From positions 35,057,956-35,121,955 of the forward strand of contig CM048851.1 of assembly GCA_026545225.1 (NCBI GenBank): DNA of 64,000 bases, read 5' to 3'. A model generated the notes under the pieces. The model saw nothing but the letters and a program-made list of their open reading frames with translations. It ran no database searches and was not told where the DNA came from. The position numbers and the translations under genes are program-made. Shown here piece after piece: positions 1 through 64,000 of this stretch. The stretch comes from Cornus controversa. Its lineage: Eukaryota > Streptophyta > Magnoliopsida > Cornales > Cornaceae. Positions within the stretch are counted from its first letter, which is position 1, and the number at the start of each line of letters is the position of its first letter.

Positions 1-63
1 TGTTTTTGTTTTTGTTTTTGAGTTACATTTTACTATCTATCTCATATATTTTGTGTTTGTGTC

Positions 64-395
64 TAGAGGTGCACATGGTTCGATTCCTTACGATTTATGA
101 CAAAATCGAAACTGGAACCAATCTTAATAGTTCTTTAATTTTAGAACTGAAACCGTTGAGTACGATTTGGTTCAGTTCAATTTTTTACAATTATCTTTTA
201 TATTTGAAGTATAATATGAAATTTAAGAAATGTGTATTATTTGACTACTAGTTGATTGACATTTTATGTAATATTATTGCATGGTTACATAAAATCTCAC
301 TTATTAAAACAATCATTATTATGTGTTATGATTTTACGAGAGTTATTGTTATTATTATTATATGTTAGAAGATTAGAGGATATTTATTAATTTTA

Positions 396-436
<41 letters not shown>

Positions 437-520
437 ACTTTTCATAATTTCAATTAACTAAAATCAAAACTATCGTTAACGGTCGGATTCGATTCTATGG
501 GTTGTTTGTGTACCCTGTCT
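64..520. mobile_element. possible hAT-like MITE
   Basis: The left edge reads GAGGTGCACATGG and the right edge ends near TTGTGTACCC, so the ends are rough inverted complements. A short direct repeat containing GTCTA lies outside each edge. Both subterminal parts carry matching inverted motifs (GGTTCGATTCC on the left, GGATTCGATTC on the right). No coding capacity is visible. The ends are degenerate, so the borders are approximate and the hAT assignment is inference. Confidence 0.4.
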
Positions 521-1816
521 ATGCCCACACTCCTTTGGTCCTCACTGTAGCGTCAATGGACTCTCAATATATAATGGTCCGTTCAACTACCTACCAGACG
601 TTGAAAGTTTGACTGTTGAAAGTTTGACTGCGAAGTTTGCTAACCTATGGTGCCGGTGGCCTCAATACCTTACTGGCTAATTTTCCCACAAAAGTACGGA
701 ATATCTTTTGAAATGATAAAAAAAACGTTTGAATGTGAAATAATAGGCCACAAGAATCTCCAACTTTATACAACTCTATCCAGCTGTGCTCTATAGCCTC
801 TATGTTAATGGCCAACCATTTTTTTCCGTTGACGGTGACGTTGACACTAACAAACAAATAATGTGTTTACATCAATGGAAAATTATCCTATATTTCCAAC
901 ATTAAAAACAAATATTAACATTTAAATGACTTTTTTCATGTAATATTTTGTTTCTTTTGTCACAATTTTCTAAGTCATTCTGTCAATTTTATGCAAAAAT
1001 TTATGAGTGTTGATTTCCTTAAATGACAATAGGGTTTCTCAAATTAAAAAATTAACAGCATGAACTAATTATAGTAATTTTCCTGTAAAAAGAATTATCA
1101 ATATGGACAATATAGGGTTTCTCATGCAAATCTGAATTCTATGGTAAAATTTTCCTTTGTCAAGTGAAACCATATATATATATAAATTTTTAGTTGAAAA
1201 AAATAACAATAAAAACTAAGTCCGGGTAATTTTAAAACATGAACTAACCATAGCAACAGCCAACATATGCATTATATGCTATATGAATCGAATAATTAAG
1301 GGTTTCAATTTTTGTTTATTTATTTTTTCTAATTATTATTATTATTTGTTTATTTTCTTATTCAGAAAATTATTTTGATATTTTCAATTAGCGGGCGGTA
1401 AAAAATAAAAAATAAAAAATTTGCGGTCGGTGACTCGGTGATGCAGTTTGGATTTGGAAGGGATCCAAAGGGACAAACAATAAAATTCATGAAACATTCC
1501 CGTCTGTCCGTGTGAAATACCAGTATCACCCCTCATTAACGTTGTGTTTCCCCAGATCACCGGCTTAACCGGTCACCTGTTTTCTAAAAAAAAATCGGCG
1601 ATTCTTTCAGCCCCGTACAATTGGACAGTTATACCGCATTTTCTTTCAATTTCTCACCACTACTGTTCCTTCGTTTCTCATTTTCTATCATTTTCTCACT
1701 CTCTCTCTTCTTCGTTGTCTGAGCCTCCAAAAATTCTCAGCTGACAAACATCAGAGAAGTAGAGGAAGACCGCGTAAACCCTAGGTAGACTCCAAAGCAC
1801 GAGCAAGCTCTCATCA
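521..1816 (+). promoter_or_regulatory. upstream region and 5' UTR of the auxilin-like gene
   Basis: AT-rich intergenic DNA with no convincing open frame. From about 1600 it becomes CT-rich with TTCTC and CTCTCT runs (1640-1740), a composition common in plant 5' leaders. The leader probably starts in this stretch, but no TATA box can be assigned with certainty. A short direct duplication of GTTGAAAGTTTGACT lies near 600-630. Confidence 0.4.
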
Positions 1817-4800
1817 ATGGAGTCTATCTCGCGTCCTCTCTACAGAAATCAAGCCTCCTCTGCGACTCTCTCCAAGAAACTCTCGAATGCGAGTGGCTAT
1901 TTCTCCTCCAAGAACGCATACGACGACGTTTTTTCCGGTCCGCGGAAGTTCAGAGCTCAGACTTCGTCTCCGACAGTCGAAGATTATGTTGAGATTTTTG
2001 GTGGCTCTCAAGCTTCGCGTGCTTCTTCAATTCCGATTGTTGATCTTTCGGCTCTGGATGAAACGAGTGTTTCGGTTGATGCTTGGAGGTCGAAACTCGA
2101 TTATTCTAAAATTTTCGGAGGTTTTCGAGATGAGGAAATTGCTTCACCTTATGAAGAAGGGTTTGCGAAACCAAAGAAAGGCGAAAATTTCTCTGACAAG
2201 TCAAGGTGAGTTCTCTGTTTGTCCTACAAACTAAAAAAAATTGAAATTATCTGCTTGTTTTCTGTAGATTGTGGTTTTTTTTCACTTCATTTTGTTAAAT
2301 GCTTATTCAAATTGGAATCCAAATATTTATTCATATTTCACATTGAAGCATGTTGTTTTAGCAATGACCAATCTGTTAGCAATTAGCATCCTTCTTGTTC
2401 TTGCTATTGTTGTAGTTGTGCAAGGTAGATGTAACTTTTCTTTCATCTTGAACAGTTTAATTGCTTGTAGCAAAAGAGGAAAATTAAAAAGTTGAACTTT
2501 AAACTTCATTAGTATTTCTCTTTTTTTTTGTGTTTGCCTTTTGGGTTATATGAGATTTGAGTATGTAGCCAATAGCCATAATAGAGCTAATTGGACTAGA
2601 TTTGTGTATGTAGCCGTTACAGCACTAATAGGACTAGTTGATGTCAAACGGTTGAATAACCTAAGAATAAGTTTTAAGAATACTGCAAATTGTTAACAAA
2701 ATGTTACACCTTTAGCACACAGGTTGTGGAATTGAAGCTACAAGGCTTTGACAAGGCCACCATAAGGACTTAGTAGTTGTTCTTTTTGTAGGATGCAATT
2801 CGAGAACATGACATGTTACTAATTACATGTATTTTGACCCCTTACTTGGTTGCCACAAAAGTTGAAGGGAAAGAAGTTAAAGGATAGAAAGGAGTTGGTT
2901 TTGCTGGTGGAATGGTAGATAGAGTAGTGGCGGTGAGAGGTGGCGGCGTTGGAAAAGGTTGTGTTAGCTCATTGCTTGGTGCAATGATGAAAACTTGGAT
3001 TAACAAGTGTGAGGGCATTGGTTTAAGTCCGACTAATCACTTTGTCTAAAATAACGTCAAAGATTAACTCTCCTAGCATCTCACATGAACAGGAGTCACA
3101 AGACCAACACTGGATAACGGTGGTAGCAATAATAGCACATCTGCCAATTTGTAGATATTTGATTAGAGGTTTTGAATGTGGTCATAAGATTTTACCTTGA
3201 CCCTCTCATGAATTACTGGGAAACTAGTGGTAAATATAATAGGATTTAAAGATAGGGAGGGAGTGAGGATTGAGGAAAGTATCTGCCTCTCCAATTAGTT
3301 AGTATTAGTAGAATTTGGTTATTAGTTCATTAAGTATTTCTGTAAATTCCACGTGCTCTCCCCCCCTCCCCCTTCTCTTTCAAGCCCTAGTTTTCTTTGA
3401 GTAGGTTGTTCAGTTCATAGCTCTCTTTGGTCTGGGACTTGCAATTTGCTTCTGTATTATTGCCGTTTTAATCATTTAGAAGGTTGTTGTGATAGGAGGT
3501 TGGAGTAGAAGTTATTTTGCAAGCGCATTTTGAATTTTACAAATCATCAGCATTGTTCTCTCTCTTTTGGGCTATTGATAGATTTGAGCTCCTTGTGAGT
3601 ATGGCCTGTGGGAGTAGACACAAGGTATAAGGAGTTTGGATGATAAATTGCACTGTAAGGCCAGAGTGGTTGATCCAATTGTCAAAAATAGAACATGTCC
3701 CCAATTGCACTTGGTGGATTGAAGGTGACAAGACATTGGTGGACTTTAGTAGAACACTAAATTGATTGTTTAGCATGGTTTCCGTGAGAAACATGTGTTT
3801 TGAAGCAACCACTTTGTGCAAACTAATGCCAGAGGTTAGCTAGTCTCCAGCTTTTATTTCCCTGCATGTTGCGTAGGCGAGACCAACATTGGGCTATACT
3901 GATGGGAAGTGTGGAGCCTAATTATACTGTACACCTTGGCCCAACTAGCTAAATAGCTATTTTAAACATTGTGTTACATCAAAACATTATATTGCTCTTA
4001 AATCTATAATAAAAGTACTGAATAATATGAATATTTTGCTGAGTCCTCGTGTCCTTGTGTTTGGAGAGAGAATGAATTCGACGCTTAGACACATATCCAT
4101 ATTCGAGACTGTGTAACATAGGAACCGGGTAGTGCCATTTCATTTTTTCTTCTTTCCATCTTTGAATTCCCCCCTCTCCCCGCCCGGTTTATTATTATCT
4201 GTAAAGGTTTTAACTGTCTTCCATTTTTATTTATGTGCAGGACTCTGGCTGAAACAGTTCCTCCTTACGAAGGGTCAGATCATTTAAATTATTCTAAAGA
4301 GAGTCAACTGTTTTCAAGTGAAGCATCTCATGAATCATTTGATGGTGTGAAGCAGTTTAACATGTCTTTTCATAAAACCAATCAAAGAAGAAACAATGTA
4401 ACGAATGGGACAACACACATAGCTCAACTTCATGCTGTTCCTGGATTTACTTATTTTGTTGATGAAAAAACTCCTCTGCAGAAGACAGAATGCGATAATT
4501 TGGTGCCCTCGCTAAAAAGTGATGCTAATTTTGGAATGGATTTCAGGAAGGGATTAAAGGAAGGCAAACATCATGGGAAGGCCGGGTCAAATCTCACTAA
4601 GCAACACAATTCTGACAGTGGGGTTAGAATTGACAGCAACTGTAGTCCTGATAAATTCCATTCAAATGATAAGTCATTTTATGCATATGAAATTCCTTCT
4701 AATTTTTCATCACCTTCAAGTCTGCCTACCAAATTAGGTGGTAGTAAAGGTGATTTCAAGAGATCGGTGACTTCGAACTCTGAGGTTTTAAAAAGTAATG

Positions 4801-7800
4801 TTTCTAAAGGTGGTCCTGGTGGTTGTTCACCACCATTCTCTGATGAGGAAGTAGATGTGAATTCAGCAGCTGCTGCCTCTGCAGCAGCTTTGAGAAATGC
4901 AATAGAGAAGGCTCAAGCAAGTATAAGAATTGCAAAAGAATCAATGGAACGGAAGAAGGAAGGTTTCCGAAGATTTCCAAAGCCAAGTTCTAAGGATGGT
5001 TTGGATGCTAAGGACAGAAGGGACAATAAAGTTACTGGCGAAGCAAACAGAACAAAAAAGAAGAATGCTAATGGAATACGTGGAAGAGTGGATGCTGCAT
5101 CACAAGTTTTTGCAGGAATTGAAAGGCAAAATGCAATGAGAAGTGGCAAAGTAGCTCCAGAATCCAAAGATAGTGAGAACCTTTTTATTGCTAGAAACAT
5201 TGTTGTAGAAGCAGATGGGAACAAAGCGGAAGCAACCAAAGAATGTGAAGCAACAGGACCATTTCCTGAAGTGGTAAACACAAACAAGCACTTGGTATTC
5301 AAGCAAGCAGACAGCAAAAACATCATGCAATCTGTAGATGCCCATGAATGTGCAAGCAATGAGATGAAAACTGCTAAAGAAATTTTTGAACAGCAAGAAG
5401 GAAATGGTATGAAAGTAGTTGAAGAAGCTCATAAAGTGGACAATATAGAAAGGACACTGAATGCATTTAGAATTGCAGAAGACTTGGAAGAGCATGTGAT
5501 TAGATTGGAATCAGCTCAAGAGGTTCATGGGCAGGATGAAAATGAAATAACAAGAGCTGCCCAAGACGATGAAGAAACTAAGGAGACACAAAAAGCTTTC
5601 TGTGAGCAGGGAAAATGTGAGAAGATACTGAAAGAAACTCATGAGCCAATAGAAAATGAGAAATTTGAGTGCCAAGAGTGGTTTGAGTGCCAAGAGTGGG
5701 AGGAAAGTGATAATGAGGAGAGACCAAGTGATGCCCAGGAGTGGATGCAAAATGAGAAGAAACAAGAAGAGGTTCTGAAACAAGAAGACAATGAGAAGGA
5801 AGAAAATGAAACCAGACTACAAAAGATTCATGAACAAGAAATTGAGAAGAGACAAAAAGAGGTTTGGGAATGGGTAGATTATGAAAATAAATTAAAAGAG
5901 TCCTGTGAAGGGGAAAGCCATGAGAAAAAACACAATGATGAGCACAAGAAAGGCGAAAATGAGAAGAGGTTGGACACGGTTAATGATCTGGAAGTAATCA
6001 AGAAGAAACTGAGTGAAAATTATGATGGCAGAGAAAGTGAGAAGAGACTAAAAGAGGACTCTAAGTGGGAAGGAAATGAGAAGAAGCGTACAGAGGCTCA
6101 TGAATATGATAAGAAGCTTATAGAGGCTCGTGAATATGAAGAAACTGAGAGTATACAGAGAGAGATGATTGACCTAAGCCAAGATAATGGGAAGACAGAA
6201 ATGAATCAAGAGGCTGTTGAGGAAGAGAAGAGTCTTGATGCAGCTAGTGAAGAATGTAAGAGGGATGCAAGTGAAAGCATGAGTGGGACTCAAGAAGCCA
6301 ATAGAAACAATGAAAATGATAACTACTTGGACATAAATCCAGAGGTAACTGCGCGTGAAGAGGATGAAAGGAAACTGCACGTTTACAAATCTTTCTGTGA
6401 ACTTAAAGAGGATGAGAAGGAACCAGGAACAGTTGAGGTGGAATATGAGCTGGAGGAGAAAGTTATATATAAAGCAGCTGGCTTGGCTAAAAGTGCTGCT
6501 GAACACATTGAGATTGAAAACGGAATGAACGATGCCACTAAAGCCTTCCTTTTTTATGACAATCAGATAGATACTGATTTAATCAAAACAAGTTTTGGAC
6601 GAGAACAAATTGATCAGAATGAGAAGGAATCTGAAGTGGCCTCCAATTCAGGGAATGGTGTGATATTGGAGCATGAATCAGGAGAAAACTATGAAAAAGT
6701 CAAGTCTGAAATTGCATTTGATCAGGGTAAAGACAATAATTTTGAAATAGCTCTTGAGGAAAGTCAAGAGGTTGAACTGGGAAACAAATTGGATGCTCCC
6801 CAACCAGAATCAGGAGAAAGTGAAGAGGTTGAACTGGGAAACAAATTGGACACTCCCCAACCACAATCAGGAGAATACAAGAAAGAAGTCAAGGAGGCTA
6901 AAATTGCCTTTGATCAGGGAAAAGACAATAATTTTGAAATAGCTCATGAGGAAAGTGAAGAGGTTGAACTGGGAGACAAATTGGATGGTCCCAAACCACA
7001 ATCAGGAGAAAGTGATGAGGTTGAACTGGGAAACAAATTGGACACTCCCCAACCACAATCAGGAGAAAGTGAAGAGGTTGAACTGGGAAACAAATTGGAC
7101 ACTCCCCAACCACAATCAGGAGAATACAAGAAAGAAGTCAAGGAGGCTGAAATTGCCTTTGATCAGGGAAAAGACAATAATTTTGAAACAGCTCATGAGG
7201 AATGTGAAGAGGTTGAACTGGGAGACAAATTGGACGCACCCCAACCACAATCAGGAGAAGACAAGAAAGAAGTCAGGGAGGCTGAAATTCCCCTTGTTAA
7301 GGAGAGAGATGAGAATAATTTTGAAACAGCTCGTGAGGAGAAAGAAGAGGTTGAAATGGGAAACAAATTGGAAGCATCTCAACCATCTAAACTTTACGAA
7401 CTTGAAGGAAAAGAAAAAACGGTGAAAATAGATGAGGAGATCAAACCAAACCAAAATACCAGAAAGAATGAGGCGAATGTTAATGGATCCTTTGCAACGG
7501 AAGATAAGGAAACCAAAGAAACTGTACAAATAGAAATGGTGGAAAAAGAGCACCTTTTAAAAACTGATGAAGCAAACAAGAGGGAAAAAGACAGAATAGC
7601 TGTTGAAAGAGCAATCCGTGAAGCTCGTGAGAGGGCATTTGCTGAGGCTCGAGAAAGAGCTGAAAGGGCTGCCGTGGAGAGAGCAACTGCTCAAGCTCGC
7701 CAAAGAGTAATGGCTGAAGCCCGAGACAAGTTTGAGAAGGCTCCTGCAGGGAATAAATCATCATCTGAGAAAGCTTCGGTGGAAGCTAAACATAGAGCAG

Positions 7801-9381
7801 AACGTGCTGCAGTAGAGAGAGCAACTGCAGAGGCTCGGGAGCGTGCCCTGGAAAAATTATTATCCCAGAAGGCTACCTCTGTAGCAAGAGAACAGGCTGA
7901 AAGAATTATTTGCGAGAGGTTTTGTGGTGCTTCCAGAGATAATGAAATGATGCAGAGCTCTTCTTCCTCTGTGAGTATTTCTACCATTCATCATGTTCAC
8001 TACTTCACTCTCCTCTGTCATCCATGAAGCATATTATTCAGTTGCATGCGGAACAATTGACAGAAAATTTCTTACAGGATCCTCAGAGATCTAATGAAGC
8101 TAATGGTGAATCATCTCAGAGGCACAAGGCAAGTTTAGAGAGGCACCAAAGGACAATGGAACGTGCGGTATGCATCTTGCTGTTGTTTACATTAGAAAAC
8201 AATATTGTTGACCTTTGCCAAGATTGTTTAAATGTTTGTGTCCTGTTCTCTTTCAGGCAAAAGCTCTAGCAGAGAAAAATCAGCGCGATCTTCTTGCTCA
8301 GAAGGAGCAAGCTGAGAGAAATGTATTTATCTGTTCAAATGAGTTACTAAGATTATGAAATTAGTGATTATGCATGGATGTTTGACTTATGGTTCTGTAT
8401 CTATTATAATTACAGAGATTAGCAGAAGTCCTGGACGCCGATGTCAAGAGATGGTCAAGTGGGAAGGAAGGCAACTTGCGTGCTTTGCTTTCAACACTAC
8501 AATATGTATGTGCAAGCCTACTACTTTGGCTTAATTTTTATTTGGCCTTATTCTAAGTATTTATTGCTCTAAATTGTGCTGAAATACTAATGCAAATTCA
8601 CCTTTTAGTAAGTTCTCATATATTGTAACGAATTGTGAACCAAAAGGACCATCCTCGCCACTGAGGGGGAATTTCCCAACCAAGAGGGATTCTGCTACTT
8701 GAATAACAATTAACAAATAGGTTCCCTTACATTACATCGTTTAGAAGTACTAATATTTACAAGTAAAGTACTGCATTTTATAGAATTGAAGATGAGATAC
8801 ACCAACGGTATTTTATTTCTGTATAGAGTTTTTTACCATCATATCAAGGGTTCATTGTACTCTCTTATTTTGTATTGAACAGCACTAAATATGAATAATC
8901 GAAAAGTAGTTGTCTTGGATTGGGATTAACTCGAAAACTGGCAGTAGCAGTGTTAACTGAATTTCTTATTTTGCAGATTCTCGGACCTGATAGTGGTTGG
9001 CAACCTATTTCCCTAACAGATATTGTAGCAACTAAAGCCGTGAAGAAGGCTTACAGGAAAGCCACTCTTTATGTTCATCCTGATAAGTTGCAGCAGCGTG
9101 GTGCAAGCATTCAGCAAAAGTACATATGTGAGAAAGTTTTCGATCTTCTAAAGGTTGGTGCTTGATCTCCTTTTTGAGCAATTTTTACATAGGTGACCAC
9201 TTTTATGGATTTGTGATGGCATGAGAGTTAGGTAGAGAAAAACTACAACCATAGTACAACAGATAGGGGAAGAACACAGCAAGTTCCTTGGTATTAGTCT
9301 TGCCTCTCTTCAATTCTCACCTACTTTCTGGTTGTGTCATCACAGGCAGCTTGGAACAAATTCAATCCAGAAGAGAGGTAG
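1817..9381 (+). CDS. AUL1: auxilin-like protein 1 type J-domain protein (clathrin uncoating)
   Basis: Seven exons by hand: 1817-2205, 4241-7970, 8078-8167, 8257-8322, 8416-8505, 8977-9153 and 9346-9381. All introns are GT-AG and the frame stays open, giving 1525 aa. Intron 1 is about 2 kb. Residues 1456-1514 form a C-terminal J-domain with the HPD tripeptide at 1489-1491 (VHPDK). The protein ends soon after WNKFNPEER, as auxilins do. Residues of about 1245-1357 are rich in Arg, Glu and Ala (AVERA and AEARERA motifs) and predict a long helix or coiled coil. The middle is acidic, low in complexity and contains a tandem repeat. Family knowledge: auxilins recruit Hsc70 through the J-domain to strip clathrin from vesicles, and Arabidopsis AUL1 is of similar length with the same layout. 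The start at 1817 is the first ATG after the CT-rich leader. The assignment to AUL1 rather than another plant auxilin-like member rests on length and architecture. Confidence 0.9.
6727..7330 (+). repeat. in-frame tandem repeat coding for acidic repeats in the auxilin-like protein
   Basis: A block of about 54 bp (motif [10 protein letters not shown] then PQPQSGE) occurs about six times. Some copies are joined by a longer spacer (motif KKEVKEA, then [10 protein letters not shown]). Together they form a higher-order unit of roughly 250 bp. Copies are nearly identical at the DNA level and every copy keeps the frame, around residues 955-1170. This suggests recent expansion by unequal exchange or slippage in a disordered region. 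Confidence 0.85.
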
Positions 9382-10540
<1,159 letters not shown>

Positions 10541-10895
10541 CATGATTTTCAAAATCTCAAAATCTCACAGTAAGATATTATCTGCTTTGACCCTCTCTTT
10601 CTGTTTCTTGTGTAGATATTGTCTGTTTTGCACATTCTTCTCTTAGTACTCACGATTTTCAAAATCTCACGGTAAGATATTGTCTGCTTTGACCCTCTCT
10701 TTTTGTTAATTGCGTAGATATTATCTGTTTTGCACATTTTCTCTTAGTGCTCACGATTTTCAAAATCTCACGGTGAAATATTGTTTGCTTTGACCACTTT
10801 CTCTCCATTCACCACTCTCTTCCAGTTTACTGTATATCTATTGTCCGCTTTGCACATTCTTCTCTTGGTGCTCGCAATTTTTGAAATCTTAAAGT
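10541..10895. repeat. tandem repeat, about 101 bp unit, three to four copies
   Basis: The motif AAAATCTCAC recurs at about 10559, 10661 and 10762, and a worn copy lies near 10880. Each unit carries GATATTRTCTGCTTTGACC in its first half and TTTGCACATT in its second half. Copy 4 is longer and more diverged. A partial copy precedes the array at about 10500. No coding function is apparent. Confidence 0.8.
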
Positions 10896-11106
10896 TTTAA
10901 AAACACATAGTATTCATACATACAAGTCTCAACAACTTCTTCCTAGATTTGGACGTCACAAGAGTCATCTATCTTTTTAGTTTTTACCCTCTTCTTCTAA
11001 CACAATGAAATCACTACTAGAAACCAGTAGTAATGGTCTCAAGAGTTACATACAACCCTCCTCAAACAAAAAAAAATAAAAAATCATAGGTATATATTAA
11101 AAAAAA

Positions 11107-12476
11107 GGCCAAATTACATTTTGACCCCCTGAGGTATGTTCATATGTCAACCTGATCCCCACGTTTGCAAATCTTCATTTTCACCCCCTGTCAATAGATT
11201 TTAATTGACTTTGGTCAACAAAATGCTAAAATGACTAAACTACCCTACTTACATATAGTAAATAACATTTTCATCGAATTTTCTCTCTCTGTAACATCTA
11301 TTTTTCTGTATCGTTTCTCTCTCTACATTTTCATCAGCCATGAGAAAAGGCAGAGGCCGACCAGTAGGGAGGTTCAGGCGATGGAATACGCAGTGGTGGT
11401 TGTGGTTATGGGTATGGATGGTGGTGGTGGTGGTGGTGGTTGTGGAGGTGGGGATGGTGGTGGTGGTTTCATTTTGGGGGTGGGGGTTGAGGATAGTGCT
11501 TGTGATGCAACAGATTGTGGTATTTGAGGCTAGATTTCTAGCGACCACCATAGTTATGGGTTCATTCGCCAGAATACGCAGTGGTGGTTGTGGTGTGGGC
11601 ATGGTGGTGGCTGTGGTTGTGGGTATGGATGGCAGTGGTGGTTGTGGAGGTGGGTCCACAATTTCTGAATTCCCAAATCTGATCTTTTTCTCATTCCCCA
11701 AACACACACCAATTGAATCATGGGTATGCAAGGGGATGAAGAAGTAGGGACGACGACGAGCCAAGTGGCCAAAAAATCATCCATGTTCAGGTACAATTTG
11801 CCTCTTGTTTGGGTGGGTCTGATCGGACTGGTGTGTTTCTGTTGCCCTGGCATGTTCAATGCCCTATCAGGGATGGGCGGTGGAGGGCAGGTTGACCCCA
11901 CGGGCGGCGAACAACGCTAACACCGCCCTCTACACCACATTTCTCAACCCCACCCCCAAATGAAACCACCATCCCCATCTCCACAACCACCACCGCCTCT
12001 CGCTTTCCGACACGGCGGTAGCGCTGCCACCATTCCCACTCCCATAACCACCACCACCACCATACCCACAGCCACAGCCACCACCACCATACCCACAGCC
12101 ACAGCCACCACCATGCCCACACCACAACCACCACTGCATATGATCATAACCTGTTGCATCACAACCTGCCGACAATGATCTATATATATATATATCTTTC
12201 TCAATCTGTAAAACTATTGGATTTTTGGTGTATTATACTTGATGTGTAAATTAAGAGTCACACATACAAAAGATTGGGGCTAAATTGTAGAAAGGCATTT
12301 TAGGCATTTTTAGTCACTGTTTGCATGATGTAAGCAATCTGACAGTTGACAATGACATGAGAAACTAAAGTGATGTATAATTTCAAACCTCAAGAGTAAA
12401 AATGAAGATACACAAATGTGGAGGGGTCAGGTTGACATATTGACAAACATCAGGGGGTCAAAATATAATTTGCCCC
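11107..12476. mobile_element. non-autonomous Mutator-like element (Pack-MULE) with captured gene fragment
   Basis: The terminal inverted repeats exceed 80 bp: the left end from 11107 (GGCCAAATTACATTTTGACC) is mirrored by the right end closing at 12476 (AATTTGCCCC read forward). Both arms share the block CCTGATCCCC/CCTGACCCCT followed by CATTTTCA-type sequence. Eight A residues flank each side, a possible but low-complexity TSD. Inside, GGT/GTG-rich sequence at 11369-11650 is repeated in inverted form at 11945-12170, and the loop holds a gene fragment (11720-11943). No transposase is present. Long TIRs plus a captured host fragment fit a Pack-MULE. Confidence 0.8.
11720..11943 (+). pseudogene. 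captured first-exon fragment of an UNC93-like MFS gene
   Basis: Starting at ATG 11720, the frame reads a short polar N-terminus, then VGLIGLVCFCCPGMFNALSG and a GGGGQVD motif. This matches my recollection of the N-terminus and first membrane segment of plant UNC93-like (DUF895, major facilitator superfamily) proteins. After GQVDPT an extra G near 11901-11905 shifts the frame into a stop at GEQR. Reading past the extra base restores AANNANTALYTTF, the expected continuation. Homology stops at about 11942, where the element's right arm begins. The leader just upstream looks like captured 5' UTR. It cannot encode a transporter. Confidence 0.75.
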
Positions 12477-12955
12477 AAAAAAAAGAAATCTCCCACTAAG
12501 TCCCATGTAGGTCTGTGTCTGGCGTGGTGGGTTATTTTTGTGTTGATTGGGTGGGTGTTTTCCGGCTACCCGGGTGGTGGTTTTGGGTTGACCTATTCGT
12601 GTTCATAGTGTTAACTTAGAGCCCAAGCTTGTTTGTAGTTCTTTTGCATGGAAACGCATAGCTTATGAAAATTCATATATGTTTTTTTTCTCTCTTTGAA
12701 ATGTCAAGCAAAGTATATTGATAAAATTGTAAAGATAGAAAAGCCCATTGAATGGGATAGGCCCAAACAAAGAAAAAAGAAGCCCGAAAAGACTTAAGCA
12801 ACAATAAGCCCAACCCAACTTATTTCTATTATAGATTAAGCCCAAATGGCTTAGGCTGGCCCATATTGAAATAGGCCCAAGATCATTCAATTTGTAATTA
12901 AAAAAATATTAAATTATGAGAGAAACTTGTTTGATAAGTTTTGACTTTGTATTTA
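12477..12955. other. spacer with a cluster of GGCCCA/TGGGC motifs
   Basis: No gene is seen. Between about 12740 and 12885 the motif AGGCCCAA or AAGCCC/TGGCCCA occurs about seven times. Such motifs resemble TCP-binding site II elements, but here they lie more than 3 kb from the nearest gene start and may belong to a repeat family, since a similar cluster lies near 15870-15935. Confidence 0.4.
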
Positions 12956-14018
12956 GACAAAAGGGTCTAAAACCATCCTGTATTTTTAAAAAGGTGTAAT
13001 AAATCTCCCTATACTATATTTTGGATCATATCACATATTCACTTTTGCAAAAGTGAGTAAAGTACTCCATTTTGCACATATTCTTTTTTATGACCATTTT
13101 ATCTTTTTCATTATTATAAAAAATAAAGATTAATAGAGAGCAGAGAGATTTTTTTATATTAACTTTTTTTACCTAATAAAAAAAAGAGAAGTTTTTTTTT
13201 CGAGAGAAAAAACTAAAAATGCACAATTACATAATAAAAAATTTTGATTTTTTTTTGTTTTCCAGAAATTGTTTCCGAAAATTTTTCCATTAGAAAGAGG
13301 GGTTTTTTTTTTATATATTAAGTTTTATTTAACTTAATAAAAAAAGAGGAGTTTTTTTCCTGAAAAAAATATTCCAGAAATAATTTCCAAGGAAAAAAAA
13401 CTAAATATGCAAAATTACTTAATAAAAATTTTTGATTTTTTTTTTCCAAAATTGTTCCCGGAAATTTTTTTCATTAGAAAAAGAGAGAATTTATGAAAAT
13501 AAAACAATGTTTGAAAAAATAAAACAAAAATTCCAATTTTTTTATTATTGTGCATATTTAGTTTTTTCCCCAAAAATTATTTCTGAAATTTTTTTCTCCG
13601 AAAAAAACTCCTCTTATTTTTTTTATTAAGGTACAGAAAAACTTAATATAAAAAACCACTCGCTTTCTAATGGCAAATTTTCAAAAATACAAAAAAAAAG
13701 AAAAAAAATCCAAATTTTTTTATTATATAATTGTGCATTTTAAGGTTTTTTTTGGAAATATTTTTCTCGAAAAAATAACTCCTCTTTTTTTTATTAAGGT
13801 AAAAAAAACTTAATATAAAAAAACCCCTCTTTTCTCTATTTTCATTATTTTTTATAATAATGGAAATGGTAAAATGGTCATAAAAAAGAAGAATATTTGC
13901 AAAATGGGGTATTTTGCTCACTTTTGCAAATGTGAGGGTGTGAAATAGTCCAAAATATAGCATATGTGGATTTATTGCACCTTTTAAAAATCACAGGGGA
14001 GTTTTGGACCCTTTTGGC
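12956..14018. mobile_element. MULE-type MITE with long inverted arms and 9-bp TSD
   Basis: The 9-bp sequence TTGTATTTA is found at 12947-12955 and again at 14019-14027, directly outside an element whose ends are GACAAAAGGGTC and GGACCCTTTTGGC, inverted complements with few changes. The inverted arms run about 300 bp each side and include copies of CACTTTTGCAAAAGTGAG-like sequence. The interior is itself built of repeated, inverted T-rich subunits, so nearly the whole element can fold back. There is no coding capacity. The 9-bp TSD supports the Mutator superfamily. Confidence 0.85.
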
Positions 14019-14249
14019 TTGTATTTAAATTAAAGTTTGACTATATAGAGACTTTTTAGAAGTTTCCAAAACTTTTTTGTTTTTAACATTATATAGTTTT
14101 TCTTTTTGAAAAATATGAAACTATAAAAAAGTTTCCTTTTAAGACTATCCAATTAAAATATGAAAAGTCACATGGGTTGGGACTCTCTCTAAATTTAATA
14201 ATTATTAAATTACAACATGGGCAATCACTCTATCTATGTGTTATTATGT

Positions 14250-15010
14250 AAAACTCTCAAGGTTTAAAATCAAGTGGGAAAAAGATTTTCAATACAAAGT
14301 CCCATGACGTTCAATATCAAGTCACAGTAAAATGTTTATTTTTTAACATGACATACAAGTATGATTTGTCAATATTTAATCTAAAAGAAATATTTTCCTT
14401 TTGGATAGATAATATTTGACTTTTAAACAAGTAATACTCAGAGGGACAATGATATACACTTGACTTATAATAAATAATAATTTTCTTTTGAAAAGATAAT
14501 ATTATTTATTTTAATGAGGCCAAAGAAAATTAAAAGATATTTATACTTGACATTAAATGCATAGATAATATTGAATAATATGATTTCAATTTGATGTTTT
14601 GTAGTTTTGAGGAATTCACAAATTTATTTTGCATGAGAAGTACATGGCATGTTATATTTGATATGTCTTGTCTGTTTAGCATGTATATGATGTATGCTAT
14701 GCAAAATCCTCAAAGTCAAAATGTCAAGTTGGAGTGGAATCTTCCTATACAAAATCCCATACCTTCATTATCAAGTCATAGTAATGTGTTTTAAAGTTTC
14801 CTCCCACAAGATTATTTTTAAAACATAGATTATAAATATGGTTATCTTATGATTAATTAATTAATAACATTATTCCTTACAAAAGGACATTGTTCATTAT
14901 TTTAATTATCATGAAAGAGTGAAAATAGTTTTCACTTGACCTAAAATTAATAATATTTTTTCTACGGAAAGATAATATTATTGGTTTTAGTGAGGCTAAA
15001 GAAACGATAG
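14250..15010. repeat. diverged direct duplication, period about 450 bp
   Basis: Sequence from about 14255-14520 resembles about 14700-15005. Shared landmarks in the same order are TCAAG...GGAA, ACAAARTCCCAT, TATCAAGTCA.AGTAA, TGACHTAWAATTAATAAT, and GAAAGATAATATTATT followed by a TTTTARTGAGGC.AAAGAAA block. Divergence is high, so the duplication is old. No gene is visible in either copy. Confidence 0.6.
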
Positions 15011-16232
15011 AGATCTAAAGAAAAATTAGGAGTTATTTATATTTGACCTGAGGGAGTGAGATAATATAATGGGCATTTTCGGCTAATAGTGATAATATAA
15101 TTAATTCCCCATCAATATTGTCACAAGTATTACGGATGTTGTGAAAATTAATAGAAAAGAAAATCAAACACGTAAATAAAGACACACAGATTTACAAGGT
15201 TTATCTAAAATTTAGAACTACGTAGTTTATGTTGCAGAATTTTTACTATGATGAAAAAAAGGGTATACAGAGAGTTTAGATCGTATATATATAGACACAT
15301 CTTAGAGTTACATAAAAAGTGTGAAAATATCAAAATATTCCTCTAAAATATTTATATCAGCTTCCGCACTTCCTATCAAAATTGGATTCGCAAAATTAAA
15401 AATTAAGCCAAAAAATTGAATCAGAATGTGCAGTATAATCAGACTCTACACTTTCTATTATTAGATTCATTGAGTCAAATCCTTTCAATCTATTATTATC
15501 CTGAAAGATAAGTTGATTGGACGAAACTTTGTTGGATTGGAAAAAGAATTTGTACGTAGTAATTACAGGTAAGAGACGTGGGTATTTAGTCATTGAATCA
15601 TGATATGTGTGCAATCTAATGATTCCTAGTGTGTAAATTTGGGTCCCAGTAATTATATTTGCAATTTATTACAAAAGTTACAGGAAACTAGAGAATTCAA
15701 TGATGAAGGGTTAATTATATCTGCACCTTGGTCCACTAGTAAGAGTTGCTAGTGGTAGGTTTGCAGTATAAAAGGCCAAATACACTCAAACATAGATGAA
15801 TTAATATTCACCTGAAATACAAGCAATTGTATAAATATGCAGGTAATTAGAAAGGCCTAAATGAATGGGATAAGGCCCAAAGGCCAGTTACAGAAGCCCA
15901 AGACAACCCAAATGTTGATTGGGCCAATGGGCTTCAACACCTGTTTTGAAACTATAATGGTCGAAATTCCTTGTCTGTAAATTTCGACCCACGCGAAAGG
16001 TGTAACCATCTATCTGGAAAAGAGACCAGGTGAAATAAACATGCAATTGTCTTTTTGTTGTGTTTGGGAGCGGTGATTGGGTGCTCCCAAACATAACAAT
16101 TTGTATTTGTTCATATTTAATCCGGCAAACTAGGAAAGGAAGGATCCAGGATATGATGAACTCGTAACTATCAAGCTAAGTAAAACTGCATACGTGGAAG
16201 GCTCTCAAAGCATATCCAGTTAACAGTACGTA

Positions 16233-16284
<52 letters not shown>

Positions 16285-16411
16285 ATCTCATGCAACAAAT
16301 TTCACTACTACTGTTTACTTGAATAAGAATTCTCTCTCTCTCTCTCTCAAAACCCTAGGTCTCCGTGGGAATATAATCAATTAATTGTCTCTTTCTCTGA
16401 CTCCTGTGTTA
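15011..16411 (+). promoter_or_regulatory. upstream region of the NAC gene
   Basis: No gene is seen. At 15120-15360 there is sequence resembling dispersed plant LTR retrotransposon debris, a low-confidence impression. At 15870-15935 a group of GGCCCA/TGGGC motifs occurs about 500 bp before the start codon. A (TA) microsatellite of about 47 bp lies at 16236-16282. A CT repeat at 16332-16348, followed by AAACCCTAG, marks the likely 5' leader, which is partly conserved upstream of the NAC pseudogene at 19574. Confidence 0.4.
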
Positions 16412-17829
16412 ATGGAGAACCAAGCAGTGATCATAAGTGCCAGATCTCAACGGCATGAACGTTATTTAGAGTCTTTTCCACCTGGCTATCGGTTTTGTCC
16501 TTATGACGAGGAACTCATCCAACACTACTTGAGAAAAAAACTGAATAGCCTAACCTTGCCACATAACAGGATCCATGACGTCAATATATACGAATACCAT
16601 CCCGATCAACTTGCAGGTACCTACGTAACTTTTATATATCTATCTATAACTTAATTGTTTCAATTTCTATATCTATATATTTATTAACCCAGTTATATAT
16701 CATCGATTATATATATGTTTAGCTTTCTTTCTTTTTTTTCGGTAAATGTTTAGCTTTCTTTCTTTTAATAAATCTTGAAACAATTAATTATCTATGCATG
16801 GTTAATTTATATATATATATATAACTAATTAATTTTGATGTTTATTTTTTTTGTTGTTGGTTGTTATGTGACACCAGTACTTTTAAGTTGGCGTTTGAAT
16901 ATGTAGACCATGCACGGTTATATATCATTCCTCTTCTATATTAAATTTCCATGAATTTTATACAAGGTTTACAATATCCTATATAGTTTTTTTTTTTGCT
17001 CGTGTTTTCATTCTGATCATAATTTTTACTGGCGGTGTGCAAATTTTTTTTTTTTTAATTTTATTATGTGTGGCCTAGGGTTTTAACCCTATTTATATTT
17101 TTGGGGTCGGTGGTCTTTGATATTATCAATTTAACTTAATATAAAATAAAAATAAAAATATAATTAATTGGGTAAATCTTGGAAAGGTTGGTAGTATGTT
17201 TGAGTGATATGGACTTTTATTATTATTTAAATTTACAAGTATGGGCTTAAATCCAATCATGTGAACTTAATACAAAAGCTCAACTAAATAACGGCTAAAA
17301 GAGCCCTGGGTAACCAAAAAAAAAAAAAAACTGTTACAGCTATCAACTCCTTCTTCTATGGGCTTTTGTTATCTTAGTCTTCAAATTAATTATGTTCTCA
17401 TATAACTATATATATATAAGTTTGACATGAATGCATGCATCTCGCAATATATATTTGAATATTCTAAATTTGTGATTTAATTGGGAATAATATACAGAGA
17501 AATACGAAGCTCAAGGAGTAAAGGAATGGTACTTCTTCACACCAAGAGAAAGAAAGTATCCGAAAGGGAAACGACCAAGTAGAATTGCGAGAGATGGATA
17601 CTGGAAGGCCACTGCTGGTGATAAGGTTGTCAAGTTTAATGGTAGTACGGTTGGATATCGAAAGACATTGGTATTCTTTGGAGGGAAATCTCAAAAGGCT
17701 GGCAACAAAACTTCTTGGATTATGCAAGAATATTGTGCAGTAGATGCTCCTTCCAATACTCAAAGGGATCAAAATGATATGAAGGTATATATATGTATAT
17801 ATATCTATATACGCACAACTATCTCACTT

Positions 17830-17860
<31 letters not shown>

Positions 17861-18680
17861 TCATTCTACGCTTCATATATATATTGTTGATTAATTCCTA
17901 ATAAAAAAATATATATTCCGGCCTATACTGACATTAACCTTTCTTAATTTCTTGCAGCTTGATTGGGTATTATGCAAGATCTATAAGAAAGAATACAAAA
18001 AAGCCGGGTTAAGAGATGGACAAGTAGTGCTTGATGATGGAAACTCCAACTCCATAGTACTCACATCTGAAGGAACTTGCTTGCAGAATATCACTGAGAC
18101 TGAGCTCACTGGACAAGAGCTTGATGATGGAATAGACCACGACCACATCATGCAATCATCAACTGGAAAGTACTCCACTGCAGTGGCATATGAAGGCACT
18201 AATTTCATGCACAATATCACTGAGTCTGAGCCCATTGAAATGGAAATGCAAATGGACATGGTCACTAATCAATACAGTGGCAATATGGCAAATATAAACC
18301 CCATTAATGGTACTAGTGTAAATGACGACATTGAACAACAACCACCCATCATCAGATCATCAGCTGAAAACTCCACTGCAGTGACATATGAAGAAACTTC
18401 CATGCTCAGTGGTGCTGGAAACTCCACTGCAGTGACATATGAAGAAACTTCCATGCTCAATGGTCATCATCATCATCAGGATAGACAAGTCTTGTGCAAT
18501 TGGATAAACGAATTAATGGACACCGATGATCATTACAGTGGCAATATGGCAAATTTCAGTGACCCCTATCAACTTCTACAAAATGGCTTCACAGATGATA
18601 TTCATTCTTTCATGATCAATGACCAGCAGGATTCAATGGAGCCAGAGCTGTCCGATTTTTCATCATTATGGGGACCTTAA
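16412..18680 (+). CDS. NAC domain transcription factor
   Basis: Three exons, 16412-16616, 17498-17784 and 17958-18680, with GT-AG introns encode 404 aa. This is the standard NAC gene structure. The NAC domain spans roughly residues 22-178: subdomain A (FPPGYRF at 22-28), then DEELIQHYL, EWYFFTPRERKYPKG, RIARDGYWKATAGDK (DNA-contact region), VGYRKTLVFF, and DWVLCKIYKK at 166-175. The C-terminus is an acidic, Ser/Thr/Asn-rich region with a HHHHH tract and two tandem copies of NSTAVTYEETSML, typical of a variable activation region. ATG 16412 is chosen because the paralogous exon at 19646 begins with the same MENQ and because the upstream in-frame extension lacks an ATG. The WKATA variant (WKATG is commoner) is worth noting. 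The NAC subfamily and target genes cannot be assigned. A damaged tandem copy lies downstream. Confidence 0.92.
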
Positions 18681-19573
18681 TTATTTGTGACGAACATTTT
18701 ATTCATTTACACTAATTAATGATCACTATAATACATTTATTTCTGCTACTTCACCAATTTTTTCCCCTTCAAATACCAATTAATTTTGTACCTTTATTGT
18801 TATTCTCTATCATCTTGTATATGTTCCTTTAATATTGGGTACAATTTCTCAAGTTCCTTAATTCCCTCTCTTTTTATTTTTTATTTTTTTGGGTAAGTTC
18901 TTTCCCTCCTTTAAATACTAATAATCATGAATATATATATTCAATTGACGAGCTGAGAGCTCTGACAAAAGATTAATGATGGAGGAGTCGAAAACATATA
19001 TGTTTCCTGATATACGCTGCTTCTCTATTCAATGCATTGAGTTGGGGAAGAACAGTTGAATTATTAGAGACAAGCTCGATGATCAGTTGATCCATGGATA
19101 TTAGTTGGGAATTTAAATGAGATGTTGCATTCTTCCAAAAAATGAGGGGATGTTCCAAAGCAAATTAATTTGGATGCTTAGAGAGTTCACTGTGATTTAC
19201 AAGATTTGGAAGAATATATATATGACACCTTCCTGCATTTTCATTTCCGTCACTATATACTTATATAGCACCTCCATTTATTAAGGCAGGACAAGGTGAC
19301 TACTCGGATTTCAGCTCCAAAACCATATCTGCAGCTCCACATCTTTGTTCTCGAATCAGCGCGAGCTCCTACGCATACAGGTGTGTTAAGAATATAGGAA
19401 AATTATAGTTTAAGGGAGGGCATAAGAAACTTATCCGATTTTGCAAAAATATAATAGAAAATATATTTTCAGCTCCGCAAACTTAAAGTAGTGAGTTATA
19501 TATATGAAGCCAACTATATAATATGAAATATATAATAATATGTATCTTTTTGGTGAAAATACAAACAAAAGAT
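18681..19573. other. spacer between NAC gene and NAC pseudogene
   Basis: The first part is the NAC 3' UTR. A short open frame on the minus strand (18973-19158) has no recognisable motif. The paralogous duplication becomes visible from about 19574, where CACTACTACTGTTTACTTGA matches 16301-16320 upstream of the intact NAC gene. Confidence 0.4.
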
Positions 19574-20289
19574 GATAACTAACATCACTACTACTGTTTA
19601 CTTGAAGAAGAATTCTGTGTCTCTCTTTCTCGTAGTCCTTCGTCAATGGAGAACCAAGTCATCATAAGTCCAATAAGTCAACGGCAACAACATACTACAT
19701 CTTTTATAGTATTAGACAGTCCAAAAAGTCAACAACCACCGCAACGTCCTAATTGGACGACCATGGTTATTACGGGTCGGGTTTAGATTCGTTTACTTGA
19801 GCAGGAAACTAAAAGCTTACCCTTGCCTCCAAACAGTATTCATGAAGTCAATATATACAACCACAACCCGGATGACCTTGCAGGTTTATACACCTATAAC
19901 TTGTTTCAATTACTATGTATTTATTTAATTATTTAGCCACTTATGGTCAATTGTATATTTAGCCATCTTTCTTTTAATAAATATTGAAACAAGTATCTAT
20001 GCATGGTTAATTTATTAGGAATATATACAACTTAATCATTGTTAGACAAGTATTTATGATTGATTTATATATATCTAATTTTGGTGTTTATTTTTATTTG
20101 TTGTATGCATGTGACACTAGTACTTCTAGGTTCGCGTTTGAATATCTTGTTAGACTACGGTTATTTATTTATTTATTTTTCCAAAGTCAAGAAATTAGAT
20201 TATGATTATGATTATTTTGATGGGGGTGTGCAAAATTTTCCTTTTATTTTTTCTTTTTAATTTTATTATATGTTCGCTAACATTTTAAC

Positions 20290-21155
20290 TTAGGGTGGCA
20301 ATTCATGTTCGCGTGTGTGTCGATAGACGAGTATTCTGTTAAACAACTCAATCATAACCTGATTCATTTAATAATCGTGTCAGAAACTCTCAATATTAAC
20401 TCAACATGTTTATTAACTGTGTTACACATGTCAAACCTATGTAACAATTTAATAATTATGTCTCCTAGGAAGCATGGATACGAATACGGATACAGGACAC
20501 GAGTACAACACGATATGGGTATGACGATACGACAAATCTAAAAAAAAAAGACACGAGTACGAGCAAGATACGACAATATAAAGATAATAAATTATATTTT
20601 TATATACGCAAAAAATGAGTTATTAACATTTCTTTATAAAATATTATCATTAACAAACAAAATAAGAGCTAAGAGTCATTGTATAATTAGCATGGATGAA
20701 TTTTGTACTAAATCATGATATGTATCTCAACACTTTTTTTTTAAATGAATTTTAAACTTTTCTTAACAATTATAATATGATATTATTGTTGAAAAACTAC
20801 ATTTTCATGTTAAAAACTTGTTAAAAATGTGTTTTGAAGTGTTCAAGAAATATTGAATACGTGGTCAAAGTATCTGAGAAGTATCAGATATGTGTTAAAA
20901 ATAAAAAAAATATATTTTAAAATTATGGATACGTTTAGGAAGTATTGGACACATATTCGGGAGTATCCAAGGAGTATCGGTATCAAATACAAACACAATA
21001 CGGATACGTTACTCTTGTAAAAGTATATGTGTTTCCTAGCTATGTCCTTTAATGACCCGACTCATTTAATAACATTTTTAATTCATTTAAGTTATATGAT
21101 ATGAGTTTCTCCACCCCATAAAAATCTCTTTGAAGATCATATAAAAAAATAAAGT

Positions 21156-21188
<33 letters not shown>

Positions 21189-21596
21189 AACTTTATAATC
21201 AAACTATATTATAAATTATATATATATATATATATACCCCAAAAACATACTAATGTAATTCAACAACGATAGAGACACCATAGCAATCTCATTTTATGCC
21301 TACATTAATCTTCTAAACAAACAAATAGATTACAAGCAATTGCAATATATATACCTATGTATATGTAACTTTGAATAAAACCAAAATATATGAATAACTC
21401 GTGTCGCGAGTTAGACAACTTAGACTTAAACCCAACACAATTTTTGCGTGTCATATTTATGTCGACCTATTTATAAAACGTGTCAGTTTACATCAAATTC
21501 AGTATCGTGTTTATGTCGATCCATTTATAAAACGTGTCGGTTTATCTCAAATTCAAACCCGCTAAACTCGTATTGTGTTCAATTTTGCCACTCCTA
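20290..21596. mobile_element. non-autonomous hAT element in the NAC pseudogene intron
   Basis: An 8-bp TSD, ATTTTAAC, is found at 20282-20289 and 21597-21604. The ends are TTAGGGTGGCAA and TTGCCACTCCTA, imperfect inverted repeats. Intron 1 of the intact NAC gene has the matching unoccupied sequence GTTTTAACCCTA at about 17080-17091, so the paralog supplies an empty site. Subterminal AACTCA/TGAGTT and CGTGTC motifs recur on both sides. No transposase frame survives. A further repeat is nested inside it. Confidence 0.85.
20470..21041. mobile_element. possible nested insertion inside the hAT element
   Basis: The left edge TCCTAGGAAGCATGG and the right edge TGTTTCCTAGC are short inverted repeats, and TATGTC-like sequence flanks both sides. 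The ends are rich in GGATACG/CGTATCC motifs, a pattern I recognise from dispersed plant repeats. Superfamily and exact borders are uncertain. Confidence 0.45.
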
Positions 21597-21828
21597 ATTT
21601 TAACCCTAGTTTTACTTTTAGGTCATTCATTCACTTTATTAGTTGATACAAATATTAAAAATGTATGGTAAATAAATATATATATCTATACTATTATTAA
21701 AAGTAAGAAGTGGTTTTTTAGTTTCAATACACTATTTTTTTATTTTTAAATTAAAAAATAGAATTACCCAAGCAAAACTCTTTCCTTTTTTATTTAAATT
21801 ATTTCTCAATCAAAACCCTTTTCTTTTT

Positions 21829-22986
21829 GGGAAAATTAGATTTTGGTGACCAATCCTAAACAAAATTACTCTAAAGTGACCATAAAGTTTGGAAAAGATA
21901 AATAGTCACCAAAATTGAAACTTAATTGCTGATGAGTGACCCTTGGATCACTTATTACATAAATATCCTTCATCTAATAAATTATTTATAATTTGACAAA
22001 TTGACCCTTTACATTAATCTCAATTAAACATTTTACTTCAAGAGTTGCTTAATAAGCAGCCACTCTTTCAAGTTGCCAAATAAATATTTAGAAATAACTT
22101 TTAACTAATAATTATTTATTTTTATTTTCAAATATTGTATTATTTATATTCTTATTTATTGTAAAATTGGATTCAAATAATGTGTAAAAGTGGAGAACTT
22201 TTTATTATTTTTATTATTTATTTGTAAGTGATGCTAGAAGTTGTTATTTGGTGATGGCAATCAGAATACTGGAGTAATAATTAGAATAAGAAACAATAAT
22301 TTAGAGTGGCAATAATTAAAATCTTTTTCTCATTTAGTTGGATCTCGTAGTGATTTTGTTTTTTTTTTTTTATGGTGGTCTTGTTTTGTACAGAGCTTCC
22401 TATACAATTTATATCCATAAGAATTCTTTTGTAATATTTAAAATTCTGCAAAAAAAAAAAAAAAATGTTAATAGAATGAAATCTCCAACATAAAGTACCA
22501 AAAATCTTTTAATGGTTTATCCAATCCAATCAACTGAATCTTGTGAGTTCTATGCGGAAGTAGAGTGAATACCTATAGAGAGGTTGAATAGATGTAGTTA
22601 GCATGGTTGATTTATTTTAGAGTACGCTGATAGATATATTATTAATCAAGAATCAAAACATTAGCTGCTAACATGTATCTCAATACTATCTTTTTAATTA
22701 GTAGACTGACAAATTAAAAAGAAAAAAAAAAAGAGATTGATGAATGAGAAAGAGAGAGGAGAATGAATTCAAAGAGTTTATATTTATATTGAATGGTAAT
22801 TTCATCATCTAACAATTATTTTTAAAATGTTTAATAAATATGAAGTGTTTTTTTTACCAAATTAATTTCAAATGGTCACTCATCAGCAATTAAATTTCAA
22901 TTTTGGTAACTATTTATCTTTTTCGAACTTTATGGTCACTTTAAAGTAATTTTGTTTAGGATTGGTCACCAAAATCTAATTTTCCC
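21829..22986. mobile_element. MULE-type non-autonomous element with 9-bp TSD
   Basis: Terminal inverted repeats of about 115 bp are nearly identical. The left starts GGGAAAATTAGATTTTGGTG and the right end is its complement, closing CTAATTTTCCC at 22986. TSD TTTCTTTTT occurs at 21820-21828 and 22987-22995. The interior has no coding frame. It lies about 140 bp inside the Helitron's left end, so it inserted into the Helitron. Confidence 0.85.
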
Positions 22987-23420
22987 TTTCTTTTTTATTA
23001 ACCCTTTCTTTTTATTTCTAATTTCTAAATTTACTTTTTTATTTAAATTATTTCCCAAGCAAAACCCTTTCCTTTATATATATATATAAATAAACAATTA
23101 ACTTGGTCGTGTATTATTGTAGTAGAAGAGATTCTATAATTTAAAGCGGGTGATTTCAGACAGTTTAATCTTCACAAAGTTTCAAAACTTTTTGCAGGTA
23201 ATTTTTTTAAACTACCATACATACATGTTCATCTTAGTCCAGTATGTTTTACATGAATTCTTTTTATTTGGTGTGTTTGTGTACTAATTAAATACACCGT
23301 ACGTATTATGCATATATATGCATTTATGTACATGTCTATATGATCTATGAACAACATATACAATGTTTCTTGGTAATCATTGATCAACATGTAGTAATAA
23401 TTCTGATTCGTAGTAGTGTG

Positions 23421-23451
<31 letters not shown>

Positions 23452-23701
23452 TTAACCAAGAGAAATTTAACTATCTCTCTTGGTAATCAACTTATATGTC
23501 ATAAGTAGGATACATAGATATATGTATGGTCTCTTTTCTGACTTTTGATGCAACTGCTAGAAGTATATATGGTGTATATAATCATATTTGGTGTATATTT
23601 TTTGTGTTTAGCTCAGAATATTAATTGTAATAGAACATGATTGGATTTTATATGCATAATGCACTTAGAGATATATAATTAATAATGGTTGTGTAATAAA
23701 T

Positions 23702-24271
23702 TGTAGTAACTCTTGTGGACGGGTGTGAGTGGGCGGGTGCGAAGACAGACACTGGGCTGAGCTACCACATTGACAGGATACAGGGTGCTCAATCCCACAT
23801 TGCCTGGGTGTGGAAAAGGGGATGTGCTTATATGTAGTATGTTCTCTTCAAATGGTATGAGGCCTTTTGGGGTAAAATCCAAGAGCAAAATCGTGCGGGT
23901 TCAGGCCCAAAGCGGACAATATCATACCATGTGTTGGAGTGGGGTATTACAATTGGTATCAGAGCCTGAACCCAGCCGGAAGTGTGCCGACGAGGGCGTC
24001 GGGCCTCGTAGGGGGGTGGATTGTAGTAACTCTTGTGGACGGGTGTGAGTGGGCGGGTGCTAAGACAGACACTGGGCTGAGCTACCACACTGACAAGGTA
24101 CAGGGTGCTCAATCCCACATCGCCTGGGTGTGAAAAATGGGATGTGCTTATATGTAGTATGTTCTCTTCAAATGGTATGAAGCCTTTTGGGGTAAAACCC
24201 AAGAGCAAAATCATGCGGGCTCAGGCCCAAAGCAGACAATATCATACCATGTGTTGGAGCGGGGTATTACA
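23702..24271 (+). mobile_element. complete TRIM retrotransposon (terminal-repeat retrotransposon in miniature)
   Basis: Two direct LTRs of 250 bp (23702-23951 and 24022-24271), both TGTAGTAACTC...GGTATTACA, enclose a 70-bp interior. The interior opens with ATTGGTATCAGAGCC, matching a primer-binding site for initiator tRNA-Met, and closes with a purine-rich GTAGGGGGGTGGA polypurine tract. TSD TAAAT lies at 23697-23701 and 24272-24276. No protein is encoded, so it must be mobilised in trans. The duplicated Helitron block at about 25670 has the empty site. A partial LTR of the same family occurs at 60392. Confidence 0.93.
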
Positions 24272-24420
24272 TAAATAATATTATATTTTAAGATTTTGTG
24301 TTAGGGATGAAGTTAGAGAGTGAAGAAATAGAATTAAAAAAAATACTTATTTAAATAATATTATATTTTAGGAGTGTGTTATGAATGAAATTAGTGAGAG
24401 AATAAATAGAATTAGAAAAA

Positions 24421-24699
24421 GGGAGGCGATATTCGCACTCTCATTTTTTTCATATGTACTCCCATTTTAAAAGAAATGTCACTTTTAACCTTAACTTCAC
24501 ATCATTTTTTCAAAATACTAAACTATCCTTTTAGATATCCTCTCTTTATCTCCAATCTTTAATAATTTTTTTATTCTTTTGACAGAATAAACCAAAAAAT
24601 ACAAAAAAAAAAATACCCTAAAAAAAATAACCCAAAAAAAAAAGTTTTGGACCCAAAAAAAGTTATATATGTTGAATAAATTATCTTTTGACAAGACAA

Positions 24700-24738
<39 letters not shown>

Positions 24739-25326
24739 CTCTTTTGGCAAGAATCAAAAATTAAAAAGTACCCAAAAAAAAGTTATCATGTTCAATAAAT
24801 TATATCTTTTGACAAGACCCAAAAACAAAGTACTTGAAAAAATTTATTCTTGTTAAATAAATTATCTCCATTGAGAGGATCCAAAAATAAGTTATATATT
24901 TTTAATAAATTATCTCTTTTGATAGGATTAAAAAAAAGAAATGATCTCTTTTGGAAGGACCGAAAAAAAAAGTTAAAAAAAAAGAGTAATATTTGTTAAA
25001 TAAATTATCTCTTTTGACAAGTTTTTAAAAAAAAAAAAACCTTAGAAAAAGTTATCTTTTTTGACAGGAGCAAAAAAAAAAAGTATTAAAGAAGGTAAAA
25101 AAAAAAATTTTTTTGTTGACAGAAACCAAAAATAAATAAAAGTAATATAGAAAGTAAAGAAACTAAAAATAAAGTTTAAGTTTATAGTATAAAGGATAGT
25201 TGTGGTATTATAAAATAAGTGATGATGTATTAATTAGTACTTTAAGGACCTTCTTGTCATTTCTTTTGAAAGAAAAAGGTAAGTGGAGTGCAATCGTTAA
25301 AAATGGGAGTGCGAATATCGTCTCCC
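24421..25326. mobile_element. TIR element (probable MULE-type MITE) with internal A/T-rich repeats
   Basis: The ends GGGAGGCGATATTCGCACTC and, read as complement, GGGAGACGATATTCGCACTC are almost perfect inverted repeats. Flanking sequences TTAGAAAAA and TTGAAACAA are a degenerate candidate 9-bp TSD. The second copy of the surrounding duplication has ATTAAAAAAATATC uninterrupted at this place. The interior is made of degenerate copies of a unit containing AATAAATTATCTCTTTTGACA. Confidence 0.75.
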
Positions 25327-26334
25327 TTGAAACAAATATCACTATATAAGAATTATAATATATATTTTTTATTTTTTTGAATTTTAAAAATAAAAAGATG
25401 GTGTGTTATGGATGAAGTGTGAGAGAAAGAATAAATAGAATTAGAAAAGTTATAAAATAAGAATTATAATTTTATTTCTATTTTTTCTGAAATAGGAAGA
25501 ATTTGTGTTAGGGATGAAGTGTGAACTAAATTGGAATTCTAACCTAATTAAGCCATATTTGGTGTAGATTTTTTGTGCCTAGCTCGAAATATTAATTCTA
25601 ACAGCAAATGATTGAATTTTATATGCATAATGCACTTAGAGATATATAATTGATAATGGTTGTGTAATAAATAATATTATATTTTAGGAGTTTGTGTTAG
25701 GGATGAAGTTAGAGAGTGAAGAAATAGAATTGAAAAAAATATACTTATTTAAATAATATTATATTTTTGGAGTATGTGTAAGGAATGAAATTAGTGAGAA
25801 AATAAATAGAATTAAAAAAATATCAATATATAAGAATTATAATATATATATTTTTTTTATTTTTTTGAATTTTAAAAATAAAAAGATGGTGTGTTGGGGA
25901 TGAAGTGTGAGAGAAAGAATAAATATAATTAGAAAAGTTATAAAAATAAGAATTATAATTATTTTTTTTCTGAAATAGGAAGAATTTGTATTAGGGATGA
26001 AGTGTGAACTAAATTGGAATTCTAACCTAATTAAGTCACTCTAAATGGATTTGAAATTCTTTAGACATTTAAGAAAAAAAAGAATTCTAATTAAATTAAA
26101 TGACTTGAAACTCCATAAATTATTTTTTCTAGTTAAATTATTTAAATTTTAAAAATAGGAAAATTTTGTATTATGAATGAAGTGTAAGAGAAAGAATAAA
26201 TAGAATTAGACAAACATATACATATTAATATATAAAGATGGGTAAAATACTTTTACAAATTAAAATATTTATTATATTAATAGTTTTAAACTTTGTCTTA
26301 CATGGATAATATATACTTGAGACCATTAAATAAT

Positions 26335-26830
26335 ACAAAAGTACAAAGGGGTTTTTTAGTTTCAGTACACTATTTTTTATTTTTAAATTAAAAAATAGAA
26401 TTATCCAACAAAATTCTTTCCTTTTTTATTTTGAAATTAAAAAAATAAAATTACCCAAGCAAAACCCTTTATACTTTTAAAAGTACAAAGGGGTTTTTTA
26501 GTTCCAGAACACTATTTTTTTATTTTTAAATTAAAAAAAAATATAGAATTACCCAAGAAAAATTCTTTCCTTTTTTATTTTGAAATTAAAAGAATATAAT
26601 TACCCAAGCAAAACCCTTTTCCCAAGCAAAACGGGTTTTTTAGTTTCAGTACACTATTTTTTTTATTTTTAAATTAAAAAATATAATTACTCAATAAAAA
26701 TCCTTTTCTTTTTTATTTTGAAATTAGAATAATAGAATTACCCAAGCAAAACTCTTTCTTTTTATTTCTAATTTCTAAATTTAAAAAAGCAAAACCCTTT
26801 TCTTTTTTTATTTTTAAATTATACCTTCTA
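26335..26830. repeat. degenerate tandem repeats near the Helitron right end
   Basis: Four to five copies of a unit of about 130-150 bp each carry GGGTTTTTTAGTTTCAGTACA, then TTTTTAAATTAAAAAA, then AATTACCCAAGCAAAA. The same unit occurs once next to the Helitron left end (21710-21780). They may be remnants of repeated nested Helitron ends. Confidence 0.65.
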
Positions 26831-27701
26831 ATTTCTTATATTTTATACTTTTCATGTGAATAATAGTTAACTTATATTACCAACGTTATATAATGGATTA
26901 ATTAACGTGTTTGGATGTATTATAATAGTTTTGACTGTTTTGGATATTATAATAAAATTTTAATTTATTTTTAATCAACGTGCATCGCATATGCTTTAAA
27001 CTAGTATATATATATATATATATATATATTACCAATTTAATTGGTATTTTATATTTTCGGAAACCTGGAAAGGTTGGTAATGATATGGGCTTTTTAACTT
27101 TACAAGTATGGGGCTAAGTCCAATCATGTCCCGGAACCGAAAACAGAAGCCCAACTAGAAGCCGAGCCAATTATTGGAAAATTAACGGCTAATATACATA
27201 GAGGGTCCATAACAACAGTATATATAACTGAAATAAAAGAATAGCTATTATTTCTTCTTCTCCGGTGACGAGCATGCTCTGTATCCAGTGATATGGGCTT
27301 TTGTTATATATATATATATGCTTAACATGCATGCATGCTTCTTGAAATATATTATACTTTAATACTCTAAATTTTTGATTTGGGATTAATGTCCAGTGAA
27401 ATTCGGAGCTCAAGGAGAAAGGAATGGTACTTTTTTCACACCAAGAGACAGAAAGCATTTGAAAGGGCAACGACCAAGTAGAATTGCTAGAGATGGATAC
27501 TGGAAGGCCACTGCTAGCTGGTGATAAGGCTGCCGAGTTTAATGGACGTTCGGTTGGATATAGAAAGACATTGGTATTCTTTCAAGGAAAAGCTCAAAAG
27601 GGGAACAAAAAAAACCTCCTGAATTATGCAAGAATATATAGTAGATATTCCTTCCAATACTCAAAGGGTTCAAGAAGATACGAGAGTACGTATGTATCAA
27701 C

Positions 27702-27880
27702 AGGGACGTAGTCAGAAATTTGTATAAGTGGATACGAATATAAAAATTATATCACTCAAGATTTAATATGTCCTCTCAGTTTTAAACTGCCAAAAATTGT
27801 ATTTACGATATGTAAAAAAAAAATTTATAGAATTAAGTGGGTACATTAGTAGCCACTAGTGCCCATGTAGCTACGCCCGT
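27702..27880. mobile_element. 179-bp hAT MITE
   Basis: The ends are AGGGACGTAG and CTACGCCCGT, inverted repeats with two mismatches. Flanking 8-bp repeats GTATCAAC (27694-27701) and GTACCAAC (27881-27888) differ by one base. It lies just after exon 2 of the NAC pseudogene, in what would be intron 2. Confidence 0.75.
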
Positions 27881-28046
27881 GTACCAACTATATTGAGGCT
27901 CAAACCCTGAACATTCCTCTGGCAAGCCAAGACCTTTATTTATGCAACTATTTATGCCAGTGGAGTAATTGGTCTTTGTGTAAATGGGTTCAATGCCTAT
28001 TGCTTAATGTGCCTACTCACTGTAATCATCAGTACTGTCCATTTCA

Positions 28047-28598
28047 CTGAGATTCTATGGAAAATCACCACCTCGGAAGCAGCAATTCAATCTGAAATCT
28101 CTAGTAGGAACAGATTTCAAAGCAAATAATCAAATTGCTGGTTTTGATTTTGGGACAGTTCACAGAGTGATGAATCCCAACTTTCATTCTTCAACAATTG
28201 GCTCAACTATCACATTCAGGATACACACAACCTCCTCCAAAAGCCACTTCTCTTTATGGAGTTGGGAAAATCATGGAAAGAACCCTAGTTACAGCACAAA
28301 CCAAACGGACCAGATATTCGATACAGTCTATTCCACAATCAATTCATCGGCCAGGGGTGGAGGTGCAGCTCCTGGTGGACTGTTCTGGCAACTCTTGGCT
28401 GAAGGAATGGACTCTTTCTGTGATGGCTATGAGATAATCTTAAGTGAAAGCCCCTCGAGAACTAGCCTTATTGCTCAACATTCACAAAAACCTAACAGGA
28501 ATCAGAAGATGTATGCTAGGCTGATAGATATTCAGAAATGGAAGAGAGCAACGGCAATAAGAAAGTGTAGATTCTGGAAAGTGAAAAATGGAATCTAG
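28047..28598 (+). pseudogene. C-terminal remnant of a GH5 mannan endo-1,4-beta-mannosidase
   Basis: The frame from 28047 reads LRFYGKSPPRKQQF, then VGTDFKANNQIAGFDFGTVH, matching the region before the catalytic nucleophile in plant endo-beta-mannanases (GH5 subfamily 7). Around 28190-28275 the homologous peptide (NWLNYHI, then KPLLFMELGKSWKEP with the nucleophile Glu) lies in another frame, so two compensating frameshifts displace the active-site segment. The original frame resumes with PSYSTNQTD, GGLFWQLLAEGMDSF, DGYEIILSESPST-like sequence and a C-terminal stop at 28596-28598. The N-terminal two thirds, including the acid/base Glu region, are absent. Active enzymes hydrolyse cell-wall mannans in the apoplast. 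This copy cannot. Confidence 0.85.
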
Positions 28599-28700
28599 TA
28601 CGAGCATCATGGAATAGTGTAGTTCTTAAAGACCTAGTTCTTGACTCCAAGCTACCAAATGGAATATGGTACAATTAAAAAAAGCAAACATCTCTTGGAT

Positions 28701-28706
28701 TTTATT
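28701..28706 (-). terminator. candidate polyadenylation signal of the AGPase gene
   Basis: TTTATT on the plus strand reads AATAAA on the minus strand, about 185 bp past the stop codon of the AGPase large-subunit gene. The position suits a plant near-upstream element. The cleavage site is not known. Confidence 0.45.
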
Positions 28707-28889
28707 CATAAATGCAATTAACTAGCTACATCTCATAGCCTCTTTTTACATCAAAAGAGCTCTAATTTACATATAGGAGCGCACCTACTATCTTCGTTTT
28801 ATCCGAACAAGTTAAATCACGCCAGCGGATTTCTCAGCTTCCATTTCATGCCAAGCCACACCAAGAGAGAATTAGAAAGTGTCCAGATT

Positions 28890-31800
28890 TTAAATGATTG
28901 TTCCGTCTTTAATTGTTGCGTTCTTGAGTACAACTGTGATCCCAGATCTGATGTAAAACCCTTCATCAGGCTTGTCTGCTTCTATAACACCCTGAGATAT
29001 GAAAAGAATGCAGCAATGTCTATCAAGAATATATAAAATAATAATAATAATCTGGTTGGAGTAAATTTTCAAATGCGTGAAAAAGTTTCTTACAGCAACA
29101 TTCCAATAAGCAAAATTTAAATTACTTACTTCTTTATTTGCAATGATCACACTTCTTCCTATCTTGGCATTCTTGTCAATTATGCAATTCCTTCAAGAAA
29201 ATTGACAAAGATTCATTATCTATCATCAGCCAACAACATCCTTTTCTGAGTTCGTAATACAAGAAGAGAGACATAATGTAATTTATCATATTAAATGGTG
29301 AAGATATTGATCATCATTGCTTAATGAGACAGGACATCAACAGGGGGGCTCCTTCAAATAGTTTTAAATTCACCAACACGAGTTCTTGTCTCAAAGCTGT
29401 AAAAATATTTTTCACATCCATTGTAACACAATGGGTAAGTGCTGACATGTCATCTGAAAGGAAGGAGTAAGGTTATGTGCTCAATTCTTATTGCTGATAA
29501 AAAGATTACTGGAAGTTTGTTTTGCACAGACCCTGGACTATAACCTTTCTCATCCTCACCATTTTTGTTTGTCAGAAGAGAAATGCAGGATGGAAGAGTA
29601 AGTAATATAGTCCAATTCAAATCTTACCTGATTTTGGTATTCTGTCCAACACCAATGGGAACTTTCCCCTGCGCTAGAGCAGATGCAATTTCAGATTCAG
29701 TTTGATAATAGTCTGCACCCATCATCATCGTATCCTGAAAAGGAGAACATGTCTTCCAACTGTCATTTTTTTCCCCTGCTAACTATGTAATATTGGTTTT
29801 TATTTTAAAGACAAAAAGTATAACATCCAAACTCATATATTGCTCGTTATCATATAAAATCACTCTAATCTTATCGTGCTCAGGACAATATTGCTCTGCT
29901 ATTGGAAGCAAGTTCCAGGAAGAAATGACTTCAAGTGGCTGCTTGAGTGTATTTTAAATTTTAATCAGATAATTGTTAAAGCAATCTATGGCAGGTGAAA
30001 GAGTTTTATGTGCAACAAGCTTATAGATCATTGCTGCACTTGATTCAAGTCATTCCCAAGAGCATATACTATAATACTACTGCCTGAATGAAGCTAAAAA
30101 GGCACCACAAAGAGGTTGCCAACATTGAGCACTGTTTGAGGTGGAACACACCTGCAGACATCTTCATGGTGGCCATGGTAAGACATGTTTCCTATATGTT
30201 AAGAGTGCACTGTTATATAGTCAAGTGGGATTCTAGCATAGTTGTCCACCATCCAGTTTGGTCAACACATTTTGAGCTAGAAAAGAGTTACACTGTGATT
30301 TAAATGTGAGGAAACCTAATTCTCTTATTGAATTCAGTCTCTTTCCAAAGAGGATTTTGGTCATCTCAGGCTCGAATTGACCCTAAGAAAGATTTTGAGA
30401 ACATAACATGGTAACTCACCTTAAGCTCAACACCATATTCTAAGCGTGAGCGCACACCAACTATCGAGTGTTCCACGCTACATTCCCGTAAGAAGCAACC
30501 GTGTGAAATTATTGCATCCAGAATCTGCCAGAACCAGTTCAATCGTGAGATGCATGGATCACAATATTATGCTGCAAACTGATCAAATCTTACCAGCATA
30601 CCCTGCATTTTTCAACTTTAGTAGGTGGCAAGAATCTCGGAGATGTAAAGAAAGGTGTCTTTGGGTCATTAAAGTCAAACTTTGGTGGCTGCATGAAGAG
30701 AAACCAATTGAAAATGACATATGTATTAGAAAGCATGAATAGTTCCTAAATTATAAATTTAACTCATAAGTTTTGTCTTTAACTTGAGAATGAGGAGTTC
30801 TTATTTAGGCTTGAAAATTGTTTTCCCAAACCGATATACAAGTGGCTAATCTCAACTTCGCTGCTACATTACAATTGACCCCTCCGTTAATTAGAATTCT
30901 TAACTTAATAATCTTAAATATTGATAATTTTTTAAGGATCCTACATTGTTCCATGGTGGGAAATGACTAATTCTATTATTTAATAATTAATAACTTTTTA
31001 GACAACTATTAGAAATTTAGAATACTAATTATTAGAACGGAAACATATAGAGAAATGCAATACTTAAAACTAGGAAATTTTAGTACATTTTTCAAAGATG
31101 TCATGCTTTGGCCAATGAAATTCTCAGCATAAATAGTGTCATTTGTTTACCTTCTCAAATATTTAAATAATATTTAAATCTTTACCTTTTTCCTGAGAGT
31201 AGTGTTAGTATATCTAGCATATATATTATCTGTGATACATTATAAATATCATTGAAAAGATAAGCATTGTCCATTTTTTGTACGTCTGAAGTGAAAAAGA
31301 AAAAGAAAATTTAGCTAATTAGAATCGGATAAATTAATATTTAATAACTTTACAACAACAACAATCAAGCCTTTTTCCCAACTACTTGGAGTCAGCTACA
31401 TGAATCCTATGTTTCTATTCCGCTCTATCTAAGGCCATAACCTCAGTCAAACCACATGCTGTCGTATCTTTCTTTACTAACTCTATCCATGTTAACTTTG
31501 GTCTTCCTCTTCCCTTAATATTACCCTCAATGTGGACTATGCCACTCTTCCTAACTGGCACATTAAAGGCCTTTTTTGCACATGTCCAAACCATCTTAAC
31601 CGATTTTCTCTCATTTTATCGCCAATTTGTTCTACTTCAACCATCTCCCGAATGTGCTCATTTCTAGTCTTACCGCACATCCATCTCAACATTCGCATTT
31701 TCGCCACACTCACTTCATGCATATGTTGTTTCCTAGTTCCCCAACATTCTATGCCATAAAGTATGGGCGGTCTAATAGCCGTTTAATGGAATTTTCCTTT

Positions 31801-34800
31801 CAATCTTAAGGAGATATGTCTGTCACATAATATACTAGATGTACTCCTCCATTTAACCCATCCTTCTTCGATTCTATGATTTAGCGTCATCTCCAATTTC
31901 TCCTTCATTATGAATAACTGAATCTAAATAACAAAAATATTCAATTTTTTGTACCTCTTGATTCACAATCCTCACTACCTCCTCATTTATATATCTATAT
32001 TTACTAAATTTACACTCAATCTATTTAGTTTTATTTCTACTTATCTACCCTTTTAATTCTAAAACTTCTCTCCAAACCTCCAATTTACCATTAACTCCTC
32101 TAGTTTCATCGACTAAAACAATACCATTAGCAAATAACATACACCATGGATCTCATCTTGGATGTGTCTCAGCTCATTCATAACCAAGACTAATATTTAA
32201 TAACTCTATTAATTAATAATATCAATGTTTCTCACGATAATTACTGATTAAAGACTTGATTGTATTTGGCCTAACAGTATCATTAAACAAACACTCAAGT
32301 GATAAAAGATCATTCCCATACAGTAACATTGTACCTGTTCTGTCAGGGCCAAGTTAGAATCGAAGAATGACTTTATTGTTCCAATGTCCTCCCAGTAGTC
32401 ATTAAATAGATATGCCTGAAAATACAAAGGCATCCAAAAACTTAGCAGATTAATTACAGGCTTAAAATCTAGCCAAAGCAAATCCACGAATCTTCATAGC
32501 CAAAAATGCAAATAAAGAACTTTGTGCGAAAGAAATTTATTTTAAGCTCTATCTCACCTGGACATTATAATCCGACACAGCTGAAGGAATGATTTCAGAG
32601 CCAAAGTCATTGCATGAAGGGTACCTCCACCTCAGAAGCTTTAATAGGACATCAGTTCTAAACACGTAAACACCCATTGATGCAATGTAGGGATATTTCA
32701 AGGCTTCTTGCTCAGATAGTCCGAGGAGAGAGGTATCAACATGCTTCAAAGCAATATCAAAGAAGAAATAAAAATTAATATTATATATAAAGCTATTTGG
32801 CATCAATTTGGGACAATGATGGAAAATACTTGGAAACTAAACAACTGAGGTTAAAATGGCGGAAGAGGAAAACAACTCAAGGAAATCTTGGCCAAGCGAA
32901 GTAAAACTATCTACCATTGCTTTCAGTGCAGGGCCCTTTGGTTTCTCAGCAAAGTTGATGATACGTCCTGTCTTATCAATTTTCATCAATCCATAATCAG
33001 AAGCTCGACTGCAAAACAAATGAATAATGAAGTGAACTCAAAAATCCATTAAAAAAATAGAAAAAATAAGTATCTAGCCCCCACTAATAGTTTGAAACTG
33101 ATTAAGAATTTTGCTTCTTGGAAATGAAAAAAGAGGACTTCACCAATTCATCTAAATATACCGAGTAAACAAGGCGCAAAAGAATTTAAAACAGAGGATG
33201 CATGATGTGAAATCCAGGACTAGGACTTAAGAACCTTGGAGTTTTTTGGTTCAATTTTCAAAAAACAGTTTCCAAGAAATTATAAAAAGAAAAAAAAATT
33301 TCTTTGAAAAGATAAAATTTTAATTCAATTTCCAGAAAACTATCAACCAAACAAAATTTTCAACTATTCAATTCCCAAAGAAAAGAACAATTCTCATAAA
33401 AGTGTACCAAACGGGCCAATCGATTCTTTAAGAAAAACTAACAACCACTACAACCATTCATGTACCTGTTATTCTTTAAATACACAATAATACAGAATTG
33501 AATGTAGCCACTTGGGATAACAATTTATTGTGCAGTTACATTGAGCTGGGAAAATTGATATTAAGTTGAATAGGAGATGGGTAATATACCTATCATCCAT
33601 GGGTACACATGAGACTGTAATATCAGCATTCGTGTCAACATGTTTCTGCAGGCAAATATCTCCAAACTAAATAAACTTTCTAAACATGTAAGAAGGTATT
33701 AAATGCAACATTCCATCAATAAGGATTGTAAACAATTACCTGCACGAAGTCCATATAATTCATCCGGTAAAGATGATCACCCGACAAAATCAATATGTTC
33801 TCTACATTCTTGTTTTTTGCATCCTACAAGAACCAATTGAAAGCCCACTTTAGGTTTTGTCATTGGTATATTTTAATACCAAGGAAAGATCCTAAGCACC
33901 CACCTCAAATACCCAAATAAATTGACGTACAGCATCTGCTGTTCCTTGGAACCACTTCTTTCCTGCTTCTCCTGGTGTTTGAGTGGCAGCCAGAACCTGT
34001 GTTGTTCCCATGTGAATTCGGATGCCATTCACAAAGAAGTTTCACCAATAATAATTAACAAATAATAGTAATAGATTGAAAATAAGCTGATTAATCCATC
34101 AACATTCATTTCCAGAGAGAGAGACATTGAGACAGTTTTCAGGATTTAGTTCTGATAATTCAATATACACAGGTGTACCATTTTCAGGCCTAACTGACTC
34201 CTACTAGCCAAAATTCATCTTACCTCCACAAATCCATCCCCAAAGTTCATGCCATTTCCGAAATTATATGTGCGAGCAAGATGACGATTGAGGGAGAAAG
34301 AATTGAACTGGGTTAGGATGAAAATCTTTCTTATGCCGCTGTTGATGCAGTTACTCATGGGTACATCAATTAGCCTGTAACACCCTCCAATTGGAACCTG
34401 GAGACAACCAAATTACCAGACAATTTAAATAATTTTTTCTTGGTACAAGTTAATGATCATCAATCAATAAATAATACTCAAGGATAAGTTTCTCTATGTT
34501 AAATGATTTAACTGTTGAGCATGATACATCCTCTAAAGTCCAAATGATCTAGTTTGAATTGCCCTAAGTCAATGTTTAAAAATTTTCAAACAACTTTGGG
34601 AAATCTCGAATTTAATCATAATTAAGCTAAACGCAAATAATACAAGAAGTAACTCTTACAGCTGGTTTGGCTCTTCTGCTAGTAAGAGGAAAGAGACGAG
34701 TCCCAGCACCTCCACCCAGTATAATTGAAGCAACACTTTTAGGGTCTACTTCTGGATACTCAAATATTGGTGCCTCAAATGTCTGAAATCAGTACATCAT

Positions 34801-35264
34801 GAACCATGCGCGAAATTACAAGCACGACATTATATATACACCAATAGCAGCATCACAATTCAATGGATTAAAGATGTAAATATATGACAAACAATACACT
34901 TATGACATGCCAAATTATCTACTCTCCTCATCTTCTTGGAGTAACAGACTGGTGAGACAACATGTGTAAATCAAATGGGTGATCAATTACTAACAAATAT
35001 AGCCAAATTAATGAAAAGGTAAATGAATGAATACATCATTGTATGGAGTTCACTTACCACGAGCTCTTTGTTAATATCTTTTGTGAGAACAGAGTAAGCA
35101 GCAGCAGCCCTATTTTCAGCCCTCACACTTTTCCATGATGGAGCACCTAAAGCCCTCCTCTTCAGAGTCCCGTTGATCTTCTTTCCCCAGAATGCACTCT
35201 CTCCCCCTCTACTAGCCTTCACTGGGGGCACATTGGCCCTCATGTTGGCACAGCAAGAATCCAT
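28890..35264 (-). CDS. glucose-1-phosphate adenylyltransferase large subunit, chloroplastic
   Basis: Fourteen exons on the minus strand: 35264-35058, 34782-34660, 34397-34224, 33996-33904, 33823-33740, 33645-33590, 33008-32915, 32743-32558, 32415-32335, 30688-30602, 30524-30420, 29734-29628, 29190-29130 and 28991-28890. All are GT-AG and sum to 1560 nt, 519 aa. Residues 1 to about 60 are basic and Ser/Ala-rich, a plastid transit peptide. Then come the nucleotide-binding loop [13 protein letters not shown] (91-103), [10 protein letters not shown] with the catalytic Asp at about 215, DYGLMKI...FAEKPKG, a sugar-phosphate region with [10 protein letters not shown], and a left-handed beta-helix tail ending DGTII. 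AGPase makes ADP-glucose from glucose-1-phosphate and ATP, the committed step of starch synthesis, as an L2S2 tetramer. The MDSCC start resembles Arabidopsis APL3/APL4. Intron 9 (30689-32334) holds a LINE insertion. No frame damage is seen. Confidence 0.95.
31350..32190 (-). mobile_element. 5'-truncated RTE-type LINE in AGPase intron 9
   Basis: A perfect 15-bp TSD, TAATATTTAATAACT, flanks the insert (31335-31349 and 32191-32205). On the minus strand the insert encodes the C-terminal tail of a plant LINE reverse transcriptase ([14 protein letters not shown] and RLRWFGHVQ motifs at 31722-31570). It ends with the TTG-repeat tail (TTGATTGTTGTTGTTGTAAA) at 31350-31370. The 841-bp length and the loss of upstream RT and endonuclease regions show 5' truncation during target-primed reverse transcription. 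It has the same orientation as the host gene. Confidence 0.92.
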
Positions 35265-36650
35265 TGCTATATTACGCTCACTTCAATCACCAACCAATAA
35301 ATCAGAAAACCCAAATATATTCACCAAAGATTCTATTTTGGAATAAAAAATCAACAAATAGGAACGCTAGAGAATATGGAACATTAGAAACGCAGTTACA
35401 TTAACATACCAAAATGAGAAAAAAAGAGTGCTATTCCAAAATTTCTTAAATTTCCAAATAAAGTGCCAAGAAACTTTTAATACATACCTCAAAACTAATG
35501 ACCTCTCAAAGCTTTGCCACCCAAATCATATCTAAACCTAATACATGAAAACAAGAAATACCCAGATCAGATTTCTCTTCATTTACAAAGAATCCGAAGA
35601 ACCCAGATGAGAAAACAGAAAAAAAAAATCACAATTTATTATCCAAAATAAAAAAGAAAAAGAAAAAGAAATATTCAGAGTATGATTGGATAACCAAATG
35701 TCTAGGAGAAGTGAAAAAAGGGCATTAAAGGCTGCTTTCAAATCAAAGAAAGGGCAGATCAAGAGTAAGGAATCTGCGTGAGTAATGTGACAATGAAGAG
35801 TTGGTTGGTTTTATTGACTTGTCAACTTTCACGAGAAAGCCAGCAAATATGTTACTGGTAATCAATCACAAGAGTGTTAATGATGTGATTCTCACTCTGT
35901 ATTCAAGCTTGTATGCCATTTTGAATTGAAAGTCCATCTAGAAGTGGAATACCTACACCTATTTCAAGCTCTTTAAATAGTACCTATTTTTAAGGAATTA
36001 GTTAGAGAAAGTCGTAGAGAATTGAGACTGAGATGCGCTTATTTACCTCACAAAACCTACTAGTATATTGGTTTGGCACTTTGTTCTAAACCAGATCAAA
36101 TCGGTGCCTAATACTTGGGATTTAAGAACTTTCACCTGAAACCGCCATACATTGATTGGTATATAAATATATACAATACGCACGCACATACCACACCACC
36201 AACGTAGGCTACGGGCCAGTTGATTGAAAGAGTATACTAACTATTTATATACTTTTTAAAACTCATGTCCAGAAATTTATTTTTTTTAAAAATTGTAATA
36301 TATATATTTTTAAAATATAAATACAAAATAAATAAATATCTACCAGTTACTCCGTATGTTGTAACTAGAAACCTAAGAAATCACATAATAAATAAAATGT
36401 AAAAAATCTAAACTTGAATAATTATTGATAAGATATGGAGGGATGGTTTTTGAATTTTGACAATCCTCTCTCAGGCTCTCAGGTGCTGTTTTATAAAATT
36501 AAAAATCTAAGTACTGAGAATTTCAAGTGGTGAATTTTAACTGCAGTTGTTTTTAAGTAATAATTTAAAAATAAATATTTTTTAAAATTTTTAATATTTA
36601 TTTCACTTAAAATTTTATCATATTTTAAATAGTACTTACCATTTTTAGTC
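35265..36650 (-). promoter_or_regulatory. upstream region of the AGPase large-subunit gene
   Basis: No coding sequence is seen. The region next to the start codon is the 5' leader. A candidate donor (GAG/GTATGT on the minus strand at about 35485) hints at a 5' UTR intron, but this is not proven. Beyond 36000 the DNA is AT-rich without recognisable elements. Confidence 0.35.
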
Positions 36651-36651
36651 A

Positions 36652-36928
36652 GGACAATACTTACCGGCTCACCAGTGTATAGGTGAACCCTCCTGACCGC
36701 TAATATGTTCTAATAAAAAATGAACACATCATCTTTAATTACAAAATTAAATTTAAAATACAATAAATAAGTATAATAAATGAGGTTTAAAATACAATAA
36801 ATAAGTATAATAAATGAGATTGACCTCATTTATTATACTTATTTATTACACTTTAAAATTGATGTGTTCATTTTTTATTGGAACACATCAGCGGTTAGGA
36901 GAACTCACTTAGTAGGTAAGTATTGTAC
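36652..36928. mobile_element. palindromic MITE, family 1 copy A
   Basis: The left end GGACAATACTTACC is mirrored at the right end by GGTAAGTATTGTAC. Internally AATAAAAAATGAACACATCA is mirrored by TGATGTGTTCATTTTTTATT, and a central AATAAGTATAATAAATGAG unit is repeated and inverted. The whole element of about 277 bp can fold into a hairpin. A second copy is at 52187-52485. No clear TSD was found, so the superfamily is open. Confidence 0.8.
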
Positions 36929-37879
36929 TTTTAATTATATTCAAATAGGGTTATCAAACACACTTAATTCGATAAACAATTATAAATAGAGTTATTAACA
37001 CCTTAGTACACTTAATTGACATGTTAAAATAGAACCGTTTCACCCGATTAAAGATTGGAGCCAATCTAATACTACTTATAAAAGTCCAAACCTTGTCATT
37101 CTATCCAAAATCCTAAATCGTTAAGTAGTGCTTTAAATGTATAAGACTTTCTCCATCCAAATTCGTTGGGGACCAAAACTATTTGACAACAGGCCTGTAT
37201 AAAGGAGATGGTAGAGGCTGTGAAATGACGCCGGTTTGACCAAAATTCGGTCTTATTTAGAAATGTATTTAATTCAGTTTGTAGTTTGTACTATAATTGT
37301 GAATCTTGATTTTAAAATGGTTTAGAAATGGACCTATTGCCCGGATACAAGTGTGCAAAAAATAAATTAGGTTTGACCTGCCATCCCGTAAGAAAATGAG
37401 TTCCTATTGTTGGGGTTAGATATCTGATATTAATTACAAGAATATTAGATATGGATTCTAACATAACAAATGAACCTTTTTTTTTTTTAATTATTTTTTT
37501 ATCATAAGAAACTCAAACACCTATTTGTTAGTATAAGGACTTGAATTCTAACCTTTTAACTTTAAAAGAAAGAGAAGATATCACTGGACTACTTTATTTC
37601 ATGCTTTTACATGCGTTGAAATATTGAAGCCTAATTGTCAAATTTATCTGGTGAGCTCGAATTGTGGCCCCAATGTGGGTTCGCCAAACAGATACCAGCA
37701 GCCCATTTTCAACCCACCAAGATCAGAATGCCAAGCACTCAATCACTCAGCCACATCAATTTTTTTTTCTTTTTGTTAAAAATGCATCATATCTTTTATT
37801 TATTATACATATCACCATTGATGAAGCAAAAATCGATGCACAATTCAGGTCAACGTTAACCTGAAAAAGACAAGAAAAG
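36929..37879. other. intergenic DNA without recognisable features
   Basis: AT-rich sequence. Two short overlapping open frames near 37635-37864 have no known motif and end in a T-rich run. I see no gene or defined repeat here. Confidence 0.4.
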
Positions 37880-38475
37880 GGTAATCAGAAAGACACCGGT
37901 GTGGTGCCAGCCGATTATGCTCCGACGCTTAAATCAGATAAGGCATGTAGAGGGTATTAATTGCGTATTTGGAATATGGACCACCCTATATTTATAAAAG
38001 TAATATGAAACTGTATTCAAGTAGAAGACTAACCCTTCACTTCCTTAGTCTATCTGGAGATAGAAGAGTTGTGGTCAATGTCCACTTCACATCCACGTCA
38101 AGTACGTCAAATGACATACAATTGGAGTCAAATACTCCATCAGATGCCCCATGTTCATGAGGGTTGCTTATCGAACCTTAGGAACACTTTGATTAACCCG
38201 TTGGGCCGTGACCCATACTCATGTGCAAGAGAAAATGGATCTCAGCTAGCCGTCAGGTCTCAGGGTCGGATCTACTGAACCTGGTTATTAACCAGCTAGA
38301 CCCTGGGTGGCCGGCCCTTGGTCGGTCGGTCCCAGCTAGCCTCTGGCCAACCTTGCGTGCCTTTGGCCGGCCTTAGGCGGCCGGCCCTTGGCTAGTATAT
38401 AAGAACCCAAATATAAACCCGATTTATATAGTTAAAAATGATTGTTGCTCAGAAGAATTGAACATTAGCTAACAA
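37880..38475 (+). mobile_element. probable LTR fragment of a gypsy-like retrotransposon
   Basis: Unusually GC-rich for the window. The motif GGCCGGCCCTTGG occurs twice (about 38310 and 38375) in a C/G-rich stretch. A TATA-like AGTATATAAGAACC lies at about 38394. The segment ends GCTAACA and is followed by TCTAATGGTATCAC, which resembles a tRNA-Met primer-binding site. The upstream CCGGTGTGGTGCC and CTCCGACGCTTAAATCAG sequences resemble those in plant gypsy LTRs. The left border was not found. Confidence 0.45.
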
Positions 38476-38589
38476 GTTCTAATGGTATCACCCCAACCAT
38501 CATACCAATGACTTATTTGGTTAAGAAACTTTAATTAATCTTTTATGGCACAAACCTTGATAAAGCTATGCGACAAACTTTGCAGAACT

Positions 38590-39700
38590 TACTCGCCATT
38601 TGCTAAAATTTCTCTTGACAAATTGTGCCCTAATGGGGTTAGCTGACAATGCTCTCGGAATTAACTCATTATACCTTTTTCTTTAAAGATCCTCTGTACG
38701 AGATGTGCCCCAATGGGGTTGATTGACAATATTTTTGGAATTAATTCATCCCGCCTTTTTTTATTTAAAGGCACTCTACACGAGGAGTGCCCTAGTAGGG
38801 TTGATTGACAATATTCTTTGAATTAATTATCCCGCCATCTTCATTAAAGGCGTTCTGAATGAGGTGTGCCCTAGTGGAGTTGTTTGACAATGTTTTCAGA
38901 ATTAATTCATCCCTCCTTTTCATTAAAGGCCCTCTGAACAAGGTGTGCCCTAGTGGGGTTGATTAATAATGTTCTCAAAATTAATTTATCTCACCTTTTT
39001 CATTAAAAGGCCCTCTAAACGAGGTGTGCCCCAGTGGGGTTGATTGATAATGTTCTCGGAATTAATTCATCTCGCATTTTTCATTAAAAGGCCTTATGAA
39101 CAAGGTGTCCCCCAGTAGGGTTGATTGACAATGTTCTCAGAATTAATTCATCCTATATTTTTCATTAAAGGTCCTTTAAATGAGGTGTGCCCTCAGTGAG
39201 GTTGTTTGACAATGTTCTCGGAATTAATTTATTTCGCATTTTCATTAAAGGCCCTCTGAACGAGGTGTGCCCCAGTGGGGTTGATTGACAATATTCTATG
39301 AATTAATTCATCATACCTTTTTCATTAAAGACCCTCTGAACAAGGTGTGCCCTAGTGGGGTTGATTGATAATGTTCTCGGAATTAATTCATCTTGCATTA
39401 TCATTAAAAGCCCTCTGAACGAAGTGTGTCACAATAGAGTTGTTTGACAATGTTCTCAAAATTAATTCATCCTGCATTATCATTAAAAGCCCTCTGAACA
39501 ACGTGTGTCACAATAGAGTTGTTTGACGATGTTCTCGGAATTAATTCATCCCGTCTTTTTTATTAAAGGCCCTTTGAACGAGGTGTGCCCCAATGGAGTT
39601 GATCGATAATGTTTTCTCGAAATTAATTTATCCTGCCTTTTTCATTAAAGGCCATTTGATCGAGGTATGCTCCAATGAGGTCGATTGTTCATTTTTTGTT
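38590..39700. repeat. tandem array, about 80-bp unit, about 14 copies
   Basis: Each unit contains CATTAAAGGCCCTCTGAACG, AGGTGTGCCCCAGTGGGGTT, GATTGACAATGTTCTCGGAA and TTAATTCATC. Unit starts fall at about 38763, 38843, 38921, 39001, 39082, 39162, 39242, 39322, 39401, 39481, 39561 and 39643. Copies differ by roughly 10-20 percent. The array adjoins a gypsy gag/integrase remnant and may be the tandem-repeat UTR typical of some plant gypsy elements. Confidence 0.9.
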
Positions 39701-39869
39701 TTGATTATACCAATCAACTTCAAAGCAAAAAGGGCTTTATTGATGTTCAAGTAGTAATAAAGGCTATTTGAAAGAGCCTTTAAGTTATAGTTCTAAAGCT
39801 CGACATTAAACTAAATTTTAGCTGAAACTAATAAAGTAAATGCAATTATGAAAAATCTTACTGATAATA

Positions 39870-40667
39870 TTTCCTCAGATGTTTGGCATTCCAAGGATGG
39901 GTCAACTGTTTTCCTTACAATGTTTCTAACCAGTATGCCCCCTGTCATTGAGTTCAGATGACTCTGCAAGGGTCCTCCCAGTTAGGAGCTAGTTTCCCGT
40001 TGCCTGGGGGTTTGGTCGCCTGAGTTATTTCACGGAAGACTAGGTTTTCAAGTTGAAAACTCCCCTATTTGACTCGGGTGTTATAGTACCAGAACATGGC
40101 TTGCTGATATGCCCCCACCTGTACTCGGGTCCGTCTTTCTATCATCATCTCTTTTTTTGTTCTACGCATCTAGAACATCCTCAACATTCATATATTTTTG
40201 GGCCTTCATAGTATCTCTAACATACTTTTTGGTGGATGTTTAGAGATTGTATATAAGAACTTTAAAGGCTGCAGGCCTCCCATGAACGCGGTCACTGTTG
40301 CCTTGTCGTCTAAAGCGTCAACCTGCAATATCTCTTTGTTGAACAAGTTGATGTAATCTTCCAGCGATTCTCCCTTGCTTTGTTTTACGTTCAGGAGATA
40401 AGTTGCAGGTTTCTTGTGTCTACAGGATTCAATAAAATTACTCACAAACAATCGGCTCAATTCTTTGAAAGAATGCACTAAAGCAAGTTTCAGGCTATTG
40501 AACCATGCCCAGGCAGAACCTTTTAAAGTAGTGGAAAAAGCTGTACATATGATCTCATCTGGTATTCCTTGGAGGTACATTAGAGTCTTGTAGGTTTCAA
40601 GATGATTTAGTGGGTCCTTGGTCCCGTCAAAGTTTTTAAGGGTTGACATTTTGAATTTGTTGGGCAA
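39870..40667 (-). pseudogene. Ty3/gypsy remnant: gag domain joined to an integrase C-terminus
   Basis: On the minus strand, 40667-40206 encodes a retrotransposon gag domain: FDGTKDPLNHLETYKTLM, SAWAWFNSL, SFKELSRLFVSNF, QSKGESLEDYI and FMGGLQPLKFL. A frameshift follows. The remains of an Ala-Gln-Lys-Tyr-Met region (AQKYMNVEDVLDA) lie near 40150. From about 40100 to 39870, interrupted frames give YYNTRVK, FQLENLVFREI, GKLAPNWEDPCRV and GAYWLETL, the C-terminal region of a gypsy polyprotein. Protease, reverse transcriptase, RNase H and most of integrase are deleted. Confidence 0.8.
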
Positions 40668-41171
40668 ATGACAACTCTTATTTCACTTTCACTTTCACTA
40701 ACCTTTTGAACTGGGCACCATTTATATTTTAATTCTCACATGTTATATGTGGTACGAATTTTCATTTATTTAAGTCTTAAAATTATTATTTATTAATTTA
40801 GTAAAATGTATGATTATTAAATAAAAATTATTATTTTTTGGAGTCCAATGAAGGACTCGATTGACAAAAATCTAAAAATTCCAAAATGCTGACCTTTTGA
40901 TGTTTCTCTTCAGAATTGTGATGTCACAAATTTGAAGATACACTCGTGAAGAGTATGAAAATGGGGTTTGCTTTCTTTTCTTGATTAACCACTAAAGTTG
41001 AAAATACTAATGATGGAATATTTTGGTAAATATTGTTGTTTTAAATGAGCTGAAACAAAAGTTTTATTTATTTATTTTCTTAATTAACAGTTAAGATAGA
41101 ATATTGATAGAGTGAGGCAAAACGGGACGGAAATTATATTAAACGCGAATAGTGATGGAAAGGGCCCCAAA

Positions 41172-41857
41172 TAGGGATGGCAATTTTGTCCGCCCCGTCC
41201 CGCCCCATTTAGGGCGGGTATGGGAGCCATTTTTTTTCTGTAGGGGAGGGTTTGGGAAAAAAAACCAAAACCCGTCGCGGGTTCGAGATTCTCTAATAAC
41301 CCGCCCAGCCTATATATTTTATTATTATAAATATATTTATATGTGTATATATATATATATATATATACAATTTATAATTTTACTTTTGTTGTATTAAGAC
41401 TTATGTTTTCATTTTATCTTTTTGTTGTATTAACACTTCTTTAATTGTTGTATCAAATTTGTTACTAAGTTATTTTGTTGTGAAATATATTTTCTGTAAT
41501 AGACTATTTAATTGTAGAATCTTGTCATTTTACTTCTTAAACAGGGGTTATATTATTTTGAATTTAATAGTATCAAACTTGGTACTATCCACTAGGCTTG
41601 TATTTTTTGAAAAAATTAATTTTTATTGATGTTTGATGTGGTTACAATTTTGTGGGGAGGGGCCCCGTCTTGTCCCCCCCTTTTGAAATTTTAAACGGGG
41701 CGGGGACGGGGTGGGATTTCTCCCAGCGGGGTGGGGATGGGTTTTGAAATTTCATTCCGTTTCAAACCCGCGACGGGTTTGGTAATAGTGTTGAAAGCAG
41801 CGGGGTGGGGACAGGTTTAGACAAACCCGTGCCGTACCTGCCCCGTTGCCATCCCTA
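41172..41857. mobile_element. hAT MITE, family 2 copy A
   Basis: The ends TAGGGATGGCAA and TTGCCATCCCTA are perfect inverted repeats. A perfect 8-bp TSD, GCCCCAAA, is found at 41164-41171 and 41858-41865. The subterminal parts are GC-rich (CCCCGTCCCGCCCC, and GGGGCGGGGACGGGGTGGG), while the centre is AT-rich. No transposase is present. The sister copy is at 59200-59911. Confidence 0.93.
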
Positions 41858-41865
41858 GCCCCAAA

Positions 41866-43476
41866 GCGATGAAAAAGGCTTAAACTGAACCAATTTAAAT
41901 TGTACAAGAACTCTGAAGTTACCTACTCTAGTGCATTCATAGTTTTCTTGAATATCTAGTGGACTAAAGTAATATGCGACCCAAAAGTCTAAGAGGCCAC
42001 TCTGCCTACTCATACAAGTAATAGGGAGAGGACCTGGTGAGTATTCGGTCCCGACTTTATTCGAATGAACGTTAGGTTTGACACTGAATGAAAGATTGAA
42101 TCTGATTCTCATATCAACGGTAACGAATCTAACACTTACAAATAACTCAAAAACTTAAATTATTGAATAATATTGTCTCAGTTACTTTTTTATTCAAATT
42201 TGATCTAAAACAAAACAAAACACTCTAACACTAGACTCATCAAGTGGACCTCACATCATGACTTGTAAATCATGCCGGCTGTGATCAACTAGTGTAATTT
42301 GATGAGGCCATGAAGGCGCCCAGAATGATTGTGATGGGGCAAACACGCGGGATAGCGTGTTTATTTCCTACTTTTGTACTACCATAACGTGGCATCAAAA
42401 TCTGGTAGCCATTACTAGTAGTTATCATCATTTTGATATTGTCCTGTTATTTTATTTTAATACTTATGTGCAACATCGGATCATTACAATATTATATCAA
42501 ATTTGTATTCTTTCACCGAAAATAAAAATAAAAATAATAACTTTGATCAATTCACTTATAAGTTATTAAATGTCAGAAAATAAGTTAATTACCATTTACA
42601 CATCTCTGTAGAGACAATATCCGAAAAACATCGTATGATTCAAATTACACTCTCTGTCATCGTCAATTACGTCCCCCGGGTTTGGTAACGTATTTATATT
42701 GATTTTATGATTTTATCTATAATTATTATATTAAATTTAATTGATAAAAATTAGTAAGAAGGACAAAAATAACCATTTTTATATTTTTCTACTACTGATA
42801 GCAGAATCTATTTGTCTACTCACCTTGCACTAATAAAAAAGAAAATCGATACATTAATTCAAAATTTAAGAATGTAATCGAAAATAATGAAATCTGAATA
42901 TTGTCTAAACTAAGAGATCTAAATGGTAATTCCAAGAAAATAATATCAAAGGATCAGTGTTACCTTCATTCATTTTTCTCAAAATAAACTAAACTCTACA
43001 ACAATTTTTTTATTTTTATTAATCTCCTCTTTAAATTCATAAAAATTGCATTACAAAATAATACAAATTATTACTCCTACTTAATGGTTCATGAGGTAGA
43101 CAAGCGACGTGGCCATTCGACCTCCTGCTTTATTATTTTTGTCGGGTGTTTTGAGTTGCGGTTAATGTATTGTAGGGAAATAAAATATCGCAATACGTTT
43201 GATAACGGGTTATTTAATATTCTATATTTAATATTACATTACCAAACATATTTTTATACTCTAATGAACACACTTCAAAAAAAAAACAAAAAAAACATTG
43301 TTTTATTTTTTCAATAAAAACAAAAATGCAAATCAACAAGGATAGTCAACGGAAGCCTTAGGAAGGAGACATCGTATTGAACTAAACGTTTGATAGCTCA
43401 CTCTAATTTCAGTTTTTGAAAAACAACATTGAAGTTTTCTTCAGTAAACAGTAAACACATGCACACGGCACACACA

Positions 43477-43507
<31 letters not shown>

Positions 43508-46500
43508 TAGTATATGTTTGTGCTTACAGTATTATCGCCTACTCATTATAATGACCGTTAGATAAAATAATTATAAGTCGTTGATAACTTGACATATTTA
43601 TCAAACTTAAATGTATTATAAATATTTGTGAAAAAATATTGGTGATACCAAATTTTTGACATTTGCTAAATTATTAGGACCACTGTTTTTCTTGTTACTA
43701 TCATCTACTAAATTCAACAACAATAGTAATAGTACCATTGAAGTAGTAGTGGGTATGGTATAATTAGTCCCTACCACCATCAGACTTTGTGTCAGTGCCA
43801 CCAGTCACCACCATATATCATATATGATATATGTATAGCACTACTCTCGAGTAAAATGCAAAACTGCTATAGGAGTATGTCCTTTCATTGTACCAACTTC
43901 CAACTCACTATGACTTGTTCCATCAAATGCAATTCAAGATATTTTCAAAATCATTTTCCTTTTTCAAATCCAATTACTAGTTAGGTTCGAATTTCTCATT
44001 GAAATGATATTTACAATACGAGGGTTTCAATAACTCCTCAGTTGTGCGAAAAAAGAAAATAATAATAAATAAATAGAGCACGCACATACATATATCTATA
44101 TAATATAATATAAAATTTTGGTATAATAAGGACAAAAAATTTAATCTTTATTTTTATAATTTAAATTATTTTTTTTGTTATTTATAGTCTAAAATTATTT
44201 TATTTAACGATATGATTACAAATACGTGATATTGCCGTAAATGTATATGTGTGTGTATATATATATATATAATATAATTATTTGGAGTAATGAGCAGTAA
44301 GAATTTAGTATTGGGATGTTTTTGAATTGATGTGAGGGAGGTGAAGTTATAGTGACGTTTCACACTAATTTATTCTCCAAAAGTGACAAATAAATGGAAG
44401 TGAAAGAGGATTACACGACAAATCTTCTCATCACATGGGAATGTTGGGATATATTTCTTTTAGGAAATTGTTGCCAAATTCACGAAAAGCATTATTAGTT
44501 GGAAATGATACTATCCTTTACAAAAATAATTTATATATAATTTTAAAACTTTGAATATATGATTCATTTACCCTTATCCCATTTGTTCCATAAATTGAGA
44601 TTGTGCTTATCAGTTTATTATCTTAATGAATTTTTAAGTGATTCTAAACTCTTAAATCTTAATGATAGAATTGAAGTCAAACTGTATATTATGAAAATTT
44701 AAAAAAAAAACTTGATGACAAGTGACAGACCCAAAAAATTGTGGGTAACAAAAAAAATTATATAATGGGTTTCTTTTCTATAATTTCAGTGGTGACATTT
44801 TAATTTTTTTTAAAAAACTTTATATGTATATCTTACAAGAAAAAAAAATGGGAGTAAGTATCACTACTATGCCTTTAACAGGTCTGTGCCTGTTGAAGAC
44901 TAGTAATTTGCGCAGAGTTTTTTCAATTTACAATATTTATTTGGTGTGACAAGGTTAGATAGGTCCAAATGAATTTTTAATGTGACAAGGCTCGATAGGT
45001 CCAAATAAATTTTCATGTTGTGACTGCTCGTTTTAGTTTAATGCATTTAAAGAAAAATAGAAGGAAATAGATTAAAATAATTAGAGAAGTTAGAAACCTA
45101 ATTGTTTATCTCGTGTAAATTTGAACCTTGTGTGTTATATACGTGCGGTAGAATCTATCCCGCATGCTATGCATGCACGATCTATATTCACTATTTACAC
45201 CAGGTATGTTGTACATCTTCTCCAAAAGAGGTAAATGAAAAGGCGATAAATGGGTTATACGTGGATATAAGGGAAAGAAAGTACATGGGCCTGGAATTGG
45301 ATTAAGCATGTAGGCCTTTACGTCGGCCCGGTCAGAATCTGAAAAGTAACTGTGTGGATATGGACCTAGGCCTTATCCAACTCGAGTAGGCCCATTTAAC
45401 AGTCCCAAAAGGCCTGGTTCACTGGTTAAGGTTTACACTTTACAGTTACACCAGCTCAAATTTTATGCATATTAGTGTTGTGTGTGATGCAGAAAGGTAA
45501 AAATTCTGAAAGAGACCATTTTCGATCTTAATATATTCGCATAAATATAATTGGAGCAGGCTTTGATTGATATTTATTTTAATGAATCTGATTTATTTAG
45601 TGTTTTACATACATATATGTAACATTTAATGACTGACATTTATTTTCGATTTATTTATGAGATGAATTAATTTGTCCTTTGACTATATAATATGATTTAT
45701 ATGCATAGAGAGAGTTTCATGCATTAGAGATATAAATTATTAAGTTAGATTATCATAAATTAGTTCCCATTCAGTTATAGAACTCTTGTCTTTGTTAGTG
45801 ATTGCATTGATTTACTTTGGTACACCCAAGTGTCTAAAATCTAGGTATTTTTAGTAATAATTAATTATTGGAACATGTATTTTCAATATGGTATTTATGC
45901 AGCTTATTTATTTTGACTTGATTTGTTTGGTGACAGAAAACTAGATCTAGTGGTTTTGATAAAATGGTTTTAATTTATTTATTTATTAAATATATTATTT
46001 TTTCATAATAAATTTTATATGATTAAACGGAATAAATCAATAAGTCAAAATAAGGGTAAATTAATAATTGGATTAATGTATTTACTATTTACATTATTTG
46101 TATCTGTATGTAATAATTAAGAGTCTATATATATATATATATATAATATACATGTCTATATATTCTTTTCATCCTTTTAAAATTTAAAAATTTATAACTT
46201 TTTCACCTTAAATAAAAAAATAGTGATATTCGTACTCAAATTAAAGCTCTCAAAATTTTCTTTCTAATGAAATTTGTTTTATCAAAAAATTTCATGGTTA
46301 ACTACCTTAAAATGGGAGGAAATTGTTAAAAATAAAAAACTTTTAAAATGCTGCGTGATTACCTTGTTAAAATAGAGTTGTAAGTCTATTTTGGAAGGTT
46401 TGCTAGCATGAATATAGAAGAAATATTTCAAAAAATGAAGGATATTTTGCCTTCTTGAGAGAATTGTACATCCGTTTCTTTTAAATGTAATAATTGAAAC

Positions 46501-46943
46501 TGATCTAGAATAAAAAAAGAAACACACGTTCTAATTTTGGTCAATGAAACTGCAACGGCTAAGCAACAGTCCGGAAAAAGAAAGAAATCATTTTGTAAAA
46601 GGGAGATAAATGATAATAAATGAACTTCTCTTTTAACCAAAAGCATTTTTTATTCTTCTTGTTTTTTATTTTTTTAACATAAATAAGTAACCTGTTAGTT
46701 ATTTTATGTTAAAAAATAATAATAAATAAATAAATAAATAACATCCTCTTAACATTGATTTCCTTATTTACTAGTTAGGAACACTTTTTATTATAAATGA
46801 CTGTAAAAAGTGAAGTAGCAGTACATTTGATAAAATAGAAAATGCAAAAACAGACTCCCTTGATAAAATAGTTTTATAACATAACATAACAATTTTAAGG
46901 ACCTGGCTCTTTTCCATTGTTCTTCTCTTCTCTCTGGGTTTAA
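41866..46943. other. long intergenic region, no gene recognised
   Basis: About 5 kb of AT-rich DNA between the hAT MITE and the methyltransferase 3' end. Small features only: TA-rich microsatellites near 43480-43505 and 44256-44270; a TATATCATATATGATATATG palindrome near 43813-43832; a two-copy repeat of GTGACAAGGTTAGATAGGTCC type at 44944-45015; and the candidate poly(A) signal complement TTTATT at 46787-46792. Short open frames on both strands lack motifs and are probably chance. Confidence 0.4.
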
Positions 46944-48269
46944 TTAAATCTTAGTGATGGAAACAACCAAATTAATATACTTGGTCCTGCTTTTGGACAA
47001 GTGATCATCCACAATGTCACTGTATCTCCGAAACAAATCATCCATGATGTCACTTCCAAAATGACATTCGATCATGGACTCAACCACGGCTCTGATTGTC
47101 TTGGCCACCCTCTCACCACTTGTGTGTTGCTGGTCTTGGGCACCACCACCATCCCAATCAATTTCAAACCACTCCAGCCGATCTATGATGAATGACCCTT
47201 CTCGTTGGACCTCAGATTTCAGTTCTTCTATGCTTGGTGCATAGTAGGGGGCGTTGAAGGAATCAACCTTCTCCTCTTCAACAAGACCCTACAATTACAT
47301 TTCTCAGCAATTATTTGGTGTGTGACATCGTGTTATCACTACACGAGCATATGGAGCTGCTTGTCTAAGCTAACCTTAATGATAAGTTACACTTGGAGTA
47401 AATATATCTTTGTGATTAAGGCAAAAATCTATTGTCACTTATATATATATATATATAGAAAAAAAGTAAGCGATTAGGGTTGGTGAGATATTGTACTAGT
47501 GAAACCATGGTCATTAGAGCTTGGGCTAAGAGCTCCCAGTGGTAGCAACTCTCTACAGTTGAGGGGTCTGCTGATGTTCTGCCCATGAATGACAAGACCA
47601 TTCGTCCTCCCGGAACCATTTCTTCCGAACGTGACTTGAGAAAGAGTGAGAAATCCTTTTGGAATTGTGAAAAATATGCCTCCAATACGCTGGCTGGGCT
47701 TGTCTTAGATATATAGATCTTTCCCTTGTTCAGAGGCATGCTGACCTCCTTGTCCAGAGCTGGTGGAACCTGTTCATAGTACTCAATTCTTTGTCAGGAT
47801 TGCATGTAAGCTACAAAAATTGACAAGTTTTTATCTTCACATACTTGCATTTGGTTGGGTGATATACATATACACTCCCATTTCTGCTGTGCTCTCTATT
47901 CCCTTTTTTTCAAATTCGGAGAAAATATCATTTCTTTGCAAAAGAATCTCTGAATCTAAATGATATCGTTTTGGTGGACAATATCGACAATACGTGCTCC
48001 ATATTATAACTCGGTTGTTTTGAGTGCAAGACCTACCACTATACCTATATCTGTAATTTTTTCAATGCACCGAAAGAAAACAGTCAAGACGGATTGACAT
48101 TGAATTCCGTGTCTCTAAATTAAACGTGGTGCACATGTCCCCTCAACCTTAATTATTGATCAATAGAAAACAACCAAAATTTTAACCGTCCAAATAAAAG
48201 TTATGAATAACTTCTCACATTGTGGTGGAAAATGGGAGGTATGCTAGCCTAAGTGGTCCATAATTTACC

Positions 48270-48305
<36 letters not shown>

Positions 48306-49556
48306 ATCAGAGGGCCTAAGTCAAATAAAATTGATACTTGGGGCAAGTATTCAACTTCACATGGGACCATTAATTGAGACCCCACCCCCCCGATCAGAGG
48401 GCCTAAGTCAATAAAATTGATACTTGGGGCCAAGTATTCAACTTCATATGGGACCATTACTACTTGTCTGGCTAGATATTATCATCTCATCTACCATCTT
48501 TGCTCTTAATTTATCTTTTAAAACAATTGACTTGCCAACTAAATTTGTCCTCCTAAGATTAAAATAGAGACAAATGAGTGTTTGCTATTTGTCAAGAGGT
48601 CCCAATCCTCTAGGGGTCCGTTTTAGAAAAAAAAATCCAATGCAATGGGGCGGAAGAGTTCATGTATTTAATAGTAGATTCTGATTATTTTAAAACATCT
48701 GACACCACAATCGTTAAGAACAATTAATATTTAAAGTTCAAGGATAACATAAAACTTATCATTAACGTCATCTAATGAATGTCATTTTTTAAAAAATAGA
48801 GTGTAATTTGGCAAAAGAAAACCTTTTAAAAAAAGATAAAATATATTCACACCTTCTGAGGTTTGTTTTAAAGACACTGCATAATTTGCTTAAACTTAAA
48901 CTTACACCCCTTGTCAGTATTGTGCCACCAACTAACATGTGAAATTACAAAGCTACCCATCCATATAATAACTATATTATATTTAAAAAATTAAATAAAA
49001 TTAAAAGATCAAATTGACCTTTAAATAAGGATAATAATGACAATGTACCATGTTCATATTTCTCCTATTCTCAAACTATTTATTGTATTAATTTAAGAAG
49101 TTGTAAATGAAACATATTTTTATTAATAAGGATCAATGTCAGAATTGTATATTGGACTGAACGCGTATTAGAAATTTAATTTCCTGGATATTGAATTAGT
49201 ACGCTCAATAGTTGTTACTTGAAATCGAATAGTGTAAAATTTTTAGAAAGACTTCAGCCCTGTTTGGATTGACTTTTGAAAAGCGGCTTTTGGTTTTCAA
49301 GCTCAAAAGTCGTTTTGAAGAGTGTTTGGATTGGTAAGGCGGAAGAGATTCGGAGTCCAAAAAGAGCATTTAAAGGAATCTGGTGGATTCCAGCTTCCTG
49401 ATTTAGCTTCTGCTTAAAAGCTGAAGCAAAAGCTCTGCCAAACAGGCCTTAGGCTTCGCCTTTGGTGCATAAAGACTTAAATTTTTTATCCATCTTTAAC
49501 TTCCATCCAACTATGTGCATAGATTTATTTTTTTTTATTTTGGTTGAAGGTGTTGC

Positions 49557-49599
<43 letters not shown>

Positions 49600-51018
49600 C
49601 TAGGCATATCCCTTAAAATTTTTGTTCTTTACATTCTTCAACTATAGATGCTCTAGTGCAAATTTTTTAGGTGTGCTCTTTTTAAAATAGTTTGTCTCCT
49701 TGGTAGGTTTTTTTTTATTTTTTTTATTATTGTTTATTATTCTATATTATTGTGAATGCCATATTATGAATTTTTTCTTTTAGATCCTATTTAAAGTTGC
49801 ATTTTTCGTTAAAAAAAAGTTCGTTCTAAATAAAATGCTAGAAATTAAAATACTAGAAATTATTTAGATGCTAGAAATTAAAGAAAGAAAATATATCTTA
49901 ATGAAAGCATTTTTTTGAATTCTTATCTTCAATTCTTTTTGGGTCTCAGTGACTACATAATTTTAATGAATGTTAAAATTGAAGCAAATGTAGTTTTGTA
50001 AAAGTGAAAATGTAAAATTGGGGGCAATATGGTCTTTTTAGTTAGTGGAGGGGTAAAAAAGACATTTTGCACGATGTCAATGTATTTTTTAACGGATGAA
50101 TGGTGGTTGGGGGTTGTGTGCATTCACACCTCAAACCTCAAGGAGTGTGAATGTAGGTTTAAGCAAATTATGTATAAGAGTGTCTTTAGGGCAAATCTCA
50201 GAAGGTGTGAGTGCATTTTACCTTTTAAAAAAATAATTGGGTTGGACGAAGGATTAAGCTTTCCACGAAAAATGAGCCAATTGGCAGAAAAATAGAATAA
50301 AGACATATATGGTAGAATATGTATTTGTGCATTAATAAAACGAACACTTTGAATGGAATATATATCAAGTTTCATTCAAGTGTCAAAATGACTCCAACCC
50401 CTCTAAAGACCTAAATAGTGGCACTTCTCTCCTTTCATTATGTGATAAATGGTAAATTCCAAAATGACAAAAACACCCCTATGATCTGGCAATGAATTGT
50501 ACACTCTTTTTCTTTCCAAGTGTAACAGATGTGGAATGAAAAACTAACCTGAGAAAGCCAATGGAGACTAGAAGAAGAGTGCACAAAATGCAGACTCTTT
50601 CTCGGAAACAGCCTCCCGTAGAAAGAACCGGGCACACCGGATATAAAACAGTGCTCGAATCCTCCACCTTTCACTTCATCGAGTTTGTTGTAGAATGCTG
50701 GCAGTGACTCAAATATGTCATTGAAGTCATTGCCCGGAAGATCATTCAAGGACACCCTTAACTCTGACAAAGGACGGCCCATATTGCGGCACGTGGCCGA
50801 TACGATACCCATTATCTCGGAGATCACTATCAAAGTGTTGGGTCCTGATGAGCAGCCCAGATCAGCAATGCCCATGCTCTCCGGAAAATTGTTGCACAAA
50901 ATTTCTAGTACAGCTTCCTTGATTATTGAGTTACCCACTGATATAACCTTCCTCTGCAAAAGCTAATATGAGAATCAGAAAATGGAACATGCAATGAGAT
51001 CATACAAAAAAGTGTGTA

Positions 51019-51062
<44 letters not shown>

Positions 51063-51160
51063 GATAATGAGAGGATAGGTCCGACCTGAACTGTTGAGTT
51101 TTTTGCATAGCTAGTTTCTCCCTCCCCTTTGTTCATGTGAAGTACTTGCATGGTTTTCAT
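46944..51160 (-). CDS. SABATH family S-adenosylmethionine-dependent carboxyl methyltransferase
   Basis: Four minus-strand exons, 51160-51086, 50953-50549, 47769-47497 and 47288-46944, with GT-AG introns encode 365 aa, the family's usual size. The N-terminus [19 protein letters not shown] ends with the substrate-tethering Gln25. SAM-binding motif [12 protein letters not shown] is at 54-65. [15 protein letters not shown] and [10 protein letters not shown] at 151-160 form the substrate pocket entry, with His156-Trp157. Exon 3 carries [17 protein letters not shown] and [10 protein letters not shown]. Exon 4 carries [16 protein letters not shown] and ends [20 protein letters not shown] enzymes methylate carboxyl groups of salicylate, benzoate, jasmonate, IAA or iridoid acids (or N atoms of xanthines) in the cytosol. 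His in the LHW motif, instead of Met as in salicylate methyltransferase, argues against a strict SAMT. The substrate is unresolved. Intron 2 is 2.8 kb because of a MULE. CT repeats (51159-51176) lie just upstream of the start. Confidence 0.93.
48272..48461. repeat. poly-C tract and two-copy repeat in methyltransferase intron 2
   Basis: An uninterrupted run of 34 C lies at 48272-48305. It is followed by two copies of a unit of roughly 80 bp (ATCAGAGGGCCTAAGTCAAT, then GATACTTGGGGC, then AAGTATTCAACTTCA). The second copy is preceded by a shorter C tract (CCCCACCCCCC at about 48381-48391), so the C tract is part of the duplicated unit and expanded in one copy. Confidence 0.85.
48835..50222. mobile_element. 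MULE-type element in methyltransferase intron 2, 11-bp flanking repeat
   Basis: The left TIR begins GATAAAATATATTCACACC and the right TIR ends GGTGTGAGTGCATTTTACC. The match extends about 100 bp (CTTCTGAGGTTTG, AAAGACACT, ATAATTTGCTTAAAC in both). The sequence TTTTAAAAAAA flanks both sides (48824-48834 and 50223-50233), consistent with a 9-11 bp MULE TSD, though low in complexity. There is no transposase. A small MITE is nested at 49258. Confidence 0.8.
49258..49448. mobile_element. small MITE nested in the intronic MULE
   Basis: The ends CCCTGTTTGGATT and TGCCAAACAGG are inverted repeats of the type common in plant hAT MITEs. The interior has repeated AAAAGC and GCTTTT motifs that are mutually inverted. 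The TSD is unclear. It is followed after about 110 bp by a (TA) microsatellite at 49564-49596. Confidence 0.65.
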
Positions 51161-51352
51161 CTCTCTCTCTCTCTCTGTGACACTCAAAATAAGAACTTTA
51201 ATTGAAGAACAAAGAGATTGTGCTGCATATAAATAGACCCTGTAATTAGCTCGTGAGGTTGCAAAAAAATACACGTGTGGTTGGATAAAATCAGGAAAAT
51301 AAAAGGGCTTATAAACATGTGGTGTGCAAATATTCTGTAATAGAACAACATC

Positions 51353-51384
<32 letters not shown>

Positions 51385-52186
51385 CATACATACATGGTTT
51401 ATGGGACAACTTGTACAATATTGGGATTAGTGGATTCTTCAAATCACTGATGAAGACTGATTACTAATGATGTGTATGCAGTACTACAATTAGTTGTATG
51501 AACCCCGTAATATGCGGCTATCGGCTCGTACAATACGTGAAAAGGGGCTCAAAAGTTTGTTAGCCAGACGCCTGAACCTAGTAACCTTACACAGTACATC
51601 ACCGGCACAGTCCGTTAAATAAAAGTTCTCTAAAGTCTTGTCGGTAGTCAGTACACCCTCTTTGGTGACACGTGTAAAACTAAAATCTAAAATTTGAATT
51701 TAAAAGAGTAAGACTTTGTTTGGATAAACAAGAAAGAAAAAAAAGAAGGATAACATTATTTATGAGAGAAAAAAAAAGAGAAAAAACGATAGCAAAAATT
51801 TGTATTTATGTTTAGATAAATTATGAAAGAAAATAAAGAAATTATAACATTCTTGTTTGAAAAACTAGAGGAGAAAAAGAAAAAAAATATTTTAACCAAC
51901 TACTATTATATCTTTTTTTATTTACTATTATGTCCATTTGTCTTTTAAAATGTTAGAGTTAGTTTTGGTATTAAGAAAGTTTTACTTAAACCTTATCATT
52001 TCTCTCCAAATTTTTTCACTTTTAAGAGAATAGCATATTAGAGATTTAAAGAAATAAGTTATCCCTTCAAATCACTCATAGTTCTTTTTTTCTCTCCTTT
52101 TTAACAAACCAAACATAATGAACACTATTTTTTTTTTCTTTCCAATTCCATCAATCCAAACCAGCCTTAAAGCATATATATATATA
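51161..52186 (-). promoter_or_regulatory. upstream region of the methyltransferase gene
   Basis: A CT-rich leader is followed by AT-rich DNA. A (TA) repeat lies at 51353-51376. From about 51715 to 52166 a stretch opening TTTGTTTGGAT and closing ATCCAAACCAGCC may be a further worn MITE. No gene is seen. Confidence 0.35.
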
Positions 52187-52485
52187 GGACAATACTTACC
52201 TACTCACTAGTGCGTAGGTGAGCCCTCCTACCGCTGATGTGTTCCAATAAAAAATGAACACGTCAACTTTAATTACAAAATTAAATTTAAAATGTAATAA
52301 ATAAGTATAATAAATGAGGTTTAAAATACAATAAATAAGTATAATACTTATTTATTGTATTTTAAACTTCATTTATTATACTTATTTATTGCATTTTAAA
52401 TAAACTGACGTGTTCATTTTTTATTAGAACACATCAGCAGTCAAGAAGGCTCACCTACACACTAGTGAGTAGGTAAATATTGTCC
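52187..52485. mobile_element. palindromic MITE, family 1 copy B
   Basis: The ends GGACAATACTTACC and GGTAAATATTGTCC are inverted repeats. The interior matches the copy at 36652 closely (CTGATGTGTTCCAATAAAAA and AATAAGTATAATAAATGAGG). The fold-back is almost complete. It lies in TA-rich DNA, so the TSD cannot be resolved. Confidence 0.85.
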
Positions 52486-52522
52486 ATATAAATATATATA
52501 AGGAGGGCTAGGTTTCACAATC

Positions 52523-52984
52523 GCTCTGTTCATTGGTGAAAATCAATTAGAGTAATTAATGTTTTTTTGTGTAATAAATGCACTATTTTTTCATCCAAAA
52601 ATATGCCCTTCAAGTTTTAAGATATTTACACTAGTGTCATCAATAAATAAATAAAATTATAGTGGTTATAAAGTGATTCTTCAATTTTAAAAGAAAAATA
52701 TATTCTTTAACTAAATTAGAAACCAAGATTCATAAAGTATTTTTATATACTAATTAATTACAAATTAAAAAATATATATATAGGAAATGATTATAATAAG
52801 TATATAGATTAATATAAAAAATTATTATTAATTTTTTTTTGGTTACAATAGTTTTATTTGTTTGTTGATGACACTGGTGTAAATATCTTAAAATTGAAAA
52901 GGTATATTTTTGAGTGAAAAAGTAGAATATTTATTACCCAAAAAAATATTAATTACTCTTTTTGGTTTCACCAATAAATATAGC
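52523..52984. mobile_element. MITE, family 3 copy A
   Basis: The left end GCTCTGTTCATTGGTGAAAA and right end TTTCACCAATAAATATAGC are inverted repeats that continue inward as AGAGTAATTAAT and ATTAATTACTCT. The interior is about 85-90 percent identical by eye to the copy at 57573. There is no coding capacity and no clear TSD. Confidence 0.8.
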
Positions 52985-55639
52985 AACTTGAAAGGCAGTT
53001 ACTGTAGTGCAAATGATGGCAAAAAAATTCAGGAACTTCATAAAATATGATGGTCATGCAATTTTCTATGAACCACCGGGTTTATTGACAGGCTCTATAT
53101 TATTAATAGGCTCGGTACGTGGGCTAATTAAGTGAGTACTTCACTTATTGGGCTAATTTCTGGTTGTTTTACAGTTGTTATGATGGTGAGTGTGTGCACT
53201 CGTATTAATCTGATTGTATTGATTGATGAGAGCAACAATGACCCTCTCTCAGGTTTGTACTCCTTTGACCTTAACAAAAGGTCTCTATTAAGCCGAAAAT
53301 GTGTTTGATGATAGAAATGGACGTAAACCACAAGTAAGAAGAAAAAAATACCTGTTAAGAAAGATGCAACGTTCTCTTCATTAACTTTAGGCAATACAAT
53401 GAGAATCAATTACAAGTTCTTGGACGGTATAATGCAGAAAGACCTAGTTACATGCTAAAGGGTTCACTAGTTGAACCATTGATTACTTAGTACAAGCTTG
53501 AAATATAAAGTGAAAGCTAAGACCTACACTACTGAAAGCAAGTAAAGGTAAAACAATATAAACCCAAAATTAAGGTTACATTACAGAATGTAATGGTATG
53601 AAAGTGAAGAGTTAAGCTAACACGAGACTGCAAAGCTAAGTCTAAAGTCTAGCGCATGGCCGAATAGATGTATTAAAAAAAATTGTGTTTATGCATAACC
53701 TTGATTCCATCATAAATGAGTTCTATTTATAGTGTTTGAAATATTTGGTCTGTGGTTGGATGCATGTGTGCCACGTGGACGGTCATGATGATCTCTTTGT
53801 AAAGGTTACCATCTTTTGACTAACACGGAAGTGACTTCTTAGGTTCACATGTCGCTGTTGTGATGGAATTGTATACTTATCTTCATGCAGACACTCGAGT
53901 GTTTGTTTTATTTCGGTCATTTCTTTAAGTACCTTTACCTGCTGATGGGACAGAAGTAGGTGACCCCGTTCATTGCTAGTCATCTACCTTTCTTGGCCCT
54001 CACTTTTTCTTATTTACTACCCCTAACTAAAGGAACCAAGGTAATAGCAATTTATTTGAAAGAATGAGTTTATTGTGATTGTAGGTTGGACATAGCTTTG
54101 AAGACTACTAATGTGGCTCGGAGTGGAACTCAGTCATGTTTCTTCCACCTTTTTGCTGACCTGAATCCTATTCTCTATCGCACCACACCTAAGCGAACCA
54201 AATGCCCAATTTGCGTGCAAACACCTTAATGAAATATTTTGGGATGTTGACTATAGAGGTATGGAACAGGACACTCCTATCCCAAACCCCTTAAACCAAG
54301 AAAAATGCATTCCCAAATCCACTCCTCGGACAAGTTTGAGGTTCCCCATTATACATAATTTGAAAATTAAATGCAATTTTAAACAAATTCAATATAGAAA
54401 TTATTCATAAAAAATATATAAATAAATATTTAACAATTATATATAATAATTAATTTTGTTAACTTTGGTAAATAGAACTCTATAATAACGTGAAAAATAA
54501 TTAAAAAAATCATATAACAAAATATGTATTCATCTATATGATGAATTTTGACTTATTTTGAAGTTCGCCTCTAACTTAATTAGAATAAATTTCGAACATG
54601 ATCAATAAGTCTTCTAATGGCCCACCTAGTTAAGGAGTCCCTTCTAGGATCTTCCATATTGGTAAATTTTTATATTGTATGGTATACAGACCTCATTTTT
54701 TTCTTTTGTTTTATTGTTCTCAAATATATGTGTGTATGCCTAATAATAAACATGGTATCACTGAATGACCTAAATATTAAGCCAAATGATAGTCAAAAAT
54801 TGAAAAGTAAAAAAATCAAATGTCTACATTACCCTCCCTTTAGTTTGCATTGAATTATTGGCCCCATAGATAGTAAAATATGGCACGGGGAAAAAAGGGA
54901 TACGTATACATACAACTATAATTCATTTTTTCCTGAAAATTTTGCTAAAAAATTCAGAATAAAAATGGAAAACAAAAAAAATACAAGATTGGATATGTTC
55001 ACATATAATACGATTTTTGGTTTAAAATTCGAGACTAAAAATTCGGCTATTATATGTATTATTTTGTTTTCAAATTAAATGTTGTAGGGGTTTTGTTATC
55101 AGGATACTATAAAATAGGTAATAAATAAGGTATCAAACACAACTGTGAGGGACCTAGAGATTAATGGTGATTGTAATGATGTTTGTCCTTATGACTAGCC
55201 CTTTTTAGCTTGTTTTTTTTTTCTCAAGTCTATCGGACATTATCTAAGAGGTATTTGACTTGCCTTTGTCTTTAGTCAGTACCTAAGATCATAGGTCATG
55301 ATTTTTCTAGATACCTAAAACGTCAAGTCTTTCTATTCACCATGCCTTAAGGTGATATCGCATGCTAGGTTTTAATGCAGGCATTAAATGTATTCGGCTA
55401 GGCAATAACGACAATAGTTAAAACATTAATGACTCTAAGCAAAGTATTAATAGTGATTGTAGGGATCTTTATCATAGCGTATGTTCGCTATCCCTTGAGC
55501 TAGGCTTGTGATTTATATTAGGCATCCTCTAACTTCTTATCCACCAATTAAAATTCCCTCTAAGTGTCCTAAAAGGGTAGTTGTATGCTTCTGAGGATAC
55601 CCTACCTTGTCTTGCTTTGTGCTTAGTAACCTTGTGTGA
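52985..55639. other. intergenic DNA, possibly degraded retrotransposon
   Basis: No gene is recognised. Short open frames on the minus strand near 53128-53409 and 53783-53983 have no motif I can name. From about 55150 to 55640 the sequence is slightly less AT-rich and leads into the 60-bp array, so it may be part of the same old element. Confidence 0.35.
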
Positions 55640-56255
55640 TGTGAGGGCCTAACTTGTGCTCTAAAGGCATGTTTTTGAGGCTTTGGTGACCTGGCAAGAC
55701 GTTATGGTTTTACTTGTGGTCAAGAGGCATGCTTTCGAGGCTTTGGTAACCTGGCATGACGTCAGGGTTTTACTTGTGCTCGAGAGGCATGCTTTCGAGA
55801 CTTTGGTGACCTAGCATGATATCGGGGTTTTACTTGTACTCTCGAGGCTTTGGTGATCTGACATGATGTTAGAATTTTACTTGTTTTTTCGAGAGGCATG
55901 CTCTTGAGGTTTTGGTGACCTAGCATGACATTATGATTTTGTTTTTTGCTCAAGATGCATGCTCTCAAGGTTTTGGTGACTTCAGGGTTTTGCTTGTTAC
56001 TCAAGAGGCATACTCTTGATACCTTCGTGACCTGGCATAACGTCAAGGTTTCGCTTGTTGCTCGAGAGACATGCTTTCGGGGCTTTGGTAACTTGATATG
56101 ACGTCAATTTTTTTGTTTGTTATTCAAGAGGCATGCTCTCGAAGCCTTGATGACTTGCCATGACATTAGGGTTTTGCTTTGTTGCTTGAGAGGCATGCTC
56201 TTGAGGCCATGGTGACCTAACATGATGTCAGGGTTTTGCTTGTTGCTCAAAAGGG
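55640..56255. repeat. tandem array, about 60-bp unit, about 10 copies
   Basis: Units carry GAGAGGCATGCTTTCGAGGC, TTTGGTGACCTGGCATGACG and TCAGGGTTTTACTTGTGCTC. Starts fall near 55660, 55724, 55784, then less regularly to 56200, and several units have internal deletions. The apparent minus-strand frame at 55762-56046 is only the translated repeat. The array resembles the tandem repeats found in non-coding parts of some gypsy elements. Confidence 0.85.
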
Positions 56256-56496
56256 TCATGTGGATGCTACGTTAATTATTTTTGTTTGACCTTCCAACTA
56301 GCCATGTGTGGAACATTAACCAACCTTTTTTTTACTTTTCAACGAGCCACATGCATCTTGCTACGACTTTTCAACAAGCCATGAGAGAAGTACATGCTAT
56401 CTACAAATGTCATACTTTTTTTTTGGTGGTAAATGTCAGGTGTATAAAAAAATAAAAAATAAAAAGATGTACAAGAAACTCTAAATGAGCAACAAG

Positions 56497-57485
56497 CAGG
56501 GGCGGCTTAACATAATTTGAGGTCTTAGGCAAAAATTATAAAAGTGGTCTTTTAATATTTATCACACATTTGATTATCATTATGAAGCAAGTCACTAATA
56601 TATATATTTTTTAATTATTGTATAATCTTCTAATTCTATTAGATGACTTTGTTGTTCTTTTGTAGAATTTTCATCTAAATTTTTTGTTGTTTGATTATTA
56701 GAGTTAACAAATTTATCAAGAGCTCATTTTTTAGATTGAATTAGTTTATCTATTCTTCTTTCTTTTCTTTTTTATTTTTTATTTTTCATTCATACTTTCT
56801 AGTAGACATATTATGATATTCAATAATATAAATAACAATAATTACAAACAAAATATACAATTTTATGAGAACAAAATACAATAAGACTACAAAAATTAAA
56901 GAACAATAGAACCTTATGTTAGGAAATCCGATCTAATACTCCAAAAATTCTTCAATTATTTTGTAGTTAGTAGTTTGAAAGCTTTCAATAAATTTATGGT
57001 TGTAATGAGTGGAGAAGAAAAATATGTTGTAATGAGAGACTATGAGAGGAGAGAGATGGAGATTGGAAAGTTTGTGAGAGAATAAAAGAGATAAAGTTAC
57101 AATGACAAAGGAGGAAAAAAGTAAAAAATATGTGGGGTAAGGGAAAAAGAAATAAAAGTTAATAGGAGTTAAAAAGTTTTACAATTTTTAATTTACTAAA
57201 ATTATCGATTAATGTGATGAGCATTACAACATTAAAAGTTAGTATATATTAAATACAATATATCGGCTCTTGTAATGAGGAGAGAGAGAGAATCTTTTTA
57301 GAAAATTGTCAAATTAGTTGGGTCTAATAATAAAAGGAATTTTTATTTTTTAAAAGTCTTATAGTAGTGATTAAATTTTTTTTAGAAAGTTTTATAGTAT
57401 AAGGAAAAATATATTTTTTGAAGGCCTTCTATTGGCTTGGGCTTTAGTCAACCGTCTAAGTCGCCTTAGGCTCCAGCTGGCCCTG
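56497..57485. mobile_element. hAT non-autonomous element, about 1 kb
   Basis: The ends are CAGGGGCGGCTTA and CCAGCTGGCCCTG, imperfect inverted repeats. Flanking 8-bp repeats GCAACAAG (56489-56496) and GCAACAAA (57486-57493) differ at the last base. The interior is AT-rich and non-coding. Near both ends are GGTCTTAGGC and GCCTTAGGC-type motifs. Confidence 0.75.
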
Positions 57486-57572
57486 GCAACAAACTGCGCA
57501 GTAACAACAGAGTTAAGCCTAACAAGAAGCATGTATGTTTTCATTCCAATAAGCAGAGTGCTAGGAACAGTC

Positions 57573-58038
57573 GCTTCTATTAATTGGTGGAAACTAATCA
57601 GAGTAATTAATATTTTTTTGTGTAGTAAATGTACTACTTTTTCATCCAAGAATATGCCATTCAAGTTTTAAGATATTTATACTAGTGCCATCAACAAATA
57701 AATAAAACTATAGTGATCATAAAGTGGTTCTTCAATTTTAAAAGAAAAATATATTCTTTAATTAAATTAGGAACCAAGATTCATAAAGTATTTTTATATA
57801 CTAATTAATTACAAATTTAAAAAAATTATATAGGAGATTATTATAATAAGTATATAGATTAATATAAAAAATTATTATTAATTTTATTTTTGGTTACAAT
57901 ACCTTTATTTGTTTGTTGATGACACTAGTGTAAATATCTTAAAACTAGAATGACATATTATTAGATGAAAAAGTAGAACATTTACTACAAAAAAAAAAAT
58001 ATTAATTACTCTAATTAGTTTTCACCAATAAATAGAGC
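57573..58038. mobile_element. MITE, family 3 copy B
   Basis: The left end GCTTCTATTAATTGGTGGAAA and right end TTTCACCAATAAATAGAGC form inverted repeats with some changes. The interior matches 52523-52984 through most of its length, including ACCAAGATTCATAAAGTATT and TTTGTTTGTTGATGACACT. Confidence 0.8.
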
Positions 58039-58429
58039 CATAGTAGAAGTACTCCTCTGGTTTATAATTCACCTTTTTAGGTGTCTCATAACACGTACAC
58101 AAGTTTTATCCAACACAAAAAATAAATAAATAAAGTGTCCGCAAGTATACGAGTCAACTAGACATGTGGAGGCTTCCTTCTTTCTGGGGGATAAAACAGA
58201 TAGCAGCATTTTAGTGAGGGTTGCGTTATTGAATGAGAATCATTTCATTTGCATATATCACACAAGCAAGTGATTATTTTCACTACTTTTAACTTTGAAT
58301 ATAAGACTTTAGAACCAAGCACCATATTTTATTGTCAATGTGTCACATTAACTATTTTAGAAAAAGACACAAATGCACATGATTCATGTTTAATTAAGCA
58401 GCATCAATGCAAGTCAACATGTTCGCGTG

Positions 58430-58463
<34 letters not shown>

Positions 58464-59190
58464 GATACATCCAGTTCCAAATTTTTGTAATCAAAATGTG
58501 CTATATATATTCCTTTCGTCACAAGATGCAGATTGCTTGAGAAGATGCTTAAAAGTCTGAATCGGTTCAGTTTTGGTGCCATAGTGATGCGAGATAAGAT
58601 ATTCGGTACATTGAACGCATGGTGCACCGGGTGTATCACAATTCTACGTACACAACACGCACGGTTAGGTATATCGACTTTTTTTGGAATTAGATCGAAC
58701 ACATTGTTTTGACTCAATGAGAATCATTTTTTTATTAGAAACAATCTAATATGCAAAACCAAGTAGCTCTCGTGCCCTTTTTTTGGCCAAAGCCAAACTC
58801 AGTTGGAATTTTTGTTCGGGCCCAAACGAAGGAATGAAATTTTATATTTAGTAGTTTTTCATTATTAGGATTCTTAATTTATTTCTTTCAGAATTTATAG
58901 TTTAATTTTTAGAACTTTCCATGTGCTATTAGTTTTCTTTTGTTTTTAGGTTTCTTAAGCTATTAAGTTTCTTGGTGATTAAGTTTTTATTCTATTATAC
59001 ATATATATGTGTGTGTGTATTGCTGGAGAGAAGAAATTAACTCATTCAATTATTAATAAAATATTTATTTGCAACTTGTGTTATAATTTATCCTAATGTT
59101 GTGAATTTAGAGTTGTTCTTATTCATTCGCCAACATTTATACCTTCGCTCCCGCACATGTAAAACATTTTTAATTTTTTAGACTAGTGTC
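58039..59190. other. intergenic DNA without recognised genes
   Basis: A (TA) microsatellite lies at 58429-58456 and a short GT repeat near 59009-59018. Open frames here are short and carry no motif. Confidence 0.4.
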
Positions 59191-59195
59191 AAACT

Positions 59196-60326
59196 TGTTT
59201 AGGGATGACAATTTTGTCCGCCCCGTCCCGTCCCGTTTAGGACCGGTATGGGAGCCATTTTTTTTCCGTAAGGGCGGGTTTGGGAAAAAAAATCAAAACC
59301 CGTCGCGGGTTTGGGACTCTATAATAACCCGCCCCGCCCCGCCTATATATTTTATTATTATAAATATATTTATATGTGTGTGTGTGTATATATATATACA
59401 AATTATAATTTTACTTTTGGTTGTTTTAAGACTTATGTTTTCATTTTATCTTTTTGTTGTATTAACACTTCTTTAATTGTTGGATCAAATTTGTTACTAA
59501 GTTATTTAGTTGTGAAATATATTTTCTGTAATAGGCTATTTAATTGTGAAATCTTATCATTTTACTTCTTAAATAGGGGTTATATTATTTTGAATTTAAT
59601 AGTATCAAACTTGGTACTATCCACTAGGCTCGTATTTTTTGAAAAAATTAATTTTTATTAATGTTTGATGTGGTTACAATTTTGTGGGGAGGGGCCCCGC
59701 CTCGCCCTGTCTCGTCCCACCCCTTTTGAAATTTTAAACGAGGCAGGGCGGGGCGGGGACGGGGTGGGGTTTCTCCCAACGGGGAGGGGATGGGTTTTGA
59801 AATTCAGTCCCGTTTCAAACCCACCGCGGGTTTGGTAATAGTATTAAAAGTAGCGGGGGATGGGAATGGTTTAGGCAAACCCGTGTCGTACCCGCCCCGT
59901 TGCCATCCCTAAACTTGTTGAAGCTTCATCACCAACTCTCTCTCTAGAAAGTTCCACCATCTACGACTCTCCCTCTCTCTAGATATTTTTATTTCTAGAT
60001 ATTTCTCTCTCTAAAATTCTCCTTCTCTCCATATATCTCTCCGTCTCTAAAAAGTTCAAAAGAAAAAGAACCGACTTTGTAAGTCGGTGGAGAACCCGTA
60101 TAAATAGCTATCTTGGGTTCATTTTGTATGTGTAGAGTGGAGACACCAAGCCTTGGTGTGAGTGAGCTAACAAGTGTGATATGCTTTGAGTGTATAAAAT
60201 GTGAGTGAGTGTGTCTTGTGTGTAAGACTTGTATGTCCAAATACTTGTGTGTTATTGTGTACCAAGTTGTGTATTAATAAAAAATATTGTTCCTAGTATT
60301 CAAGTCCACTATTTTTAGATTCAACA
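59196..60326 (+). repeat. copia left LTR (split by hAT)
   Basis: TGTT at 59196-59199 is followed by the hAT insertion. The LTR resumes at 59916 and shares with the right LTR the block TTTCATCACCAACTC-like start, CTAGAAAGTTCCACCATCTA, AGTGGAGACACCAAGCCTTG and the terminal TTTTTAGATTCAACA. It lacks the internal duplication present in the right LTR. Confidence 0.9.
59200..59911. mobile_element. hAT MITE, family 2 copy B, nested in copia LTR
   Basis: The ends TAGGGATGACAA and TTGCCATCCCTA are inverted repeats. A perfect 8-bp TSD, AACTTGTT, is at 59192-59199 and 59912-59919. It matches the copy at 41172 throughout, including the GC-rich flanks and the AT-rich centre. It inserted four bases inside the copia left LTR, so it is younger than the copia insertion. 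Confidence 0.95.
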
Positions 60327-60391
60327 ATATTTTGGTATCAGAGCCAGACGGTCAAGGATCGCCGCCTAGAAGAAGTACCGCCCAAAGCTAA

Positions 60392-60631
60392 TGTAGTAAC
60401 CCTTGTGGACGGGTGTGAGTGGGCGGGTGCGAAGACAGACACTGGGCTGAGCTACCACACTGACAGGGTGCAGGGTGCTCAATCCCACATCGCCTGGGTT
60501 TGGAAAAGGGGATGTGCTTATATGTAGTATGTTCTCTTCAAATGGTATGAGGCCTTTTGGGGTAAACCCAATAGCAAAACCGTGCGGGCTATGGCCCAAA
60601 GCGGACAATATCATACCATGTGTTGGAGCGG
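60392..60631 (+). mobile_element. partial LTR of the TRIM family
   Basis: Starts TGTAGTAACCCTTGTGGACG and follows the TRIM LTR at 23702 almost base for base to TGTGTTGGAGCG, but lacks the last 12 bp or so (GGGTATTACA). A 42-bp direct repeat (GTCAAGGATCGCCGCCTAGA onward) flanks it on both sides (60348-60390 and 60637-60679), so the copy sits between repeats in the copia leader and not in a simple 5-bp TSD. Confidence 0.85.
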
Positions 60632-60849
60632 AGACAGTCAAGGATCGCCGCCTAGAAGAAGTACCGCCCAAAGCCAGGTTGTCAGAGATAGTCTAGACGA
60701 AGTGCTGCCAGAAGATTGGAAGTGGTCAGGGGCCGCTTAGAAGATTGGAAGTGGTCAGGGGCCGCTTAGATGAAGTGCTGCTAGTGGATTGTAAGTACAC
60801 GCAGTCCGGGATTGCGCAAAGTCGATTGGTCTGGACCAAGCTCGATAAG

Positions 60850-61671
60850 GTACATGAAGAGTATGCAGACTTGACTAATGTAGCTAGTGGGATTACAAAG
60901 CTGAATCACACCAATTACGAAATATGGAGCACTTGTCTAGTGTCCTATTTTGAAGGATAAGATTTGTAGGAGATAGTTGGTGATAGTGACACCACACCAC
61001 CTCCTAGTGAGAATGCTGAGGGATTGCGAAAATAGAAAATCAAATCGGGAAAGGCTATGTATGCACTCAAGATATCAGTGGATCCTAAATTATTGGGATA
61101 CATTACGGATGCAAGGACGCCAAAGGACGCGTGGGACACTCTCGCCTCACTCTTCTCAAATACAAATGATGATCGTCTTCAAATGCTAGAGAACGAGTTA
61201 ATGACTACCACACAACAAGGTATGTCAATTACTCAATATTTTAAGAAAATAAAAGATTTATGCCACGAAATATCATTATTGGATCCTGAATAAAAAATTA
61301 CCAAACAAAGGATGAGAAGGATAACTAGGCAGCCCGAATATAATGGATTTATTATGGCGATACATGAGTTGCCAACTCAACCCACTTTCATTGAGTTTGA
61401 AAACTTGTTAGCCAACCAGGAGACCCTAAACAAACAGATAAGTGGGGTCTTGATAAAGGATGACGAGGAAGCACCCTTTAGCAATAATACAAGAGGGAGA
61501 GCTAGAGGACAAAATGAAGCAAAAAGCTCACATAAAGAGAAGAAAAGCTTTCGCGCAGGGGGAGCTAAACCGAAAGACAAAAAGATGGGCAATGCTATGA
61601 AGATTTCAGACGACGTAACGTCGAGTGCTTCAACTGTGGCAAGAAGGGCCATTATGCTCGAGATTGCTAGA
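60850..61671 (+). pseudogene. copia gag with CCHC zinc knuckle, disabled
   Basis: The frames give VASGITKLNHTNYEIWS, MYALKISVDPKLLGYIT, PKDAWDTLASLFS, MLENELMTTTQQGMS and YFKKIKDLCHEISLL, a UBN2-type copia gag. At 61625-61668 the codons give CFNCGKKGHYARDC, a CX2CX4HX4C zinc knuckle, then TAG at 61669. Stops at about 61033 (TAG where Trp is usual) and 61291 (TAA), plus a frameshift before the knuckle, inactivate it. Gag normally forms the virus-like particle and binds RNA. Confidence 0.88.
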
Positions 61672-61679
61672 AGAAGTCA

Positions 61680-62529
61680 GTAGAAGGAAACCTGGTGACA
61701 TCTAATAGCCAAGAAATTAACTATAAAGAAGAATGGGACTTCGAAGCATCTTTTTCGGTGTTTGAATCCACAGAAGAAAAGTGTGACTTTGAAGCATCTT
61801 TTTTAATGACATCTAATAGCTAAGAAATTAACAGTGAAGATGAGTGGGACTTTGAAGAATCTTGTTCGGTATTTGAGCACACTAAAGCCGATTATTGGGA
61901 AGAAGGGACTCAAGAGATGAAGCCCAAACTTCTTGTTGAGGAAATCAAAGAAGAAACACAGGATGAAGAGGTAGTGGTTGTACTACCAACCATATAATCG
62001 GTGATTGAAGAACCAAAGGAAGTAGCAACTGAGCCTGTAACTACTAATGAACTGATCACTCCTGAAGTCGAAGCTCGAGGCCGTATTGTGACTAAGGAAG
62101 CTGTAAAAGAAGCTAAATTGGAGAATGAAGAGCCAATAATAATAAAGCTAGACATAAAAAGAAATTGAAGCACTAACAGAAAATCAGACATGGGATTTTA
62201 TAATAGCATTGTCGGATACCAAGGACTTCGAAGATAAGAAGATAGGGGAGCAGCTCAGAGAACAAGAATCACTCTTAAGTCCAAAAGTTATTGGTAAGCC
62301 AACAGGAGACGAAGAATTGGAGCACAGTCCATCAAGGACACCAAGCCCATGGAAGATTGTTATACATCATAGATCAGTAGAGGAAACATATACTAATGAA
62401 GAAAAAATAGAAGAAGCTAACCAAAAATCACAACTTAGAAGCTCGACCAGGCAACGAAAAGTTGACCCGAAATATTCAAATGTTTCATTTGTTGAGAACG
62501 TCGAACGAGAAACACCAACATTTGAATAA
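61680..62529 (+). pseudogene. acidic remnant of copia polyprotein, linker region
   Basis: Frames interrupted by several stops encode Glu/Lys-rich sequence with two diverged copies of an EWDFE...SVFE motif. The last part (62209-62529) ends SSTRQRKVDPKYSNVSFVE, which resembles the linker between integrase and reverse transcriptase of copia polyproteins. Nothing of the catalytic domains remains. It is either deletion debris or a replacement sequence typical of a non-autonomous lineage. Confidence 0.55.
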
Positions 62530-62623
62530 ACTTTTCAGCTCACAAAAGTTCAAGAGTTTCGAGATCAATTTGGCATGATTACCTAAGGAAGCATTTAAAG
62601 AAATAGTCAGTGATGAGGGGGAC

Positions 62624-63112
62624 TCTTGAAGTTTCATCACCAACTCTTTCTCTAGAAAGTTCCACCATCTACTCTCCATCTCTCCCTCTCTCTAGATATT
62701 TCTATTTCTATATATTTCTCTCTCTAGAATTCTCCTTTTCTTCTCTCCATATATCTCTCTATCTCTAACAAGTTAAAAAAAAAAAGAACTGACTTTCTAA
62801 GTCGGTCGTATAAATAGCTATCTTGGGTTCATTTTGTATATGTAGAGTGGAGACACCAAGCCTTGGTGTGAATGAGCTAACAAGTGTGATATGATGTGAG
62901 TGTATAAGCTGTGAGTGAGTGTGTCTTGTGTGTAAGACTTGTATACAAAGTATTCAGTCTGAGTGAGTTGTACTAGTGTCCAAATAGTGTGGTATTCAGT
63001 CTGAGTGAGTTGTACTAGTGTCCAAATACTTGTGTGTTATTGTGTACCCAAGTTGTGTATTAATAAAAAATATTGTTCTTTGTATTCAAGTCCACTATTT
63101 TTAGATTCAACA
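62624..63112 (+). repeat. copia right LTR
   Basis: Starts TCTTGAAG where the left LTR has TGTTGAAG, so the terminal G is mutated. Ends TTTTTAGATTCAACA. About 80 bp longer than the left LTR, mainly because the block TATTCAGTCTGAGTGAGTTG is present in two tandem copies (62951 and 62993). Otherwise it closely matches the left LTR. Confidence 0.9.
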
Positions 63113-63117
63113 AAACT

Positions 63118-64000
63118 CTCATTACCTAGTAGAAGAAACTTCGGGGTAAGTATATATTATCCAATGATTTGAGGCTACGAAATGTTTTGGAGTGCCAACC
63201 ACATTGTTAGAATCAAATTAATTTAATCGAAATGTATTTAGCTAGCTTGTATATTGTATACTAGAAAGTAAAGGGTCTCATTTAGCATATGATTGAGAAA
63301 TTATTGAATTGTCAAAATAAACAAAAAAACAGTCATTGCATATACTGATATACACTCAAAAGTAATAGTAAAATCACTATGCCTTTTGACCAAAAGAGAG
63401 ACACTTATTTTAAAATAAAAGGAATATATATATATATATGTGTGTGTGTGGGTGAGAGAGGAATTATTTATCAAATTAGTATTAATTAGCGATTCCGACT
63501 TAGTGAGACTTTTCTAACCTTGATAACAATTGGCACATTTTTTTCTCTGTGGACAGAGGAGAAAGGGAGTTCAGTGTGAAGAGAATTATACCTTGAGAGT
63601 AGCAGAAGGTCACACTCTTTCAAATATACAACATGAATTCTCGACGTAACATAGTTGGACTTTAAGAATCCCAAGCTCGGCCATTGTGCTTACGGGCCAG
63701 GTTGTGGATTTAAATTTTTTTTTTTTAAGAGTAATGATATAGAGTTCGAATTAGACTAAGTCGAGAATATTTTCAGTAGTCATGTATGTTCGTCATTTCT
63801 TTCCCTTCTGTGTCTTTTCTTCCTTCCTATTTCCTTTTTTTTTTTTTGCTTCTCATGTCTGCTCATCATTATCCTAACTCATAATCATGAAGGGTAGGCA
63901 ATAATCTAGACTATTTAGTATTTATGTACAGTTCACCTTTGGTTCAAGTTAATTTATTAGTGAATGAAAAAGCTAACACAAAGATAACATATTTGCTTTC
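63118..64000. other. right end of window, no gene recognised
   Basis: AT-rich, with a TA/GT microsatellite at 63427-63452 and a T run at 63837-63848. A minus-strand open frame at 63486-63674 has no motif. Confidence 0.4.

Follow-up and report, generated by a model that had tools for sequence, protein, structure and literature searches.

The Mothra elements of rice are, in anatomy, the closest described parallel to the repeat family reported here. In the portions of the published description consulted (PMC4683698), these non-autonomous Helitrons have a 5' TC, a 3' CTAG, a 3' hairpin and a low GC content, all of which recur in the family from Cornus controversa. Internal blocs of tandem repeats, an absence of coding capacity and a high copy number are also part of that account, and are likewise found in the present family; the likeness is one of described anatomy. 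The Helitron marks at this locus match those given in the consulted parts of PMC4683698 and PMC8969392.

For the TRIM at this locus, a comparison is offered by the plant TRIMs, of which 156 families have been published according to the sections of PMC4717578 used here. The window TRIM shares with them its length of 570 bp, LTRs of 250 bp, a PBS, the fact that no coding domain was found, and the occurrence of tandem arrays, which the same sections describe as common in plant TRIMs; it is likened to them as a group, by description. Cassandra TRIMs are also short non-coding LTR elements with tandem arrays, but they contain a 5S rRNA-like sequence in the LTR. Identity with Cassandra was rejected, because no 5S rRNA-like match was found in the region even at E values up to 10.

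The DNA analyzed (referred to as the window) is a stretch of 64,000 nucleotides with a GC content of 33%. The locus within it is almost certainly a Helitron copy with an ancestral tandem block, into which three unrelated elements inserted after the copy had landed. The positions of its features are listed in table 1.

Table 1. Features of the locus (window positions unless a locus is named).
Feature	Position	Strand	Remarks
Non-autonomous Helitron copy	21685..27004	+	5' TCTATACTATTATTAAAAGT, 3' ...CTAG; between A21684 and T27005
Mutator-like element nested in the Helitron	21829..22986	.	119-bp terminal inverted repeats
First ~485-bp Helitron block (A)	23583..25553	+	split by TRIM and TIR element
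Left TSD of TRIM	23697..23701	+	TAAAT, read in the window
TRIM	23702..24271	+	570 bp: LTR 23702-23951, interior 23952-24021, LTR 24022-24271
Primer-binding site	23954..23966	+	TGGTATCAGAGCC, complementary to the 3' end of tRNA-Met
Purine-rich tract preceding the 3' LTR	24010..24020	+	AGGGGGGTGGA, direct reading
Right TSD of TRIM	24272..24276	+	TAAAT, read in the window
Left TSD of TIR element	24412..24420	+	TTAGAAAAA, equals the family target
TIR element, most likely Mutator-like	24421..25326	.	906 bp, non-coding, A-rich internal repeats
Right TSD of TIR element	25327..25335	+	decayed to TTGAAACAA; target length kept, 6/9 matching
Second Helitron block (B)	25554..26038	+	uninterrupted; empty sites 25668-25672 (TRIM) and about 25812-25820 (TIR element)
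Broken Helitron_like_N, PIF1 and fn3_6 fragments	L025 7771-9766 (G000:C6, near 50508808)	same as block pair	

The tandem block and its Helitron host

An initial annotation of this DNA had described a duplicated block with a TRIM and a TIR element in the upstream copy and an uninterrupted downstream copy. Self-alignment of the window showed this arrangement to be real, with two abutting versions (A and B) of a block of about 485 bp. The block limits were nearly correct to the base, with the start at 23583 rather than 23575 and the end at 26038 rather than 26035. In order along the alignment, the gap-free pieces of A and B were identical at 102/113, 63/65, 37/39, 36/39, 33/35, 86/89, 16/16, 5/5 and 73/75 positions, and with the insertions removed the divergence was K2P 0.057 over 474 columns. 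The self-matches between the blocks had E-values of 4.9e-43, 2.5e-59 and 6.8e-92, which excludes chance. Two gaps were large and correspond to the TRIM and the TIR element, each with its TSD copy; all others span a few bases.

The interval was searched against the window's own genome (772 Mb), where 40 of 8361 candidates were scored, namely the window itself and 39 other places on C1-C10. Among these best 40, all 39 other places carry the block together with the sequence after it, and at 33 of the 39 the match list shows a first block aligned without interruption over at least 445 of its 481 bp. Twenty of the 39 loci were fetched (14 of the 33 with a one-stretch first block, and all six others). 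The family matches begin on the left at 21650-21681 in all 20, and on the right they end at 27000-27031 in 19, the exception being L025, which matches only a TA run. Beyond these shared ends the flanks are dissimilar between the fetched loci.

The left end of the element reads TCTATACTACTATTAAAAGT, and its right end consists of the hairpin ACGTGCATCGCACGT, followed by GCTTTAAACTAG and then by T. With T21685-C21686 at the 5' end and CTAG at 27001-27004, the termini have the form expected of a Helitron (5' TC, 3' CTRR), and at the occupied site in the window the element lies between A21684 and T27005 with no TSD. The junction CTAG|T is retained in 14 of the 20 other fetched loci and is absent from six. 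In the 13 loci with a strict match to the 5' pattern (first match listed), A precedes the 5' end in 11, and L014 and L018 have T. The hairpin ACGTGC-ATC-GCACGT with its tail, a 27-base 3' pattern, was found exactly at 69 genomic places, and at none for the pattern read backwards. In the window, one arm of the hairpin is altered at two positions. A 22-base 5' pattern occurred 407 times in the genome, some of these being repeats inside members, and was never found read backwards. The region is thus one copy of a dispersed non-autonomous Helitron family, and the block pair is an internal feature of it.

These results alter the meaning of the tandem duplication, which exists as the initial annotation had it, but is not a local event. 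That the duplication arose at the window locus, with the other genomic copies being duplicates of the region, would agree with the abutting of the blocks, as in a simple tandem duplication. This reading carries next to no weight and was refuted by the copies throughout C1-C10, by the sharing of ends without the sharing of flanks, and by the differences between first and second blocks, which are specific to position. Across the loci, first and second blocks are distinguished by six alignment columns; the first block of the window has the first-block state at 6/6 of them, and its second block has the second-block state at 5/5 readable columns. In a midpoint-rooted tree of the blocks, printed without support values, the 14 complete first blocks and the first block of the window form one cluster. 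Rows labeled _A for L022-L027 are second blocks, as only one complete block was found at those loci, and two of them (L025 and L026) sit beside the first-block cluster. Since the block-specific differences are common to the loci, the duplication predates the spread of the family.

Empty sites and the two insertions in the first block

Block B provides an empty site for each of the two insertions in block A. The TAAAT that flanks the TRIM on both sides is present once in block B, and a deletion scar, which had been named beforehand as the result that would overturn the proposed order, was sought at both sites and was found at neither; both sites read as they do in the other family copies. In the first block, the TRIM site is empty in 37 of the 39 other scored members (the remaining two being without the region) and the TIR site in all 39. 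At the 20 fetched loci, both blocks are uninterrupted at the TRIM site in 18 (in L025 and L026 this holds for a single block) and at the TIR site in all 20.

TIR elements are able to excise, and the window by itself does not rule out that block B lost such an element, so that both blocks would once have held the insertions and the insertions would be older than the duplication. LTR elements are not known to be excised precisely. Together with the scarless block B, its single TAAAT and the empty first-block sites of the other members, this makes a loss from the downstream copy exceedingly improbable, and among the 39 scored members it is refuted. The duplication is therefore older than the spread of the family, and the insertions are younger than the window copy. 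The borders, TSDs and empty sites, and the order of events relative to the duplication, were directly observed, and they uphold the two central proposals of the initial annotation, namely that the downstream empty sites prove both insertion borders and that the insertions followed the duplication. The limits assigned there to both inserted elements, the TRIM and the TIR element, coincide with those determined in the current study.

The TRIM has two LTRs of 250 bp with ends TG...CA (TGTAGTAACT...GGGTATTACA). Of ten other copies whose flanks were retrieved, eight have an exact 5-bp TSD, as seen in the window. The PBS of the TRIM is the complement of the 3'-terminal 13 nt, including CCA, of the host tRNA-Met (gene in L092, CCA added). 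The 16-base tRNA-Met 3' end used as query occurred 37 times in the genome and not once read backwards, and one of six fetched matches was recognized by ARAGORN as a tRNA gene (Met, anticodon CAT). No gag or pol was found in the TRIM, whose interior measures 70 bp and whose sole frame of at least 100 aa (23828-24214, minus strand) had no Pfam match. In the genome search, 40 of 5200 candidates were scored, and apart from the TRIM itself the full-length ones were 93–96% identical. Among these best 40, five overlapping matches at C10:13943273-13945137 indicate tandem arrays with shared LTRs; overlapping full-length matches forming such arrays were also seen at C2:70503587-70505059 and C2:82748951-82750159.

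Other sequences of the same TRIM family were encountered in Helitron members and elsewhere in the window. The member L021 has its own full TRIM (6076-6646, near G000:C1:111610775) with the TSD TTGGA, at a different site that is equivalent to about 26911-26922 of the window, and L017 has a 250-bp solo LTR at the 3' border of the Helitron. One full TRIM and one solo LTR in 20 loci are too few to judge whether the TRIM favors this Helitron family. In the window itself, an LTR of the family lies at 60392-60631 (94% identical, the last 9 or so bases missing), where two copies of a 43-bp repeat (42/43 identical) enclose it in place of a 5-bp TSD. It directly follows the PBS (60333-60345, in the region 60333-60675) of another element, the likely LTRs of which match between 59918-60327 and 62626-63113.

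The TIR element has arms (24419-24462 and 25285-25328) that are 82% complementary over 44 nt, and its ends read GGGAG(G/A)CGATATTCGCACTC. The canonical 22-base end occurred 211 times in the genome and never read backwards. From 2625 genomic candidates 40 were scored, the 39 non-self ones being 73–88% identical in the main match. The TSD could not be read from the window alone, where the flanks match at only 6 of 8 or 6 of 9 positions, and this approach was rejected. The family supplied the answer: the empty-target sequence AATTAGAAAAAATATC is exact in 13 of the 20 other first blocks. The left flank is then TTAGAAAAA, the target of 9 bp, and on the right a copy of equal length has decayed to TTGAAACAA.

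Mutator-like elements are known for ends that start with GGG, long TIRs and a 9-bp TSD, and hAT ends usually begin with CA or TA. Flanks were fetched for 20 of the 39 other TIR copies, selected because their matches extend to, or almost to, both ends. A perfect flank repeat of 8 bp was present in six of the 20 (one within a TA run) and one of 9 bp in five, and the flanks of ten were within one base of an 8-bp repeat. Among mismatched flank pairs, used as a control, only 3/380 were perfect at 8 bp and 0/380 at 9 bp. The 8-bp repeats would suit a hAT-type element, as would their rarity in the control pairs. Against this stand the perfect 9-bp repeats, the length of the window target, which fits 9 bp, and the GGG of the element's end, so that a hAT origin is unlikely and the element is more probably Mutator-like. 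It resembles Mutator-like elements in its GGG ends and 9-bp TSD (in the window, and exact in 5/20 copies), and differs from them in TIRs of only about 43 bp and in the exact 8-bp flank repeat of 6/20 copies. A somewhat more doubtful idea is that the transposase of this family cuts its target with a stagger of 8 bases about as often as with one of 9; if true, such relaxed spacing would lie between what is normal for hAT and for Mutator elements.

A third insertion and the relative age of the elements

The two insertions of the initial annotation are both real, but the Helitron host and a third nested insertion had been overlooked. The latter (21829-22986) is flanked by a perfect 9-bp TSD, TTTCTTTTT, at 21820-21828 and 22987-22995, and its joined (empty) site was found in 18 of the 20 family loci. 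It shares GGG-starting ends, long TIRs and a 9-bp TSD with Mutator-like elements, the class being assigned from the ends and the TSD. Among the best 40 of 1604 candidates, its closest relative (C10:44215131) is 99% identical, and for this reason it is a candidate for the most recent of the three insertions.

Dating the TRIM by its LTR divergence had also been proposed. The LTRs differ at 13/250 sites (11 transitions, four of them at CpG, and two transversions), which gives K2P 0.054. At substitution rates of 1.3e-8, 6.5e-9 and 2.5e-9 per site and year this corresponds to about 2, 4 or 11 My, a spread which yields no firm age. The value does not by itself give the order of events either. The window Helitron differs from the column majority at 24/957 sites (0.025; the median of 20 others is 0.029), and half the LTR divergence is 0.027. 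With 0.027 against 0.025 per lineage, divergence alone does not place the insertions after the Helitron, and ordering the insertions in this way was rejected.

The locus almost certainly formed as follows. The family members descend from an element that already held the tandem block of about 485 bp. After the window copy had landed, it received three unrelated, non-coding elements: the TRIM, with a TSD of 5 bp, and two Mutator-like elements, one with short and one with long TIRs, with a TSD of 9 bp each. The TRIM and the short-TIR element fell in the first block, so that the second keeps the pre-insertion sequence. Spread of the Helitron was presumably due to a RepHel protein made elsewhere; the TRIM would owe its copying to enzymes from a larger LTR element, and each TIR element would have moved by cut-and-paste through a transposase acting in trans.

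The structure is the ordinary anatomy of nested transposons in a plant genome, every part is of a known kind, and no new question of mechanism is opened. To the initial annotation the analysis adds a Helitron as host, a third nested insertion, the target duplication of the TIR element and many more empty sites. The repeat family served as its own control, in that empty sites within the element and across the family fix borders and TSDs, and the order of nested insertions relative to the duplication was obtained without a second species. Borders are thereby given for one non-autonomous Helitron, one TRIM and two TIR families in the C. controversa genome, and one Helitron member next to broken RepHel fragments is pointed out.

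RepHel fragments at a family member, and other features of the window

The genome contains 77 matches to Helitron_like_N, one of which lies within the family member L025, which has the 5' end and the block pair. Downstream of the blocks and in the same orientation, Helitron_like_N (E 1.7e-26) and the PIF1 helicase (E 1.3e-21) are matched by broken frames, and the PIF1 match is followed by one to a plant-type fn3_6 domain (E 3e-10). The remaining seven of the ten L025 frames searched had no match. The 3' end of the Helitron family was found neither in L025 nor in the next 4000 bases, and the fragments may for that reason belong to another Helitron. L025 may be the remnant of a RepHel-encoding relative, or two Helitrons may be adjacent there; the fragments possibly come from a decayed coding relative that had captured part of a gene.

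Three further features were noted in the window. A large inverted repeat at 12955-14019 is 76% identical to its own reverse complement over 1120 columns. An open frame of 1264 aa with long internal tandem repeats (4233-8027) had no Pfam match, and an array at 38624-39687 consists of about 13 copies of a 79-bp unit with 80% matches.
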